DNA of 64,000 bases from Nectonema munidae (taxonomy: Eukaryota > Nematomorpha > Nectonematoida > Nectonematidae), in assembly GCA_030549495.1 (NCBI GenBank), contig JAUIRK010000905.1, forward strand, positions 5,001 through 69,000, in the 5' to 3' direction. Of the stretch, positions 1 to 64,000 are shown piece by piece. The position numbers and the translations under genes are program-made. How positions within the stretch are numbered: position 1 is the first letter of the stretch; each line of letters opens with the position of its first letter. Under the pieces are notes generated by a model, which worked only from the letters and a program-made list of their open reading frames with translations, ran no database searches and was not told the DNA's origin.

Positions 1-758
1 AGAAGAAGAAGAAGAAGAAGAAGAAGAAGAAGAAGAAGAAGAAGAAGAAGAAGAAGAAGAAGAAGAAGAAGAAGAAGAAGAAGAAGAAGAAGAAGAAGAA
101 GAAGAAGAAGAAGAAGAAGAAGAAGAAGAAGAAGAAGAAGAAGAAGAAGAAGAAGAAGAAGAAGAAGAAGAAGAAGAAGAAGAAGAAGAAGAAGAAGAAG
201 AAGAAGAAGAAGAAGAAGAAGAAGAAGAAGAAGAAGAAGAAGAAGAAGAAGAAGAAGAAGAAGAAGAAGAAGAAGAAGAAGAAGAAGAAGAAGAAGAAGA
301 AGAAGAAGAAGAAGAAGAAGAAGAAGAAGAAGAAGAAGAAGAAGAAGAAGAAGAAGAAGAAGAAGAAGAAGAAGAAGAAGAAGAAGAAGAAGAAGAAGAA
401 GAAGAAGAAGAAGAAGAAGAAGAAGAAGAAGAAGAAGAAGAAGAAGAAGAAGAAGAAGAAGAAGAAGAAGAAGAAGAAGAAGAAGAAGAAGAAGAAGAAG
501 AAGAAGAAGAAGAAGAAGAAGAAGAAGAAGAAGAAGAAGAAGAAGAAGAAGAAGAAGAAGAAGAAGAAGAAGAAGAAGAAGAAGAAGAAGAAGAAGAAGA
601 AGAAGAAGAAGAAGAAGAAGAAGAAGAAGAAGAAGAAGAAGAAGAAGAAGAAGAAGAAGAAGAAGAAGAAGAAGAAGAAGAAGAAGAAGAAGAAGAAGAA
701 GAAGAAGAAGAAGAAGAAGAAGAAGAAGAAGAAGAAGAAGAAGAAGAAGAAGAAGAAG
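1..758. repeat. (AGA)n triplet microsatellite, about 252 units
   Basis: The first 758 bases are an uninterrupted AGA/TCT triplet run, purine-only on the plus strand. I see no interruption before the sequence changes to AGCTTTTAAATTG. The window starts inside the run, so the true length is unknown. Long GAA/TTC tracts are known to form triplex (H-DNA) structures, to be unstable in length and to collapse in assemblies. Perfect purity over this length suggests recent expansion or consensus smoothing by the assembler. Confidence 0.98.
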
Positions 759-1282
759 CTTTTAAATTGTATAGTCGACTTCAAATAAACCAGAGTTAAT
801 AGACCATAAAAATTGGTTTATATACCAATTAAAATTAAACTGTTTGAAGAAGAATATAAGCTTTACAATATTACATTTTTGAAATGTTTGCCAGTATTTC
901 ATTGCATTTGGATCCAACAATAAGCCGAATTTTTTTATTTGAGATATAAATTTACGCTTCTGAAGTTTTAATGATCCTACTGCGTATTTAATTGCAGGCA
1001 GAGAGAACTTAGTTATAAATTCAAACAGGGGTTGCGACAGATTTGAATCCTTATAATTAGATAGCTCTATTTTGTAACCAGTTAATTTCTGTTGAAAAAG
1101 ATAATATTAAATTGTATATATGTGGGCATAAATTCGTTTGTAAAGTAACAAGGAAACAGTCCAATCAAAAGACGATAAACGAATTTCAAACTCTAAAATA
1201 ATGACGTAAATCAAAAATAATTTAAACCTTTCAGTCATAATGGGTCTTTAGTAACCGACCAAACAAAAATTATCGCCTTTTT
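759..1282. other. AT-rich spacer between triplet repeat and minisatellite
   Basis: About 520 bases of AT-rich sequence with no open frame, splice-site pattern or transposon end that I can recognise. It forms the left flank of the minisatellite. It does not resemble the duplicated right flank at 39255-42594. Confidence 0.6.
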
Positions 1283-3510
1283 AGTGCTCGTTGTTTGTTA
1301 ATGCCTGTGTTTGAGTGCTCTCTGTTTGTAACTGCCTGCGTTTGAGTGTTACCTGTTTGCGCCTGCCTGTGTCTAAGTGCTCCTGTTTGAGTGCCTGCCT
1401 GTGTTTAATTGCTCCTTGTTTCTGCTTGACTTTTGTTTAAGTTCTATCTGTGTTTAAGTGCTCCTTGTTTGCGCCTGCCTGTTTTTGAGTGCTCCCTGTT
1501 GATAGAGTTCTTGTTGTTTGTTCCTGCTTGTGTTAAAGTGCTCCCTTTTTGTGCCTGTCTCTGTTTAAGTGCTCCCTGTTTGTGCCTGAATGTGTTTAAG
1601 TCAACCCTATGTGTGCCTGCGTGTGTTGGGTTCCCCTGTTTGAGTGCCTGCCTGTGTTTAAGTGCTCCTTGTTTCTGCTTGACTATTGTTTATGTCCTAC
1701 CTGTGTTTAAGTGCTCCTTGTTTGTGCCTGCCTGTGTTTGAGTGCTCCCTGTTGATAGAGTGCTCGTTGTTTGTTCCTGCCTGTGTTTGACTGCTCCCTA
1801 TTTTGCCTATGTGTTAGAGTGCCCTCTGTTGGTACTTGCCTGTGTTTAAGTGTTCCCTTTTTGTTCTTAAATCTGTTTAAGTGTTTGCATGTGGTTAAGT
1901 CCACCCTATTTGTGCCTGCCTGCCTGTGTTTAAATGCTCCCTTCTCTCCTTGCCCTCGTTGTTTGTGTCTGACTGTGTTTGGGTGCTCCCTATTGATTTA
2001 GTGCTCGTTGTTTGTTAATGCCTGTATTTGAGTGCTTTCTGTTTGTAACTGCCTGCGTTTGAGTGTTACCTGTTTGCGCCTGCCTATGTCTAAGTGCTCG
2101 CTGTTTGTGCCTCCCTGTGTTTAATTCCACATTGTTTGTGCTTGCATATGTTGGGTTCTCCCTATTTGAGTGCTCCCTGTTTCTGCTTGCTTATTGTTTA
2201 AATCCTACCTGTGTTTAAGTGCCCCTTCTTTGTCCTTGACCGTGTTTGGGTGCTCCCTATTGATAGAGTGCTCGTTGTTTGTTCCTGCATGTGTTTGAGT
2301 GCTTCCTATTTTGCCTATGTGTGTTTGAGTGCCCTTTGTTGGTACTTGCCTGTGTTTAAGTGTTCCCTTTTTGTGCCTAAATCTGTTTAAGTGCTTGCAT
2401 GTGGTTATGTCCACCCTGTTTGTGCCTGCCTGTGTCGGGTGCTCCCTGTGTTTGAGTGCCTGCCTGTGTTTAAGTGCTCCCTTTTCTCCTTGATCTCGTT
2501 GTTTGTGTCTGACTGTGTTTGGATGCTGCCTGTTGATTTAGTGCTCGTTGTTTGTTAATGCCTGTGTTTGAGTGCTCTCTGTTTGTAACTGCCTGCGTTT
2601 GAGTGTTACCTGTTTGCGCCTGCCTGTGTCTAAGTGCTCCTGTTTGAGTGCCTGCCTGTGTTTAATTGCTCCTTGTTTCTGCTTGACTTTTGTTTAAGTT
2701 CTATCTGTGTTTAAGTGCTCCTTGTTTGCGCCTGCCTGTTTTTGAGTGCTCCCTGTTGATAGAGTTCTTGTTGTTTGTTCCTGCTTGTGTTAAAGTGCTC
2801 CCTTTTTGTGCCTGTCTCTGTTTAAGTGCTCCCTGTTTGTGCCTGAATGTGTTTAAGTCAACCCTATGTGTGCCTGCGTGTGTTGGGTTCCCCTGTTTGA
2901 GTGCCTGCCTGTGTTTAAGTGCTCCTTGTTTCTGCTTGACTATTGTTTATGTCCTACCTGTGTTTAAGTGCTCCTTGTTTGTGCCTGCCTGTGTTTGAGT
3001 GCTCCCTGTTGATAGAGTGCTCGTTGTTTGTTCTTGCCTGTGTTTGACTGCTCCCTATTTTGCCTATGTGTTAGAGTGCCCTCTGTTGGTACTTGCCTGT
3101 GTTTAAGTGTTCCCTTTTTGTTCTTAAATCTGTTTAAGTGTTTGCATGTGGTTAAGTCCACCCTATTTGTGCCTGCCTGCCTGTGTTTAAATGCTCCCTT
3201 CTCTCCTTGCCCTCGTTGTTTGTGTCTGACTGTGTTTGGGTGCTCCCTGTTGATTTAGTGCTCGTTGTTTGTTAATGCCTGTATTTGAGTGCTTTCTGTT
3301 TGTAACTGCCTGCGTTTGAGTGTCACCTGTTTTCACCTGCCTATGTCTAAGTGCTCGCTGTTTGTGCCTCCCTGTGTTTAATTCCACATTGTTTGTGCTT
3401 GCATATGTTGGGTTCTCCCTATTTGAGTGCTCCCTGTTTCTGCTTGCTTATTGTTTAAATCCTATCTGTGTTTAAGTACCCCTTGATTGTCCTTGACCGT
3501 GTTTGGGTGC
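1283..3510 (+). repeat. 1257-bp higher-order tandem duplication in block 1
   Basis: The stretch from GTGCTCGTTGTTTGTTAATG at 1284 recurs at 2541. The spacing of 1257 bp is held for about 970 bp with only a few substitutions: for example, the segments 1433-1741 and 2690-2998 encode the same 102 codons. The copies drift apart after about 2255/3510. This is a recent unequal-exchange duplication within the array. Confidence 0.9.
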
Positions 3511-6500
3511 TCCGTGTTGATTGAGTGCTCGTCATTTGTTCCTGCCTGTGTTTGAGCGCTCCCTGTTTTTGCCTGTATGTGCTTCCTGTGTTTGAGTGCC
3601 CTCTATTGGTGCTTGCCTGCGTTAAAGTGCTCCCTTTTTGTGCTTGAAACTGTTTAAGTGCTCCCTGTTTGTGCTTGCATGTGTGTAAGTGTTCCCTGTT
3701 TGTGCCTGCTTGTGTTTAAGTCAACCCTGTTTGTGTCTGGGTGTGTTGCGTTCTCTCTGTTTGAGTGCCTGCCTATGTTTAAGTGCTCCTTGTTTCTGCT
3801 TGACTATTGTTTAAGTCCTACCTGTGTTTAAGTGCTCTTTGTTTGTGCCTGCCTGTGTTTGAGTGCTCCCTGTTGATAGAGTGCTCGTTGTTTGTTCCTG
3901 CATGTGTTTGAGTGCTTCCTATTTTGCCTATGTGTGTTTGAGTACCCTTTGTTGGTACTTGCCTGTGTTTAAGTGTTCCCTTTTTGTGCCTAAATCAGTT
4001 TAAGTGCTTGCATGTGGTTATGTCCACCCTGTTTGTGCCTGCCTGTGTCGGTTGCTCCCTGTGTTTGAGTGCCTGCCTGTGTTTAAGTGCTCCCTTTTCT
4101 CCTTGATCTCGTTGTTTGTGTCTGACTGTGTTTGGATGCTGCCTGTTGATTTAGTGCTCGTTGTTTGTTAATGCCTGTGTTTGAGTGCTCTCTGTTTGTA
4201 ACTGCCTGCGTTTGAGTGTTACCTGTTTGCGCCTGCCTGTGTCTAAGTGCTCCTTGTTTCTGCTTGACTATTGTTTAAGTCCTATCTGTGTTTAAGTTCT
4301 CCTTGTTTGCGCCTGCCTGTTTTTGAGTGCTCCCTGTTGATAGAGTTCTTGTTGTTTGTTCCTGCTTGTGTTAAAGTGCTCCCTTTTTGTGACTGTCTCT
4401 GTTTAAGTGCTCCCTGTTTGTGCCTGAATGTGTTTAAGTCAACCCTATGTGTGCCTGCGTGTGTTGGGTTCCCCTGTTTGAGTGCCTGACTGTATTTAAG
4501 TGCTCCTTGTTTCTGCTTGACTATTGTTTATGTTCTACCTGTGTTTAAGTGCTCCTTGTTTGTGCCTGCCTGTGTTTGAGTGCTCCCTGTTGATAGAGTG
4601 CTCGTTGTTTGTTCCTGCATGTGTTTGAGTGCTCCCTATTTTGCCTGTGTGTTTGAGTGCCTTCTGTTGGTACTTGCCTGTGTTTAAGTGTTCCCTTTTT
4701 GTGCCTTAATCTGTTTTAGTGCTTGCATGTGGTTAAGTCCACCCTGTTTGTGCCTGGCTTTGTCGGGTGCTCGCTGTGTTTGAGGGCTCCCTTTTTGAGC
4801 CTGCCTGTGTTTGAGTGCTCCTTGTTTGTGTCTGCCTGTGTTATATTGCCCCATGTTTGAGTGCCTGCCTGTGTTTGGGTGCTCCCTGTTGATAGAGTGC
4901 TCGTTGTTTGTTCCTGCCTGTGTTTGACTGCTCCCTATTTTGCCTATGTGTTTGAGTGCCCTCTGTTGGTACTTGCCTGTGTTTAAGTGTTCCCTTTTTG
5001 TTCTTAAATCTGTTTAAGTGCTTGCATGTGGTTAAGTCCACCTGTTTGTGCCTGCCTGCCTGTGTTTAAGTGCTCCCTTCTCTCCTTGCCCTCGTTGTTT
5101 GTGTCTAACTGTGTTTGGGTGCTCCCTATTGATTTAGTGCTCGTTGTTTGTTAATGCCTGTATTTGAGTGCTTTCTGTTTGTAACTGCCTGCGTTTGAGT
5201 GTTACCTGTTTGCGCCTACCTATGTCTAAGTGCTCGCTGTTTGTGCCTCCCTGTGTTTAATTCCACATTGTTTGTGCTTGCATATGTTGGGTTCTCCCTA
5301 TTTGAGTGCTCCCTGTTTCTGCTTGCTTATTGTTTAAATCCTACCTGTGTTTAACTGCCCCTTGTTTCTCCTTGACCGTGTTTGGGTGCTTCCTGTTGAT
5401 TGAGTGCTCGTCGTTTGTTCCTGCCTGTGTTTGAGCGCTCCCTGTTTTTGCCTGTATGTGCTTCCTGTGTTTGAGTGCCATCTATTGGTGCTTGCCTGCG
5501 TTAAAGTGCTCCCTTTTTGTGCTTGAAACTGTTTAAGTGCTCCCTGTTTGTGCCTGCTTGTGTTTAAGTCAACCCTGTTTGTGTCTGGGTGTGTTGCGTT
5601 CTCCTTGTTTGAGTGCCTGCCTATGTTTAAGTGCTCTTTGTTTCTGCTTGACAATTTTTTAAGTCCTACCTGTGTTTAAGTGCTCTTTGTTTGTGCCTGC
5701 CTGTGTTTGAGTGCTCCCTGTTGATAGAGTGCTCGTTGTTGTTCCTGGCTGTGTTTGAGTGCTCCCTATTTTGCCTGTGTGTGTTTGAGTGCCCTCTGTT
5801 GGTACTTGCCTGTGTTTAAGTGTTCCCTTTTTGTGCCTAAATCTGTTTAAGTGTTTGCATATGGTTAATTCCACCCTGTTTGGGCCTGACTGTGTCAGGT
5901 GCTCGCTGTGTTTGAGTGCTCCCTTTTTAAACCTGCCTGTGTTTGAGTGCTCCTTGTTTGTGTCTGCCTGTGTTATAGTGCCCCATGTTTGAGTGCCTCA
6001 TGTTTATGCCTTCTTGTGTTTGAATGCCCCCTGTTGGTGTTTGCCTGTGTTAAAGTGCTCGCTTTTTTTGCCTGTCTCTGTTTAAGTGCTCCCTGTTTGT
6101 GCCTGCCTGTGTTTAAGTCAACCCTGTTTGTCCTGCGTGTGTTGGGTTCTCCCTGTTTGATTGCCTGCCTGTGTTTAAGTGCTCCCTGTTTCTGCCTGCT
6201 TATTGTTTAGGTCCTACCTGTGTTTAAGTGCTCCTTGTTTGTGCCTGACCGTATTTCGATGCTTCCTGTTGATTGAGTGCTCGTCGTTTGTTCCTGCCTG
6301 TGTTTGAGTGCTCCCTGTTTTTTCCTCTATGTGCTTCCTGTTTGTGCCTTCCTGTGTTTGAGTGCCCTCTGTTGGTTTTTGCCTGTGTTAAAGTGCTCCC
6401 TTTTTGTTCTTGAATCTGTTTAAGTGCTCCCTGTTTGAGCTTGCATGTGTTTAACTGTTCCCTATTTTTGCCAGCCTGTGTTTAAGTCCTCCCTGCTAGT

Positions 6501-8131
6501 GCCTGCCTGTGTTTGAGTGCTCCCTTTTTGAGCCTGCCTGTGTTTGAGTGCTCCTTGTTTGTGTCTGCCTGTGTTATAGTGCCCCATATTTGAGTGCCTC
6601 TTGTTTATGCCTGCTTGTTTTTGAATGCCCCCTGTTGGTGCTTGCCTGTGTTAAAGTGCTCCATTTTTGCGCCTGCCTGTGTTTAAGACAACCTTGTTTG
6701 TGCCTGCCTGTGTTTGAGTGCTCCCTGTTTGAGCCTTCCTGTGTTTGAGTGCTCCTTGTTTGTGTCTGACTGTGTTATAGTGCCCCATGTTTGTGCCTGC
6801 CTCTGTTTGAGTGCCTCCTGTTGTTTGAGTGCTCCCTGTTTGTGTCTGCCTGTTTTATAATGCCCCATATTTGAGTGCCTCTTGTTTATGCCTGCTTGTT
6901 TTTGAATGCCCCCTGTTGGTGCTTGCCTGTGTTAAAGTGCTCCCTTTTTGCGCCTGCCTGTGTTTAAGACAACCTTGTTTGTGCCTGCCTGTGTTTGAGT
7001 GCTCCCTGTTTGAGCCTTCCTGTGTTTGAGTGCTCCTTGTTTGTGTCTGACTGTGTTATAGTGCCCCATGTTTGTGCCTGCCTCTGTTTGAGTGCCTCCT
7101 GTTATTTGAGTGCTCCCTGTTTGTGTCTGTCTGTGTTATAGTGTCCCATGTTTGAGTCCCTCTTGTTTTTGCCTGCTTCTGCCTTCCTGTATTTGAATAC
7201 CCCTTGTTGGTGCTTGCCTGTGTTAAAGTACTCCCTTTTTCAGCCTGAATCTGTTTAAGTGCTCCCTGTTTGTGCCTTCCTGTGTTTAAGTCCACCCTGT
7301 TTGTATCTGCGTGTGTTGGGTTTTCCATGTTTGAGCCCTTGTTTGAACCTGCCTGCGTTTGAGTGCTCCGTGTTTGTGTCTGCCTGTGATATAGTGCCCC
7401 ATGTTTGAGCGCCTCCTGTTTATGTCTATTTGTGTTTGAATGCCCCCTGTTGGTGTTTGCCTGTGTTAAAGTGCTTCCTTTTTGTGCCTGTCTCTGTTTA
7501 TGTGCTACCTGTTTGTGCCTGAATGTGTTTAAGACAACCCTATTTGTTCCTGCTTGTGTTGGGTTCCCCTGTTTGAGTTCCTGTCTGTGTTTAAGTGCTT
7601 CTTGTTTCTGCTTGACTCTTGTTTAAGTCCCACCTGTGTTTAAGTGCTCCTTGTTTGTGCCTGCCTGTATTTGTGTGCTCCCTCTTGATAGAGTGCTCGT
7701 TATTGTTCCTGCCTGTGTTTGAGTGCTCCCTATTTTGCCTGGTTGTGTTTGAATGCCCCCTGTTGGTGTTTGCCTGTGTTAAAGTGCTCCCTTTTTGTGC
7801 CTGTCTCTGTTTAAGTGCTCCCTGTTTGTGCCTGCCTGTGTTTATGTCAACCCTGTTTGTGCCTGCGAGTGTTGGGTTCTCCCTGTTTGAGTGCCTGCCG
7901 GTGTTTAAGTGCTCCTTGTTTCTGCTTGACTATTGTTTAAGTCCTACCTGTGTTTAAGTGCTCCTTGTTTGTGCCTGCCTGTGTTTGAGTGCTCCCTGTT
8001 GATAGAGTTCTCGTTGTTTGTTCCTGCATGTGTTTGAGTGCTCCCTATTTTGCTTGTGTGTGTTTAAGTGCCTTCTGTTGGTACTTGCCTGTGTTAAAGT
8101 ATTCCCTTTTTGTGCTGAATCTGTTTAAGTG
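1283..8131 (+). repeat. 31-bp minisatellite array, block 1
   Basis: A head-to-tail array of a unit of about 31 bp that begins GTTTGTGCCTGCC and ends TTTGAGTGCTCCCT, with variants (TTTAAGTG for TTTGAGTG, GTTGATAGAG, TTGTAACTGCC). Several units are 28-30 bp long, which moves the reading frame. A typical unit has about 1 A, 13 T, 9 G and 8 C, so the block is GC-richer than its surroundings and strongly A-poor on this strand. It contains a direct duplication with a period of 1257 bp (about 1283-2255 against 2540-3510). Short open frames on both strands are repeat by-products. The right edge, near CTGTTTAAGTG at 8131, matches the right edge of block 3. Confidence 0.97.
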
Positions 8132-8928
8132 ATTCAAAATAAAAATTAGACACTTTATTTTGAAAACCAAAGCCTGAAAGACGGAAAATGAATTTTTTAA
8201 AAATGAAAAAAAACGTGAAGTTTTAGAATTATTTTAATTAATCTATTTTTTAATCTTACCTCATTGATTAGAAGGCAAAAGTGCGATATAATGTTAATTA
8301 CTGATTTCATTTCAGTAATTTTATCTTTAATGCTGAAATATTGAAAATAGAGGACTTATACAAATATAATTTAGCTTTTTTCATTTTCAAATTATTATTT
8401 AAACGTGTACTTTCGGACGTCTTTAATGATATTTTATTTTTTGATCTATGTAATAAAAGTAAAACCCTCGTTCCATATTATAAAAAGGCTAAATACTATC
8501 AAACATTAAAATTGAAATTATCTGAGCATTTGAACAATAATTTGTATATATAGCTAACCATTTGCATTTAAGTATTGTCTCATTTAAAAAATAATTAAAT
8601 TAATATACATTGAAAGATACTTAACTGAATGTATTATTGGCAATTGTTATTCATGTAAAGTTACTAACCTAACTTATTTTTTGTAACTTTCTGATGAACT
8701 TTATATATATACCGTTTCTAATGTCTATTCCATCACATATTTTCTTTATCTTATATCAAATTATTCAATTATAAACCTAAATAGTGAAAATTATGAAGTT
8801 TAATATTTTTTTTATTAATATGTTTACCATTTTTTACGACTTTCACTAGTGTTATTTCATAAAAGTGGCTGAGAGGGCCTTTTGAAATTCCACTATTTTG
8901 ATACTGTTTTTGTATATATAAATTAATA

Positions 8929-9736
8929 TTAAAACCTCGTTATCTCGAATTTGAAGGGACCAAACAAAAACTTGGAAATATCCAGGTGTTCGAGATATCC
9001 AAAATATCAAGAAAAACTATTATCAAGTCTATTTTTTTAAAATTAAGTATCGACCGGTATGTTTTTTGTCTGCTTGTTAGATCTAAAGTAACTCTGCTAA
9101 AATAAACAGATCCTGATATCTTTTTAAAGTGCATTTTATTTTAAATCAACGTCAGTAAGTCGGACTCAAAGAGACAGAACGTCCAAAAAATGGTAGATGA
9201 TTTGATAAAGGCATAAAAAACTATGGAAATCCATGATCATCACACATCGTATGCCTAGTTTTACATCATTTCTTTAAGCAGCTTTGATGATGTTGACATA
9301 TTACTTTCATTAAGATTTTCATTACAAACTTAATTTAATGAAGAAAAAATATGTCAACAATTGTGTCATAAATAAAATTTTAAACACTGAAATTTATTGG
9401 GGAGAATGGGGAGAAGAGCAAAATGCGTTTTTGCCCCCTAGGAAAACATTAGGTGGAGGGGAGAGGGAAAGGGTCACTGATGTATTGCTGCAATATTGCT
9501 AGAGAACATTTATTTTTTATTATTTTGTGTTTGTTGTAAATGATTATTTACGTATGTAAAAAGTTCGAGATAAACATAGTAAATTTGATGCTTGTAACAA
9601 TTAAACACTTCGAGATATCCGGGTTATTCAAGATATCAGAGTTCGAGATATCCAAACTTATTTACATGTAATGTATAGGGAAAAAGTTCGTACCATAAAA
9701 GAACTTCGAAATATTCGAGATATCGAAGTTTCACTG
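8929..9736. mobile_element. Non-autonomous pogo-like element (copy 1)
   Basis: The right end read on the minus strand is CAGTGAAACTTCGATATCTC and continues GAA. The left end, TTAAAACCTCGTTATCTC then GAA, is a degraded match to it. Inverted termini starting CAGT next to TA are typical of pogo/Tigger elements. Internally there are further TTCGAGATATC motifs at both ends (about 8980-9000 and 9610-9655) and no long open frame. It is about 0.8 kb and presumably mobilised by another element's transposase. Its twin is at 40051-40843. Confidence 0.65.
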
Positions 9737-9965
9737 TATATACATAGTTCTTTATATGTTATAATTATTAATGCTTCATGTAATCATCGTATCACTTATG
9801 TTTTTTTTTAAATAAACTTCTTTTTCTTCTTCTTAATTTATTTTTATATTAATAATTATCCGTGTATCTTTCAACACGTCTACAGAACCTGACAATCGCA
9901 TATAATATTAGGCACATTTATTAAGAAAGAAGACTTCAAAGCTTATTCAGAAAAGTAAAATCAAA

Positions 9966-10101
9966 AAAGACATAGAATTTAAAAAGACATTTTAGAATTT
10001 GAAAAAGACACTTTAGAATTAAAAAAGACACTTTCGAATTTAAATAAGACACTTTCGAATTTAAAAAAGACCGTTTAGAACTAAAAATGGTATATATTTA
10101 A
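9966..10101 (+). repeat. 21-bp iterations ending in GGTATA (copy 1)
   Basis: Six or so degenerate copies of a 21-bp unit, AAAAAGACACTTTAGAATTTA, run up to GAACTAAAAATGGTATA. The same kind of terminus and iteration occurs in two inverted-repeat elements at 53496-53885 and 55386-56278. This may be one end of a related fold-back element. I did not find the opposite end. Confidence 0.6.
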
Positions 10102-10422
10102 GATTATAATTTTCTAATTCTCCGCCTCTATTTCAAGTCTTTTTTAATTTGATGCAACTAGCAGTTCATTTATAGACAAGTTTTTAACTCTTCAATTTTT
10201 GCCTTCTGCATAGATTGTTTTTATATTATAGTAACATAGAATTAAAAAAAATTTTTAGTTTGTATCGAAAGTTTCAACTAAGCAATAAAGTGAATTTTAA
10301 AACTTAGTTTCGAAAAACGTATTACATCCATTTTAATATCCATTATAAAATGAAAAAAAGTGTTCACACAAACTTCTTTATTATCATTCAAGTAATTTAA
10401 AGCAAAAACAATATATCATATT

Positions 10423-11096
10423 TTAGGAAGAAATAGAAACTACCATTTGCCATTTTTGTATGTTACGTAGTGCATGTACCATGTAGCTTTTGCATTCCTC
10501 GCTGTTTATTGAGGAAACAGCTTTTATGATCACTTCATCTAGCATGAAAGAAAATGTTGTGCCTAAATAAAAGTTTTTAAAACATGTTATATAAATATTG
10601 AAGCAAACATTACTTAATTTCTATTTTGCAAAATTTTTGATTTTTAAGGATGCCAGCTCAATTGGATTCCGCTTGTAACTACAAGGAGACAAAAACTTCA
10701 AAATTTGTCCATCTGAAGTTATTAAGTTTTCGATAGTTTGAGTTTTGTGCATCTTTGCGTTATCCATAATTAGCCAGCAGTTTTTTAGGTTACTTATTTT
10801 AGATAGTTCGATCAAAAATTCCTCAAACCAATATTTCGTCTGCTTAGAGCAGAGGTTCCACCTTTTTTTCACCAAGTACCCCTTGAAATTTTTCAGCCTT
10901 AGGTGAACCCCTAATAATTTTTTTAGTTTTTTATCTTGATTTTTCACACTAATATATCAGTTAAAAATTTTAAAAAACTTTTCAGATACCTTTATAAAGT
11001 ACACCTTGAAAAAAGTAAAACGAACACCTAAGGGTTCGCGAACCCCAGGTTGGGAACCCCTGGCTTAGAGGATGCGTTGTTTTCGTTTATATTAAG
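10423..11096 (-). pseudogene. IS630/Tc1-mariner-type (DDE_3) transposase remnant, copy 1
   Basis: Read on the minus strand, exon 1 (11096 to 10614) carries NCWLIMDNAKMHK, which holds the second catalytic Asp, and later SPCSYKRNPIELA, which holds the NPxE Glu of the DDE_3 (IS630/Tc1-mariner) fold. A 51-bp GT..AG intron (10563-10613) joins it in phase to exon 2 (10423-10562), which encodes a C-terminal helix pattern with INSEECKSYMVHALRNIQ. One in-frame TAG at 10621-10623, also present in copy 2, disrupts it. A hAT MITE (10850-11062) splits exon 1. The N-terminal half with the first Asp is missing. This is a dead fragment of an intron-containing transposase. Confidence 0.75.
10850..11062. mobile_element. 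hAT-type MITE with 8-bp target duplication (copy 1)
   Basis: A 213-bp element with inverted ends: CAGAGGTTC at the left and, on the minus strand, CAGGGGTTCCCAACC at the right. It is flanked on both sides by GCTTAGAG (10842-10849 and 11063-11070), the 8-bp target duplication expected of hAT transposition. It carries no coding sequence. It interrupts the transposase remnant around it; removing one target copy restores the continuous frame. The left end has lost a few bases compared with copy 2 at 41958. Confidence 0.92.
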
Positions 11097-11233
11097 TGAA
11101 AATTCATTAAAATTAATCATTTTAAGGAATATTTAAAGATATTCGCAAAATTTATTATAGCTATATATTAAGATGATTAGAAGTATATTTCTTCTGAACC
11201 CAACTAAGTAGATTATACAATTTTTTCACTTAA

Positions 11234-11361
11234 CCCGTTAACGCCCAGAGTACTATACTCGACTTTACAAAAATGTGATTCGTCTGCGTTTATTAATGCT
11301 TTTTAATACAAATCTTCTGCTTTATACTAGATATTGTCTGATTATTCTGGTCGTTAACGGG
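11234..11361. mobile_element. piggyBac-like MITE at TTAA (copy 1)
   Basis: A 128-bp element with TTAA on both sides (11230-11233 and 11362-11365) and inverted ends CCCGTTAACGCCCAGA and CCCGTTAACGACCAGA. The TTAA target and CCC..GGG ends are the piggyBac signature. The interior contains TCGTCTGC motifs shared with the related element at 24834. It lies inside the inverted fragment of the transposase remnant, at the TTAA corresponding to about 11094-11097 in the other arm. Confidence 0.88.
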
Positions 11362-11362
11362 T

Positions 11363-11412
11363 TAATATAAACGAAAACAACGCATCCTTTAAGCATACGA
11401 AATATTGGTTAA
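11363..11412 (+). pseudogene. Inverted fragment of the same transposase (copy 1)
   Basis: Starting at the right-hand TTAA of the piggyBac-like MITE, the plus strand repeats in inverse orientation the sequence at 10833-10849 plus 11071-11096: ATATAAACGAAAACAACGCA, then a variant of TCCTCTAAGCAGACG, then AAATATTGG. The match also continues to the left of the MITE (TTTTTTCAC against TTTTCAC). With its partner it forms an imperfect inverted repeat of about 50-60 bp per arm, so transcripts of this region could fold into a hairpin. No function is implied. Confidence 0.75.
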
Positions 11413-11485
11413 ATATTGACGTAAATAAGCATGTTACTCCTTTCAAAAAATGTTGTTAACATAGTGTATATATATAATAGATATA

Positions 11486-11630
11486 CAGTAGAATCTCGCT
11501 ACTATGCCCCCTCGGTACTATGCCACTCTCGCTACTATGCCACTTTCACTCGGTCCGGACAAAATTCAGTAGAAAATAAACTTACTATGCCACCACCTAA
11601 TCTCGCTATTATGCCACTATTTATTTGTGT
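11486..11630 (+). repeat. Subterminal iterations ACTATGCC in the pogo element
   Basis: The motif ACTATGCC, mostly preceded by CTCGCT or TCGGT, occurs at 11501, 11517, 11534 and 11584, with ATTATGCC at 11608. The copies are in the same orientation within 115 bp of the terminus. Repeated subterminal motifs of this kind commonly bind the transposase; that role is inferred here. Confidence 0.8.
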
Positions 11631-11724
11631 GTTGCGTTTTTTAATTATATTTCTCAACTTTTTTTACAAAATTAATGAATATATTTTTTTAGATTTATTG
11701 TTTTTATTTGCGTAAAAAATTAAC

Positions 11725-13281
11725 ATGTCAGATATAAAACGCAAGCGAACCGATTTCACTCTAAAGCAGAAAAAAGAAATTATTGATGCCGAAAAAAAAT
11801 GAGCCTAATCAGTCCAAGCTGGCCAGAGAAATAAGCAAGAAATGGGGTATTGAAGTGAAGAGAACTACGGTAAAAAGCATTCTCAGCAAAAAGGATGCAA
11901 TCGAGGCTGCAATCAAAACTGGATTTTCATCGAAACGCGTTAAGTTGACGCAGGCTCACGATCCAAATCTCGATGAAGGGGTGCTCATGTGGCTGAAGCA
12001 AGCGAGAGGACACAATCTGCCTGTCAGTGGAAGTCTGGTCAAAGAAAAGGCAATGAAACTGGCCGAGATAATGCACATTCCGGGATTCATGGCAAGCGAC
12101 GGTTGGCTGGACAATTTCAAAAGCGTCACGGCATTACTTTTAAAACAATACAAGGAGAAGCAGGAGCGGTAAATTTGCAATCTCTTTTTGAGTGGCAACA
12201 ACAGGTTCTCCGACCTTTGCTTGCACAATTTTCTGCAGAAGACGTCTTCAATCTAGACGAAACTGGACTCTTCTGGCAGCTGCTACCAAACAAGACCATG
12301 GCTTTCAGAGGAGAGCGGTGCACTGGAGGTAAAAAAAGTAAGCAAAGAATCACTCTTCTGGTTGGAGCAAACATGAGCGGCAACGAAAAGCTTCCTCTTC
12401 TGGTGATTGGCAATTCAAAGAAACCGCGTGCCTTCAAAAACAAAAAAATTCCGGTGACATACAAGGCAAATTCGAAAGCGTGGATGACGGCGGAGCTCTT
12501 CGAAGAAACATTGCGTGAGTGGAACGAGCGACTCGTCAAGCAGGGACGCAAAGTGCTGCTTTGTCTCGCTAACTTCTGTGGCCACCCATCTGATCTCCAG
12601 TTCGACAATATAAAGCTGCTATTTTTTCCTCCTAACACAACATCAATCTCGCAACCAATGGATCAGGGGGTTATAGAGAGTCTCAAACGCCACTACAAGA
12701 AACTTTTGCTCTCTCGCAGGCTTGAAGCCATAGACGAGGAAAGAGAGTTTAAGTTCACGTTGCTTGATGCTCTACACGTTGCCCGGTATGCTTGGGAGCA
12801 GGTTAACAAATCGGTCATCAAAAACTGTTTTGTAAAAGCTAAGTTTGTGGAAGAAGAAATTGATCAGATTGAGCCAAAAGATGAAGAGTTGCTCGAGATT
12901 TGGAATGCTTTGCCTACTGAGGAAAAGATGCACAATAACGAGGAGATTGAGCTAACTGACTTTCTCAATGCTGACGAGCGTCTCGCAACTAGTGGCTCTC
13001 TTCCGCTAGAGGAGATTGCTGAGGAAGTGCTGAAAAGCAAGGAACAAATTGAAAGCGAAGACGACAAGGAAACTATCGAAGAGGAAGTGGTTCAATTCCA
13101 AGAAGCCCAAAGAGCGTGGAGCACTGTTCGAAAATTTATGCAGCATTGTAGCGTAAAGCTCAAAGTGATGCAAGCGTGCGATTGTTTAGATCAAGAAATG
13201 CTTGAGATCCGCCATATGAAAATGCGTCAGACAACCATTTTTGAGAGCTTTGGAATAGGACACAAATATATAAAAAAATAA
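11725..13281 (+). pseudogene. Tigger/pogo transposase, two frameshifts and a catalytic Asp lost
   Basis: The protein starts at ATG 11725 with a CENP-B-type N-terminal helix-turn-helix (MSDIKRKRTDFTLKQKKEII). The frame stops at TGA 11800 after an A8 run. The next frame (about 11783-12172) carries the rest of the DNA-binding region (KLAREISKKWGIEVKR; the second HTH around DEGVLMWLKQARGHNLPVSG; SDGWLDNFK). Near 12120 the frame returns to the first and stays open to 13281 with the DDE_1 domain: VFNLDETGLFW (first Asp), VLLCLANFCGHP and SQPMDQGVIES (third Asp). In the middle motif the expected LDN is LAN (codon GCT at 12568-12570), so the second catalytic Asp is lost. Length and domain order fit Tigger transposases. 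It is almost certainly inactive. Confidence 0.93.
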
Positions 13282-16200
13282 AACTGTTTTTTAATAAATG
13301 TGATTTTATTTGAAAAAATAAGTGTTTGGATGCTGCCTGTTGATTTAGTGCTCGTTGTTTGTTAATGCCTGTGTTTGAGTGCTCTCTGTTTGTAACTGCC
13401 TGCGTTTGAGTGTTACCTGTTTGCGTCGGCCTATGTCTAAGTGCTCGCTGTTTGTGCCTGCCTGTGTTTAATTCCACCTTGTTTGTGCTTGCGTATGTTG
13501 GGTTCTCCCTATTTGAGAGCCTGCCTGTGTTTAAGTGCTCCCTGTTTCTGCTTGCTTATTGTTTAAGTGCTCCTTGTTTGTGCCTGACCGTGTTTGGGTG
13601 CTTCCTGTTGATTGAGTGCTCGTCGTTTGTTCCTGCCTGTGTTTGAGTGCTTCCGGTTTTTGCCTGTATGTGCCTTTCTGTGTTTGAGTGCCCTCTGTTG
13701 GTGCTTGCCTGTGTTAAAGTGCTCCCTTTTTGTGACTGAATCTGTTTAAGTGCTCCCTGTTTGAGCTTGCATGTATTTAACGGTTCCCTATTTGTGCCAG
13801 CCTGTGTTTAAGTCCTCCCTGTTAGTGCCTGCCTGTGTTTGAGTGCTCACTTTTTGAGCCTGCCTGTGTTTGAGTGCTCCTTGTTTGTGTCTGCCTGTGT
13901 TACAGTGCCCCATGTTTGAGTGCCTCCTGTTTATGCCTGCTTGTGTTTGAATGCCCACTGTTGGTGTTTGCCTGTGTTAAAGTGCTCCCTTTTTGTGTCT
14001 GTCTCTGTTTAAGTGCTCCCTGTTTGTGCCTGCCTGTGTTTAAGTCAACCCTGTTTGTGCCTGCGTGTGTTTGGTTCTCCCTTTTTGAGTGCCTGCCTAT
14101 GTTTAAGTGCTCCTTGTTTCTGCTTGACTATTGTTTAAGTCCTACCTGTGTTTAAGTGCTTCTTGTTTGTGCCTGTGTGTGTTTGAGTGCTCCCTCTTGA
14201 TAGAGTGCTCGTTGTTTGTTCCTGCCTGTGTTTGAGTGCTCCCTATTTTGCCTGTGTTTGTTTGAGTGCCCTCTGTTGGACTTGCCTGTGTTTAAGTGTT
14301 CCCTTTTTGTGCTTAAATCTGTTTAAGTGCTTGCATGTGGTTAAGTCGACCCTGTTTATGCCTTTCTGTGTCGGGTGCTCCCTGTGTTTCAGTGCCTGCA
14401 TGTGTTTAAGTGCTCCCTTTTCTTCTTGCCCTCGTTGTTTGTGTCTGACTGTGTTTGGATGCTGCCTGTTGATTTAGTGCTCGCTGTTTGTTAATGCCTA
14501 TGTGTGAGTGCTCTCTGTTTGTAACTGCATGCGTTTGAGTGTTTCCTGTTTGCGCCTGCCTATGTCTAAATGCTCGCTGTTTGTGCCTGCCTGTGTTTAA
14601 TTCCACCTTGTTTGTGCTTGCGTATGTTGGGTTCTCCCTATTTGAGTGCCTGCCTGTGTTTAAGTGGTCCCTGTTTCTTCTTGCTTATTGTGTCCTCCCT
14701 GTTTGTGCCTACCTGTGTTTGAGTGCTCACTTTTTGAGCCTGCCTCTGTTTGAGTGCTCCTTGTTTGTGTCTGCCTGTGTTAGAGTGTCCCATGTTTGAG
14801 TGCCTCCTGTTTATGCCTGCTTGAGGTTTGAATGCCCAATGTTAGTGTTTTCCTGTGTTAAAGTGTTACCTTTTTGTGCCTGTCTCTGTTTAAGTGCTCC
14901 CTGTTTGTGACTGAATGTGTTTGAGTGCTCCCTGTTTGATCCTTCCTGTGTTTGAGTGCTCCTTGTTTGTGTCTGCCTGTGTTATCGTGCCCTATGTTTG
15001 TGCCTGCCTCTGTTTGAGTGCCTCCTGTTGTTTGAGTGCTCCCTGTTTGTGTCTGTCTGTGCTTGAGTGCCCCATATTTGTGCCTGCCTGTGTTTGAGTG
15101 CCTTCTGTTTGTGTCCTCCTTGTTTGTGCGTTACTGTGTTTGTGTGGCCCCAGTAGGTATTTACCTGTTTTAAAGTGCTCCCTTTTTCTGCCTGAATCTG
15201 TTTAAGTGCTACCTGTTTGTGCTTGCATGCGTCTAAGTTTTCCCTGTTTGTGCCTGCCTGTGTTTAAATCCTCCCTGTTTGTGCCTGCCTGTGTTTGAGT
15301 GCTCCCTGTTTGTGCCTGTCTGTGTTTGAGTGCTCCCTGTTTGAACCTGCCTTTGTTTGAGTGCTCCTTATTTGTGTCTGCCTGTGTTATAGTGCCCCAT
15401 GTTTGAGTCCCTCTTGTTTTTGCCTGCTTGTGCCTTCCTGTGTTTGAATGCCCCTTGTTGGTGCTTGCCGGTGTTAAAGTACTCCCTTTTTGAGCCTGAA
15501 TCTGTTTTAGTGCTCCTTGTTTGTGCCTGCCTGTGTTTAAGTCCACACTGTTTGTGCCTGCGTGTGTTAGGTTCTCCCTGTTTGAGTGCCTGCCTATGTT
15601 TAAGTGCTCTTTGTTTCTGTTGACTATTGTTTAAGTGTTTATTGTTTGTGCCTGCCTGTGTTTGAGTGCTCCCTGTTGATAGAGTGCTCGTTGTTTGTTC
15701 CTGCCTGTGTTTGAGTGCTCACTATTTTGCCTGTTTGAGTGCTCCCTATTTTGCCTATGTTTGTTTGAGTGCCCTCTGTTTGTACTTGCCTGTGTTTAAG
15801 TGTTCCTTTTTGTGCTTAAATCTGTTTAAGTTCTCCTTGTTTGTGCCTGCCGTGTTTGGGTGCTTCCTGTTGATTGAGTGCTCGTCGTTTGTTCCTACCT
15901 GTGTTTGAGTGCTTCCTGTTTTTGCCTGTATGTGCTTTCTGTGTTTGATTGCCCTCTGTTGGTGCTTGCCTGTGTTAAAGTGCTCCCTTTTTGTGACTGA
16001 ATCTGTTTAAGTGCTCCCTGTTTGAGCTTGCATGTATTTAACGGTTTCCTGTTTGTGCCAGCCTGTGTTTAAGTCCTCCCTGTTAGTGCCTGCCTGTGTT
16101 TGAGTGCTCCCTTTTTGAGCCTGCCTGTGTTTGAGTGCTCCTTGTTTGTGTCTGCCTGTGTTATAGTGCCCCATGTTTGAGTGCCTCCTGTTTATGCCTG

Positions 16201-19200
16201 CTTGTTTTTGAATGCCCCTTGTTGGTACTTGCCTGTTTTAAAGTGCTACCTTTTTGCGCCTGCCTGTGTTTGAGTGCTGCCTGTTTGAGCTTTCCTGTGT
16301 TTGAGTGCTCCCTGTTTGAGCCTTCCTGTTGGTGAGTGCTCCTTGTTTGTGTCTGCCTGTGTTATAGTGCCCTATGTTTGTGCCTGCCTCTGTTTGAGTG
16401 CCTCCTTTTGTTTGAGTGCTCCCTGTTTGTGTCTGTCTGTGCATGAGTCCCCCATATTTGTGCCTGCCTGTGTTTGAGTTCCTTCTGTTTGTGCCTGACT
16501 GTGTTTGTGTCCTCCTTGTTTTTGCGTTCCTGTGTTTGTGTGGCCCCAGTAGGTGTTTACCTGTTTTAAAGTGCTCCCTTTTTCTGCCTGAATCTGTTTA
16601 TGTGCTACCTGTTTGTGCTTGCATGTGTTTAAGTTTTCCCTGTTTGTGCATGCATGTGTTTAAATCCTCCCTGTTTGTGCCTGCCTGTGTTTGAGTGCTC
16701 CCTTTTTGAGCCTGCCTGTGTTTGAGTGCTCCTTGTTTTTGTCTGCTTTTGTTATAGTGCCCCATGTTTGAGTGCCTCCTGTTTATGCCTGCTTGTGTTT
16801 GAATGCCTACTGTTGGTGTTTGCCTGTGTTAAAGTGCTCCCTTTTTGTGCCGGTCTCTGTTTAAGTGCTCCCTGTTTGTGCCTGCCTGTGTTTAAGTCAA
16901 CCCTGTTTGTGCCTGCGTGTGTTGGGTTCTCCCTGTTTGAGTGCCTGCCTATGTTTAAGTGCTCCTTGTTTCTGCTTGACTATTGTTTAAGTCCTACCTG
17001 TGTTTAAGTGCTCCTTGTTTGTGCCTGCCTGTGTTTGAGTGGTCCCTCTTGATAGAGTGCTCGTTGTTTGTTTCTGCCTGTGTTTGAGTGCTCCCTATTT
17101 TGCCTGTGTTTGAGTGCTCCCTATTTTGCCTGTGTTTGTTTGAGTGCCATCTGTTGGTACTTGCCTGTGTTTAAGTGTTCCCTTTTTGTGCTTAAATCTG
17201 TTTAAGTGCTTGCATGTGGTTAAGTCCACCCTGTTTATGCCTTTCTGTGTCGGGTGCTCCCTGGGTTTCAGTGCCTGCATGTGTTTAAGTGCTCCCTTTT
17301 CTCCTTGCCCACGTTGTTTGTGTCTGACTGTGTTTGGATGCTGCCTGTTGATTTAGTGCTTGTTGTTTGTTAATGCCTATGTTTGAGTGCTCTCTGTTTG
17401 TAACTGCCTGATTTTGAGTGTTACCTATTTGCGCCTGCCTATGTCTAAGTGCTCGCTGTTTGTGCCTGCCTGTGTTTAATTCCACCTTGTTTGTGCTTGC
17501 GTATGTCGGGTTCTCCCTATTTGAGTGCTTGTCTGTGTTTAAGTGCTCCTTGTTTCTGCTTGCTTATTGTTTAAGTGCTCCTTGTTTGTGCCTGACCGCG
17601 TTTGGGTGCTTCCTGTTGATTGAGTGCTCGTCGTTTGTTCCTGCCTGTGTTTGAGTGCTTCCTGTTTTTGCCTGTATGTGCCTTCCTGTGTTTGAGTGCC
17701 CTCTGTTGGTGCTTGCTGTGTTAAAGTGCTCCTTTTTGTGCCTGAATCTGTTTAAGTGCTCCCTGTTTGAGCTTGTATGTGTTCCCTGTTTGTGCCAGCC
17801 TGTGATTAAGTCCTCCCTGTGTTTGAGTGCTCCCTTTTTGAGCCTGCCTGTGTTTGAGTGCTCCTTGTTTGTATCTGCCTGTGTTATAGTGCCTCCTGTT
17901 TATGCCTGCTTGTTTTTGAATGCCCCCTGTTGGTGCTTGCCTGTGTTAAAGTGCTACTTTTTGCGCCTGTCTGTTTTGAGTGCTCCCTGTTTGAGCCTTC
18001 CTGTGTTTGAGTGCTCCCTGTTTGAGTGCTCCTTGTTTGTGTCTGCCTGTGTTATCGTGCCCTATGTTTGTTCCTGCCTCTGTTTGTGTGCCTCCTTTTG
18101 TTTGAGTGCTCCCTGTTTGTGTCTGTCTGTGCTTGAGTGCCCCATATTTGTGCCTGCCTGTGTTTGAGTGCCTTTTGTTTGTGCCTGACTGTGTTTGTGT
18201 CCTTCTTGTTTGTGCGTTCCTGTGTTTGTGTGGCCCCAGTAGGTGTTTACCTGTTTTAAAGTGCTCCCTTTTTCTGCCTGAATCTGTTTAAGTGCTACCT
18301 GTTTGTGCTTGCATGTGTTTAAGTTTTCCCTGTTTGTGCATGCCTGTGTTTAAATACTCCCTGTTTGTGCCTGCCTGTGTTTGAGTGCTCCCTTTTTGAG
18401 CCTGCCTGTGTTTGATTGCTCCTTGTTTGTTTCTGCCTGTGTTATAGTGCCCCATGTTTGAGTGCCTCCTGTTTATGCCTGCTTGTGTTTGAATGCCCAC
18501 TGTTGGTGTTTGCCTGTTTTAAAGTGCTTCCTTTTTGTGCCTGTCTCTGTTTAAGTGCTCCCTGTTTGTGCCTACCTGTGTTTAAGTCAACCCTGTTTGT
18601 GCCTGCGTGTGTTGGGTTCTCCCTGTTTAAGTGCTCCTTGTTTGTGCCTGCCTGTGTTTGAGTGCTCCCTGTTGATAGAGTGCTCGTTGTTTGTTCCTGC
18701 CTGTGTTTGAGTGCTCCCTATTTTGCCTGTGTTTGAGTGCGCCCTATTTTGCCTGTGTGTGTTTGAGTGCCCTCTGTTGGTAATTGCCTGTGTTTAAGTG
18801 TTCCCTTTTTGTGCTTAAATCTGTTTATGTGCTTGCATGTTGTTAAGTCCACCCTTTTTATGCCTTTCTGTGGCGGGTGCTCCCTGTGTTTCAGTGCCTG
18901 CCTGTGTTTAAGTGCTCCCTTCTCTCCTTGCCCTCGTTGTTTGTGTCTGACTGTGTTTGAATTCTCACTGTTGATTTAGTGCTCGTTGTTTGTTAATGCC
19001 TGTGTTTGAGTGCTTTCTGTTTGTAACTGCCTGCGTTTGAGTGTTACCTGTTTGCGCCTGCCTGTGTCTAAGTGCTCGCTGTTTGTGCCTGCCTGTGTTT
19101 AATTCCACATTGTTTGTGCTTGCATATGTTGGGTTCTCGCTATTTGAGTGCTCCCTGTTTCTGCTTGCTTATTGTTTAAATCCTACCTGTGTTTAAGTGC

Positions 19201-20033
19201 CCCTTGTTAGTCCTTGACCGTGTTTGGGTGCTCCCTGTTGATTGAGTGCTCGTCATTTGTTCCTGCCTGTGTTTGAGCGCTCCCTGTTTTTGCCTGTATA
19301 TGCTTCCTGTGTTTGAGTGCCCTCTGTTGTTGCTTGCCTGTGTTGTGCTTGAAACTGTTTAAGTGCTCCCTGTTTGGGCTTGCATGTGTGTAAGTGTTCT
19401 CTGTTTGTGCCTGACTGTGTTTAAGTCCTCCCTGTATTTGAGTGCTCCTTGTTTGTGTCTGCCTGTGTTATAGTGGCCCATTTTTGTGGCTGCCTCTGTT
19501 TGAGTGCCTCGTTTTTGCCTGCCTGTTGTTTAAGTGCTCCCTGTGTTATAGAACCCCGTATTTGTGCCTGCCTGTGTTAAAGTGCTACCTTTTTGCGCCT
19601 GCTTGTGTTTGAGTGCACCCTGTTTGAGCCTTCCTGTGTTTGAGTGCCCCTTGTTTGTGTCTGCCTGTGTTATAGTGCCCTATGTTTGTTCCTGCCTCTG
19701 TTTGAGTGCCTCCTTTTGTTTGAGTGCTCCCTGTTTGTGTCTGTCTGTGCTTGAGTGCCCCATATTTGTGTCTGCCTGTGTTTGAGTGCCTTTTGTTTGT
19801 GCCTGACTGTGTTTGTGTCCTTCTTGTTTGTGCGTTCCTGTGTTTGTGTGGCCCCAGTAGGTGTTTACCTGTTTTAAAGTGCTCCCTTTTTCTGCCTGAA
19901 TCTGTTTAAGTGCTACCTGTTTGTGCTTGGACGTGTTTAAGTTTTCCCTGTTTGTGCATGCCTGTGTTTAAATACTCCCTGTTTGTGCCTGCCTGTGTTT
20001 GAGTGCTCCTTTTTTGAGCCTGCCTGTGTTTGA

Positions 20034-23000
20034 GTGCTCCTTGTTTGTTTCTGCCTGTGTTATAGTGCCCCATGTTTGAGTGCCTCCTGTTTATGCCTGC
20101 TTGTGTTTGAATGTCCACTGTTGGTGTTTGCCTGTTTTAAAGTGCTTCCTTTTTGTGCCTGTCTCTGTTTAAGTGCTCCCTGTTTGTGCCTGCCTGTGTT
20201 TAAGTCAACCCTGTTTGTGCCTGCGTGTTTTGGGTTCTCCCTGTTTAAGTGCTCCTTGTTTCTGCTTGACTATTGTTTAAGTCCTACCTGTTTTAAGTGC
20301 TCCTTGTTTGTGCCTGCCTGTGTTTGAGTGCTCCCTGTTGATAGAGTGCTCGTTGTTTGTTCCTGCCTGTGTTTGAGTGCTCCCTATTTTGCCTGTGTTT
20401 GAGTGCTCCCTATTTTACCTGTGTTTGTTTGAGTGCCCTCTGTTGGTACTTGCCTGTGTTTAAGTGTTCCCTTTTTGTGCTTAAATCTGTTTAAGTGCTT
20501 GCATGTGGTTAAGTCCACCCTGTTTATGCCTTTCTGTGTCGGGTGCTCCCTGTGTTTCAGTGCCTGCATGTGTTTAAGTACTCCCTTTTCTCCTTGCCCT
20601 CGTTGTTTGTGTCTGACTGTGTTTGGATGCTGCCTGTTGATTTAGTGCTCGTTGTTTGTTAATGCCTATGTTTGAGTGCTTTCTGTTTGTAACTGCCTGC
20701 GTTTGAGTGTTACCTGTTTGCGTCGGCCTATGTCTAAGTGCTCGCTGTTTGTGCCTGCCTGTGTTTAATTCCACCTTGTTTGTGCTTGCGTATGTTGGGT
20801 TCTCCCTATTTGAGTGCCTGCCTGTGTTTAAGTGCTCCCTGTTTCTGCTTGCTTATTGTTTAAGTGCTCCTTGTTTGTGCCTGACCGTGTTTGGGTGCTT
20901 CCTGTTGATTGAGTGCTCGTCGTTTGTTCCTGCCTGTGTTTGAGTGCTTCCGGTTTTTGCCTGTATGTGCCTTTCTGTGTTTGAGTGCCCTCTGTTGGTG
21001 CTTGCCTGTGTTAAAGTGCTCCCTTTTTGTGACTGAATCTGTTTAAGTGCTCCCTGTTTGAGCTTGCATGTATTTAACGGTTCCTTATTTGTGCCAGCCT
21101 GTGTTTAAGTCCTCCCTGTTAGTGCCTGCCTGTGTTTGAGTGCTCACTTTTTGAGCCTGCCTGTGTTTGAGTGCTCCTTGTTTGTGTCTGCCTGTGTTAT
21201 AGTCCCCCATGTTTGAGTGCCTCCTGTTTATGCCTGCTTGTGTTTGAATGCCCACTGTTGGTGTTTGCCTGTTTTAAAGTGCTTCCTTTTTGTGCCTGTC
21301 TCTGTTTAAGTGCTCCCTGTTTGTGCCTGCCTGTGTTTAAGTCAACCCTGTTTGTGCCTGCGTGTTTTGGGTTCTCCCTGTTTAAGTGCTCCTTGTTTCT
21401 GCTTGACTATTGTTTAAGTCCTACCTGTTTTAAGTGCTCCTTGTTTGTGCCTGCCTGTGTTTGAGTGCTCCCTGTTGATAGAGTGCTCGTTGTTTGTTCC
21501 TGCCTGTGTTTGAGTGCTCCCTATTTTGCCTGTGTTTGAGTGCTCCCTATTTTACCTGTGTTTGTTTGAGTGCCCTCTGTTGGTACTTGCCTGTGTTTAA
21601 GTGTTCCCTTTTTGTGCTTAAATCTGTTTAAGTGCTTGCATGTGGTTAAGTCCACCCTGTTTATGCCTTTCTGTGTCGGGTGCTCCCTGTGTTTCAGTGC
21701 CTGCATGTGTTTAAGTACTCCCTTTTCTCCTTGCCCTCGTTGTTTGTGTCTGACTGTGTTTGGATGCTGCCTGTTGATTTAGTGCTCGTTGTTTGTTAAT
21801 GCCTATGTTTGAGTGCTTTCTGTTTGTAACTGCCTGCGTTTGAGTGTTACCTGTTTGCGTCGGCCTATGTCTAAGTGCTCGCTGTTTGTGCCTGCCTGTG
21901 TTTAATTCCACCTTGTTTGTGCTTGCGTATGTTGGGTTCTCCCTATTTGAGTGCCTGCCTGTGTTTAAGTGCTCCCTGTTTCTGCTTGCTTATTGTTTAG
22001 TCCTCCTTGTTTGTGCCTGACCGTGTTTGGGTGCTTCCTGTTGATTGAGTGCTCGTCGTTTGTTCCTGCCTGTGTTTGAGTGCTACCTGTTTTTGCCTGT
22101 TTGTGCCTTTCTGTGTTTGAGTGCCCTCTGTTGGTGCTTGCCTGTGTTAAAGTGCTCCCTTTTTGTGACTGAATCTGTTTAAGTGCTCCCTGTTTGAGCT
22201 TGCATGTATTTAACGGTTCCTTATTTGTGCCAGCCTGTGTTTAAGTCCTCCCTGTTAGTGCCTGCCTGTGTTTGAGTGCTCACTTTTTGAGCCTGCCTGT
22301 GTTTGAGTGCTCCTTGTTTGTGTCTGCCTGTGTTATAGTCCCCCATGTTTGAGTGCCTCCTGTTTATGCCTGCTTGTGTTTGAATGCCCACTGTTGGTGT
22401 TTGCCTGTGTTAAAGTGCTCCCTTTTTGTGTCTGTCTCTGTTTAAGTGCTCCCTGTTTGTGCCTGCCTGTGTTTAAGTCAACCCTGTTTGTGCCTGCGTG
22501 TGTTGGGTTCTCCCTTTTTGAGGGCCTGCCTATGTTTAAGTGCTCCTTGTTTCTGCTTGACTATTGTTTAAGTTCTACCTGTGTTTAAGTGCTCCTTGTT
22601 TGTGCCTGTGTGTGTTTGAGTGCTCCCTCTTGATAGAGTGCTCGTTGTTTGTTCCTGCCTGTGTTTGAGTGCTCCCTATTTTGCCTGTGTTTGAGTGCTC
22701 CCTATTTTGCCTGTGTTTGTTTGAATGCCCTCTGTTGGTACTTACCTGTGTTTAAGTGTTCCCTTTTTGTGCTTAAATCTGTTTAAGTGCTTGCATGTGG
22801 TTAAGTCCACCCTGTTTATGTCTTTCTGTGTCGGGTGCTCCCTGTGTTTCAGTGCCTGCATGTGTTTAAGTGCTCCCTTTTCTTCTTGCCCTCGTTGTTT
22901 GTGTCTGACTGTGTTTGGATGCTGCCTGTTGATTTAGTGCTCGCTGTTTGTTAATGCCTATGTGTGAGTGCTCTCTATTTGTAACTGCCTGCGTTTGAGT

Positions 23001-23100
23001 GTTACCTGTTTGCGCCTGCCTATGTCTAAATGCTCGCTGTTTGTGCCTGCCTGTGTTTAATTCCACCTTGTTTGTGCTTGCGTATGTTGGGTTCTCCCTA
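20034..23100 (+). repeat. About 1137-bp higher-order unit, three tandem copies
   Basis: Matching segments start at 20034, 21171 and 22307, a spacing of 1137 and 1136 bp. Between the first two copies long stretches are identical: for example, 20384-20774 and 21521-21911 carry the same two minus-strand frames without change. The third copy is more diverged. The pattern indicates recent tandem amplification inside block 2. Confidence 0.88.
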
Positions 23101-24833
23101 TTTGAGTGCCTGCCTGTGTTTAAGTGGTCCCTGTTTCTTCTTGCTTATTGTGTCCTCCCTGTTTGTGCCTACCTGTGTTTGAGTGCTCACTTTTTGAGCC
23201 TGCCTCTGTTTGAGTGCTCCTCTTTGTGTCTGCCTGTGTTATAGTGTCCCATGTTTGAGTGCCTCCTGTTTATGCCTGCTTGTGTTTGAATGCCCAATGT
23301 TAGTGTTTGCCTGTGTTAAAGTGTTACCTTTTTGTGCCTGTCTCTGTTTAAGTGCTCCCTGTTTGTGACTGAATGTGTTTGAGTGCTCCCTGTTTGAGCC
23401 TTCCTGTGTTTGAGTGCTCCTTGTTTGTGTCTGCCTGTGTTATAGTGCCCTATGTTTGTGCCTGCCTCTGTTTGAGTGCCTCCTGTTGTTTGAGTGCTCC
23501 CTGTTTGTGTCTGTCTGTGCTTGAGTGCCCTATATTTGTGCCTGCCTGTGTTTGAGTGCCTTCTGTTTGTGCCTGACTGTGTTTGTGTCCTCCTTGTTTG
23601 TGCGTTACTGTGTTTGTGTGGCCCCAGTAGGTGTTTACCTGTTTTAAAGTGCTCCCTTTTTCTGCCTGAATCTGTTTAAGTGCTACCTGTTTGTGCTTGC
23701 ATGCGTCTAAGTTTTCCCTGTTTGTGCCTGCCTGTGTTTAAATCCTCCCTGTCTGTGCCTGCCTGTGTTTGAGTGCTCCCTGTTTGTGCCTGTCTGTGTT
23801 TGAGTGCTCCCTGTTTGAACCTGCCTTTGTTTGAGTGCTCCTTATTTGTGTCTGCCTGTGTTATAGTGCCCCATGTTTGAGTCCCTCTTGTTTTTGCCTG
23901 CTTGTGCCTTCCTGTGTTTGAATGCCCCTTGTTGGTGCTTGCCTGTGTTAAAGTACTCACTTTTTGAGCCTGAATCTGTTTTAGTGCTCCTTGTTTGTGC
24001 CTGCCTGTGTTTAAGTCCACCCTGTTTGTGCCTGCGTGTGTTAGGTTCTCCCTGTTTGAGTGCCTGCCTATGTTTAAGTGCTCCTTGTTTCTGTTGACTA
24101 TTGTTTAAGTGTTTATTGTTTGTGCCTGCCTGTGTTTGAGTGCTCCCTGTTGATAGAGTGCTCGTTGTTTGTTCCTGCCTGTGTTTGAGTGCTCACTATT
24201 TTGCCTGTTTGAGTGCTCCCTATTTTGCCTGTGTTTGTTTGAGTGCCATCTGTTGGTACTTGCCTGTGTTTAAGTGTTCCTTTTTGTGCTTAAATCTGTT
24301 TATGTGCTTGCATGTGGTTAAGTCCACCCTGTTTATGCCTTTCTGTGTCGGGTGCTCCTTGGGTTTCAGTGCCTGCATGTGTTTAAGTGCTCCCTTTTCT
24401 CCTCGCCCACGTTGTTTGTGTCTGACTGTGTTTGGATGCTGCCTGTTGATTTAGTGCTCGTTGTTTGTTAATGCCTGTGTTTGAGTGCTCTCTGTTTGTA
24501 ACTGCCTGCGTTTGAGTGTCACCTGATTGCGCCTGCCTGTGTCTAAGTGCTCCCTGTTTGAGTGCCTGCCTGTGTTTAAGTGCTCCTTGTTTCTGCTTGA
24601 CTATTGTTTAAGTCCTACCTGTGTTTAAGTGCTCCTTGTTTGCGCCTGCCTGTGTTTGAGTGCTCCCTGTTGATAGAGTTCTCGTTGTTTGTTCCTGCCT
24701 GTGTTAAAAGTGCTCCCTTTTTGTGCCTCTCTCTGTTTAAGTGCTCCCTGTTTGTGCCTGAATGTGTTTAAGTCAACCCTATTTGTGCCTGCGTGTGTTG
24801 GGTTCCCCTGTTTGAGTGCCTGCCTGTGTTTAA

Positions 24834-24963
24834 CCCATTTACGACCAATGTTCCTATTTTGGAACATAAATAATTTCATTTTCGTCTGCTTTTTTTAATG
24901 ACTTTGAATATACATCGTCTGCGTTTTTTTAGATATCGTCTGCTTTGCTTGGTCTTAAATGGG
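24834..24963. mobile_element. piggyBac-like MITE inserted in the minisatellite
   Basis: A 130-bp AT-rich insert with TTAA on both sides (24830-24833 and 24964-24967). Its ends are inverted, CCCATTTACGACCAA and CCCATTTAAGACCAA (14 of 15 match). The interior has three TCGTCTGC/ATCGTCTGC motifs, as in the elements at 11234 and 42343, so they are one family. With one TTAA removed, the flanks join as GCCTGTGTTTAAGTGCTCC, a normal array unit, so the TTTAAGTG variant supplied the target site. Confidence 0.93.
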
Positions 24964-27900
24964 TTAAGTGCTCCTTGTTTCTGCTTGACTATTGTTTAAG
25001 TCCTACCTGTGTTTAAGTTCTCCTTATTTGTGCCTGACTGTGTTTGAGTGCTCCCTGTTGATAGAGTGCTCGTTGTTTGTTCCTGCATGTGTTTGAGTGC
25101 TCCCTATTTTGCCTGTGTTTGAGTGCCCTCTGTTTGTATGTGCCTGTGTTTAAGTGTTCCCTTTTTGTGCCTAAATCTGTTTAAGTGCTTGCATGTGGTT
25201 AAGTCCACCCTGTTTGTGCCTGCCTGTGTCGGGTGCTCGCTGTGTTTAAGGGCTCCCTTTTTGAGCCTGCCTGTGTTTGAGTGCTCCTTGCTTGTGTCTG
25301 CCTGTGTTATAGTGCCTCCTGTTTATGCCTGCTTGTGTTTGAATGCCCCATGTTGGTGTTTGCCTGTGTTAAAGTGCTCCCTTTTTGTGCTTGTCTCTGT
25401 TTAAGTGCTCCCTGTTTGTGCCTGCCTGTGTTTAAGTCAAGCCTGTTTGTGCCTGCGTGTGTTGGGTTCTCTCTGTTTGAGTGCCTGCCTATGTTTAAGT
25501 ACTCCTTGTTTCTGCTTGACTATTGTTTAAGTCCTACCTGTGTTTAAGTGCTCTTGTTTGTGCCTGCCTGTGTTTGAGTGCTCTCTCTTGATAGAGTGCT
25601 CGTTGTTTGTTCCTGCCTGTGTTTGAGTGCTCCCTATTTTGCCTGTGTTTGAGTGCTCCCTATTTTACCTGTGTTTGTTTGAGTGCCCTCTGTTGGTACT
25701 TGCCTGTGTTTAAGTGTTCCCTTTTTCTGCTTAAATCTGTTTAAGTGCTTGCATGTGGTTAAGTGCACCCTGTTTATGCCTTTCTGTGTCGGGTGCTCCC
25801 TGTGTTTCAGTGCCTGCATGTGTTTAAGTACTCCCTTTTCTCCTTGCCCTCGTTGTTTGTGTCTGACTGTGTTTGGATGCTGCCTGTTGATTTAGTGCTC
25901 GTTGTTTGTTAATGCCTATGTTTGAGTGCTCTCTGTTTGTAACTGCCTGCGTTTGAGTGTTACCTGTTTGCGTCGGCCTATGTCTAAGTGCTCGCTGTTT
26001 GTGCCTGCCTGTGTTTAATTCCACCTTGTTTGTGCTTGCGTATGTTGGGTTCTCCCTATTTGAGTGCCTGCCTGTGTTTAAGTGCTCCCTGTTTCTGCTT
26101 GCTTATTGTTTAAGTGCTCTTTGTTTGTGCCTGACCGTGTTTGGGTGCTTCCTGTTGATTGAGTGCTCGTCGTTTGTTCCTGCCTGTGTTTGAGTGCTTC
26201 CGGTTTTTGCCTGTATGTGCCTTTCTGTGTTTGAGTGCCCTCTGTTGGTGCTTGCCTGTGTTAAAGTGCTCCCTTTTTGTGACTGAATCTGTTTAAGTGC
26301 TCCCTGTTTGAGCTTGCATGTATTTAACGGTTCCCTATTTGTGCCAGCCTGTGTTTAAGTCCTCCCTGTTAGTGCCTGCCTGTGTTTGAGTGCTCACTTT
26401 GAGCCTGCCTGTGTTTGAGTGCTCCTTGTTTGTGTCTGCCTGTGTTATAGTGCCCCATGTTTGAGTGCCTCCTGTTTATGCCTGCTTGTGTTTGAATGCC
26501 CACTGTTGGTGTTTGCCTGTGTTAAAGTGCTCCCTTTTTGTGTCTGTCTCTGTTTAAGTGCTCCCTGTTTGTGCCTGCCTGTGTTTAAGTCAACCCTGTT
26601 TGTGCCTGCGTGTGTTTGAGTGCTCACTTTTTGAGCCTGCCTGTGTTTGATTGCTCCTTGTTTGTGTCTGCCTGTGTTATAGTGCCCCATGTTTGAGTGC
26701 CTCCTGTTTATGCCTGCTTGTGTTTGAATGCCCACTGTTGGGGTTTGTCTGTGTTAAAGTGCTCCCTTTTTCTGCCTGTCTCTGTTAAAGTGCTCCCTTT
26801 TTGTGCCTGTCTCTGTTTAAGTGATCCCTGTTTGTTCCTGCCTGTGTTTAAGTCAACCCTGTTTGTGCCTTCGTGTGTTTGATTCTCCCTGTTTGAGTGC
26901 CTGCCTATGTTTAAGTGCTCCTTGTTTCTGCTTGACTATTGTTTAAGTCCTACCTGTGTTTAAGTGCTCCTTGTTTGTGCCTGTGTGTGTTTGAGTGCTC
27001 CCTCTTAATAGAGTGCTCGTTGTTTGTTCCTGCCTGTGTTTGAGTGCTCCCTATTTTCCCTGTGTTTGTTTGAGTGCCCTCTGTTGGACTTGCTTGTGTT
27101 TAAGTGTTCCCTTTTTGTGCTTAAATCTGTTTAAGTGCTTGCATGTGGTTAAGTCCACCCTGTTTATGCCTTTCTGTGTCGGGTGCTCCCTGTGTTTCAG
27201 TGCCTGCATGTGTTTAAGTGCTCCCTTTTCTTCTTGCCCTCGTTGTTTGTGTCTGACTGTGTTTGGATTCTGCCTGTTGATTTAGTGCTCGCTGTTTGTT
27301 AATGCCTATGTGTGAGTGCTCTCTGTTTGTAACTGCATGCGTTTGAGTGTTACCTGTTTGCGCCTGCCTATGTCTAAATGCTCGCTGTTTGTGCCTGCCT
27401 GTGTTTAATTCCACCTTGTTTGTGCTTGCGTATGTTGGGTTCTCCCTATTTGAGTGCCTGCCTGTGTTTAAGTGGTCACTGTTTCTTCTTGCTTATTGTG
27501 TCCTCCCTGTTTGTGCCTACCTGTGTTTGAGTGCTCACTTTTTGAGCCTGCCTCTGTTTGAGTGCTCCTTGTTTGTGTCTGCCTGTGTTAGAGTGTCCCA
27601 TGTTTGAGTGCCTCCTGTTTATGCCTGCTTGAGGTTTGAATGCCCAATGTTAGTGTTTGCCTGTGTTAAAGTGTTACCTTTTTGTGCCTGTCTCTGTTTA
27701 GGTGCTCCCTGTTTGTGACTGAATGTGTTTGAGTGCTCCCTGTTTGAGCCTTCCTCTGTTTGAGTGCTCCTTGTTTGTCTCTGCCTGTGTTATAGTGCCC
27801 TATGTTTGTGCCTGCCTCTGTTTGAGTGCCTCCTGTTGTTTGAGTGCTCCCTGTTTGGGTCTGTCTGTGCTTGAGTGCCCCATATTTGTGCCTGCCTGTG

Positions 27901-30900
27901 TTTGAGTGCCTTCTGTTTGTGCCTGACTGTGTTTGTGTCCTCCTTGTTTGTGTGTTACTGTGTTTGTGTGGCCCCAGTAGGTGTTTACCTGTTTTAAAGT
28001 GCTCCCTTTTTCTGCCTGAATCTGTTTAAGTGCTACCTGTTTGTGCTTGCATGCGTCTAAGTTTTCCCTGTTTGTGCCTGCCTGTGTTTAAATCCTCCCT
28101 GTTTGTGCCTGCCTGTGTTTGAGTGCTCCCTGTTTGTGCCTGTCTGTGTTTGAGTGCTCCTTGTTTGAACCTGTCTTTGTTTGAGTGCTCCTTATTTGTG
28201 TCTGCCTGTGTTATAGTGCCCCATGTTTGTGTCCCTCTTGTTTTTGCCTGATTGTGCCTTCCTGTGTTTGAATGCCCCTTGTTGGTGCTTGCCTGTGTTA
28301 AAGTACTCCCTTTTTGAGCCTGAATCTGTTTTAGTGCTCCTTGTTTGTGCCTGCCTGTGTTTAAGTCCACCCTGTTTGTGCCTGCGTGTGTTAGGTTCTC
28401 CCTGTTTGAGTGCCTGCCTATGTTTAAGTGCTCCTTGTTTCTGTTGACTATTGTTTAAGTGTTTATTGTTTGTGCCTGCCTGTGTTTGAGTGCTCCCTGT
28501 TGATAGAGTGCTCGTTGTTTGTTCCGGCCTGTGTTTGAGTGCTCACTATTTTGCCTGTTTGAGTGCTCCCTATTTTGCCTATGTTTGTTTGAGTGCCCTC
28601 TGTTTGTACTTGCCTGTGTTTAAGTGTTCCTTTTTGTGCTTAAATCTGTTTAAGTTCTCCTTGTTTGTGCCTGCCGTGTTTGGGTGCTTCCTGTTGATTG
28701 AGTGCTCGTCGTTTGTTTCTGCCTGTGTTTGAGTGCTTCCTGTTTTTGCCATTATGTGCTTTCTGTGTTTGATTGCCCTCTGTTGGTGCTTGCCTGTGTT
28801 AAAGTGCTCCATTATGGGTGCCTGAATCTGTTTAAGTGCTCCCTGTTTGATCTTGCATGTATTTAACGGTTTCCTGTTTGTGCCAGCCTGTGTTTAAGTC
28901 CTCCCTGTTAGTGCCTGCCTGTGTTTGAGTGCTCCCTTTTTGAGCCTGCCTGTGTTTGAGTGCTCCTTGTTTGTGTCTGCCTGTGTTATAGTGCCCCATG
29001 TTTGAGTGCCTCCTGTTTATGCCTGCTTGTTTTTGAATGCCCCTTGTTGGTACTTGCCTGTGTTAAAGTGCTACCTTTTTGCGCCTGCCTGTGTTTGAGT
29101 GCTGCCTGTTTGAGCTTTCCTGTGTTTGAGTGCTCCCTGTTTGAGCCTTCCTGTTGGTGAGTGCTCCTTGTTTGTGTCTGCCTGTGTTATAGTGCCCTAT
29201 GTTGGTGCCTGCCTCTGTTTGAGTGCCTCCTTTTGTTTGAGTGCTCCCTGTTTGTGTCTGTCTGTGCATGAGTCCCCCATATTTGTGCCTGCCTGTGTTT
29301 GAGTGCCTTCTGTTTGTGCCTGACTGTGTTTGTATCCTCCTTGTTTGTGCGTTCCTGTGTTTGTGTGGCCCCAGTAGGTGTTTACCTGTTTTAAAGTGCT
29401 CCCTTTTTCTGCCTGAATCTGTTTAAGTGCTACCTGTTTGTGCTTGCATGTGTTTAAGTTTTCCCTGTTTGTGCCAGCCTGTGTTTAAGTCCTCCCTGTT
29501 TGTGCCTGCCTGTGTTTGAGTGCTCCCTTTTTGAGCCTGCCTGTGTTTGAGTGCTCCTTGTTTGTGTCTGCCTGTGTTATAGTGCCCCATGTTTGAGTGC
29601 CTCCTGTTTATGCCTGCTTGTGTTTGAATGCCCACTGTTGGTGTTTGCCTGTGTTAAAGTGCTCCCTTTTTGTGCCTGTCTCTGTTTAAATGCTCCCTGT
29701 TTGTGCCTGCTTGTGTTTAAGTCAACCCTGTTTGTGCCTGCGTGTGTTGGGTTCTCCCTGTTTGAGTGCCTGCCTATGTTTAAGTGCTCCTTGTTTCTGC
29801 TTGACTATTTTTATGTCCTACCTGTGTTTAAGTGCTCCTTGTTTGTGCCTGCCTGTGTTTGAGTGCTCCCTCTTGATAGAGTGCTCGTTGTTTGTTTCTG
29901 CCTGTGTTTGAGTGCTCCCTATTTTGCCTGTGTTTGTTTGAGTGCCCTCTGTTGGTACTTGCCTGTGTTTAAGTGTTCCCTTTTTGTGCTTAAATCTGTT
30001 TAAGTGCATGCATGTGGTTAAGTCCACCCTGTTTATGCCTTTCTGTGTCGGGTGCTCCCTGTGTTTCAGTGCCTGCATGTGTTTAAGTGCTCCCTTTTCT
30101 CCTTGCCCACGTTGTTTGTGTCTGACTGTGTTTGGATGCTGCCTGTTGATTTAGTGCTCGTTGTTTGTTAATGCCTATGTTTGAGTGCTCTCTGTTTGTA
30201 ACTGCCTGCTTTTGAGTGTTACCTGTTTGCGCCTGCCTATGTCTAAGTGCTCGCTGTTTGTGCCTGCCTGTGTTTAATTCCACCTTGTTTGTGCTTGCGT
30301 ATGTCGGGTTCTCCCTATTTGAGTGCTTGCCTGAGTTTAAGTGCTCCCTGTTTCTGTTTGCTTATTGTTTAAGTGCTCCTTGTTTGTGCCTGACCGCGTT
30401 TGGGTGCTTCCTGTTGATTGAGTGCTCGTCGTTTGTTCCTGCCTGTGTTTGAGTGCTTCCTGTTTTTGCCGGTATGTGCCTTCCTGTGTTTGAGTGCCCT
30501 CTGTTGGTGCTTGCTGTGTTAAAGTGCTCCCTTTTTGTGCCTGAATCTGTTTAAGTGCTCCCTGTTTGAGCTTGTATGTGTTCCCTGTTTGTGCCAGCAT
30601 GTGATTAAGTCCTCCCTGTGTTTGAATGCTCCCTTTTTGATCCTGCCTGTGTTTGAGTGCTCCTTGTTTGTGTCTGCCTGTGTTATAGTGCCTCCTGTTT
30701 ATGCCTGCTTGTTTTTGAATGCCCCCTTTTGGTGCTTGCCTGTGTTAAAGTGCTACCTTTTTGCGCCTGCCTGTGTTTGAGTGCTCCCTGTTTGAGCCTT
30801 CCTGTGTTTGAGTGCCCCTTGTTTGTGTCTGCCTGTGTTATAGTGCCCTATGTTTGTTCCTGCCTCTGTTTGAGTGCCTCCTTTTGTTTGAGTGCTCCCT

Positions 30901-33225
30901 GTTTGTGTCTGTCTGTGCTTGAGTGCCCCATATTTGTGCCTGCCTGTGTTTGAGGGCCTTTTGTTTGTGCCTGACTGTGTTTGTGTCCTTCTTGTTTGTG
31001 CGTTCCTGTGTTTGTGTGGCCCCAGTAGGTGTTTACCTGTTTTAAAGTGCTCCCTTTTTCTGCCTGAATCTGTTTAAGTGCTACCTGTTTGTGCTTGCAT
31101 GTGTTTAAGTTTTCCCTGTTTGTGCATGCCTGTGTTTAAATCCTCCCCGTTTGTGCCTGCCTGTGTTTGAGTGCTCCCTTTTTGAGCCTGCCTGTGTTTG
31201 AGTGCTCCTTGTTTGTTTCTGCCTGCGTTATAGTGCCCCATTTTGAGTGCCTCCTGTTTATGCCTGCTTGTGTTTGAATGCCCACTGTTGGTGTTTGCCT
31301 GTGTTAAAGTGCTTCCTTTTTGTGCCTGTCTCTGTTTAAGTGCTCCCTGTTTGTGCCTGCCTGTGTTTAAGTCAACCCTGTTTGTGCCTGCGTGTTGGGT
31401 TCTCCCTGTTTAAGTGCTCCTTGTTTCTGCTTGACTATTGTTTAAGTCCTACCTGTGTTTAAGTGCTCCTTGTTTGTGCCTGCCTGTGTTTGAGTGCTCC
31501 CTGCTGATAGAGTGCTCGTTGTTTGTTCCTGCCTGTGTTTGAGTGCTCCCTATTTTGCCTGTGTGTTTGAGTGCCCTCTGTTGGTACTTGCCTGTGTTTA
31601 AGTGTTCCCTTTTTGTGCTTAAATCTGTTTAAGTGCTGCATGTTGTTAAGTCCACCCTTTTTATGCCTTTCTGTGTCGGGTGCTCCCTGTGTTTCACTGC
31701 CTGCCTGTGTTTAAGTGCTCCCTTCTCTCCTTGCCCTCGTTGTTTGAGTCTGACTGTGTTTGGATGCTCACTGTTGATTTAGTGCTCGTTGTTTGTTAAT
31801 GCCTGTGTTTGAGTGCTTTCTGTTTGTAACTGCCTGCGTTTGAGTGTTACCTGTTTGCGCCTGCCTGTGTCTAAGTGCTCGCTGTTTGTGCCTGCCTGTG
31901 TTTAATTCCACATTGTTTGTGCTTGCGTATGTTGGGTTCTCCCTATTTGAGTGCTCCCTGTTTCTGCTTGCTTATTGTTTAAATCCTACCTGTGTTTAAG
32001 TGCCCCTTGTCAGTCCTTGAACGTGTTTGGGTGCTCCCTGTTGATTGAGTGCTCGTCATTTGTTCCTGCCTGTGTTTGAGCGCTCCCTGTTTTTGCCTGT
32101 ATATGCTTCCTGTGTTTGAGTGCCCTCTGTTGTTGCTTGCCTGTGTTGTGCTTCCATGTGTGTAAGTGTTCTCTGTTTGTGCCTGACTGTGTTTAAGTCC
32201 TCCCTGTGTTTGAGTGCTCCTTGTTTGTGTCTGCCTGTGTTATAGTGCCCCATTTTTGTGGCTGCCTCTGTTTGAGTGCCTCGTTTTTGCCTGCCTGTTG
32301 TTTAAGTGCTCCCTGTGTTATAGAACCCCGTATTTGTGCCTGCCTGTTGTTTAAGTGCTCCCTATTTGTGTTTGAGTCCTCCTTGTTTGTGCGTTCCTGT
32401 GTTTAAGTGCCCCTTGTTTCTGCTTGCCTATTGTTTAAGTCCTACCTGTGTTTAAGTGCTCCTTGTTTGTGCCTGACTCTGTTTCGGTGCTCCCTGTTGA
32501 TTGAGTGCCCGTTGTTTGTACCTGCTGTGTTTGAGTGCTCTTGTTTTGCCTGTATGTGTTTGAGTGCTTCCTGTGTTTAAGTCCACCCTGTTTGTGTCTG
32601 CCTGCCTCCTGTTGTTTAAGTGCCCCCTGTTTGTGTCTGCCTGTATTATAGTGCCCAATGTTTGTGCCTGCCTCTATGTGAATGTCTCCTGTTTTTGCCT
32701 ACCTGTTGTATAAGTGCTTGCTGTTTGTCTGCCTGTGTTTGTCCTCCTTGTGTGTGCGTTCCTGTGTTTGAGTCCCAATGTTCGTGCCTGCTTGTGTTTA
32801 AGTGCTCCCTGTTTCTGCTTGCCTATTGTTTAAGTCCTACCTGGGTTTAATTGATTCTTGTTTGTGCCTGACCGTGTTTGGATGCTCCCTGTTGATTGAG
32901 TGCTCGTCGTTTGTTCCTGGCTGTGTTTGAGTGCTCCCTTTTTACCCATATCTGAGTGCTTCCTGCTTCTGCCTTTCTGTGTTTGAGTGCTCTCAGCTTG
33001 TGCTTGCCTGTTAAATTGCTCCGTTTTTTTACCTGAATCTGTTTAAGTGCTCCCTGTTGGTGCCTGAATGTTGTTTAAGTGCTCCCTGTTTATGCCTGCC
33101 TGTTTGAGTGCCCCCTGTTGGTGCTTGTTTGTGTTAAAGTGCAACCTTTTTGTGACTGAATCTGTTTAATTGCTCCATTTGTGCCTGCATGTGTTTAAAT
33201 GTCCCCTGTTTCTGCCTGCATGTTT

Positions 33226-34440
33226 ATTCAAAGATTATTCGTACTGAAAATATGATGGATACCTCCCGAAAATTGTTACCAGTGTAAACATTATTAGTAC
33301 ACCTAATAATTATTGATATCCCACAATAGGATCATTAATAGATATAAAGATCAATTTTACACGGAAAGATATGATAATTTACATAAATGAATTAGCAAAT
33401 TAGATTATCATACAAATTAGTAGACAATATAAAATAAAATATGAGAATAATTTATCGTTAACTATATAAAATCTTAATCAAAAGTAGATAGATGTGTTTA
33501 TTTAAATTAAAAATAAATTTGTACAAATCTAATGAAAACTTTTAAAACTTAATAATTAATTTTAAAGTAATACAATCAAGAAAAAAAATTTTAACTAAAT
33601 AACTTAGTTTAAAGAAAATAGACTATTATTTACACCTTACATATTTAAAAATTATCTATAGTGGTTATCTTTTATAGAAATCAGAATATTAATAGTAATA
33701 AAATAAAAGCAAGAACCCTGTTTTATTAAAAATATAAATTTAAAATAGTAACAAACAAACTAATTATCTTTCTTGTAAGAAAGAAAGAATTTATTGGAAA
33801 AAATGTACAATTTAGAATAAAAAATTACAGTAGTTGAGCACACTGAGGAATAATTAAAGCTTGAGAAGGGTCTTTCTCAAGGATTTCTTCCTTTCTTTTT
33901 TTCTTTTTTTTCTCAAGAAATTTCTTGAGAAGGGTAGGTATAAAATAAGTTGCAAAAGTAAAGCCTTGAGTTTTGAAAAGTGAAAATTTGTCCTTTATTT
34001 TTGTTAACTCGATGTCAATAATGTCCATGCGAACAAATTTATAAAATATATAAAATATAAATTTCAAAAATATTTAGTAAAATTTTTAATTTCTTTAAAA
34101 TTAAAAAGCATATTTCATTCTCTTTTGTTTTTAACAATGCTCTTTATTCAAAATATGAATTAAAATATATATTGCTAGAAATTGTAAGTTCCCTTGTATT
34201 TGATCATTATCACATAGCATACATTGTGTGAAAGAGAGGTTTCGATGATTGAAACCTCACCAATTCCACTTTTGGGTTCAAACTATAAGGTTTGAACTGG
34301 CATTTAGTGGCTACGGATGGGCATAAACAATTGAAAGACTTTTTAACCCCCTTGAAATCCCGTTTTTTTCTTTTGTTCTCCGCCTTGTAAGGGCTATTCA
34401 CCCCTTTTAAATTCCCTATTTTTCACCGCCCCTCTCTAAC
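33226..34440. other. Unique AT-rich spacer between array blocks 2 and 3
   Basis: About 1.2 kb without repeat units. It holds a perfect 22-bp palindrome at 33910-33931 and short inverted repeats at about 34240-34292 (GAGGTTTC..GAAACCTC and TTCAAAC..GTTTGAA). A minus-strand open frame of 80 codons at 33825-34067 is rich in Lys and Phe and runs through the palindrome; I recognise no domain and do not call it a gene. I saw no transposon ends or target duplication at the array junctions. Confidence 0.6.
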
Positions 34441-37400
34441 TGTGCCTGCCTGTGTTTAAGTGCTCCCTGTTTCTGCTTACCTATTATTTAAATCCTACTT
34501 GTGCTTGTGCTCCTTGTTTATGCCTTCCTGTGTTTGGGGGTTCCCTGTTTGTGCCTTCCTGTGTTTGAGTGCCCTCTGTTGGTGCTTGCCTGTGTTAAAA
34601 TGCTCCCTTTTTGTGCCTGAATCTATTTAAGTGCTCCCTCTTTGTGCTTGCATGTGTTTAAGTTTCCCTTGTTTGTGCCTCCCTGTGTTTAAATTTTCCC
34701 TATGTGTGCTCCCTGTTTGAGCCTACCTTTGTTTGAGTCCTACTTGTTTGTGTTTTCCTGTGTTATAGTGCCCCATGTTTGAGTGCCTCCTGTTTTTGCC
34801 TTCCTGTGTTTGAATGCCCACTGTTGATGCTTACGTGTGTTAAAGTGGTCCCTTTTTGTGCCTGTCTCAGTTTAAGTGCTCCCTGTTTGTGCCTGCCTGT
34901 GTTTAATTCTACCTTGATTGTGCTTGCGTATGTTGGGTTCTCCCTGTTTGAGCTTGCCTGTATTTTAGTGCTCTCTGTTTCTGCTTGCTTATTGTTTAAG
35001 TCCTAACTGTGTTTAAGTGCTCCTTGTTTGTGCCTAACCGTGTTTGGGTGATACCTGTTGATTGAGTGCTCGTCATTTGTTCCTGCCTGTGTTTGAGTGC
35101 TACCTGTTTTTGCCTCTATGTGCTTCCTGTTTGTGCCTTCCTGTATTTGAGTGGCCTCGCTTGGTGCTTGCCTGTGTTAAAGTGCTCCCTTTTTGTGCCT
35201 GAATCTGTTTAAGTGCTCCCTGTTTGAGATTGCATCTATTTAAGTGTTCCCTCTTTGTGCCAGCCTGTATTTAAGTCCTCCCTGTTTTTGCCTGCCTGTG
35301 TTTGAGTGCTCCCTGTTTGTGCCTGCCTGTGTTTAAGTCTACCCTGTTTGTACCTGCGTGTGTTGGGTTTTTCCTGTTTGATCCCTTGTTTGAACCTGTT
35401 TGCGTTTGAGTGCTCCATGTTTGTGTCTGCCTGTGTTATAGTGCCCAATGTTTGAGTGCCTCCTGTTTATGCCTGCTTGTGTTTGAATGCCCACTGTTGG
35501 TGTTTGCCTGTGTTAAAGTGCTCCCTTTTTGTGCCTGTCTCTGTTTAAGTGCTCCCTGTTTGTGCCTGCCTGTGTTTAAGTCAACCCTGTTTGTGCCTGC
35601 GTGTGTTGGGTTTTCCCTGTTTGAGTGCCTGCATATGTTTAAGTGCTCCTTGTTTCTGCTTGATATTGTTTAAGTCCTACCTGTGTTTAAGTGCTCCTTG
35701 TTTGTGCCTGCCTGTGTTTGAGTGCTCCCTGTTGATAGAGTGCTCGTTGTTTGTTCCTGCCTGTGTTTGAGTGCTCCCTATTTTGCCTGTGTTTGAGTGC
35801 TCCTTATTTTGCCTGTGTGTGTTTGAGTGCACTCTGTTGGTACTTGCCTGAGTTTAAGTGTTCCCTTTTTGAGCTTAAATCTGTTTAAGTGCTTGCATGT
35901 GGTTAAGTCCACCCTGTTTGTGCCTGCCTATGTCGGGTGTTTGCTGTGTTTGAGTGCCTGCCTGTGTTTAACTGCTCCCTTTTTTCCTAGCCCTCGTTGT
36001 TTGTGTCTGACTGTGTTTGGATGCTCCCTGTTGATTTAGTACTCGTTGTTTATTAATACCTGTGTTTAAGTTCTCTCTGTTTGTAACTGCCTGCGTTTGA
36101 GTGTTACCTGTTTGCGCCTGCCTATGTCTAAGTGCTCGCTGTTTGTGCCTACCTGTGTTTAATTCCACCTTGTTTGTGCTTGCGTATGTTGGGTTCTCCC
36201 TATTTGAGTGCCTGCCTGTGTTTAAGTGGTCACTGTTTCTTCTTGCTTATTGTTTAAGTCCAACCTGTGTTTAAGTGCCCCTTGTTTGTGCCTGACCGTG
36301 TTTGGGTGCTCACTGTTGATTGAGTGCTCGTCGTTTGTCCCAGCCTTTGTTTGAGTGATCCCTGTTTTTGCCTGTATGTGCTTCCTGTGTTTGAGTGCCC
36401 TCTGTTGGTGCTTGTCTGTGTTAAAGTGCAACCTTTTTGTGCCTGAATCTGTTTAAGTGCTCTCTGTTTGAGCTTGCATGTGTTTAACTGTTCCCTGTTT
36501 GTGCCAGCCTGTGTTTAAGACTTCCCTGCTATTGCCTGCCTGTGTTTGAGTGCTCCCTTTTTGAGCCTGCCTGTGTTTGAGTGCTCCTTGTTTGTGTCTG
36601 CCTGTGTTATCGTGCCCCATGTTTGAGTGTCTCCTGTTTATGCCTGCTTGTTTTTGAATGCCTCCTGTTGTTGCTTGCCTGTGTTAAAGTGCTCCCTTTT
36701 TGCGCCTGCCTGTGTTTAAGACAACCCTGTTTGTGCGTGCCTGTTTGAGCCTTCCTGTTTGAGCCTTCCTGTGTTTGAGTGCTCCTTGTTTGTGTCTGAC
36801 TGTGTTATAGTGTCCCATGTTAGTGCCTGCCTCTGTTTGAGTGCCTCCTGTTGTTTTAGGTCTCTCTATTTGTGTCTGTCTGTGCTTGAGTGCCCCATAT
36901 TTGTGCCTGCCTGTATTTGAGTGCCTTCTGTTTGTGCCTGCCTGTTTTGTGTTCTTCTTGTTTGTGCGTTCCTGTGTTTGTGTGGCCCCTCTAGGTGTTT
37001 ACCTGTTTTAATATGCTCCCTTTTTCTGCATGAATCTGTTTAAGTGCTACTTGTTTGTGCTTGCATGTGTTTAAGTTTTCCCTGTTTGTGCCTGTCTGTG
37101 TTTAAATCCTCCCTGTTTGTGCCTGCCTGTGTTTGAGTGCTCCCTGTTTGTTCCTGCCTGTGTTAGAGTGCTCCCATTTTGAATCTGCCTGTGTTTGAGT
37201 GCTCCTTATTTGTGTTTAGTGTCCCATGTTTGAGTCCCTCTTGTTTTTGTCTGCTTGTGCCTTCCTGTGTTTGACTTGTTGGTGTTTGCCTGTATTTAAG
37301 TACTCCCTTTTTGAGTCTGAATCTGTTTAAGTGCTCACTGTTTGTGCCTGCCTGTGTTTAAGTCCACCCTGTTTGGACATGCGTGTGTTGGGTTTTCCCT

Positions 37401-39254
37401 GTTTGAGCCCTTGTTTGAACCTGCCTGCGTTTGAGTGCTCCGTGTTTGTGTCTGCCTGTGTTATAGTGCCCCATGTTTGAGTGCCTCCTGTTTATGCCGG
37501 CTTGTGTTTGAATGCCCCCTGTTGGTGTTTGCCTGTGTTAAAGTGCTCCCTTTTTGTGCCTGTCTCTGTTTAAGTGCTCCCTGTTTGTGCCTGAATATGT
37601 TTAAGTCAACCCTATTTGTGCCTGCGTGTGTTGGGTCCCTGTTTGTGTGCCTGCCTGTGTTTAAGTGCTCCTTGTTTCTGCTCGACTATTGTTTAATTCC
37701 TACCTGTGTTTAAGTGCTCCTTGTTTGTGCCTGCCTGTATTTGGGTGCTTCCTGTTGATAGAGTGCTCGTTGTTGTTCCTGTATGTGTTTGAGTGCTCCC
37801 TAATTTGCCTGTGTGTGTTTGAGTGCCCTCTGTTGGTACTTGCCTTTGTTTAAGTGTTCCCTTATTGTGCCTAAATCTGTTTAAGTGCTTGCATGTGGTT
37901 AAGTCCACCCTGTTTGTGCCTGCCTGTGTCGGGTGCTCGCTGTGTTTGAGTGCTTCCTTTTGAGCCTGCCTATGTTTGAGTGCTCCTTGTTTGTGTCTGC
38001 CTCTGTTATAATGCCCCATGTTTGAGTGCCTCCTGTTTATGCCTGCTTGTGTTTGATTGCCCCTGTTGGGGTTTGTCTGTGTTAAAGTGCTCCCTTTTTC
38101 TGCCTGTCTCTGTTAAAGTGCTCTTTTTTTGTGCCTGTCTCTGTTTAAGTGATCCCTGTTTGTTCCTGCCTGTGTTTAAGTCAACCCTGTTTGTGCCTTC
38201 GTGTGTTGGATTCTCCCTGTTTGAGTGCCTGCCTGTGTTTAAGTGCTCCTTGTTTCTACTTGACTATTGTTTAAGTCCTACCTGTGTTTAAGTGCTCCTT
38301 GTTTGTGCCTGCCTTTGTTTGAGTGCTCCCTGTTGATAGAGTTCTCGTTGTTTGTTCCTGCCTGTGTTTGAGTGCTCCCTATTTTGCTTGTGTGTGTTTG
38401 AGTGCCTTCTGTTGGTACTTGCCTGTGTTTAAGTGTTCCCTTTTTGTGCTTAAATCTGTTTAAGTGCTTGCATGTGGTTAAGTCCACCGTGTTTGTGCCT
38501 TCCTTTGTCGGGTGCTCGCTGTGTTTGAGTGCCTGCCTGTGTTTAAGTGCTCCCTTTTCTCCTTGCCCTCGTTGCTTGTTTCTGACTGTGTTTGGATGCT
38601 CCCTGTTGATAGAGTGCTCGTTGTTTGTTCCTGCCTGTGTTTGACTACTCCCTATTTTGCCTATGTGTTTGAGTGCCCTCTGTTGGTACTTGCCTGTGTT
38701 TAAGTGTTCCCTATTTGTTCTTAAATCTGTTTAAGTGCTTGCATGTGGTTAAGTCCACCCTGTTTGTACCTGCCTGCCTGTGTTTAAGTGCTCCCTTCTC
38801 TCCTTGCCCTCGTTGTTTGTGTCTGACTGTGTTTGGGTGCTCCCTGTTGATTTAGTGCTCGTTGTTTCTTAATGCCTATGTGTGAGTGCTCTCTGTTTGT
38901 AACTGCCTGTGTTTGAGTGTTACCTGTTTGCGTCTGCCTATGTCTAAGTACTCGCTGTTTGTGCCTGCCTGTGTTTAATTCCACCTTGTTTGTGCTTGCG
39001 TATGTTGGGTTCTTCTTATTTGAGTGCCTGCCTTGTTTAAGTGGTCCCTGTTTCTTCTTTCTTATTGTTTAAGTCCTACCTGTGTTTAAGTGCCCCTTGT
39101 TTGTGCCTGACCGTGTTTGGGTTCTCGTCGTTTGTTCCTGCCTTTGTTTGAGTGCTCCCTGTTTTTGCCTTTATGTGCTTCCTGTGTTTGAGTGCCCTCT
39201 GTTGGTGCTTGTCTGTGTTAAAGTATTCCCTTTTGTGCTGAATCTGTTTAAGTG
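34441..39254 (+). repeat. 31-bp minisatellite array, block 3
   Basis: The same family and orientation as blocks 1 and 2, with more divergent units near its left edge (34.4-35.2 kb), as is common at array margins. The TTTGTAACTGCC landmark occurs at about 36087 and 38901. Its right edge (CTGTTTAAGTG at 39254) joins unique DNA at the same base as the right edge of block 1. Confidence 0.96.
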
Positions 39255-40050
39255 ATTCAAAATAAAAATTAGACACTTTATTTTGAAAACCAAAGCCTGA
39301 AAGACGGAAAATGAATTTTTTAAAAATGAAAAAAAACGTGAAGTTTTAGAATTATTTTAATTAATCTATTTTTTAATCTTACCTCATTGATTAGAAGGCA
39401 AAAGTGCGATATAATGTTAATTACTGATTTCATTTCAGTAATTTTTTCTTTAATGGTGAAATATTGAAAATAGAGGACTTATACAAATATAATTTAGCTT
39501 TTTTCATTTTCAAATTATTATTTAAACGTGTACTTTCGGACGTCTTTAATGATATTTTATTTTTTGATCTATGTAATAAAAGTAAAACCCTCGTTCCATA
39601 TTATAAAAAGGCTAAATACTATCAAACATTAAAATTGAAATTATCTGAGCATTTGAACAATAATTAGTATATATAGCTAACCATTTGCATTTAAGTATTG
39701 TCTCATTTAAAAAATAATTAAATTAATATACATTGAAAGATACTTAACTGAATGTATTATTGGCAATTGTTATTCATGTAAAGTTACTAACCTAACTTAT
39801 TTTTTGTAACTTTCTGATGAACTTTATATATAGGCCGTTTCTAATGTCTATTCCATCACATATTTTCTTTATCTTATATCAAATTATTCAATTATAAACC
39901 TAAATAGTGAAAATTATGAAGTTTAATATTTTTTTATTAATATGTTTACCATTTTTTACGATTTTCACTAGTGTTATTTCATAAAAGCGGCTGAGAGGGC
40001 CTTTTGAAATTCCACTATTTTGATACTGTTTTTGTATATATAAATTAATA

Positions 40051-40843
40051 TTAAAACCTCGTTATCTCGAATTTGAAGGGACCAAACAAAAACTTGGAAA
40101 TATCCAGGTGTTCGAGATATCCAAAATATCAAGAAAAACTATTATCAAGTCCATTTTTTTAAAAATAAGTATCGACCGGTATTTTTTTTGTCTGCTTGTT
40201 AGATCTAAAGTAACTCTGCTAAAATAAACAGATCCTGTTATCTTTTTAAAGTGCATTTTATTTTAAATCAACGTCAGTAAGTCGGACTCAAAGAGACAGA
40301 ACGTCCAAAAAATGGTAGATGATTTGATAAAGGCATAAAAAACTATGGAAATCCATGATCATCACACATCGTATGCCTAGTTTTACATCACTTCTTTAAG
40401 CAGCTTTGATGATGTTGACATATTACTTTCATTAAGATTTTCATTACAAACTTAATTTAATGAAGAAAAAATATGTCAATAATTGTGTCATAAATAAAAT
40501 TTTAAACACTGAAATTTATTGGGGAGAATGGGGAGAAGAGCAAAATGCGTTTTTGCCCCCTAGGAAAACATTAGGTGGAGGGGAGAGGGAAAGGGTCACT
40601 GATGTATTGCTGCAATATTGCTAGAGAACATTTATTTTTTATTATTTTGTGTTTGTTGTAAATGATTATTTACGTATGTAAAAAGTTCGAGATAAACATA
40701 GTAAATTTGATGCTTGTAACAATTAAACACTTCGAGATATCCGGGTTATTCAAGATATCCAAACTTATTTACATGTAATGTATAGGGAAAAAGTTCGTAC
40801 CATAAAAGAACTTCGAAATATTCGAGATATCGAAGTTTCACTG
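40051..40843. mobile_element. Non-autonomous pogo-like element (copy 2)
   Basis: The counterpart of 8929-9736: left end TTAAAACCTCGTTATCTC, right end on the minus strand CAGTGAAACTTCGATATCTC. It is slightly shorter because of the 15-base deletion near its right end. It has no coding capacity. Confidence 0.65.
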
Positions 40844-41527
40844 TATATACATAGTTCTTTATATGTTATAATTATTAATGCTTCATGTAATCATCGTATC
40901 ACTTATGTTTTTTTTTAAATAAACTTCTTTTTCTTCTTCTTAATTTATTTTTATATTAATAATTATCCGTGTATCTTTCAACACGTCTACAGAACCTGAC
41001 AATCGCATATAATATTAGGCACATTTATTAAGAAAGAAGACTTCAAAGCTTATTCAGAAAAGTAAAATCAAAAAAGACATAGAATTTAAAAAGACATTTT
41101 AGAATTTGAAAAAGACACTTTAGAATTAAAAAAGACACTTTCGAATTTAAATAAGACACTTTCGAATTTAAAAAAGACCGTTTAGAACTAAAAATGGTAT
41201 ATATTTAAGATTATAATTTTCTAATTCTCCGCCTCTATTTCAAGTCTTTTTTAATTTGATGCAACTAGCAGTTCATTTATAGACAAGTTTTTAACTCTTC
41301 AATTTTTGCCTTCTGCATAGATTGTTTTTATATTATAGTAACATAGAATTAAAAAAAATTTTTAGTTTGTATCGAAAGTTTCAACTAAGCAAAAAAGTGA
41401 ATTTTAAAACTTAGTTTCGAAAAACGTATTACATCCATTTTAATATCCATTATAAAATGAAAAAAAGTGTTCACACACTTCTTTATTATCATTCAAGTAA
41501 TTTAAAGCAAAAACAATATATCATATT

Positions 41528-41957
41528 TTAGGAAGAAATAGAAACTCCCATTTGCCATTTTTGTATGTTACGTAGTGCATGTACCATGTAGCTTTGGCAT
41601 TCCTCGCTGTTTATTGAGGAAACAGCTTTTATGATCACTTCATCTAGCATGAAAGAAAATGTTGTGCCTAAATAAAAGTTTTTAAAACATGTTTTATAAA
41701 TATTGAAGCAAACCTTACTTAATTTCTATTTTGCAAAATTTTTGATTTTTAAGAATGCCAGCTCAATTGGATTCCGCATGTAACTACAAGGAGACAAAAA
41801 CTTCAAAATTTGTCCATCTGAAGTTATTAAGTTTTCGATAGTTTGAGTTTTGTGCATCTTTGCGTTATCCATAATTAGCCAGCAGTTTTTTAGGTTACTT
41901 ATTTTAGATAACAGTTCGATCAAAAATTCCTCAAACCAATATTTCGTCTGCTTAGAG
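41528..41957 (-). pseudogene. IS630/Tc1-mariner-type transposase remnant, copy 2
   Basis: The same structure as copy 1: exon 1 (from 41957 down to 41719) with NCWLIMDNAKMHK and SPCSYMRNPIELA, a 51-bp intron at 41668-41718 with donor GTAAGG and acceptor TTTAG, and exon 2 at 41528-41667. The in-frame TAG before the donor is shared with copy 1. This copy keeps LLSKIS, whereas copy 1 has lost one codon there. The coding region continues beyond the hAT MITE at 42180-42205. Confidence 0.75.
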
Positions 41958-42171
41958 CAGAGGTTCCCAACCTTTTTTTCACCAGTACCCCTTGAAATTT
42001 TTCAGCCTTAGATGAACCCCTAATAATTTTTTTAGTTTTTTATCTTGATTTTTCACACTAATATATCAGTTAAAAATTTTAAAAAACTTTTCAGATACCT
42101 TTATAAAGTACACCTTGAAAAAAGTAAAACGAACCCCTAAGGGTTCGCGAACCCCAGGTTGGGAACCCCTG
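41958..42171. mobile_element. hAT-type MITE with 8-bp target duplication (copy 2)
   Basis: A 214-bp element with both termini preserved better than in copy 1: CAGAGGTTCCCAACC on the left and, on the minus strand, CAGGGGTTCCCAACC on the right. The target duplication GCTTAGAG lies at 41950-41957 and 42172-42179. Confidence 0.93.
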
Positions 42172-42342
42172 GCTTAGAGGATGCGTTGTTTTCGTTTATA
42201 TTAAGTGAAAATTCATTAAAATTAATCATTTTAAGGAATATTTAAAGATATTCGCAAAATTTATTATAGCTATATATTAAGATGATTAGAAGTATATTTC
42301 TTCTGAACCCAACTAAGTAGATTATACAATTTTTTCACTTAA

Positions 42343-42470
42343 CCCGTTAACGCCCAGAGTACTATACTCGACTTTACAAAAATGTGATTCGTCTGCGTTT
42401 ATTAATGCTTTTTAATACAAATCTTCTGCTTTATACTAGATATTGTCTGATTATTCTGGTCGTTAACGGG
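42343..42470. mobile_element. piggyBac-like MITE at TTAA (copy 2)
   Basis: The counterpart of 11234-11361, with the same CCCGTTAACG inverted ends and TTAA at 42339-42342 and 42471-42474. It shows that the insertion predates the segmental duplication. Confidence 0.88.
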
Positions 42471-42594
42471 TTAATATAAACGAAAACAACGCATCCTTTA
42501 AGCATACGAAATATTGGTTAAATATTGACGTAAATAAGCATGTTACTCCTTTCAAAAAATGTTGTCAACATAGTGTATATATATAATAGATATA

Positions 42595-44515
42595 TATGAC
42601 TAAATGAAAACACTAGAGATCGTTTATATTTATTGTATTTGAACATTGTTACCGTATAGTTTACAACATTGCATACTAAGACTATTTTGACATTAATTCT
42701 AACGCATGTACAATGTTTTCATGATTTTCAGAATTATTAACTTCTTTTCCTTTGAACCCTCCATTACCCCCGAAAAATTGGTAATTTACCCCCAGCCTGT
42801 GAAACACTGAGTAAGAAAAACCAAAAAAAATAAAAGCATTTCGCACTGCCATCATGACCGATTGCAATGATTCAATCCAGGCAATAAAACTGCATAAACA
42901 AAAGCTGGGGATGCTGATACCTTTTTGGTGTAAAATGTTCTCGAATTAATCATGGAAGCTTTACTTTGCAGAATATAATTGATTGTTGTTATTGTGTAAG
43001 CGTAAAACGGCTTCGCCTTCGTGATAATGCACAGGTGATTCATGAAAAGCAAGAATGATGAAGCATCAAACTTGCTTGAAGCTGCTCTTCCCCCATCATG
43101 ACTCCTTTATTCTCTTGCCTACTCTTTCCCTCTTTTAGCGGCAAATTACCATCTCAACAGAGTCTCTTTGTAAATGTCGTACTTTTTGCTTTAAAAAAAA
43201 GCGTCTACACTACTCATACTAAATCCATTTCCACGCAAATTTGCGACTTTGTGTGACCTCCTTTCCTAATCTCCGCATTGTACACCACTTTATGAGAATT
43301 TTTCAGGATTATTTAAAAATATCATTTTGTCATGAATACTACTGCATTTTATCTTATAAATATTTGCCTTATAAAGAGGCCTTCATTTATACATTGCATT
43401 AAAAGGTTGTAAACCAAGGATATCAGTGTTAAAATATTTTCTTTTCTTCGTTCCCATAAATTTCTTCAGCAGAAACACTAAATAATGCATTTACTGTTTC
43501 GTTTGTAAGTAAAATATATCATTTTGAAATTATTTTCAATCGCAAGTTCAAGCAAGAAATGTATTGATCTCATGAAAATAAATCAAAATGATACATATTT
43601 AAAATATATCTATAGTGTCTTTCAATTAATTTATAATTTGTGAATAAATTTTTTATCAGTCGTTTTCAAATTGTTTTGGTTTGTATTTTAGTGAACATGT
43701 TAAAATAGTGCCACTAGTTTAATCTTCCCTCTTTTTCCTTTATTAGATTTGTCTAGTGATACCAATTTATTATTGTGTTTTAAAAACACTCAATTTTTTA
43801 ATCTTCATGGCAGCTTTTGCATTTTTTATAATCTATGAACTGATAGTCAATATCCATCAATTAATCAACAATCAATCAGTCGTTTTTTAAATTTTATGAT
43901 GAACGATCTACTTTAAAAGAAAATGCCTTTACAATAGATTTGATCCAAATTCAAAAATTCTTAAAAATGATTCTGGTAAGCACTCAAAAAAATGTTGAGG
44001 CAGCATTGACTGTAAGAGTTTGAAAGAAAGGTCTGGTTTAAGCCCAACTAAAACATCTATACTAATAAATATGCCCGATTTATGTATCTTGAAATTTTGA
44101 GATATTTACTAAAATTGCTAGCTGCATCTGTTGATAATATTTTCAAGGCTATCCAAGCACTTCTCATACGGTCAAACAAAGTAGGCAAAATTTTGATTTT
44201 TACTGTAGATAACTTATAATATAGCGTTTAAATTAGATACACTCTTGACATTTGGGAATGTTATACGGTTACAAACGCAAAAAAATTTTTAACCTAAATA
44301 GGGGAAATGTTTAGGTGAATGTTATATTAATAGGAGGATGGGTTTAATGTGGCTAAATTATAATCGTTCATATTTTAAATAAAATATATTTTTTATATGC
44401 AAAATCGAACATCTTAATTTCATTTCTGGACCTTATTTTTATTATCTTTTAAAAATTCATACTCACAGAGATTGAGATTATTAAACTTACCTTTACTTTA
44501 CCTTAAAATAAAAAG
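42595..44515. other. Unique AT-rich flank, possible hAT fragment
   Basis: Non-coding as far as I can see. On the minus strand at about 42806 there is CAGTGTTTCACAGG followed by a G-rich stretch, which resembles a hAT-type terminus, but no opposite end or target duplication was found. Two short minus-strand frames (42682-42867 and 42852-43052) have no recognisable domain. Confidence 0.4.
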
Positions 44516-44740
44516 AAACGAAATGATCACCATCTTCAACTTTATAAAGAAAAATATGATCCTACAAGAATTTTTAGATCGCATCGTTATAAGTTTAAAT
44601 CTGAATGTTTTCAAAACAATTACCGTCAAACTTACTTAACAGAAAGAGCCTTTGATGACTGGAATTCTTTGCTGGAAGAAGTAATTGATTCTCTCACACA
44701 ATGATTTCAAGATGAAGCTTGATATATTTTTGCAGTCTAG
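44516..44740 (+). pseudogene. C-terminal remnant of a non-LTR retrotransposon ORF2
   Basis: Plus-strand translation from 44516 gives KRNDHHLQLYKEKYD and later FDDWNSLLEEVIDSLTQ, then a stop. In the neighbouring frame the pattern continues as NDFKMKLDIFLQ. The order of a basic segment, WNSLPxEV and N-FK-KLD is the familiar tail of Jockey/CR1-like reverse transcriptase proteins. A single frameshift near 44697 separates the two parts. It is followed by an AT-rich tail with repeated TTATG/ATGTTAT words (about 44795-44835), as in LINE 3' ends. No reverse transcriptase core is present, so it is a 5'-truncated dead copy. Confidence 0.65.
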
Positions 44741-47614
44741 AAGATTTTATTTTATTACTTAATAGTTTTAAGATGCAAATTTTATAGGCATTGGCCTATA
44801 AATATGTTATGCTATTTTATGTTATGTTATATAAAATCTTTGTCTCTATTTTTATTCTATTTCTATTATATATTTTACAAATAAATTTTTTTTTCCTGAA
44901 AGTCATCTTTTTTTCAAAAATATATAAAAAGAACAGTACTTCTTCCAAATTTTTGAATACAACGCTTATACAAATTGGTACTATAATAAAAATAAAAGAT
45001 TATTTGTAACTTATGTTTTCTATTGGTTATTATTCTAAACAAGTACACCTTACTTACCTAGACCACAAAAAATTTATTGCAAAAAACGAAAGAATAAATA
45101 TCATTTTGTCAAGAATAGAGAAAGTTGGAAAAATACTATGAAGAAGGCACAATGAGTTTAAAAATTCGAAATAACTTTCCAAAATCTTAATTTATTTAAA
45201 CAAATTACAAAAATTGCTCTGTATTTAACTGTTTTGAAAAGCAAATATAAAAAAATTTATTTAAAAAAAACTATAAAAAAACAATATTATGCAGTCTTAA
45301 TTATTCAAAACATTAAAATAAATAGCATTATTTATATATTTTTTTAAAAAATTTAGATTTGTAGAAGTTTTAAAAAGATTTCGATTTATTTCAGTAAAAA
45401 GTCCATCCCTAAAGCAGGAAATTTTTGTTTCATGTGGCCAAGAAAGGTTAAAGAGTATTAAGCAAAAACACATTATAGAAAGTTTTCAAAGACGTATTTG
45501 CAGACAGGTAGCCAGCTATTGAACATTTGAGCCGGGAGCCTCCATCAAAGTTATGGGGCACACCATCAAAAAAATTGAAATTCACAATTAAAAAATGGAA
45601 TTGATCTATTTTTTGACAATATGCCTATAAACAATAACAATATAAAGCAAGAAAATTACTGATATGATTGATGCGCGTTCAAAATCTTTAATTTTGCTAA
45701 GATGGTGCTTCTATCTGTGATAAGAAACCAAATTTATAATGAAAAATTACTCTTCGTTATGAGAAACAAAGATAAGATATATTAACCATGATTAATTCAG
45801 AAATGTTAACAAAGAAATTGAAAGAAAGAAGTAGATAAAGGAACTCATAAGCACAAAGAGTAGAGTTGTTATAAGCTACAGCTGTTACTTTAATTTTGGA
45901 ACAAGAGAAAAAATAGAACGTATTGTATAGTCTGAGGAGGAACTACATTAGATTTAAGCATAAAATAGGTATGCTGAACTGAAGAAAGATCAACTATGTA
46001 TTCCAAAAGAGCTCAATGAGTTTATGAAGGAGTACATTTCTTTGAAATAGAGTATATCAAAAAGATATGGACAAACAGCTTGAAACTATAACTTTTTATT
46101 GAAACTATAAAAAGATATGGACATTGGACAAGCAGTCTTGATGGCAAAATTGTAATCAGAAAAAATCTTAGATCTGAATACTTAGAATAGCAACAAAGAA
46201 TACAGCTGTCAATTAATTAACATGAATAGTAAATCTGAAGGGAAGTTTTAGCCTGCAAGATTTATCACAGATGCTAACATGTAAAGACTATCAAGACAAC
46301 TTCATGCTTTGAAACTATTTTTCACTGGGCCACTTGACCAGAACCATGAAGAAAAAGAATAAATTTATTTACAAATGCGAACAATAAGAGGCGTCTATTT
46401 CTACTTTCTAAAGACTAAGGAATAGTCGTGAAAACATTTCTTGTAGCAGAAGTCAAGAGAAAAGGTTAGTTGAATTAATTGGGTTAGGTAAAGTAGTAAC
46501 ACTAACGAAGTCAATATGTATCAAAAAGATGCGAAAATCTTACGGGGAATACCTGCTAATAGTACTATAAGGTACAACTAACTTTAACTTTAAAGATTAT
46601 CCTTTAAGGTAATCCGTAAAACTCGGGATGTTTTCAACATTCCATTTGTAATCTTTACCATTTCATTAGTATCAATGCATTTCCTTTATATAGAAATATA
46701 TTATATGCATCACAAAAACATTGCTAGTTAATAAAAGTATACGATCATAATGAAATCATCTTTAATTGTCAAGACAAAATAACAACACTAAATTCCTAAA
46801 TTCTGCAGAAATACCAAATCGCGAATTCTTATCACACTTATTAATTACAATTAGACCGTATTTTAGCGAAGAAACACAATCAAATGAGACTTAGAAAAAT
46901 GCTTTTTACAAGAAAGAGAAGCACAAGTGAACTATTGCCCAATATTTTCAGTAGTTTACACAACATGCTAAAAATACTAACATAATTTTGCATCTACATT
47001 GAACATATTATTTCTTAATAATTACTTTTTCCTAAAAAAAAATAAATAAAAATGAAGAAGATATTTGAAGAAAAACTTAACTTTTTTTGAAAAGAACAGA
47101 TAGATTGGAGTTTTGCTCCCAGATTAAAGACCTATATTACATCCTATTTTTTAATCTTTTGGAATATTATTTAGTAACAAAATATAAATCATGACAAATA
47201 AAATCATCATATTGTGCAATAAAATGCATAATGAATGACATGTTTGAATTTGGAATTAAATTTATTCTAAGAAAACTTCAAAAAATAAAAGAACACACTT
47301 GTATTTGAAGTAAATGAAGCTTAAATCAAATAAAATGAACAATGAAAAAAATGTATAAAATATTTTTATCAAAAAATTAAAATACCCAATTGATTCATGT
47401 GAAATAAAGTATATAAATTGAACAATTAAATCTTAAGACCTAGGTGATTGGTCCTTACATCGGTGTATTAGATCTGCAAACTTACACTTGAAAAGAGGGT
47501 ATAAATTCCAAAACAGTTTTAGGACTGACTTAGGATGGGTATAGTCGCTATTCTGCCCTCTGTAGAAGCTTGCACGTAGGAAGGATTTTATATTTATTAG
47601 GTAAAATATTTATC
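44741..47614. other. AT-rich sequence without a supported gene
   Basis: About 2.9 kb dominated by A/T runs. There is a short direct repeat of AAAAGATATGGACA (about 46057 and 46111). No open frame longer than about 60-70 codons looks coding, and I see no transposon ends. It may include old unrecognisable repeats. Confidence 0.5.
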
Positions 47615-47622
47615 CTATAGGG

Positions 47623-50600
47623 CAGTGGTCAGCAACCTTCCCATTCTAAAGAGCGATTTTACTCACTAATTTTGCGAAAAAACAGTCTGGATCCACAAAA
47701 AAATCCACAATTTAAAATTAAAAAAAAACTTGAAAAAAATTAAATTGTTACAATTTTTTTTCCAAAAATGATAAAAACAATTAATTAGAAATTAATGCAA
47801 TTTTGTTTCTGAAGTTCATTGCATATTTTTTCTATGTCGGGAGTATAAGATAAGATGTATATTTTTCATTTTGACACAAGCTTGTAAACTTTCATCTGTG
47901 AGACGAGAACCATAATTACATTTTATAAAGTTCATACTTGAAAAAACTTGTTCGCATAAATATGTTGATCCAAATATAGACAATATACCAAATGCTAACC
48001 CTTCCATGTCTATGTATGTGTCAGGAAGAGAATTCCTAGTTTCAAAAATAAGTTTTGACTTTTTTGGGAGTTTTTCACATTCGCTCCATTTATATGTTCT
48101 TCGACAAGAATAGCCTTTTCTCTCTCAAATTCTTGAAGACTTGATGTCAAAGTTTCGAACTTTTTAACCCATAAACTTTTATCGACAATGTCTCCTCACT
48201 TAATTTCAAGATCCGGCCTCCTCACTTCTATAAATGCGATCGTGTTCAACTCAGATGGTTCAATCTCTAGCGGTGTGACAAGGAAAGAAAGAGTATAGTT
48301 TTTTTTCTGAAATCACCAAATCTTTCTTTGTAAGTGTCTTACATTTTTATAATAGCATGATAGAAATATTCATCATTAATACTTTTGTTTTTTTCTTTAA
48401 ATTCTTTTAAAAGAGGAAAAGTAAACAATTGACCATTTTTAAAATTCTTGGCAAATACCGTCATTTTTCGTTCAAATGACAAAACTTCTTCGAGCAAATG
48501 CCATGCCGTACCTCCCTTTCCTTCAAGTTTTTATTCAAATGATTCAAATGATTTGTCATGTCAATCATGAAAAAAACTTTTCTAGCCAATCTAAGTCTTC
48601 TAATTGAGGATAATTAAATCCTTTGCATTTCAAAAAAGTTTTAACGTGTTCTAAACAAGAAGCAGAGCGCCTAAGTACTTCTCCTTTGGAGAGCCACGTA
48701 ACATTTTTGTGCAAAAAAAGATCTGAGTATATGTTTTGGACTTCTAAAAATGAACAAAAGTGTCGATGACGTAGTCCTTTTGCCATTATTGTGTTTACTA
48801 TCTGGATAACAAGGTTCATCACTTCAATACATTCAGAAGGAAATGTTTGAGTACGTAAGGCTTCTTGATGAACAATGCTGTGAAATGAAATACCAGCAAT
48901 TCTCAATTGAGTGATTTTTGAAGCAATTTCACAAAACATTTTGTACTCCTTTCATGTTTGACGCACCATCAGTAGACACTGACACCAAACGAGGGGTCTT
49001 TATCCCCTTCGCTTCTAAACAATTTAACACAACTTCGCATATGTCTTGCCCTCGTGTTTAGGATTTTAACTGTAAAAGCTCAATAAGTTCTTGCTGTCCT
49101 TTAGAGTTCACATATTGACATAACAAAGCAATTTGCTCACTATCTCTTAAATCAGTTGATCCATCACAGGCAATTGAAAATACATGGGACAAATTGATGT
49201 CATTAATTTGCTTAAAAGTAATGTTTTCTGCCATTTTAATAGTTCTGTCTTTGAGAGTCTTTGCAGATATAGGCATCTCTTTTAACATTTTTATGATTTC
49301 TTCTTTGTCATCAGAAATAAGCTGTTCTGATATTTTAATGAAGGATTCTTTCAAAAACCTACCGCCTGTAAACGGCTTATCTCTTTTGACAATCTCCTGA
49401 GTTGCCACAAAACTTGATGTTTTAATTGAATGAGGAGTTTTAATCCAGTTTTTGAAAAAAGTCTTGTTTACTTCGACTTTATTTTTAAGTTCCGTAATTG
49501 CCATTTTTCTTTCATCCTCTGTAGCATATTTGTTAGCAAATTTAATGTGTTTGTTTTGAAAATGTCTTTCAACATTTATTTTTTTATTATTCGATAACTT
49601 TTCGTTAAATATGGCAAGCACACAGTTAAGCCAGCATCATTAGCAACAAAAGCAAACAAGTTAGTCCAAGCTGTATTAAACTCTCTATTTTCTTCTGAAA
49701 CTTTACTTTTTTTTATTTGTTCATTTTTAGAACTTAAATTTGTCACAACAAAACTGCTTTTAATTAAAAAAATCTGTCATTTGCAAAAAAATCACAATAT
49801 ATAAAGAAAATATTAAAATAAAAACGGATAAATTTGAAATAAAAATTATAAAAAATGAAAGGAATATAGTTTTCGTGTATTTGAGTGTGTATGTGTTTGT
49901 GTGTATAAAATTTAATGTTGTTTTGATGAAGAATTTTTAAATTTATTCAACTTTAATACAGTTGAATCTCAATAATCAGGACGACTTTGTTTTGTGAACA
50001 TTTTTTTCGGAAGATGAGTTATTTCATGTTCAAAATTAAAACCAAACAGAAAATTTTCTTATTTTATTAAATTATAAAATTTATTCTTGAATAATCATGA
50101 ATTTTTTTTTTTGCATTTTTTCTCTTCTTTAGAATAATAATTCCTTCATTCTAATGATTTTTTTATATCAATTTGATTTTCTTTTTCTCTTAATTAAATT
50201 ACTTGAAAATTTGAAAAACTGAAGCAAATTTTTTCATAAATTCTTTCACAAAAAACTCTATTTCTTATCTATATTCATGAATTAAACTTTGTAAGAATAA
50301 ATTTTGAAACGAAAAATACTTTGCACTCACTTGAATTCACCTTTTTTAAAATTGAATCGAGAAAATATGGAAATTGAAAACCAAATCATAAATTATATTG
50401 ATGCGACACATTTGTTTGAAATGATCCGCTTAAAATAACTTGAATCTTCAGCTGCTATGCTTCAAAAGAAAAGCTTCAAAAACTCATTAAAAAATTTTAC
50501 TAAAAAATGAAACTTAATTATTCGGTGGTGATTTTCCGATGGAATAGTAGAACTTTTAAAAAATAATTGGTTAAACTCACATCAAAAAATTATTCTCCTA

Positions 50601-50672
50601 AATTTAATTGAGCCACTACTGTGTGGCCAAAAAACCGCATGCGGCTCCGAAGCCTGAGGTTGCCGACCACTG
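47623..50672 (-). mobile_element. hAT element, 3.05 kb, complete ends and target duplication
   Basis: The left end is CAGTGGTCAGCAACCT and the right end read on the minus strand is CAGTGGTCGGCAACCT, giving 15 of 16 matching terminal bases. The flanking 8-bp target copies CTATAGGG (47615-47622) and CTATAGAG (50673-50680) differ at one base, as expected of an old hAT insertion. The right subterminal region has GCATGCGGCT, a mirror-symmetric GC-rich patch in an AT-rich element. The transposase is encoded on the minus strand and is decayed; about 0.9 kb of non-coding sequence lies between its N-terminus and the right end. Confidence 0.95.
47816..49740 (-). pseudogene. hAT transposase pseudogene (GTF2IRD2/ZBED-like)
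   Basis: Minus-strand pieces follow the hAT order. An N-terminal segment (about 49740-49640) has ENREFNTAWTNLFAF. The 49621-49058 piece has VERHFQNKH, a zinc-finger-like end, and later FSIACDGSTDLRDSEQIAL with the first catalytic Asp. After an in-frame stop come VSVSTDGASNM (second Asp) and a frameshift. The 48939-48565 piece has SIVHQEALRTQTFP and VTWLSKGEVLRR. A broken middle part follows, then a C-terminal dimerisation motif (48007-47816) with GSTYLCEQVFSSMNFIK and SRLTDESLQ. At least four stops or frameshifts break it. The pattern matches the Charlie-like transposases related to GTF2IRD2 and ZBED proteins. It is inactive. Confidence 0.9.
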
Positions 50673-50680
50673 CTATAGAG

Positions 50681-53495
50681 TAACTTATGCGCCTATCCAT
50701 ATTATGTATAAATGGGGTGAGAGTCAAATTGCAGGTGTAGTTTATCTCTTGCGTATCATACCCTAATTTCCTTATATATCAATAACTCATATATATACTA
50801 AATATTATATAAGGTATTTTTCTTCTATTTTTCATACTTTTTTATCCTAACATATTTAAAACTATATTTTTATTTAGGAGCAAGCTACATTCCGTCATAC
50901 TGCTTTTTTATCAATAAAAAATCTCAATAATTCAAAGGATTTTACGGTTGGGTAAAATATGGCTTAATCAAGCTACCCTGATTGGCTGCGCTTGTGTTAG
51001 GAATGCATAGATCTCTAAGTTTTATCCATATATATATTAAATATCAACTCTTGCCATTTTATTTATATCAAGGTATAGCTATGCAGTAAAAGTGAATTTA
51101 ACAGCTTGTTATTTGGATGGAAAGACCAGCTTAACCTAGAAAACGCAATTCTTAACTTAACTTAATTAAAATTTTATACCACATTTGTGCACAAATCTTT
51201 GTTTAAAATTTTTCAAAGTTTTACATTTATAACATAAAAAGGAATTACAACACTTTCTTGTCCCTCTTTTTCCATGCCTGCAATTAGTGGAAGAACGTCA
51301 ACGTTGATGATGGAACTGTTCTTAGTTTTGTTGAAAGTAAAGTAAGTTTATGGTAGATATGTAATGCAAAAAAGAATTCGATAGAATATTCTTGAATCGG
51401 ATACTTTAGCCTGTTGTACTTATTTTTCTAGTATATTAAATTCTACGTTTCATTAATATGATTTAATAAAAAATAAAAATAGCCTTAATTTATCGGTTTA
51501 AATCGTTTTTTACTGCTAAGACTAGTTTTGGATTTTATTTTTCTCGTTTTATCACAAGATAAGCAATAAAAAATTTAAAAAATGAATACTAATTTATTAT
51601 TTTACTATATTGACTTTAATTACTTTGCTTCAGGTAAAATCTTCAACTTTTTTCTACATAAATAGAACTTTTTAGTAACTTTTTTTTCAAATATCTGGCA
51701 TGGTCTAGATCTTACGTATGGCACCAAGTGTCTTTGATTCAGGGATTGGTCAATTGGATCCAGTTGCAGTTACACCAACTCGTCCCAACATTAGGATTCT
51801 GAATACATTCATCCACTCCTTACTTCATCATTTCTCAAACATTTTTTCTATATTGCCGATAGAAGATCTTAATCATTCAAAATCGTCCATTATGAAGTAA
51901 AAAATGACGAAAAATCTTTCTCTTTTTTGTAATTTAATTAAATTCTCCATTTCATTTATATGGAAATCTTCCAAAAAAATTTCTTCTACACATTCCATAT
52001 TACAAGAAAAAGGATTTATCACCAATTCTTCTATTTTGAGTTCAAACAAATCCTCAATACTGGACAATAAGTCATCTTTCAGCTCAGATTTATGATTTTT
52101 CTTGATTTTTATCTGAAAAATCACTTTTTAAAAAAATGTTTCAATATTTGTAAACAATGCAGAACTATTTTGTAAAAAAATTACCCATCTGAATTACTTT
52201 TTCGCCCAAAGATGGGCCATTCGCCAATGGTTGAGAAAGGCCGCTAATTGATGACATTGTATAATTTTACTTATTCTAGTAATGAGCCAATCTTATTCTA
52301 GATGCCACCCTGCATACGTATTACAATACGCTTCATCATAAATTGCGAGCAGTATCGCGTTCAATTTAATTTGACTACACGCAACTACAGCTAGTTTCGT
52401 GTAGTCAAATTCTGACCGTGGACCAAATGCAACGAGATTCTATTCCCTGTGTGCCATCGGACCTCTTTGAGATGATTATATGTTGGTTAGGGAGAATTAA
52501 GTTATATTGACCTATGCAGCCTCGCCATACGTTCTGATTTCGCTGGGTTAGTCCTACTTTTAAACAATTTTCCAGGAGTTCTGTCTCGAAGTTGGGATTT
52601 CCTGGTTTGATTTTTTTGGCTAGGTAGTTAATAATATTTATTTGGAAAAATATGAGAGTATTCTATAAGAAAAATACATATAAAAAATTTGTCAATATAT
52701 AAAACATATGAGAGTAAATTTTGTTTCATTTAAGTCCCATAGACTTTGACATAACGAAATTTTACTGTATAAAATAATTGTCCTAGTTGGAGTCAACGAA
52801 TTTATGGTAAACCTAGACATAATTAATCATTGACACATTATATGTTTTGAAAACACATTGTTTGTTTTGTACAAATACACTAATATTTTATTTGGAGATT
52901 ATTTTAGCAGCATCATAATGTTCGGACGAGTTGGTATAACTGTAAATGGAGCTAGATGGCTTTGTGACAAAATGATTCCTTCAAATATCTTCACTGAAAG
53001 GATAGGCAAAAATGTGAACTGTCAATCAAAAATCGTGACAATTCATTGAATTATACCGTGAAAAAGTCAATCTACAAATTTTAGATGCTAAAAATGTGAA
53101 TAACGCGTCTTAACCTTATACATTGACATTAAAACGAAAGCCAACTTTAATGTTCACAATTGAGGTATTTGATTATGTTATGTCTGTAAAGTATACATCA
53201 CATATATTGGGTAAAATTATTATGACACTAAATTATTTCCTGATGATTCATCTAATTAAACTACGAGCAATTTTTCAAATGACTTGATCAACAACTATAC
53301 GAACAATTTATCTTAGGTACTAACTCAACAAGCCATAAGGCATGGACCCTTTGCCCCACTTCTAAGTTCTCTTTTTGCTGCCTACCCTTCTTTCTGGATG
53401 CCCCTCCCATTTCATGAAAAAAATAGAGTAAGTTTGTCTCTCAACTAATATCAATACATAGTGTCAGCTAAGATTTCATCATGATTCAGATTAGT
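50681..53495. other. AT-rich sequence without a supported gene
   Basis: No coding exon could be supported. The plus-strand frame at 51718-51900 (60 codons) and the one at 52858-53049 (63 codons, containing IIMFGRVGITVNGARW) have no motif I can defend. The latter only faintly recalls the middle of DDE_3 transposases. Confidence 0.45.
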
Positions 53496-53885
53496 TACCA
53501 TTTTAAATTCTATTTGGTCCTTTTGTAATTCTATTTGTCCTTTTGCATTTTAATTTTGTCCACTTTTGCGATACGATTGAATTCGATTTTTTGATATTCT
53601 TATGTTTATATTGGTTTGACATGTGTCATTTTTATTTAAACTCCTTTTTGAAAAATTTAAATTATTTTCACATAAAATTTTCTAAATTTTTATTAAAAAA
53701 TTTTGCACTTTAATTTAGCAATATTTTATAATTGACAAAATGTTATTTCAAAAAAGACATGTGCTTATTTAATTAGAATTGCAAAATAACCAAATAGAAT
53801 ATGAAAAGACAAAATAGACAAACATTTTTTCCCAAAAAAAGACCAAATAGAATTGCAAAAGAACAAAATAGAACTAAAATTGGTA
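53496..53885. mobile_element. Fold-back/MITE-like element with 20-bp iterations
   Basis: The two ends are inverted copies over roughly 45 bp: the left starts TACCATTTTAAATTCTATTT and the right read on the minus strand starts TACCAATTTTAGTTCTATTT. Each arm consists of about 20-bp iterations built on TTCTATTTGGTCCTTTTG. The centre is AT-rich with no open frame. No clear target duplication was found. The same terminus type occurs at 9966-10101 and 55386-56278, which supports a dispersed family. Confidence 0.65.
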
Positions 53886-55385
53886 TACACCATATATTAA
53901 TCATTGGCATTTCTATGTCCTCTCATTTGAAGAAAAGAGAAAGCATATTATTGATTAAAATGGTTCCTTGTACTTTAGAAAAGAAGAATAATATTTGTTA
54001 GTCTTCTTTACAAAAATATTTAATGAAATTTAGTTAAAATAGTGTTGAAATTGGGAAAAAAATTTCACAATGTAACCTTTTCTCGTGAAGCTCAGCATCG
54101 TCAAAAGCCACGTTCATAAAAAATGCAAAATAGGAAATGCAGTAACAGTCGATTTGCTCAAAATAGTGAGGATGGAAGCCACTTGTTAAGCTATGCAAAG
54201 TTGCATCCGGTGCGGTTAGTTTGTTTTCTGTTCTGCACTTCCCTGCCTTTAGTCATGTATTTTTATTAAATATAGAAACATATTTTAATTTATTCAGCTC
54301 TATGATAATGATATACTGTGTATGTGTGTATCGGTCGATTTTTTATATATTGTACACGGAAATAGCATTTATTTCTGAAAAATTATTAGAGCATTGAAAT
54401 TTTGAATTTCATTATCTTAGAATTGATAAATCTCGCATATTACGCAAGTGTATATTAGTTCCAAATTTTAAAAGGTCTCCTAAAAAACAAGTCAGAAAAT
54501 TGAGCTCAGGACACACAACAATTTTTCATCATTAAAAAATTAATGAAAATGATTTCTGAAAATAGTCAGAAAGATGATGAACAAAAATGAAGGATATCTT
54601 CTTTAAGAATAAATCTCAATCAATTGTAGTTGCGACTATGAAAATAATAAATATACTAAAAATAGTGCTTCCAAAACTATTACAAATTCGTCTATTAAAT
54701 TTATAGCGTGATTCTTCTAGATTCGTCTTGAAAGCGGGTGGAGTATGAGTTTCAATTGTGAATGGAGTTCGTCCTTTGTTTAGCCACTCCCACACCTCTT
54801 CTCCTAGCCACGCATTTGCGTCCTCGGTGATCGATTTTATTTACATTCAATTAATTCCTTATGTGTCTGCTTGTCAAACTTCCATTTAACGAGTTTTGCA
54901 AGGGCTTATATAAGAGCATTTAGAATTGTATGAAGTTGATAGAACTGTGGTGAAAAAAACCTTTTTAAGGGTACGAGTGGAAAAAAATTACATGCAATTG
55001 ATTGCCACGATAATTTTTCACAATATTTGTATTATAAAGCTCAGTAATTTTTTAAAAAGATTCTGTTTGCATCGTTAAGGATTTTGAAAACCTTCACTTT
55101 AGACCTTCTGAATGCTAATCGAGTAATTCTGGTTTATAAGAATACATTTTATTTAAATTGTCAATCATACAATAAAGTAGTCTTTTTTATTTGTCCTCTC
55201 CATAAATAAGTAGATATAGTCTGAAGAATTTTTTACATGTCAACGGTAAAATTTTATCAACAAAAAGAGGGTATTTTGCGGGCACATATGTCCCTCGGAC
55301 AGAGTATTTAGAAAAGCTAAACTAGTACATAATTTTTTTTAAATTTTAATTTATACAAATTATACAGAATATCGTCTCGGTTAAA
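53886..55385. other. AT-rich sequence with a slightly GC-richer patch
   Basis: No gene supported. A patch at about 54715-54850 is GC-richer than its surroundings and lies upstream of a TATATAAG word at 54907-54914. That could be a core promoter, but no downstream exon was found, so I do not call one. Confidence 0.4.
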
Positions 55386-56278
55386 TATACCATTTTGCAT
55401 TCGCCTTTTTTCATTTTATTTTCTTTTTACAATTTAAGTGGGTTGGTTTTTTGATTAAATTTCGTCTTTTTTCAATTTGGATTAATTTTTTTTTTAATTT
55501 AACTTCTCTTTCAAATTTAATTACTTTAAAATAATTTCAAATTATTCTGGATATATAATTTTTAAATTTTTAAATTTTAATAAATTTTTGAATATATTTC
55601 ATATATTTTTTTAAATTTTGAAGCAGTTTTTTTGTTAAAATTTGTTCATAAGTTTTCAAAAGATTCAAATAAAGTGTCGAAATAAAAAGCTTTCAATTAG
55701 TTTTTTGTACAACATATTTAATTTATTTTTACTTTTATAGTTCATCAATAGTCAAATTAATTAATAATAATTATAGAAAATTTTTCTCATATTTTAGACT
55801 TAAAATACGCTTAACTAAAGTATACAAATTTTTAGTAAATAATTTAGAAAGTTTCATTGAAACAAACATATACGAATACAGCCTGTATGAAAAAAAGGTA
55901 CACATTTTAAGGTAAATCTTTGAAAGGTTTAAAAATTTAATGACTTATATCATATACAATTATAAATGAAATAATTTTTAACTAACGTTTTTAAAATTTA
56001 AGGATCGTCTACTTCCATGATTGGGCAAAATATATCCTCTCTACAGAACTTTGTGGTGTTATGTCGAAAAAATAAAAAGTTGTTTAAAAGTTCAAAAAAT
56101 ACAATAAGATATTAACACTTAAAATTTCAAAAAAGGGACGCTCAAAAAGAGGAAATTGGATTGAAAAAGGACGAATTTTAAAACGAAAAACAACGAATGT
56201 AAATCGAAAAAGAGGAAGTTAATGTAAAAAAGGAAGAACTTTGTATTGAAAATAGACACTCAACGTAAAAATGCTATA
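55386..56278. mobile_element. Second fold-back element with 21-bp iterations
   Basis: The left end TATACCATTTTGCATTCGCC begins a T-rich arm. The right arm (about 56110-56278) is A-rich, has iterations of roughly 21 bp (cores such as AAAAAGGACGAATTTT and CGAAAAAGAGGAAG) and ends AAAAATGCTATA. The termini are weaker inverted matches than in the 53496 element. The arrangement of T-rich arm, AT-rich centre and A-rich arm is the same. No coding sequence. Confidence 0.5.
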
Positions 56279-57707
56279 TTCGGTATGATATGAGTTGTTT
56301 ACTTTTGCGCATACCTAATTTCAAGATGACTAAAACATAATTAATGTTCTTCTTTTTATTCTTTCAAAAACTTTAAGACTATGCCAGTTTTAGAGAAGTC
56401 ATTTAACAAAATACAGTTAAGAGAATTTCTTAAAATATTTCTATGTACTCCCTTGTACAAGGACCTGACTTTCTTGATATAGACTGGCCTGTAAAATTTA
56501 TAAAGTCTTCCCATAATAATTATAACCCCTACCGATAAAATTGAATTATAATAGTGCTTCTACAGGTACTTGATATCATGCCACCGGTTATGCGAGAAGA
56601 AAGGGGTGTCATCTTTTAATTATTTTAGTCACTTGTTGTATATTCTCCAAGTACTCAGCACAATTGCATGTCTATCTCTGCCCTTTCTAGACTAAGACTT
56701 CAACAACTCACACTCCTATCTGTGCATACATAATTATGGGAGAGTAAAGATATACTTCTCCCTATCTCGGAATTATATTCTCTGAGACATAGCGTCTCTC
56801 AACTCTCAAAATTATATTTTCCTTCACTAACAAATTTTACCGCTCTGATCCATCCCTATAGATTTTTGAAAATAAATCCTCTGTGTATTTCCTTCAATCA
56901 CTCTTTATCTACCTTCAAACAGTCTACTTCTATTTTAAGAGACACTGAAGTCACATAGACTCGGAAAGAATTAAATTAGAAATAAACCTTTATGTATTAA
57001 GGTTTTATACGTTCACCTTTTTCATTTGAAAAAAACTGAATTTTCACATCAAGCCAGAATCACTTGGCAATATAGTGTGGTATTACACAAAGATGTATGA
57101 ACTATAACAATTTTACAACAACTTTAACATCCGATAAACTATCCGATGAATACACCACAAAAATAAAGTCCTTTTTAAAAGGAGGTAACTAACTAGGCAG
57201 AGAATTTCAAATTATTATTAACAGCATTTTGCACAACATGTTAAAAAAATAATATCATACTTTTCAACTTTACTCTAAAAATTATTGAAAATGATTTAAA
57301 CTTAATAAATTTTGGAAAAATTTTTTTTTCCATTTTAATAATAAATTATAGCGTTTTAAAAGTTTAATAACATAATATTTCTTATTTTTTAACAAATCTA
57401 AAGGAACAAAATGAATTTATTTTGTGTTTTAGTTTGATATAAAAGTACCTTAAGATCCAAAAAACCTATTTTTACCCAAGAAAGATTTTTAAAATTACTG
57501 GCCCCTTCCCTCTCTAATATTTTTCACGATACTGCCTTGCTATTCTGAAAAAGCATAAAGTGGCTAAAAAACATGTTTATAATTTCATCGTATAATATAT
57601 ACACATTTTAATGTATAAAAAGTCTAAATCTAACATAGATAACACTAAATATTGCTATAAACTTCAACAAATAATTTTTAAATATGTTTTATTTTTTTGT
57701 TTTGTAG
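56279..57707. other. AT-rich sequence without a supported gene
   Basis: I see no open frame, RNA gene or transposon end here. It ends in a pyrimidine-rich tract and TAG that make a good-looking splice acceptor at 57706-57707. Confidence 0.5.
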
Positions 57708-57794
57708 GCCGAATGCTCTGAAAGATTCAAAAGAGATTTATCAAAAGTTTTACTTGCTTTTATGCCAAATTTAGTGTTGTCTTTAGGGATATGA
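57708..57794 (+). other. Candidate terminal coding exon (28 codons)
   Basis: After the tract TTTTATTTTTTTGTTTTGTAG the plus strand reads an open frame that starts AECSERFKRDLSKVLLAF and ends at TGA 57792-57794. Acceptor quality is high by eye, and the codons are less AT-biased than the surroundings. No upstream exon or protein match is recognised. It could equally be chance, so confidence is low. Confidence 0.2.
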
Positions 57795-58150
57795 GTGTTA
57801 TGCGTAACTTAATTCTTAGTTTTTTCCTGGTTGGGGTTAAGTAAGAAGTGAATTTCAAGTATTTATAACTTTACATTTTATGGATGTTCTAAAGTCAATT
57901 TTTTGGAATTTGGTTTTGTAATTTATATTATGTTAATAACATGTGTCTAGGGCATACGCATTCTTTGTCTCATAGAAAAAATACTAACAGAGGCACCCAA
58001 TATCAACTTCTCATATAAGCCCATATTTTGTAAAAATCTTTATCTGACTGTCTAGCGCTAGCCCTATGAGTGTGTGAATGATTAAATATGTTTGAGTAAA
58101 GCTAATCTCTGTAAGTGTGTGTTCCTATGATTTTTTGATATTTTCCTATT

Positions 58151-58879
58151 GTGGGTATTGCGTCGAACGGAAAAATAATTAGAGAGATTATAGGGATGTC
58201 ACGATCAAGAATCGCGTCGTTCATAAAGGAGACAGACGTGTGTGTATATTTGCGAAAAGTTGGACTTAGTATGCGCATCTTTATCTCACAAACGAATCTG
58301 CATGACGGTAAAGAGTGGGTAGTTAATCCATCCGTTATCTGTTCACTTCACAAGTTTTCACTTGAAGATAAAGATGTTTTGAGTAGGTGTAGAAGTTTTT
58401 CACACTCCAAATACAACCCACCTTCCTCCTTTCCCATCATTATATATGCAAACACACACACAAAACACACATCTATACCAAGCATGATATGTCTGTCTTC
58501 TAGCATAAGAAGCAAGTGCCCCTTCATATACCCCTTACAATAATCACACTTTGCAAGTTTCAACGAAAACAGAACTTGGGTGTTCTGGAACAAAGGATTT
58601 GTGGTGGCTGATACTCGTAGTGTATGGAACATGTGCCCTCTTCGTTTGAAGTGTAAGCCTGAACGAGAACCACCAAGCTCTACTGAAACACTGGCAACCG
58701 TTCTATTCAAACGAAGTAAGCAAACTACTGCCGTCCATTTGGATTGTGCGTTAGGGAAGATGGTTAAAATTAACAGTTATCAAACAAAATTTTATATCGC
58801 TTCCCCGCGTGGTTTCAAGGTCCAATTTCGTGTGAACATTTTTTTCAAAATGGGGATCGATAGGTCAGCAAGTGTCTAG
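58151..58879 (+). other. GC-richer island with overlapping frames, unrecognised
   Basis: This stretch is clearly less AT-rich than the sequence on both sides. It contains open frames of 130 codons (58151-58543, plus), 99 codons (58580-58879, plus) and 120 codons (58710-58348, minus). The plus-strand frame from 58580 includes a basic, Cys-containing segment (MFWNKGFVVADTRSVWNMC) and the minus-strand one a Cys pair (KCDYCKGYM). None matches a family I know. A transcribed exon, an untranslated region or an old insert are all possible. Confidence 0.3.
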
Positions 58880-60991
58880 AAATTTCGATTCTAATAACTG
58901 ATTTATCTAATATGATTTATCATCTTATATTTTCGTATTTTTAAATTTCCTATTGCATATATTTTGCCTTGTAAAAGTTAGGCAAAACATTAAATATCCT
59001 ATTGTTTTTAGGTGTAGAAAAAACTTGAAAATTTATTTTTATAAGATTTCTAAAAAAAGATGGAATGTTGCGGAGAAATAAAATTCTCTTGTCTGCACTA
59101 TGTATTTTGGTAATTGGAAGGTTCTTTATAACATAGGCACTAAACTGTTCTATATTTCTTTTTATACATGTGCTATTTTTATATCATTTGACAAAAATAA
59201 AGTTTTTCAATCACAAAATATCTATTGGTGTATGTGTGTGTGTTATATAAAGATGTATGATACAAAATACAATTTTATGCTTTAAAAATCTCAGGTGAAC
59301 CTGTGCATTACGTTCTTTCAGAGATGGACGCGAAGCCTATAAAATGTTGGAGATCAACGAAGCTTTATCAAATTTGCTTTATTGTATATTCTTATTATGG
59401 CAATATAAAGTGAATCTATAAATATAAATAATTGTATTTATCTACGACAGGATTGGGGAAACTCCCTCCCACGCGTCAAAAGGCTCCCAAGTCTTTTTTA
59501 TACCGCCGCCCACTGATATACCGTTATGTAAAAAATAAAATTAATTTTGACCTATTAAAATGTATTATCCCATATTTCGAAAAAGTCATATTCATTTACT
59601 TATCAAGAAAGGGAAGTGAAGCTTAACTTTGAGTTAGACCAGTGTTAACTTCTTTTCCTTGGTATGAATCTTTGGATGCAAATTGTCTAATTAATCTTTC
59701 AATCACACAAAACTAAACTGAAAGTACGCCTCATTTAGATACAAGAATGAGATTATATAGCGTCTCGAATAAGAAAATATTTCTAATTTTGTAACGGGAA
59801 GGAATCTTCTTGATTGGCTTAATTAGATGTTATCCAAGATATACATACACCCGTTCAAGAGTTCGTATTTGTGATCCGCCCATGGACTTGATTTTTGAAA
59901 ATTTTCCCCTTCTAGACTAAAAAGTTTCCATAACTCAGAGATCTTTAATAATTCGTCTTGAATTTTATTGCTAATATATAATGTCTATCATTACAAACTC
60001 ATTTTTTTTATTTTAAGCAACTAATTATCAAGCGTAAAATATCAGGGTCCCTATTGTCCAAGACATCCTTACATTTGGTGCAGTATGCTGGTCTTTAACC
60101 AAGAGATGAATAAATAAAGAAGTATTAGATACTTATACCTGAATACGAAAAGTTCGTTAGTGTATATGCAATATTTACTTTTTAGTACAAAGACACTTAT
60201 TGTATACAAAATTTTAGAAAAAAGATTTTTACCTTGCAAAATAGTTTCATGATCAATATATTTAACAATTTCATTTTCTATAGGTAACTCTTTGAATACA
60301 GAAAAAGCTTCAAATAGTTACTCAATTAATAATAATTGGGAGGGGCCTCTTAAGTATCATCGCCTAATTTGATAAAATGGCAAAGAGTTCTGTTCTCTGG
60401 ATATGTTAAAAAAATAGGAAACGTAAAATAATGAAATGATAAAGCAGGTAAAAATTCATAACACAAGCTGTTGTTGAGATTCATGAAAACGTACATATAA
60501 TAATTTTGTGGTTAAATTTGTCATCAAAAGTCGGAGTTACACATATTTTATAAATATATGGTAGGCAGAATATTTAGCTTGTGCTATTTAAAAGTAGGTT
60601 TCAATTAAGTGACATGTCTTTATTCTCACATGCTAAATATCCTTTAATTTATCAAACAAAATGAGAAAAAGTTGTGTTTCAAGGAAGAAAGATCTCTTTC
60701 GATGTATGTTATAGAATATATTTACGGGATAATAAATGTATTCACTTTCATTGAAGTAAGCCGAAAATAAATTAAGAGTTTCACAGCTAGAGAATTTGTG
60801 TTCAATTGTATGGCCAAATAAACACAAATTCTTACTCTTTCATATATTAATTTAAATTGAACTTTAATTAGAAGCGTACAAATATGATTCGATATTTTTT
60901 AAACTGACACTGTTTAATTGACTCAGAAGCGGGAAAAATTTTAACACCAAAAATCTAAAAATAATTAAAATGAATCAGTTTTTAAAATATT
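58880..60991. other. AT-rich intergenic sequence, possible hAT end at 59448
   Basis: No supported gene. At 59448 the sequence CAGGATTGGGGAAACTCCC, followed by a GC-rich stretch, looks like the start of a hAT-type element. No matching opposite end or 8-bp duplication was found within the next several hundred bases. Confidence 0.4.
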
Positions 60992-60997
60992 TTTATT
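60992..60997 (-). terminator. Candidate polyadenylation signal AATAAA
   Basis: AATAAA on the minus strand, 159 bp downstream of the stop codon of the copper-monooxygenase-like gene. I saw no copy closer to the stop. A use in 3'-end formation is inferred from position only. Confidence 0.4.
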
Positions 60998-61155
60998 TGT
61001 AAATGATAAATAACAGAGTAATTCTATAAGAGAATATTAGATATTATGAATATAAAAATAAACTTTAAATTGCACATTTTGTGAAAGATAACGGTAAAAA
61101 TGATCCAACTGACTTCAAAAGCTTTTTATCGAGCCCGATTTCAAAGTAAAATGTT

Positions 61156-63040
61156 CTAATTAAATGATGAAAATATGAAGATAGAAAGGCTCGTAAAAAG
61201 ACAAATATTGGAAATGAATTTTGAAATGGAAGATGCAGAAGATTCGAAATCGGGAATGAACAATTGTGCGATTTGGTCAATTTCTCTGGGTTTTTCAGGC
61301 TTATTGAGTTTTGCCTTCAAATGAGCCTTGTTGTTATTGAGGGTGTTTTCAAATGGATACACGACTTCGTGCTTGATCTTGTTCATTATGTATTCTGCCT
61401 CCTCGCCAATGTCGCCGCATTCTTTTTCGTAAGAAAGATAGGGTTGTAGGGATTTAACAGGCAGAGCTATTTCTTCTATGTTTCGAATGGGCGTGCTTTT
61501 GGCGTCTCTGCACAGATGCTTGACTTTTTCACTCGAGTATATCTTCTGCAGCGCATTCACCAAGTACCCGTTTCTATACCAATTTGTGAGATAGAGGAAG
61601 TGGGCCAGCGTGTTTCTGCTGGTGTCGACTTGTCTGTCAGGAGGCATCGTACTCGCAAAGATGGAGTCACTTTTGTTCTGCACTTGGAAAAGACTGAATA
61701 CAGCGTCCTTTTCCGCGTTGCTTTTGCAAGACCTGACACTGGAGGCCTTTGGGTAGTAGAATAGAAACTGCAAACACTTTTCTTGATTGGACCAGAGACC
61801 TTGAATGTTGGTGTAACTGGCATTGAGTGTATTGAAGACACACTCGGTCAGTAGTTCGTCTCCTGGCTTTATAACTTTTATTTGATTGAAGTGACGTGTG
61901 CGTTGCACTTCTTTCTTGACATCGAGATCCCTTGACATCGGCTTCTGCTCAATCCCATTTCTGAAGTGCTTTGCATTTATATGTCTGACGTAGTTGTTTG
62001 TATAAAAATGATTGGCAAATACAGAGATTCCGTTTCTAGGGAAGGTTCTTTTGGTACACGCTGATGAGCAGTGCCCTTGGTGAAGAAATGCCCTTTGTGC
62101 TTTAGGAATTATCATCCAATCAACGGGCTCAACTCCCAGAGATAAGACACCTGCGTCATACAGTTGAATGTTTATAGAAATCACTCCTTTAAACGCAAAC
62201 ATTTCTGACCTAAGAGTATCGTATTTTTTACCCTTGTACTTTTTAACTAGAACATCTTCATCGTAGAGAACTTCCATCATCAAAAACTTAGGATCTGAAA
62301 AGTCTCCGAAAGAGTAGCCGACACTTTCTGGGTACTCGAATTCTTTGAGAGACCCAGGCGTCCATACAGAAATGACTTCATTGCATTTGTAAATTTCTTG
62401 TGGCGTATTTATTTGATAGTGAGCGTAAACTTTACCCAATTGTACATTTCTCGGGTCGAAGGTTTCATCACAGGCATATAAAAACATGTGTTTAACAACT
62501 TCTTCGCTTTCAATCTTGGGAATCCACTTGATCACGTGCTTTTTAGTTCGAAATTCTGGAAGTCGTACAACAGAAGTAACGTAATAAAAGGAATCCACCA
62601 CTTCCTTCAAACTAGTCTATAAAAGGAAAGTAATTAAGAATGGAAAACTTGATAAGTTATGAGCCTTACTTTGAGTGACAGGTCTACACTTTCGTAAGAT
62701 TCTTTAGTATCCTTGTCAACAGGGTGATGGAACAAGTAAGCTGGCGTGTTTCCTTGCTTTAACCCATAGAACATTAGGGAATTTTGACTAGTCGGTTTTT
62801 GTTGGTGATATCCCCATAAGAGATAAAATAGATTGTCCTTAATAGCGAATGTCAGGAATATATCTGTATGTATGTGCGTAAAAAACGAAAACTTACATTT
62901 AAATCCACGTCAAATGTATCGCATGTTTTGATAGATCTTTTAAATTTGAAAACCGTATGTGTTGAGTTTTCAAAGCCAGAGAAGTAATAACTCTGTTTTT
63001 TGTCTTCAATCGAAATTCTTTGATCAGATAAATAACTATC
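61156..63040 (-). CDS. DBH/MOXD1-like copper monooxygenase family protein, probable pseudoenzyme, 3' exons
   Basis: Three minus-strand exons, 62897-63040, 62670-62837 and 61156-62616, join in phase 0 through introns of 59 and 53 bp (donors GTAAGT and GTAAGG, acceptors ATTAAG and TTATAG). They give 590 residues. Exon 1 ends the DOMON domain (FENSTHTVFKF, then SIKTCD). The last exon holds both copper type II monooxygenase domains, recognised by VVKHMFLYAC, GHCSSACTKRTFPRNGISVF, ECVFNTLNAS, GLWSNQEKCLQFLFYYPK and conserved Cys. Family members use five His and one Met for two coppers. Here, counting from the codon at 62610, HH is K40-H41, VHY is V114-L115-Y116, HTH is Y203-T204-N205 and the Met is K278, so only H41 remains. 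Hydroxylase activity is unlikely. N-S-T and N-A-S sequons and a hydrophobic C-terminus (SNICLFTSLSIFIFSSF) suggest a secreted, membrane- or GPI-anchored protein. The first exons were not found; the TTG at 62610 is not a start. Confidence 0.85.
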
Positions 63041-64000
63041 CTAAATTTAAAATATTTATATAACTTTGATATTTTAGCCATCTTAAATAACAAACTATCA
63101 AACATTTTTACTTACATATTTTATTTATTAATATTTATTGTATATTTAATTGCATTGGGAACTTAGGCGCAATTTATTTCACAAAAATTTATATACACAA
63201 ATATGTAAAACTTACAACTGAAAATTTATTTCGCACTATAAATAATGTTCAATTTTTTTCAAATAAATTAAGCATAGAAAATTCGCTTCTATTATATCAG
63301 AAAAGGTATTTAAAAGAAGGAAGAGTATAGATTGTGAAGAAATACAAAAAGGTGAAGCAAAAGATATAGTATTTAGAGATACGGCGTTTTTTACGTTTCT
63401 ATTCACAATCCCAATTTCCATTATAATACACGGTTCTTAGAGTTAAGATCTCTTTCCCGAAGGCTTTCTTATGATTTATATTCAGAAATGATCTCTAGCA
63501 TTTCAAGAACCTAAAACTAAACAATATAGATTCAATATTATTAATTGGTATACCTGAAATAGAATTAAATTAACAAATCACTGGTTAAAAGAAATATTGG
63601 AAAAAGGACGTATATAGTGGTGTAACAAAGGGGTCCTCCTCCTGCCCCTTCCTGAGTACGGCGCCGTATACACTGATGACTTAAATTGCCCTTATATAAT
63701 TATTGTCGATATTAAAAGTTGCTTTTTAAAGAAATTGTTATATGAGAACCGCAACGAAATTAGTACGAAATAAACCTAAGAAATGATTAGAAACGTTTTA
63801 GGGTTGTAGGAATGCTTATGGATTAAGTATGCATGTAGGCCTCAACGCCCATATTAATTGTATAAGAATTGTGCTCTACGCCTTTGATTATAAAAAATAT
63901 TTGATATCTAGCCAACTTCGCATTAATAATAATTAAGCCGTTGTTTACACTGGCTATTGTGAAGTCATCTAAAAGAAGCCAGTTATAGTATGTTCGCATT
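63041..64000. other. Upstream/intron region of the monooxygenase-like gene
   Basis: The signal peptide and the first part of the DOMON domain should lie at higher coordinates. I could not recognise them here. A minus-strand donor-like GTAAGT at about 63210 and a 61-codon frame (63421-63236) are present but without DOMON motifs. This is probably a longer intron, with the 5' exons outside the window. Confidence 0.45.

Follow-up and report, generated by a model that had tools for sequence, protein, structure and literature searches.

Gene model and domain organization

The locus analyzed here raises the question of whether a copper monooxygenase gene of Nectonema munidae that no longer carries most of its copper ligands is decaying or has been retained for another job. 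The window, a stretch of 64,000 nucleotides (contig C602:5001-69000), contains three coding exons of this gene (Table 1), all joined in phase 0 with AG/GT borders, which confirmed the clean frame and splice sites of the original prediction; the pyrimidine tract was indistinct at the acceptor of the exon starting at 62837. The last exon was open as had been claimed, and its length was counted at 486 codons rather than 484 (sense codons 62616-61159, stop codon 61158-61156), while its remaining five frames contained 14 to 35 stops apiece. The first exon was found on the same contig beyond the window end, with an in-frame stop preceding its ATG, giving a full predicted protein of 678 residues encoded by four exons.

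By descent the gene belongs to the DBH/MOXD copper type II ascorbate-dependent monooxygenases. All three Pfam profiles expected at the outset were matched: Cu2_monoox_C at 5.8e-31, Cu2_monooxygen at 5.6e-23 and, once the exon from beyond the window end was added, DOMON at 5.1e-20. An NCBIfam search gave no match. Structure models, built on an alignment of mostly active relatives, recovered the DBH/PHM core fold, and the C-terminal region of DBH is present as well. The hydropathy of the C-terminal tail (best 15-residue mean of 2.06, as compared to at most 1.33 in mid-protein) and of the N-terminus suggests a signal peptide and a tail anchor.

The window also contained repeats and transposon remains. 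A perfect (AGA)n run of ~252 copies occupies its start (1-758), and a degenerate satellite with a 31-base unit extends over ~1554-39167 (146 unit matches at three or fewer mismatches, none expected). Transposase remains at 11765-13281 (plus strand) comprise a Tc5-type DNA-binding domain and a DDE_1 endonuclease in two overlapping frames. The frame at 47819-48124 (minus strand) gave a sub-threshold hAT dimerisation match (8.9e-4; 19.4 bits against a cut-off of 21.4), and the nearby frames 48568-48951 and 49061-49636 had no Pfam match.

Table 1. Positions of the gene's exons, of its copper ligand positions (human DBH numbering) and of the paralogue (window numbering unless a contig is given)
Feature	Position	Strand	Support
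Coding exon 1: ATG, hydrophobic leader, first half of DOMON	C602:71487-71224 (66487-66224 when window numbering is continued)	-	
Coding exon 2: second half of DOMON, phase 0	62897..63040	-	AG/GT borders, frame; DOMON match; 55% identical paralogue exon
Coding exon 3: DOMON end and linker, phase 0	62670..62837	-	Borders, frame; similar paralogue exon
Coding exon 4 (486 codons and stop), encoding the CuH-like and CuM-like domains and the C-terminal region	61156..62616	-	Frame, Pfam, predicted fold
Lys at CuH ligand position His262	62491..62493	-	Alignment; identical in paralogue
His263, sole ligand kept	62488..62490	-	Alignment; identical in paralogue
Leu at CuH ligand position His333	62266..62268	-	Alignment; identical in paralogue
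His replacing Gln410 in each of the two genes	62008..62010	-	Alignment
Tyr at CuM ligand position His412	62002..62004	-	Alignment; identical in paralogue
Asn at CuM ligand position His414	61996..61998	-	Alignment; identical in paralogue
Lys at CuM ligand position Met487	61777..61779	-	Alignment; identical in paralogue
Hydrophobic C-terminal tail that may serve as a GPI signal or as a membrane anchor	61159..61227	-	Hydropathy alone
Paralogue exons, all phase 0	C583:783610-783365, 766565-766422, 762708-762541, 762482-761040		

A paralogue and more distant relatives

We searched the 211.6-Mb, 748-contig assembly with the last exon and found two places, the exon itself and C583:761265-762482, which was 40% identical with an open frame of 480 codons. 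The paralogue has an intact frame of 666 residues, the same three intron positions as the window gene and, above the Pfam cut-offs as in that gene, the same order of DOMON, Cu2_monooxygen and Cu2_monoox_C. A reverse search of the assembly with its last exon gave nothing beyond the two genes. The first introns of both genes resemble each other over a short stretch, at 65 and 69% across two translated pieces of 17 and 16 residues, which may be a repeat or old shared sequence. A DOMON-like exon at C336:9149-9325 (minus strand) shares 35% identity with the window gene's first exon at a weak E of 0.036, and no copper-domain match was found in the 9 kb downstream of it on the same strand.

Protein search with the joined 590-residue protein returned one match, a tardigrade DBH, and a two-row profile search returned that protein again and nothing else. 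These searches and one viral-contig scan, which had no match, identified no orthologue from other species. A search with the tardigrade protein gave 912 matches, the best 120 of which were mostly named DBH/TbH, the others being hypothetical or unnamed. A tree was built from 26 rows (22 of these 120 relatives, human DBH, PHM and the pair; no MOXD row). In it the two genes grouped together with 100/100 support and separately from all other rows; the branch leading to them is very long, as is that of PHM.

Five of six copper ligands are replaced in both genes

We aligned both genes with human DBH, rat PHM and the best 120 of the 912 relatives, using the six copper positions of human DBH named in PMC4846438. 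The ligands were retained in nearly all the relatives (H262, H263, H412, H414 and M487 in 120 of 120, H333 in 119). In both Nectonema genes the CuH site reads K, H, L and the CuM site Y, N, K, so that five of the six ligands are replaced and only H263 remains. The losses first noted as HH to KH, VHY to VLY, HTH to YTN and EMC to EKC thus reappeared in the alignment as H262K, H333L, H412Y, H414N and M487K, and all five positions carry the identical residue in the paralogue. The CuM histidine motif is flanked by the anchors GISVF and HFRNG and the alignment to the tardigrade protein is gapless between them; therefore no shift of the alignment restores the CuM histidines. Intact ligands aligning elsewhere would have weighed against the original prediction, and none were found. 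In addition, the family residue Gln410 (56 of 56 TbH rows) is replaced by His in both genes, two residues ahead of the lost His412.

Judged by its ligands, the window gene would fail as a functional copper monooxygenase at both the CuH and the CuM site. Lysine, leucine, tyrosine and asparagine, the residues now found at the ligand positions, are poor copper ligands. Since His263 stays and a new His occurs at 410 in both genes, some other metal could bind. It is nonetheless improbable that the product is still a metalloprotein, perhaps an enzyme, that holds a single or different metal (zinc, manganese or one copper) on His263, His410 and their neighbours for other chemistry; the two histidines and the flanks of the former active site, which are more conserved than the rest of the core (see below), agree with such a protein, but neither copper site retains two of its own ligands and the replacing residues suit copper poorly. 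In PHM, the single CuH histidine mutants H107A, H108A and H172A had structures without CuH and dramatically reduced activity, as stated in PMC6123673. Because each of these three mutants loses CuH and much of its activity, we infer that dicopper catalysis is absent here.

Divergence extends beyond the copper sites

The original prediction held that the disulfide cysteines and the fold-defining motifs are kept. Nine disulfide cysteines are indeed retained (154, 269, 295, 390, 503, 394, 565, 466 and 488), while neither gene has C232 or C283, which pair with each other in DBH; the window protein has no Cys between residues 128 and 241, nor between 241 and 270. C528 and C530 are missing, as they are in the TbH rows, C596 falls outside the aligned DBH stretch, and a C-terminal Cys (592) is present. 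Likewise, the Pfam domains and the core fold are kept, while just 46 of 92 other family-invariant positions remain. This set of 92 comprises positions on which at least 55 of the 56 TbH rows drawn from the best 120 of the 912 relatives agree. Of the 110 positions shared by human DBH and 95% or more of 120 TbH rows, 50 were kept, ligands counted in, and in a strict set of 39 positions common to PHM 19 were kept, one being a ligand. Both genes together keep 44 of 114 family-invariant positions, and the change is therefore broad, beyond the copper sites.

These counts bear on the earlier argument that ligand loss in an open frame implies selection. Ligands were kept at 1 of 6 positions as compared to 46 of 92 other invariant positions, a difference that was not significant (Fisher p 0.21), and we therefore found that argument insufficient by itself and rejected ligand loss as stand-alone proof of selection. 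The cysteines of the invariant set were kept at 9 of 10 positions, as against 1 of 6 for the ligands (p 0.008).

Purifying selection has acted on the ligandless protein

Evidence for selection came from comparing the two genes. Their identity across 572 aligned codons, exon 1 excluded, was 0.393, with dN of 0.62 (NG86) or 0.65 (ML) and dS not computable by NG86 and 17 by ML. Shared four-fold third positions agreed at 21 of 71, near the saturation expectation of 0.256, and even the upper confidence limit of this identity corresponds to a distance of ~1.13. We simulated neutral evolution from the window sequence under an equal-rates model (200 runs per distance). At a distance of 1.11 the mean identity was 0.142 with at least 14 stops, as compared to none in the real pair, and every simulated distance gave at least 12 stops and an identity below that observed. 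The gaps between the two genes are in frame. Near the former copper sites, at distances of up to five residues, 31 of 46 positions were identical, relative to 96 of 244 elsewhere in the core (p 0.0004), and with the ligand positions excluded the flanks were identical at 25 of 40 (p 0.005); these p-values are guides only, since neighbouring residues are non-independent and the five-residue window was chosen by the analyst.

By parsimony the ligands were probably lost before the duplication, in which case the constraint acted on a ligandless protein. The ligandless protein has been under purifying selection since the duplication and, as a second gene carries the same five replacements, it seems to be kept for a non-copper job. 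It is very unlikely that the gene is decaying or recently dead with a frame open by chance: half of the other invariant positions are changed and one disulfide pair is lost, as decay would have it, but both paralogues are intact, their four-fold sites are saturated, they carry no stops and their gaps stay in frame, a pattern far from the neutral expectation. The selected pseudoenzyme of the original prediction is thus favoured over decay by the shared replacements, the intact frames and splice sites, a constrained protein at saturated four-fold sites and the conserved flanks, and the neutral evolution that would have spoken against it was not seen in the pair.

Copper-competent relatives in the assembly

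Besides the two genes, PF03712 matched a short place on each of C619 and C561, and PF01082 matched one on C619 that is interrupted by four stops, as over an intron. A locust DBH query found the two genes only. With VHHM, QVHY and EMC on C619 and HAH on C561, the additional places read as PHM-like exons with intact ligands. As a check on the detection of multi-exon genes, PF00351 gave 12 matches at two loci. The arthropod cuticle profile PF00379 matched neither the assembly nor the controls and so carries no weight for taxonomy. No copper-competent DBH, TbH or MOXD was found in the possibly incomplete assembly with PF03712, PF01082 and one full-length DBH query.

This result bears on a regulatory role, in which the protein would dimerise with, chaperone or compete with a copper-competent relative, as DBH dimerises. 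The core fold and the DBH C-terminal region are present, and DBH itself is a dimer or tetramer according to PMC4846438. Against this, the above searches of the possibly incomplete assembly gave no copper-competent DBH, TbH or MOXD, only the PHM-like exons, and both interchain cysteines of DBH are missing, so we regard such a role as unlikely.

Proposed role

Our best reading, held with moderate confidence, is that the window gene and its paralogue make up a ligandless DBH/MOXD subfamily in this animal, and that the window gene's product is a secretory pseudo-monooxygenase, probably tethered to a membrane and serving in binding. Such a protein would be unable to hold two catalytic coppers and would not hydroxylate. 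It would transit the secretory pathway and, as hydropathy suggests, its C-terminal tail would keep it at a membrane. Between the two beta-sandwich domains, the cleft may have been rebuilt, each copper site now having a lysine where one of its ligands used to be, Lys234 and Lys472 of the 678-residue protein; by our own suggestion, these lysines may replace the charge of copper. The DOMON acidic site, for which PMC4846438 proposes metal ion holding in DBH, is kept (5 of 6 and 6 of 6 aspartates in the two genes). This site and the rebuilt cleft could bind a small molecule, peptide or partner without turnover, which would make the protein a receptor, carrier or sink. A bolder version, to which we give little credence, is that the lineage dropped copper-competent DBH/TbH/MOXD entirely and kept the ligandless pair, with a lysine per copper, as a membrane-tethered binder of amines or peptides.

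Kinases, proteases and phosphatases include well-known pseudoenzymes. If the bolder version is true, the fold of a neurotransmitter-making copper enzyme was turned into a receptor or carrier. Two diverged genes with the same rebuilt copper sites offer a testable case of the reuse of a dicopper active site, with bearing on the capacities of DBH-like proteins beyond catalysis.

Comparison with known systems

Among the matches listed from the open-access literature (titles and abstract starts), no ligandless copper monooxygenase of the DBH, PHM or MOXD type was described. MOXD1 and MOXD2, compared by description rather than by sequence, share the order of DOMON, Cu2_monooxygen and Cu2_monoox_C with the window gene, in which five of the six ligands are gone. 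The hydrophobic ends predicted here from hydropathy may correspond to the ER signal peptide and C-terminal GPI signal of MOXD2 given in PMC4125168. According to the same source, mammalian MOXD2 was lost through nonsense, frameshift, splice and deletion changes, unlike the exchange of ligands within an intact frame seen here. DBH is the enzyme making noradrenaline. Relative to DBH and TbH, the window gene has lost the ligands and the 232-283 disulfide, and its protein is 23-28% identical to the 56 TbH rows. Its stretch TLAHFLYLTNWYRN is about nine residues longer than in DBH and well conserved between the two genes. PHM differs in being without DOMON, and the PHM-like exons of the same genome keep HH, VHY, HAH and EMC, whereas the window gene does not.
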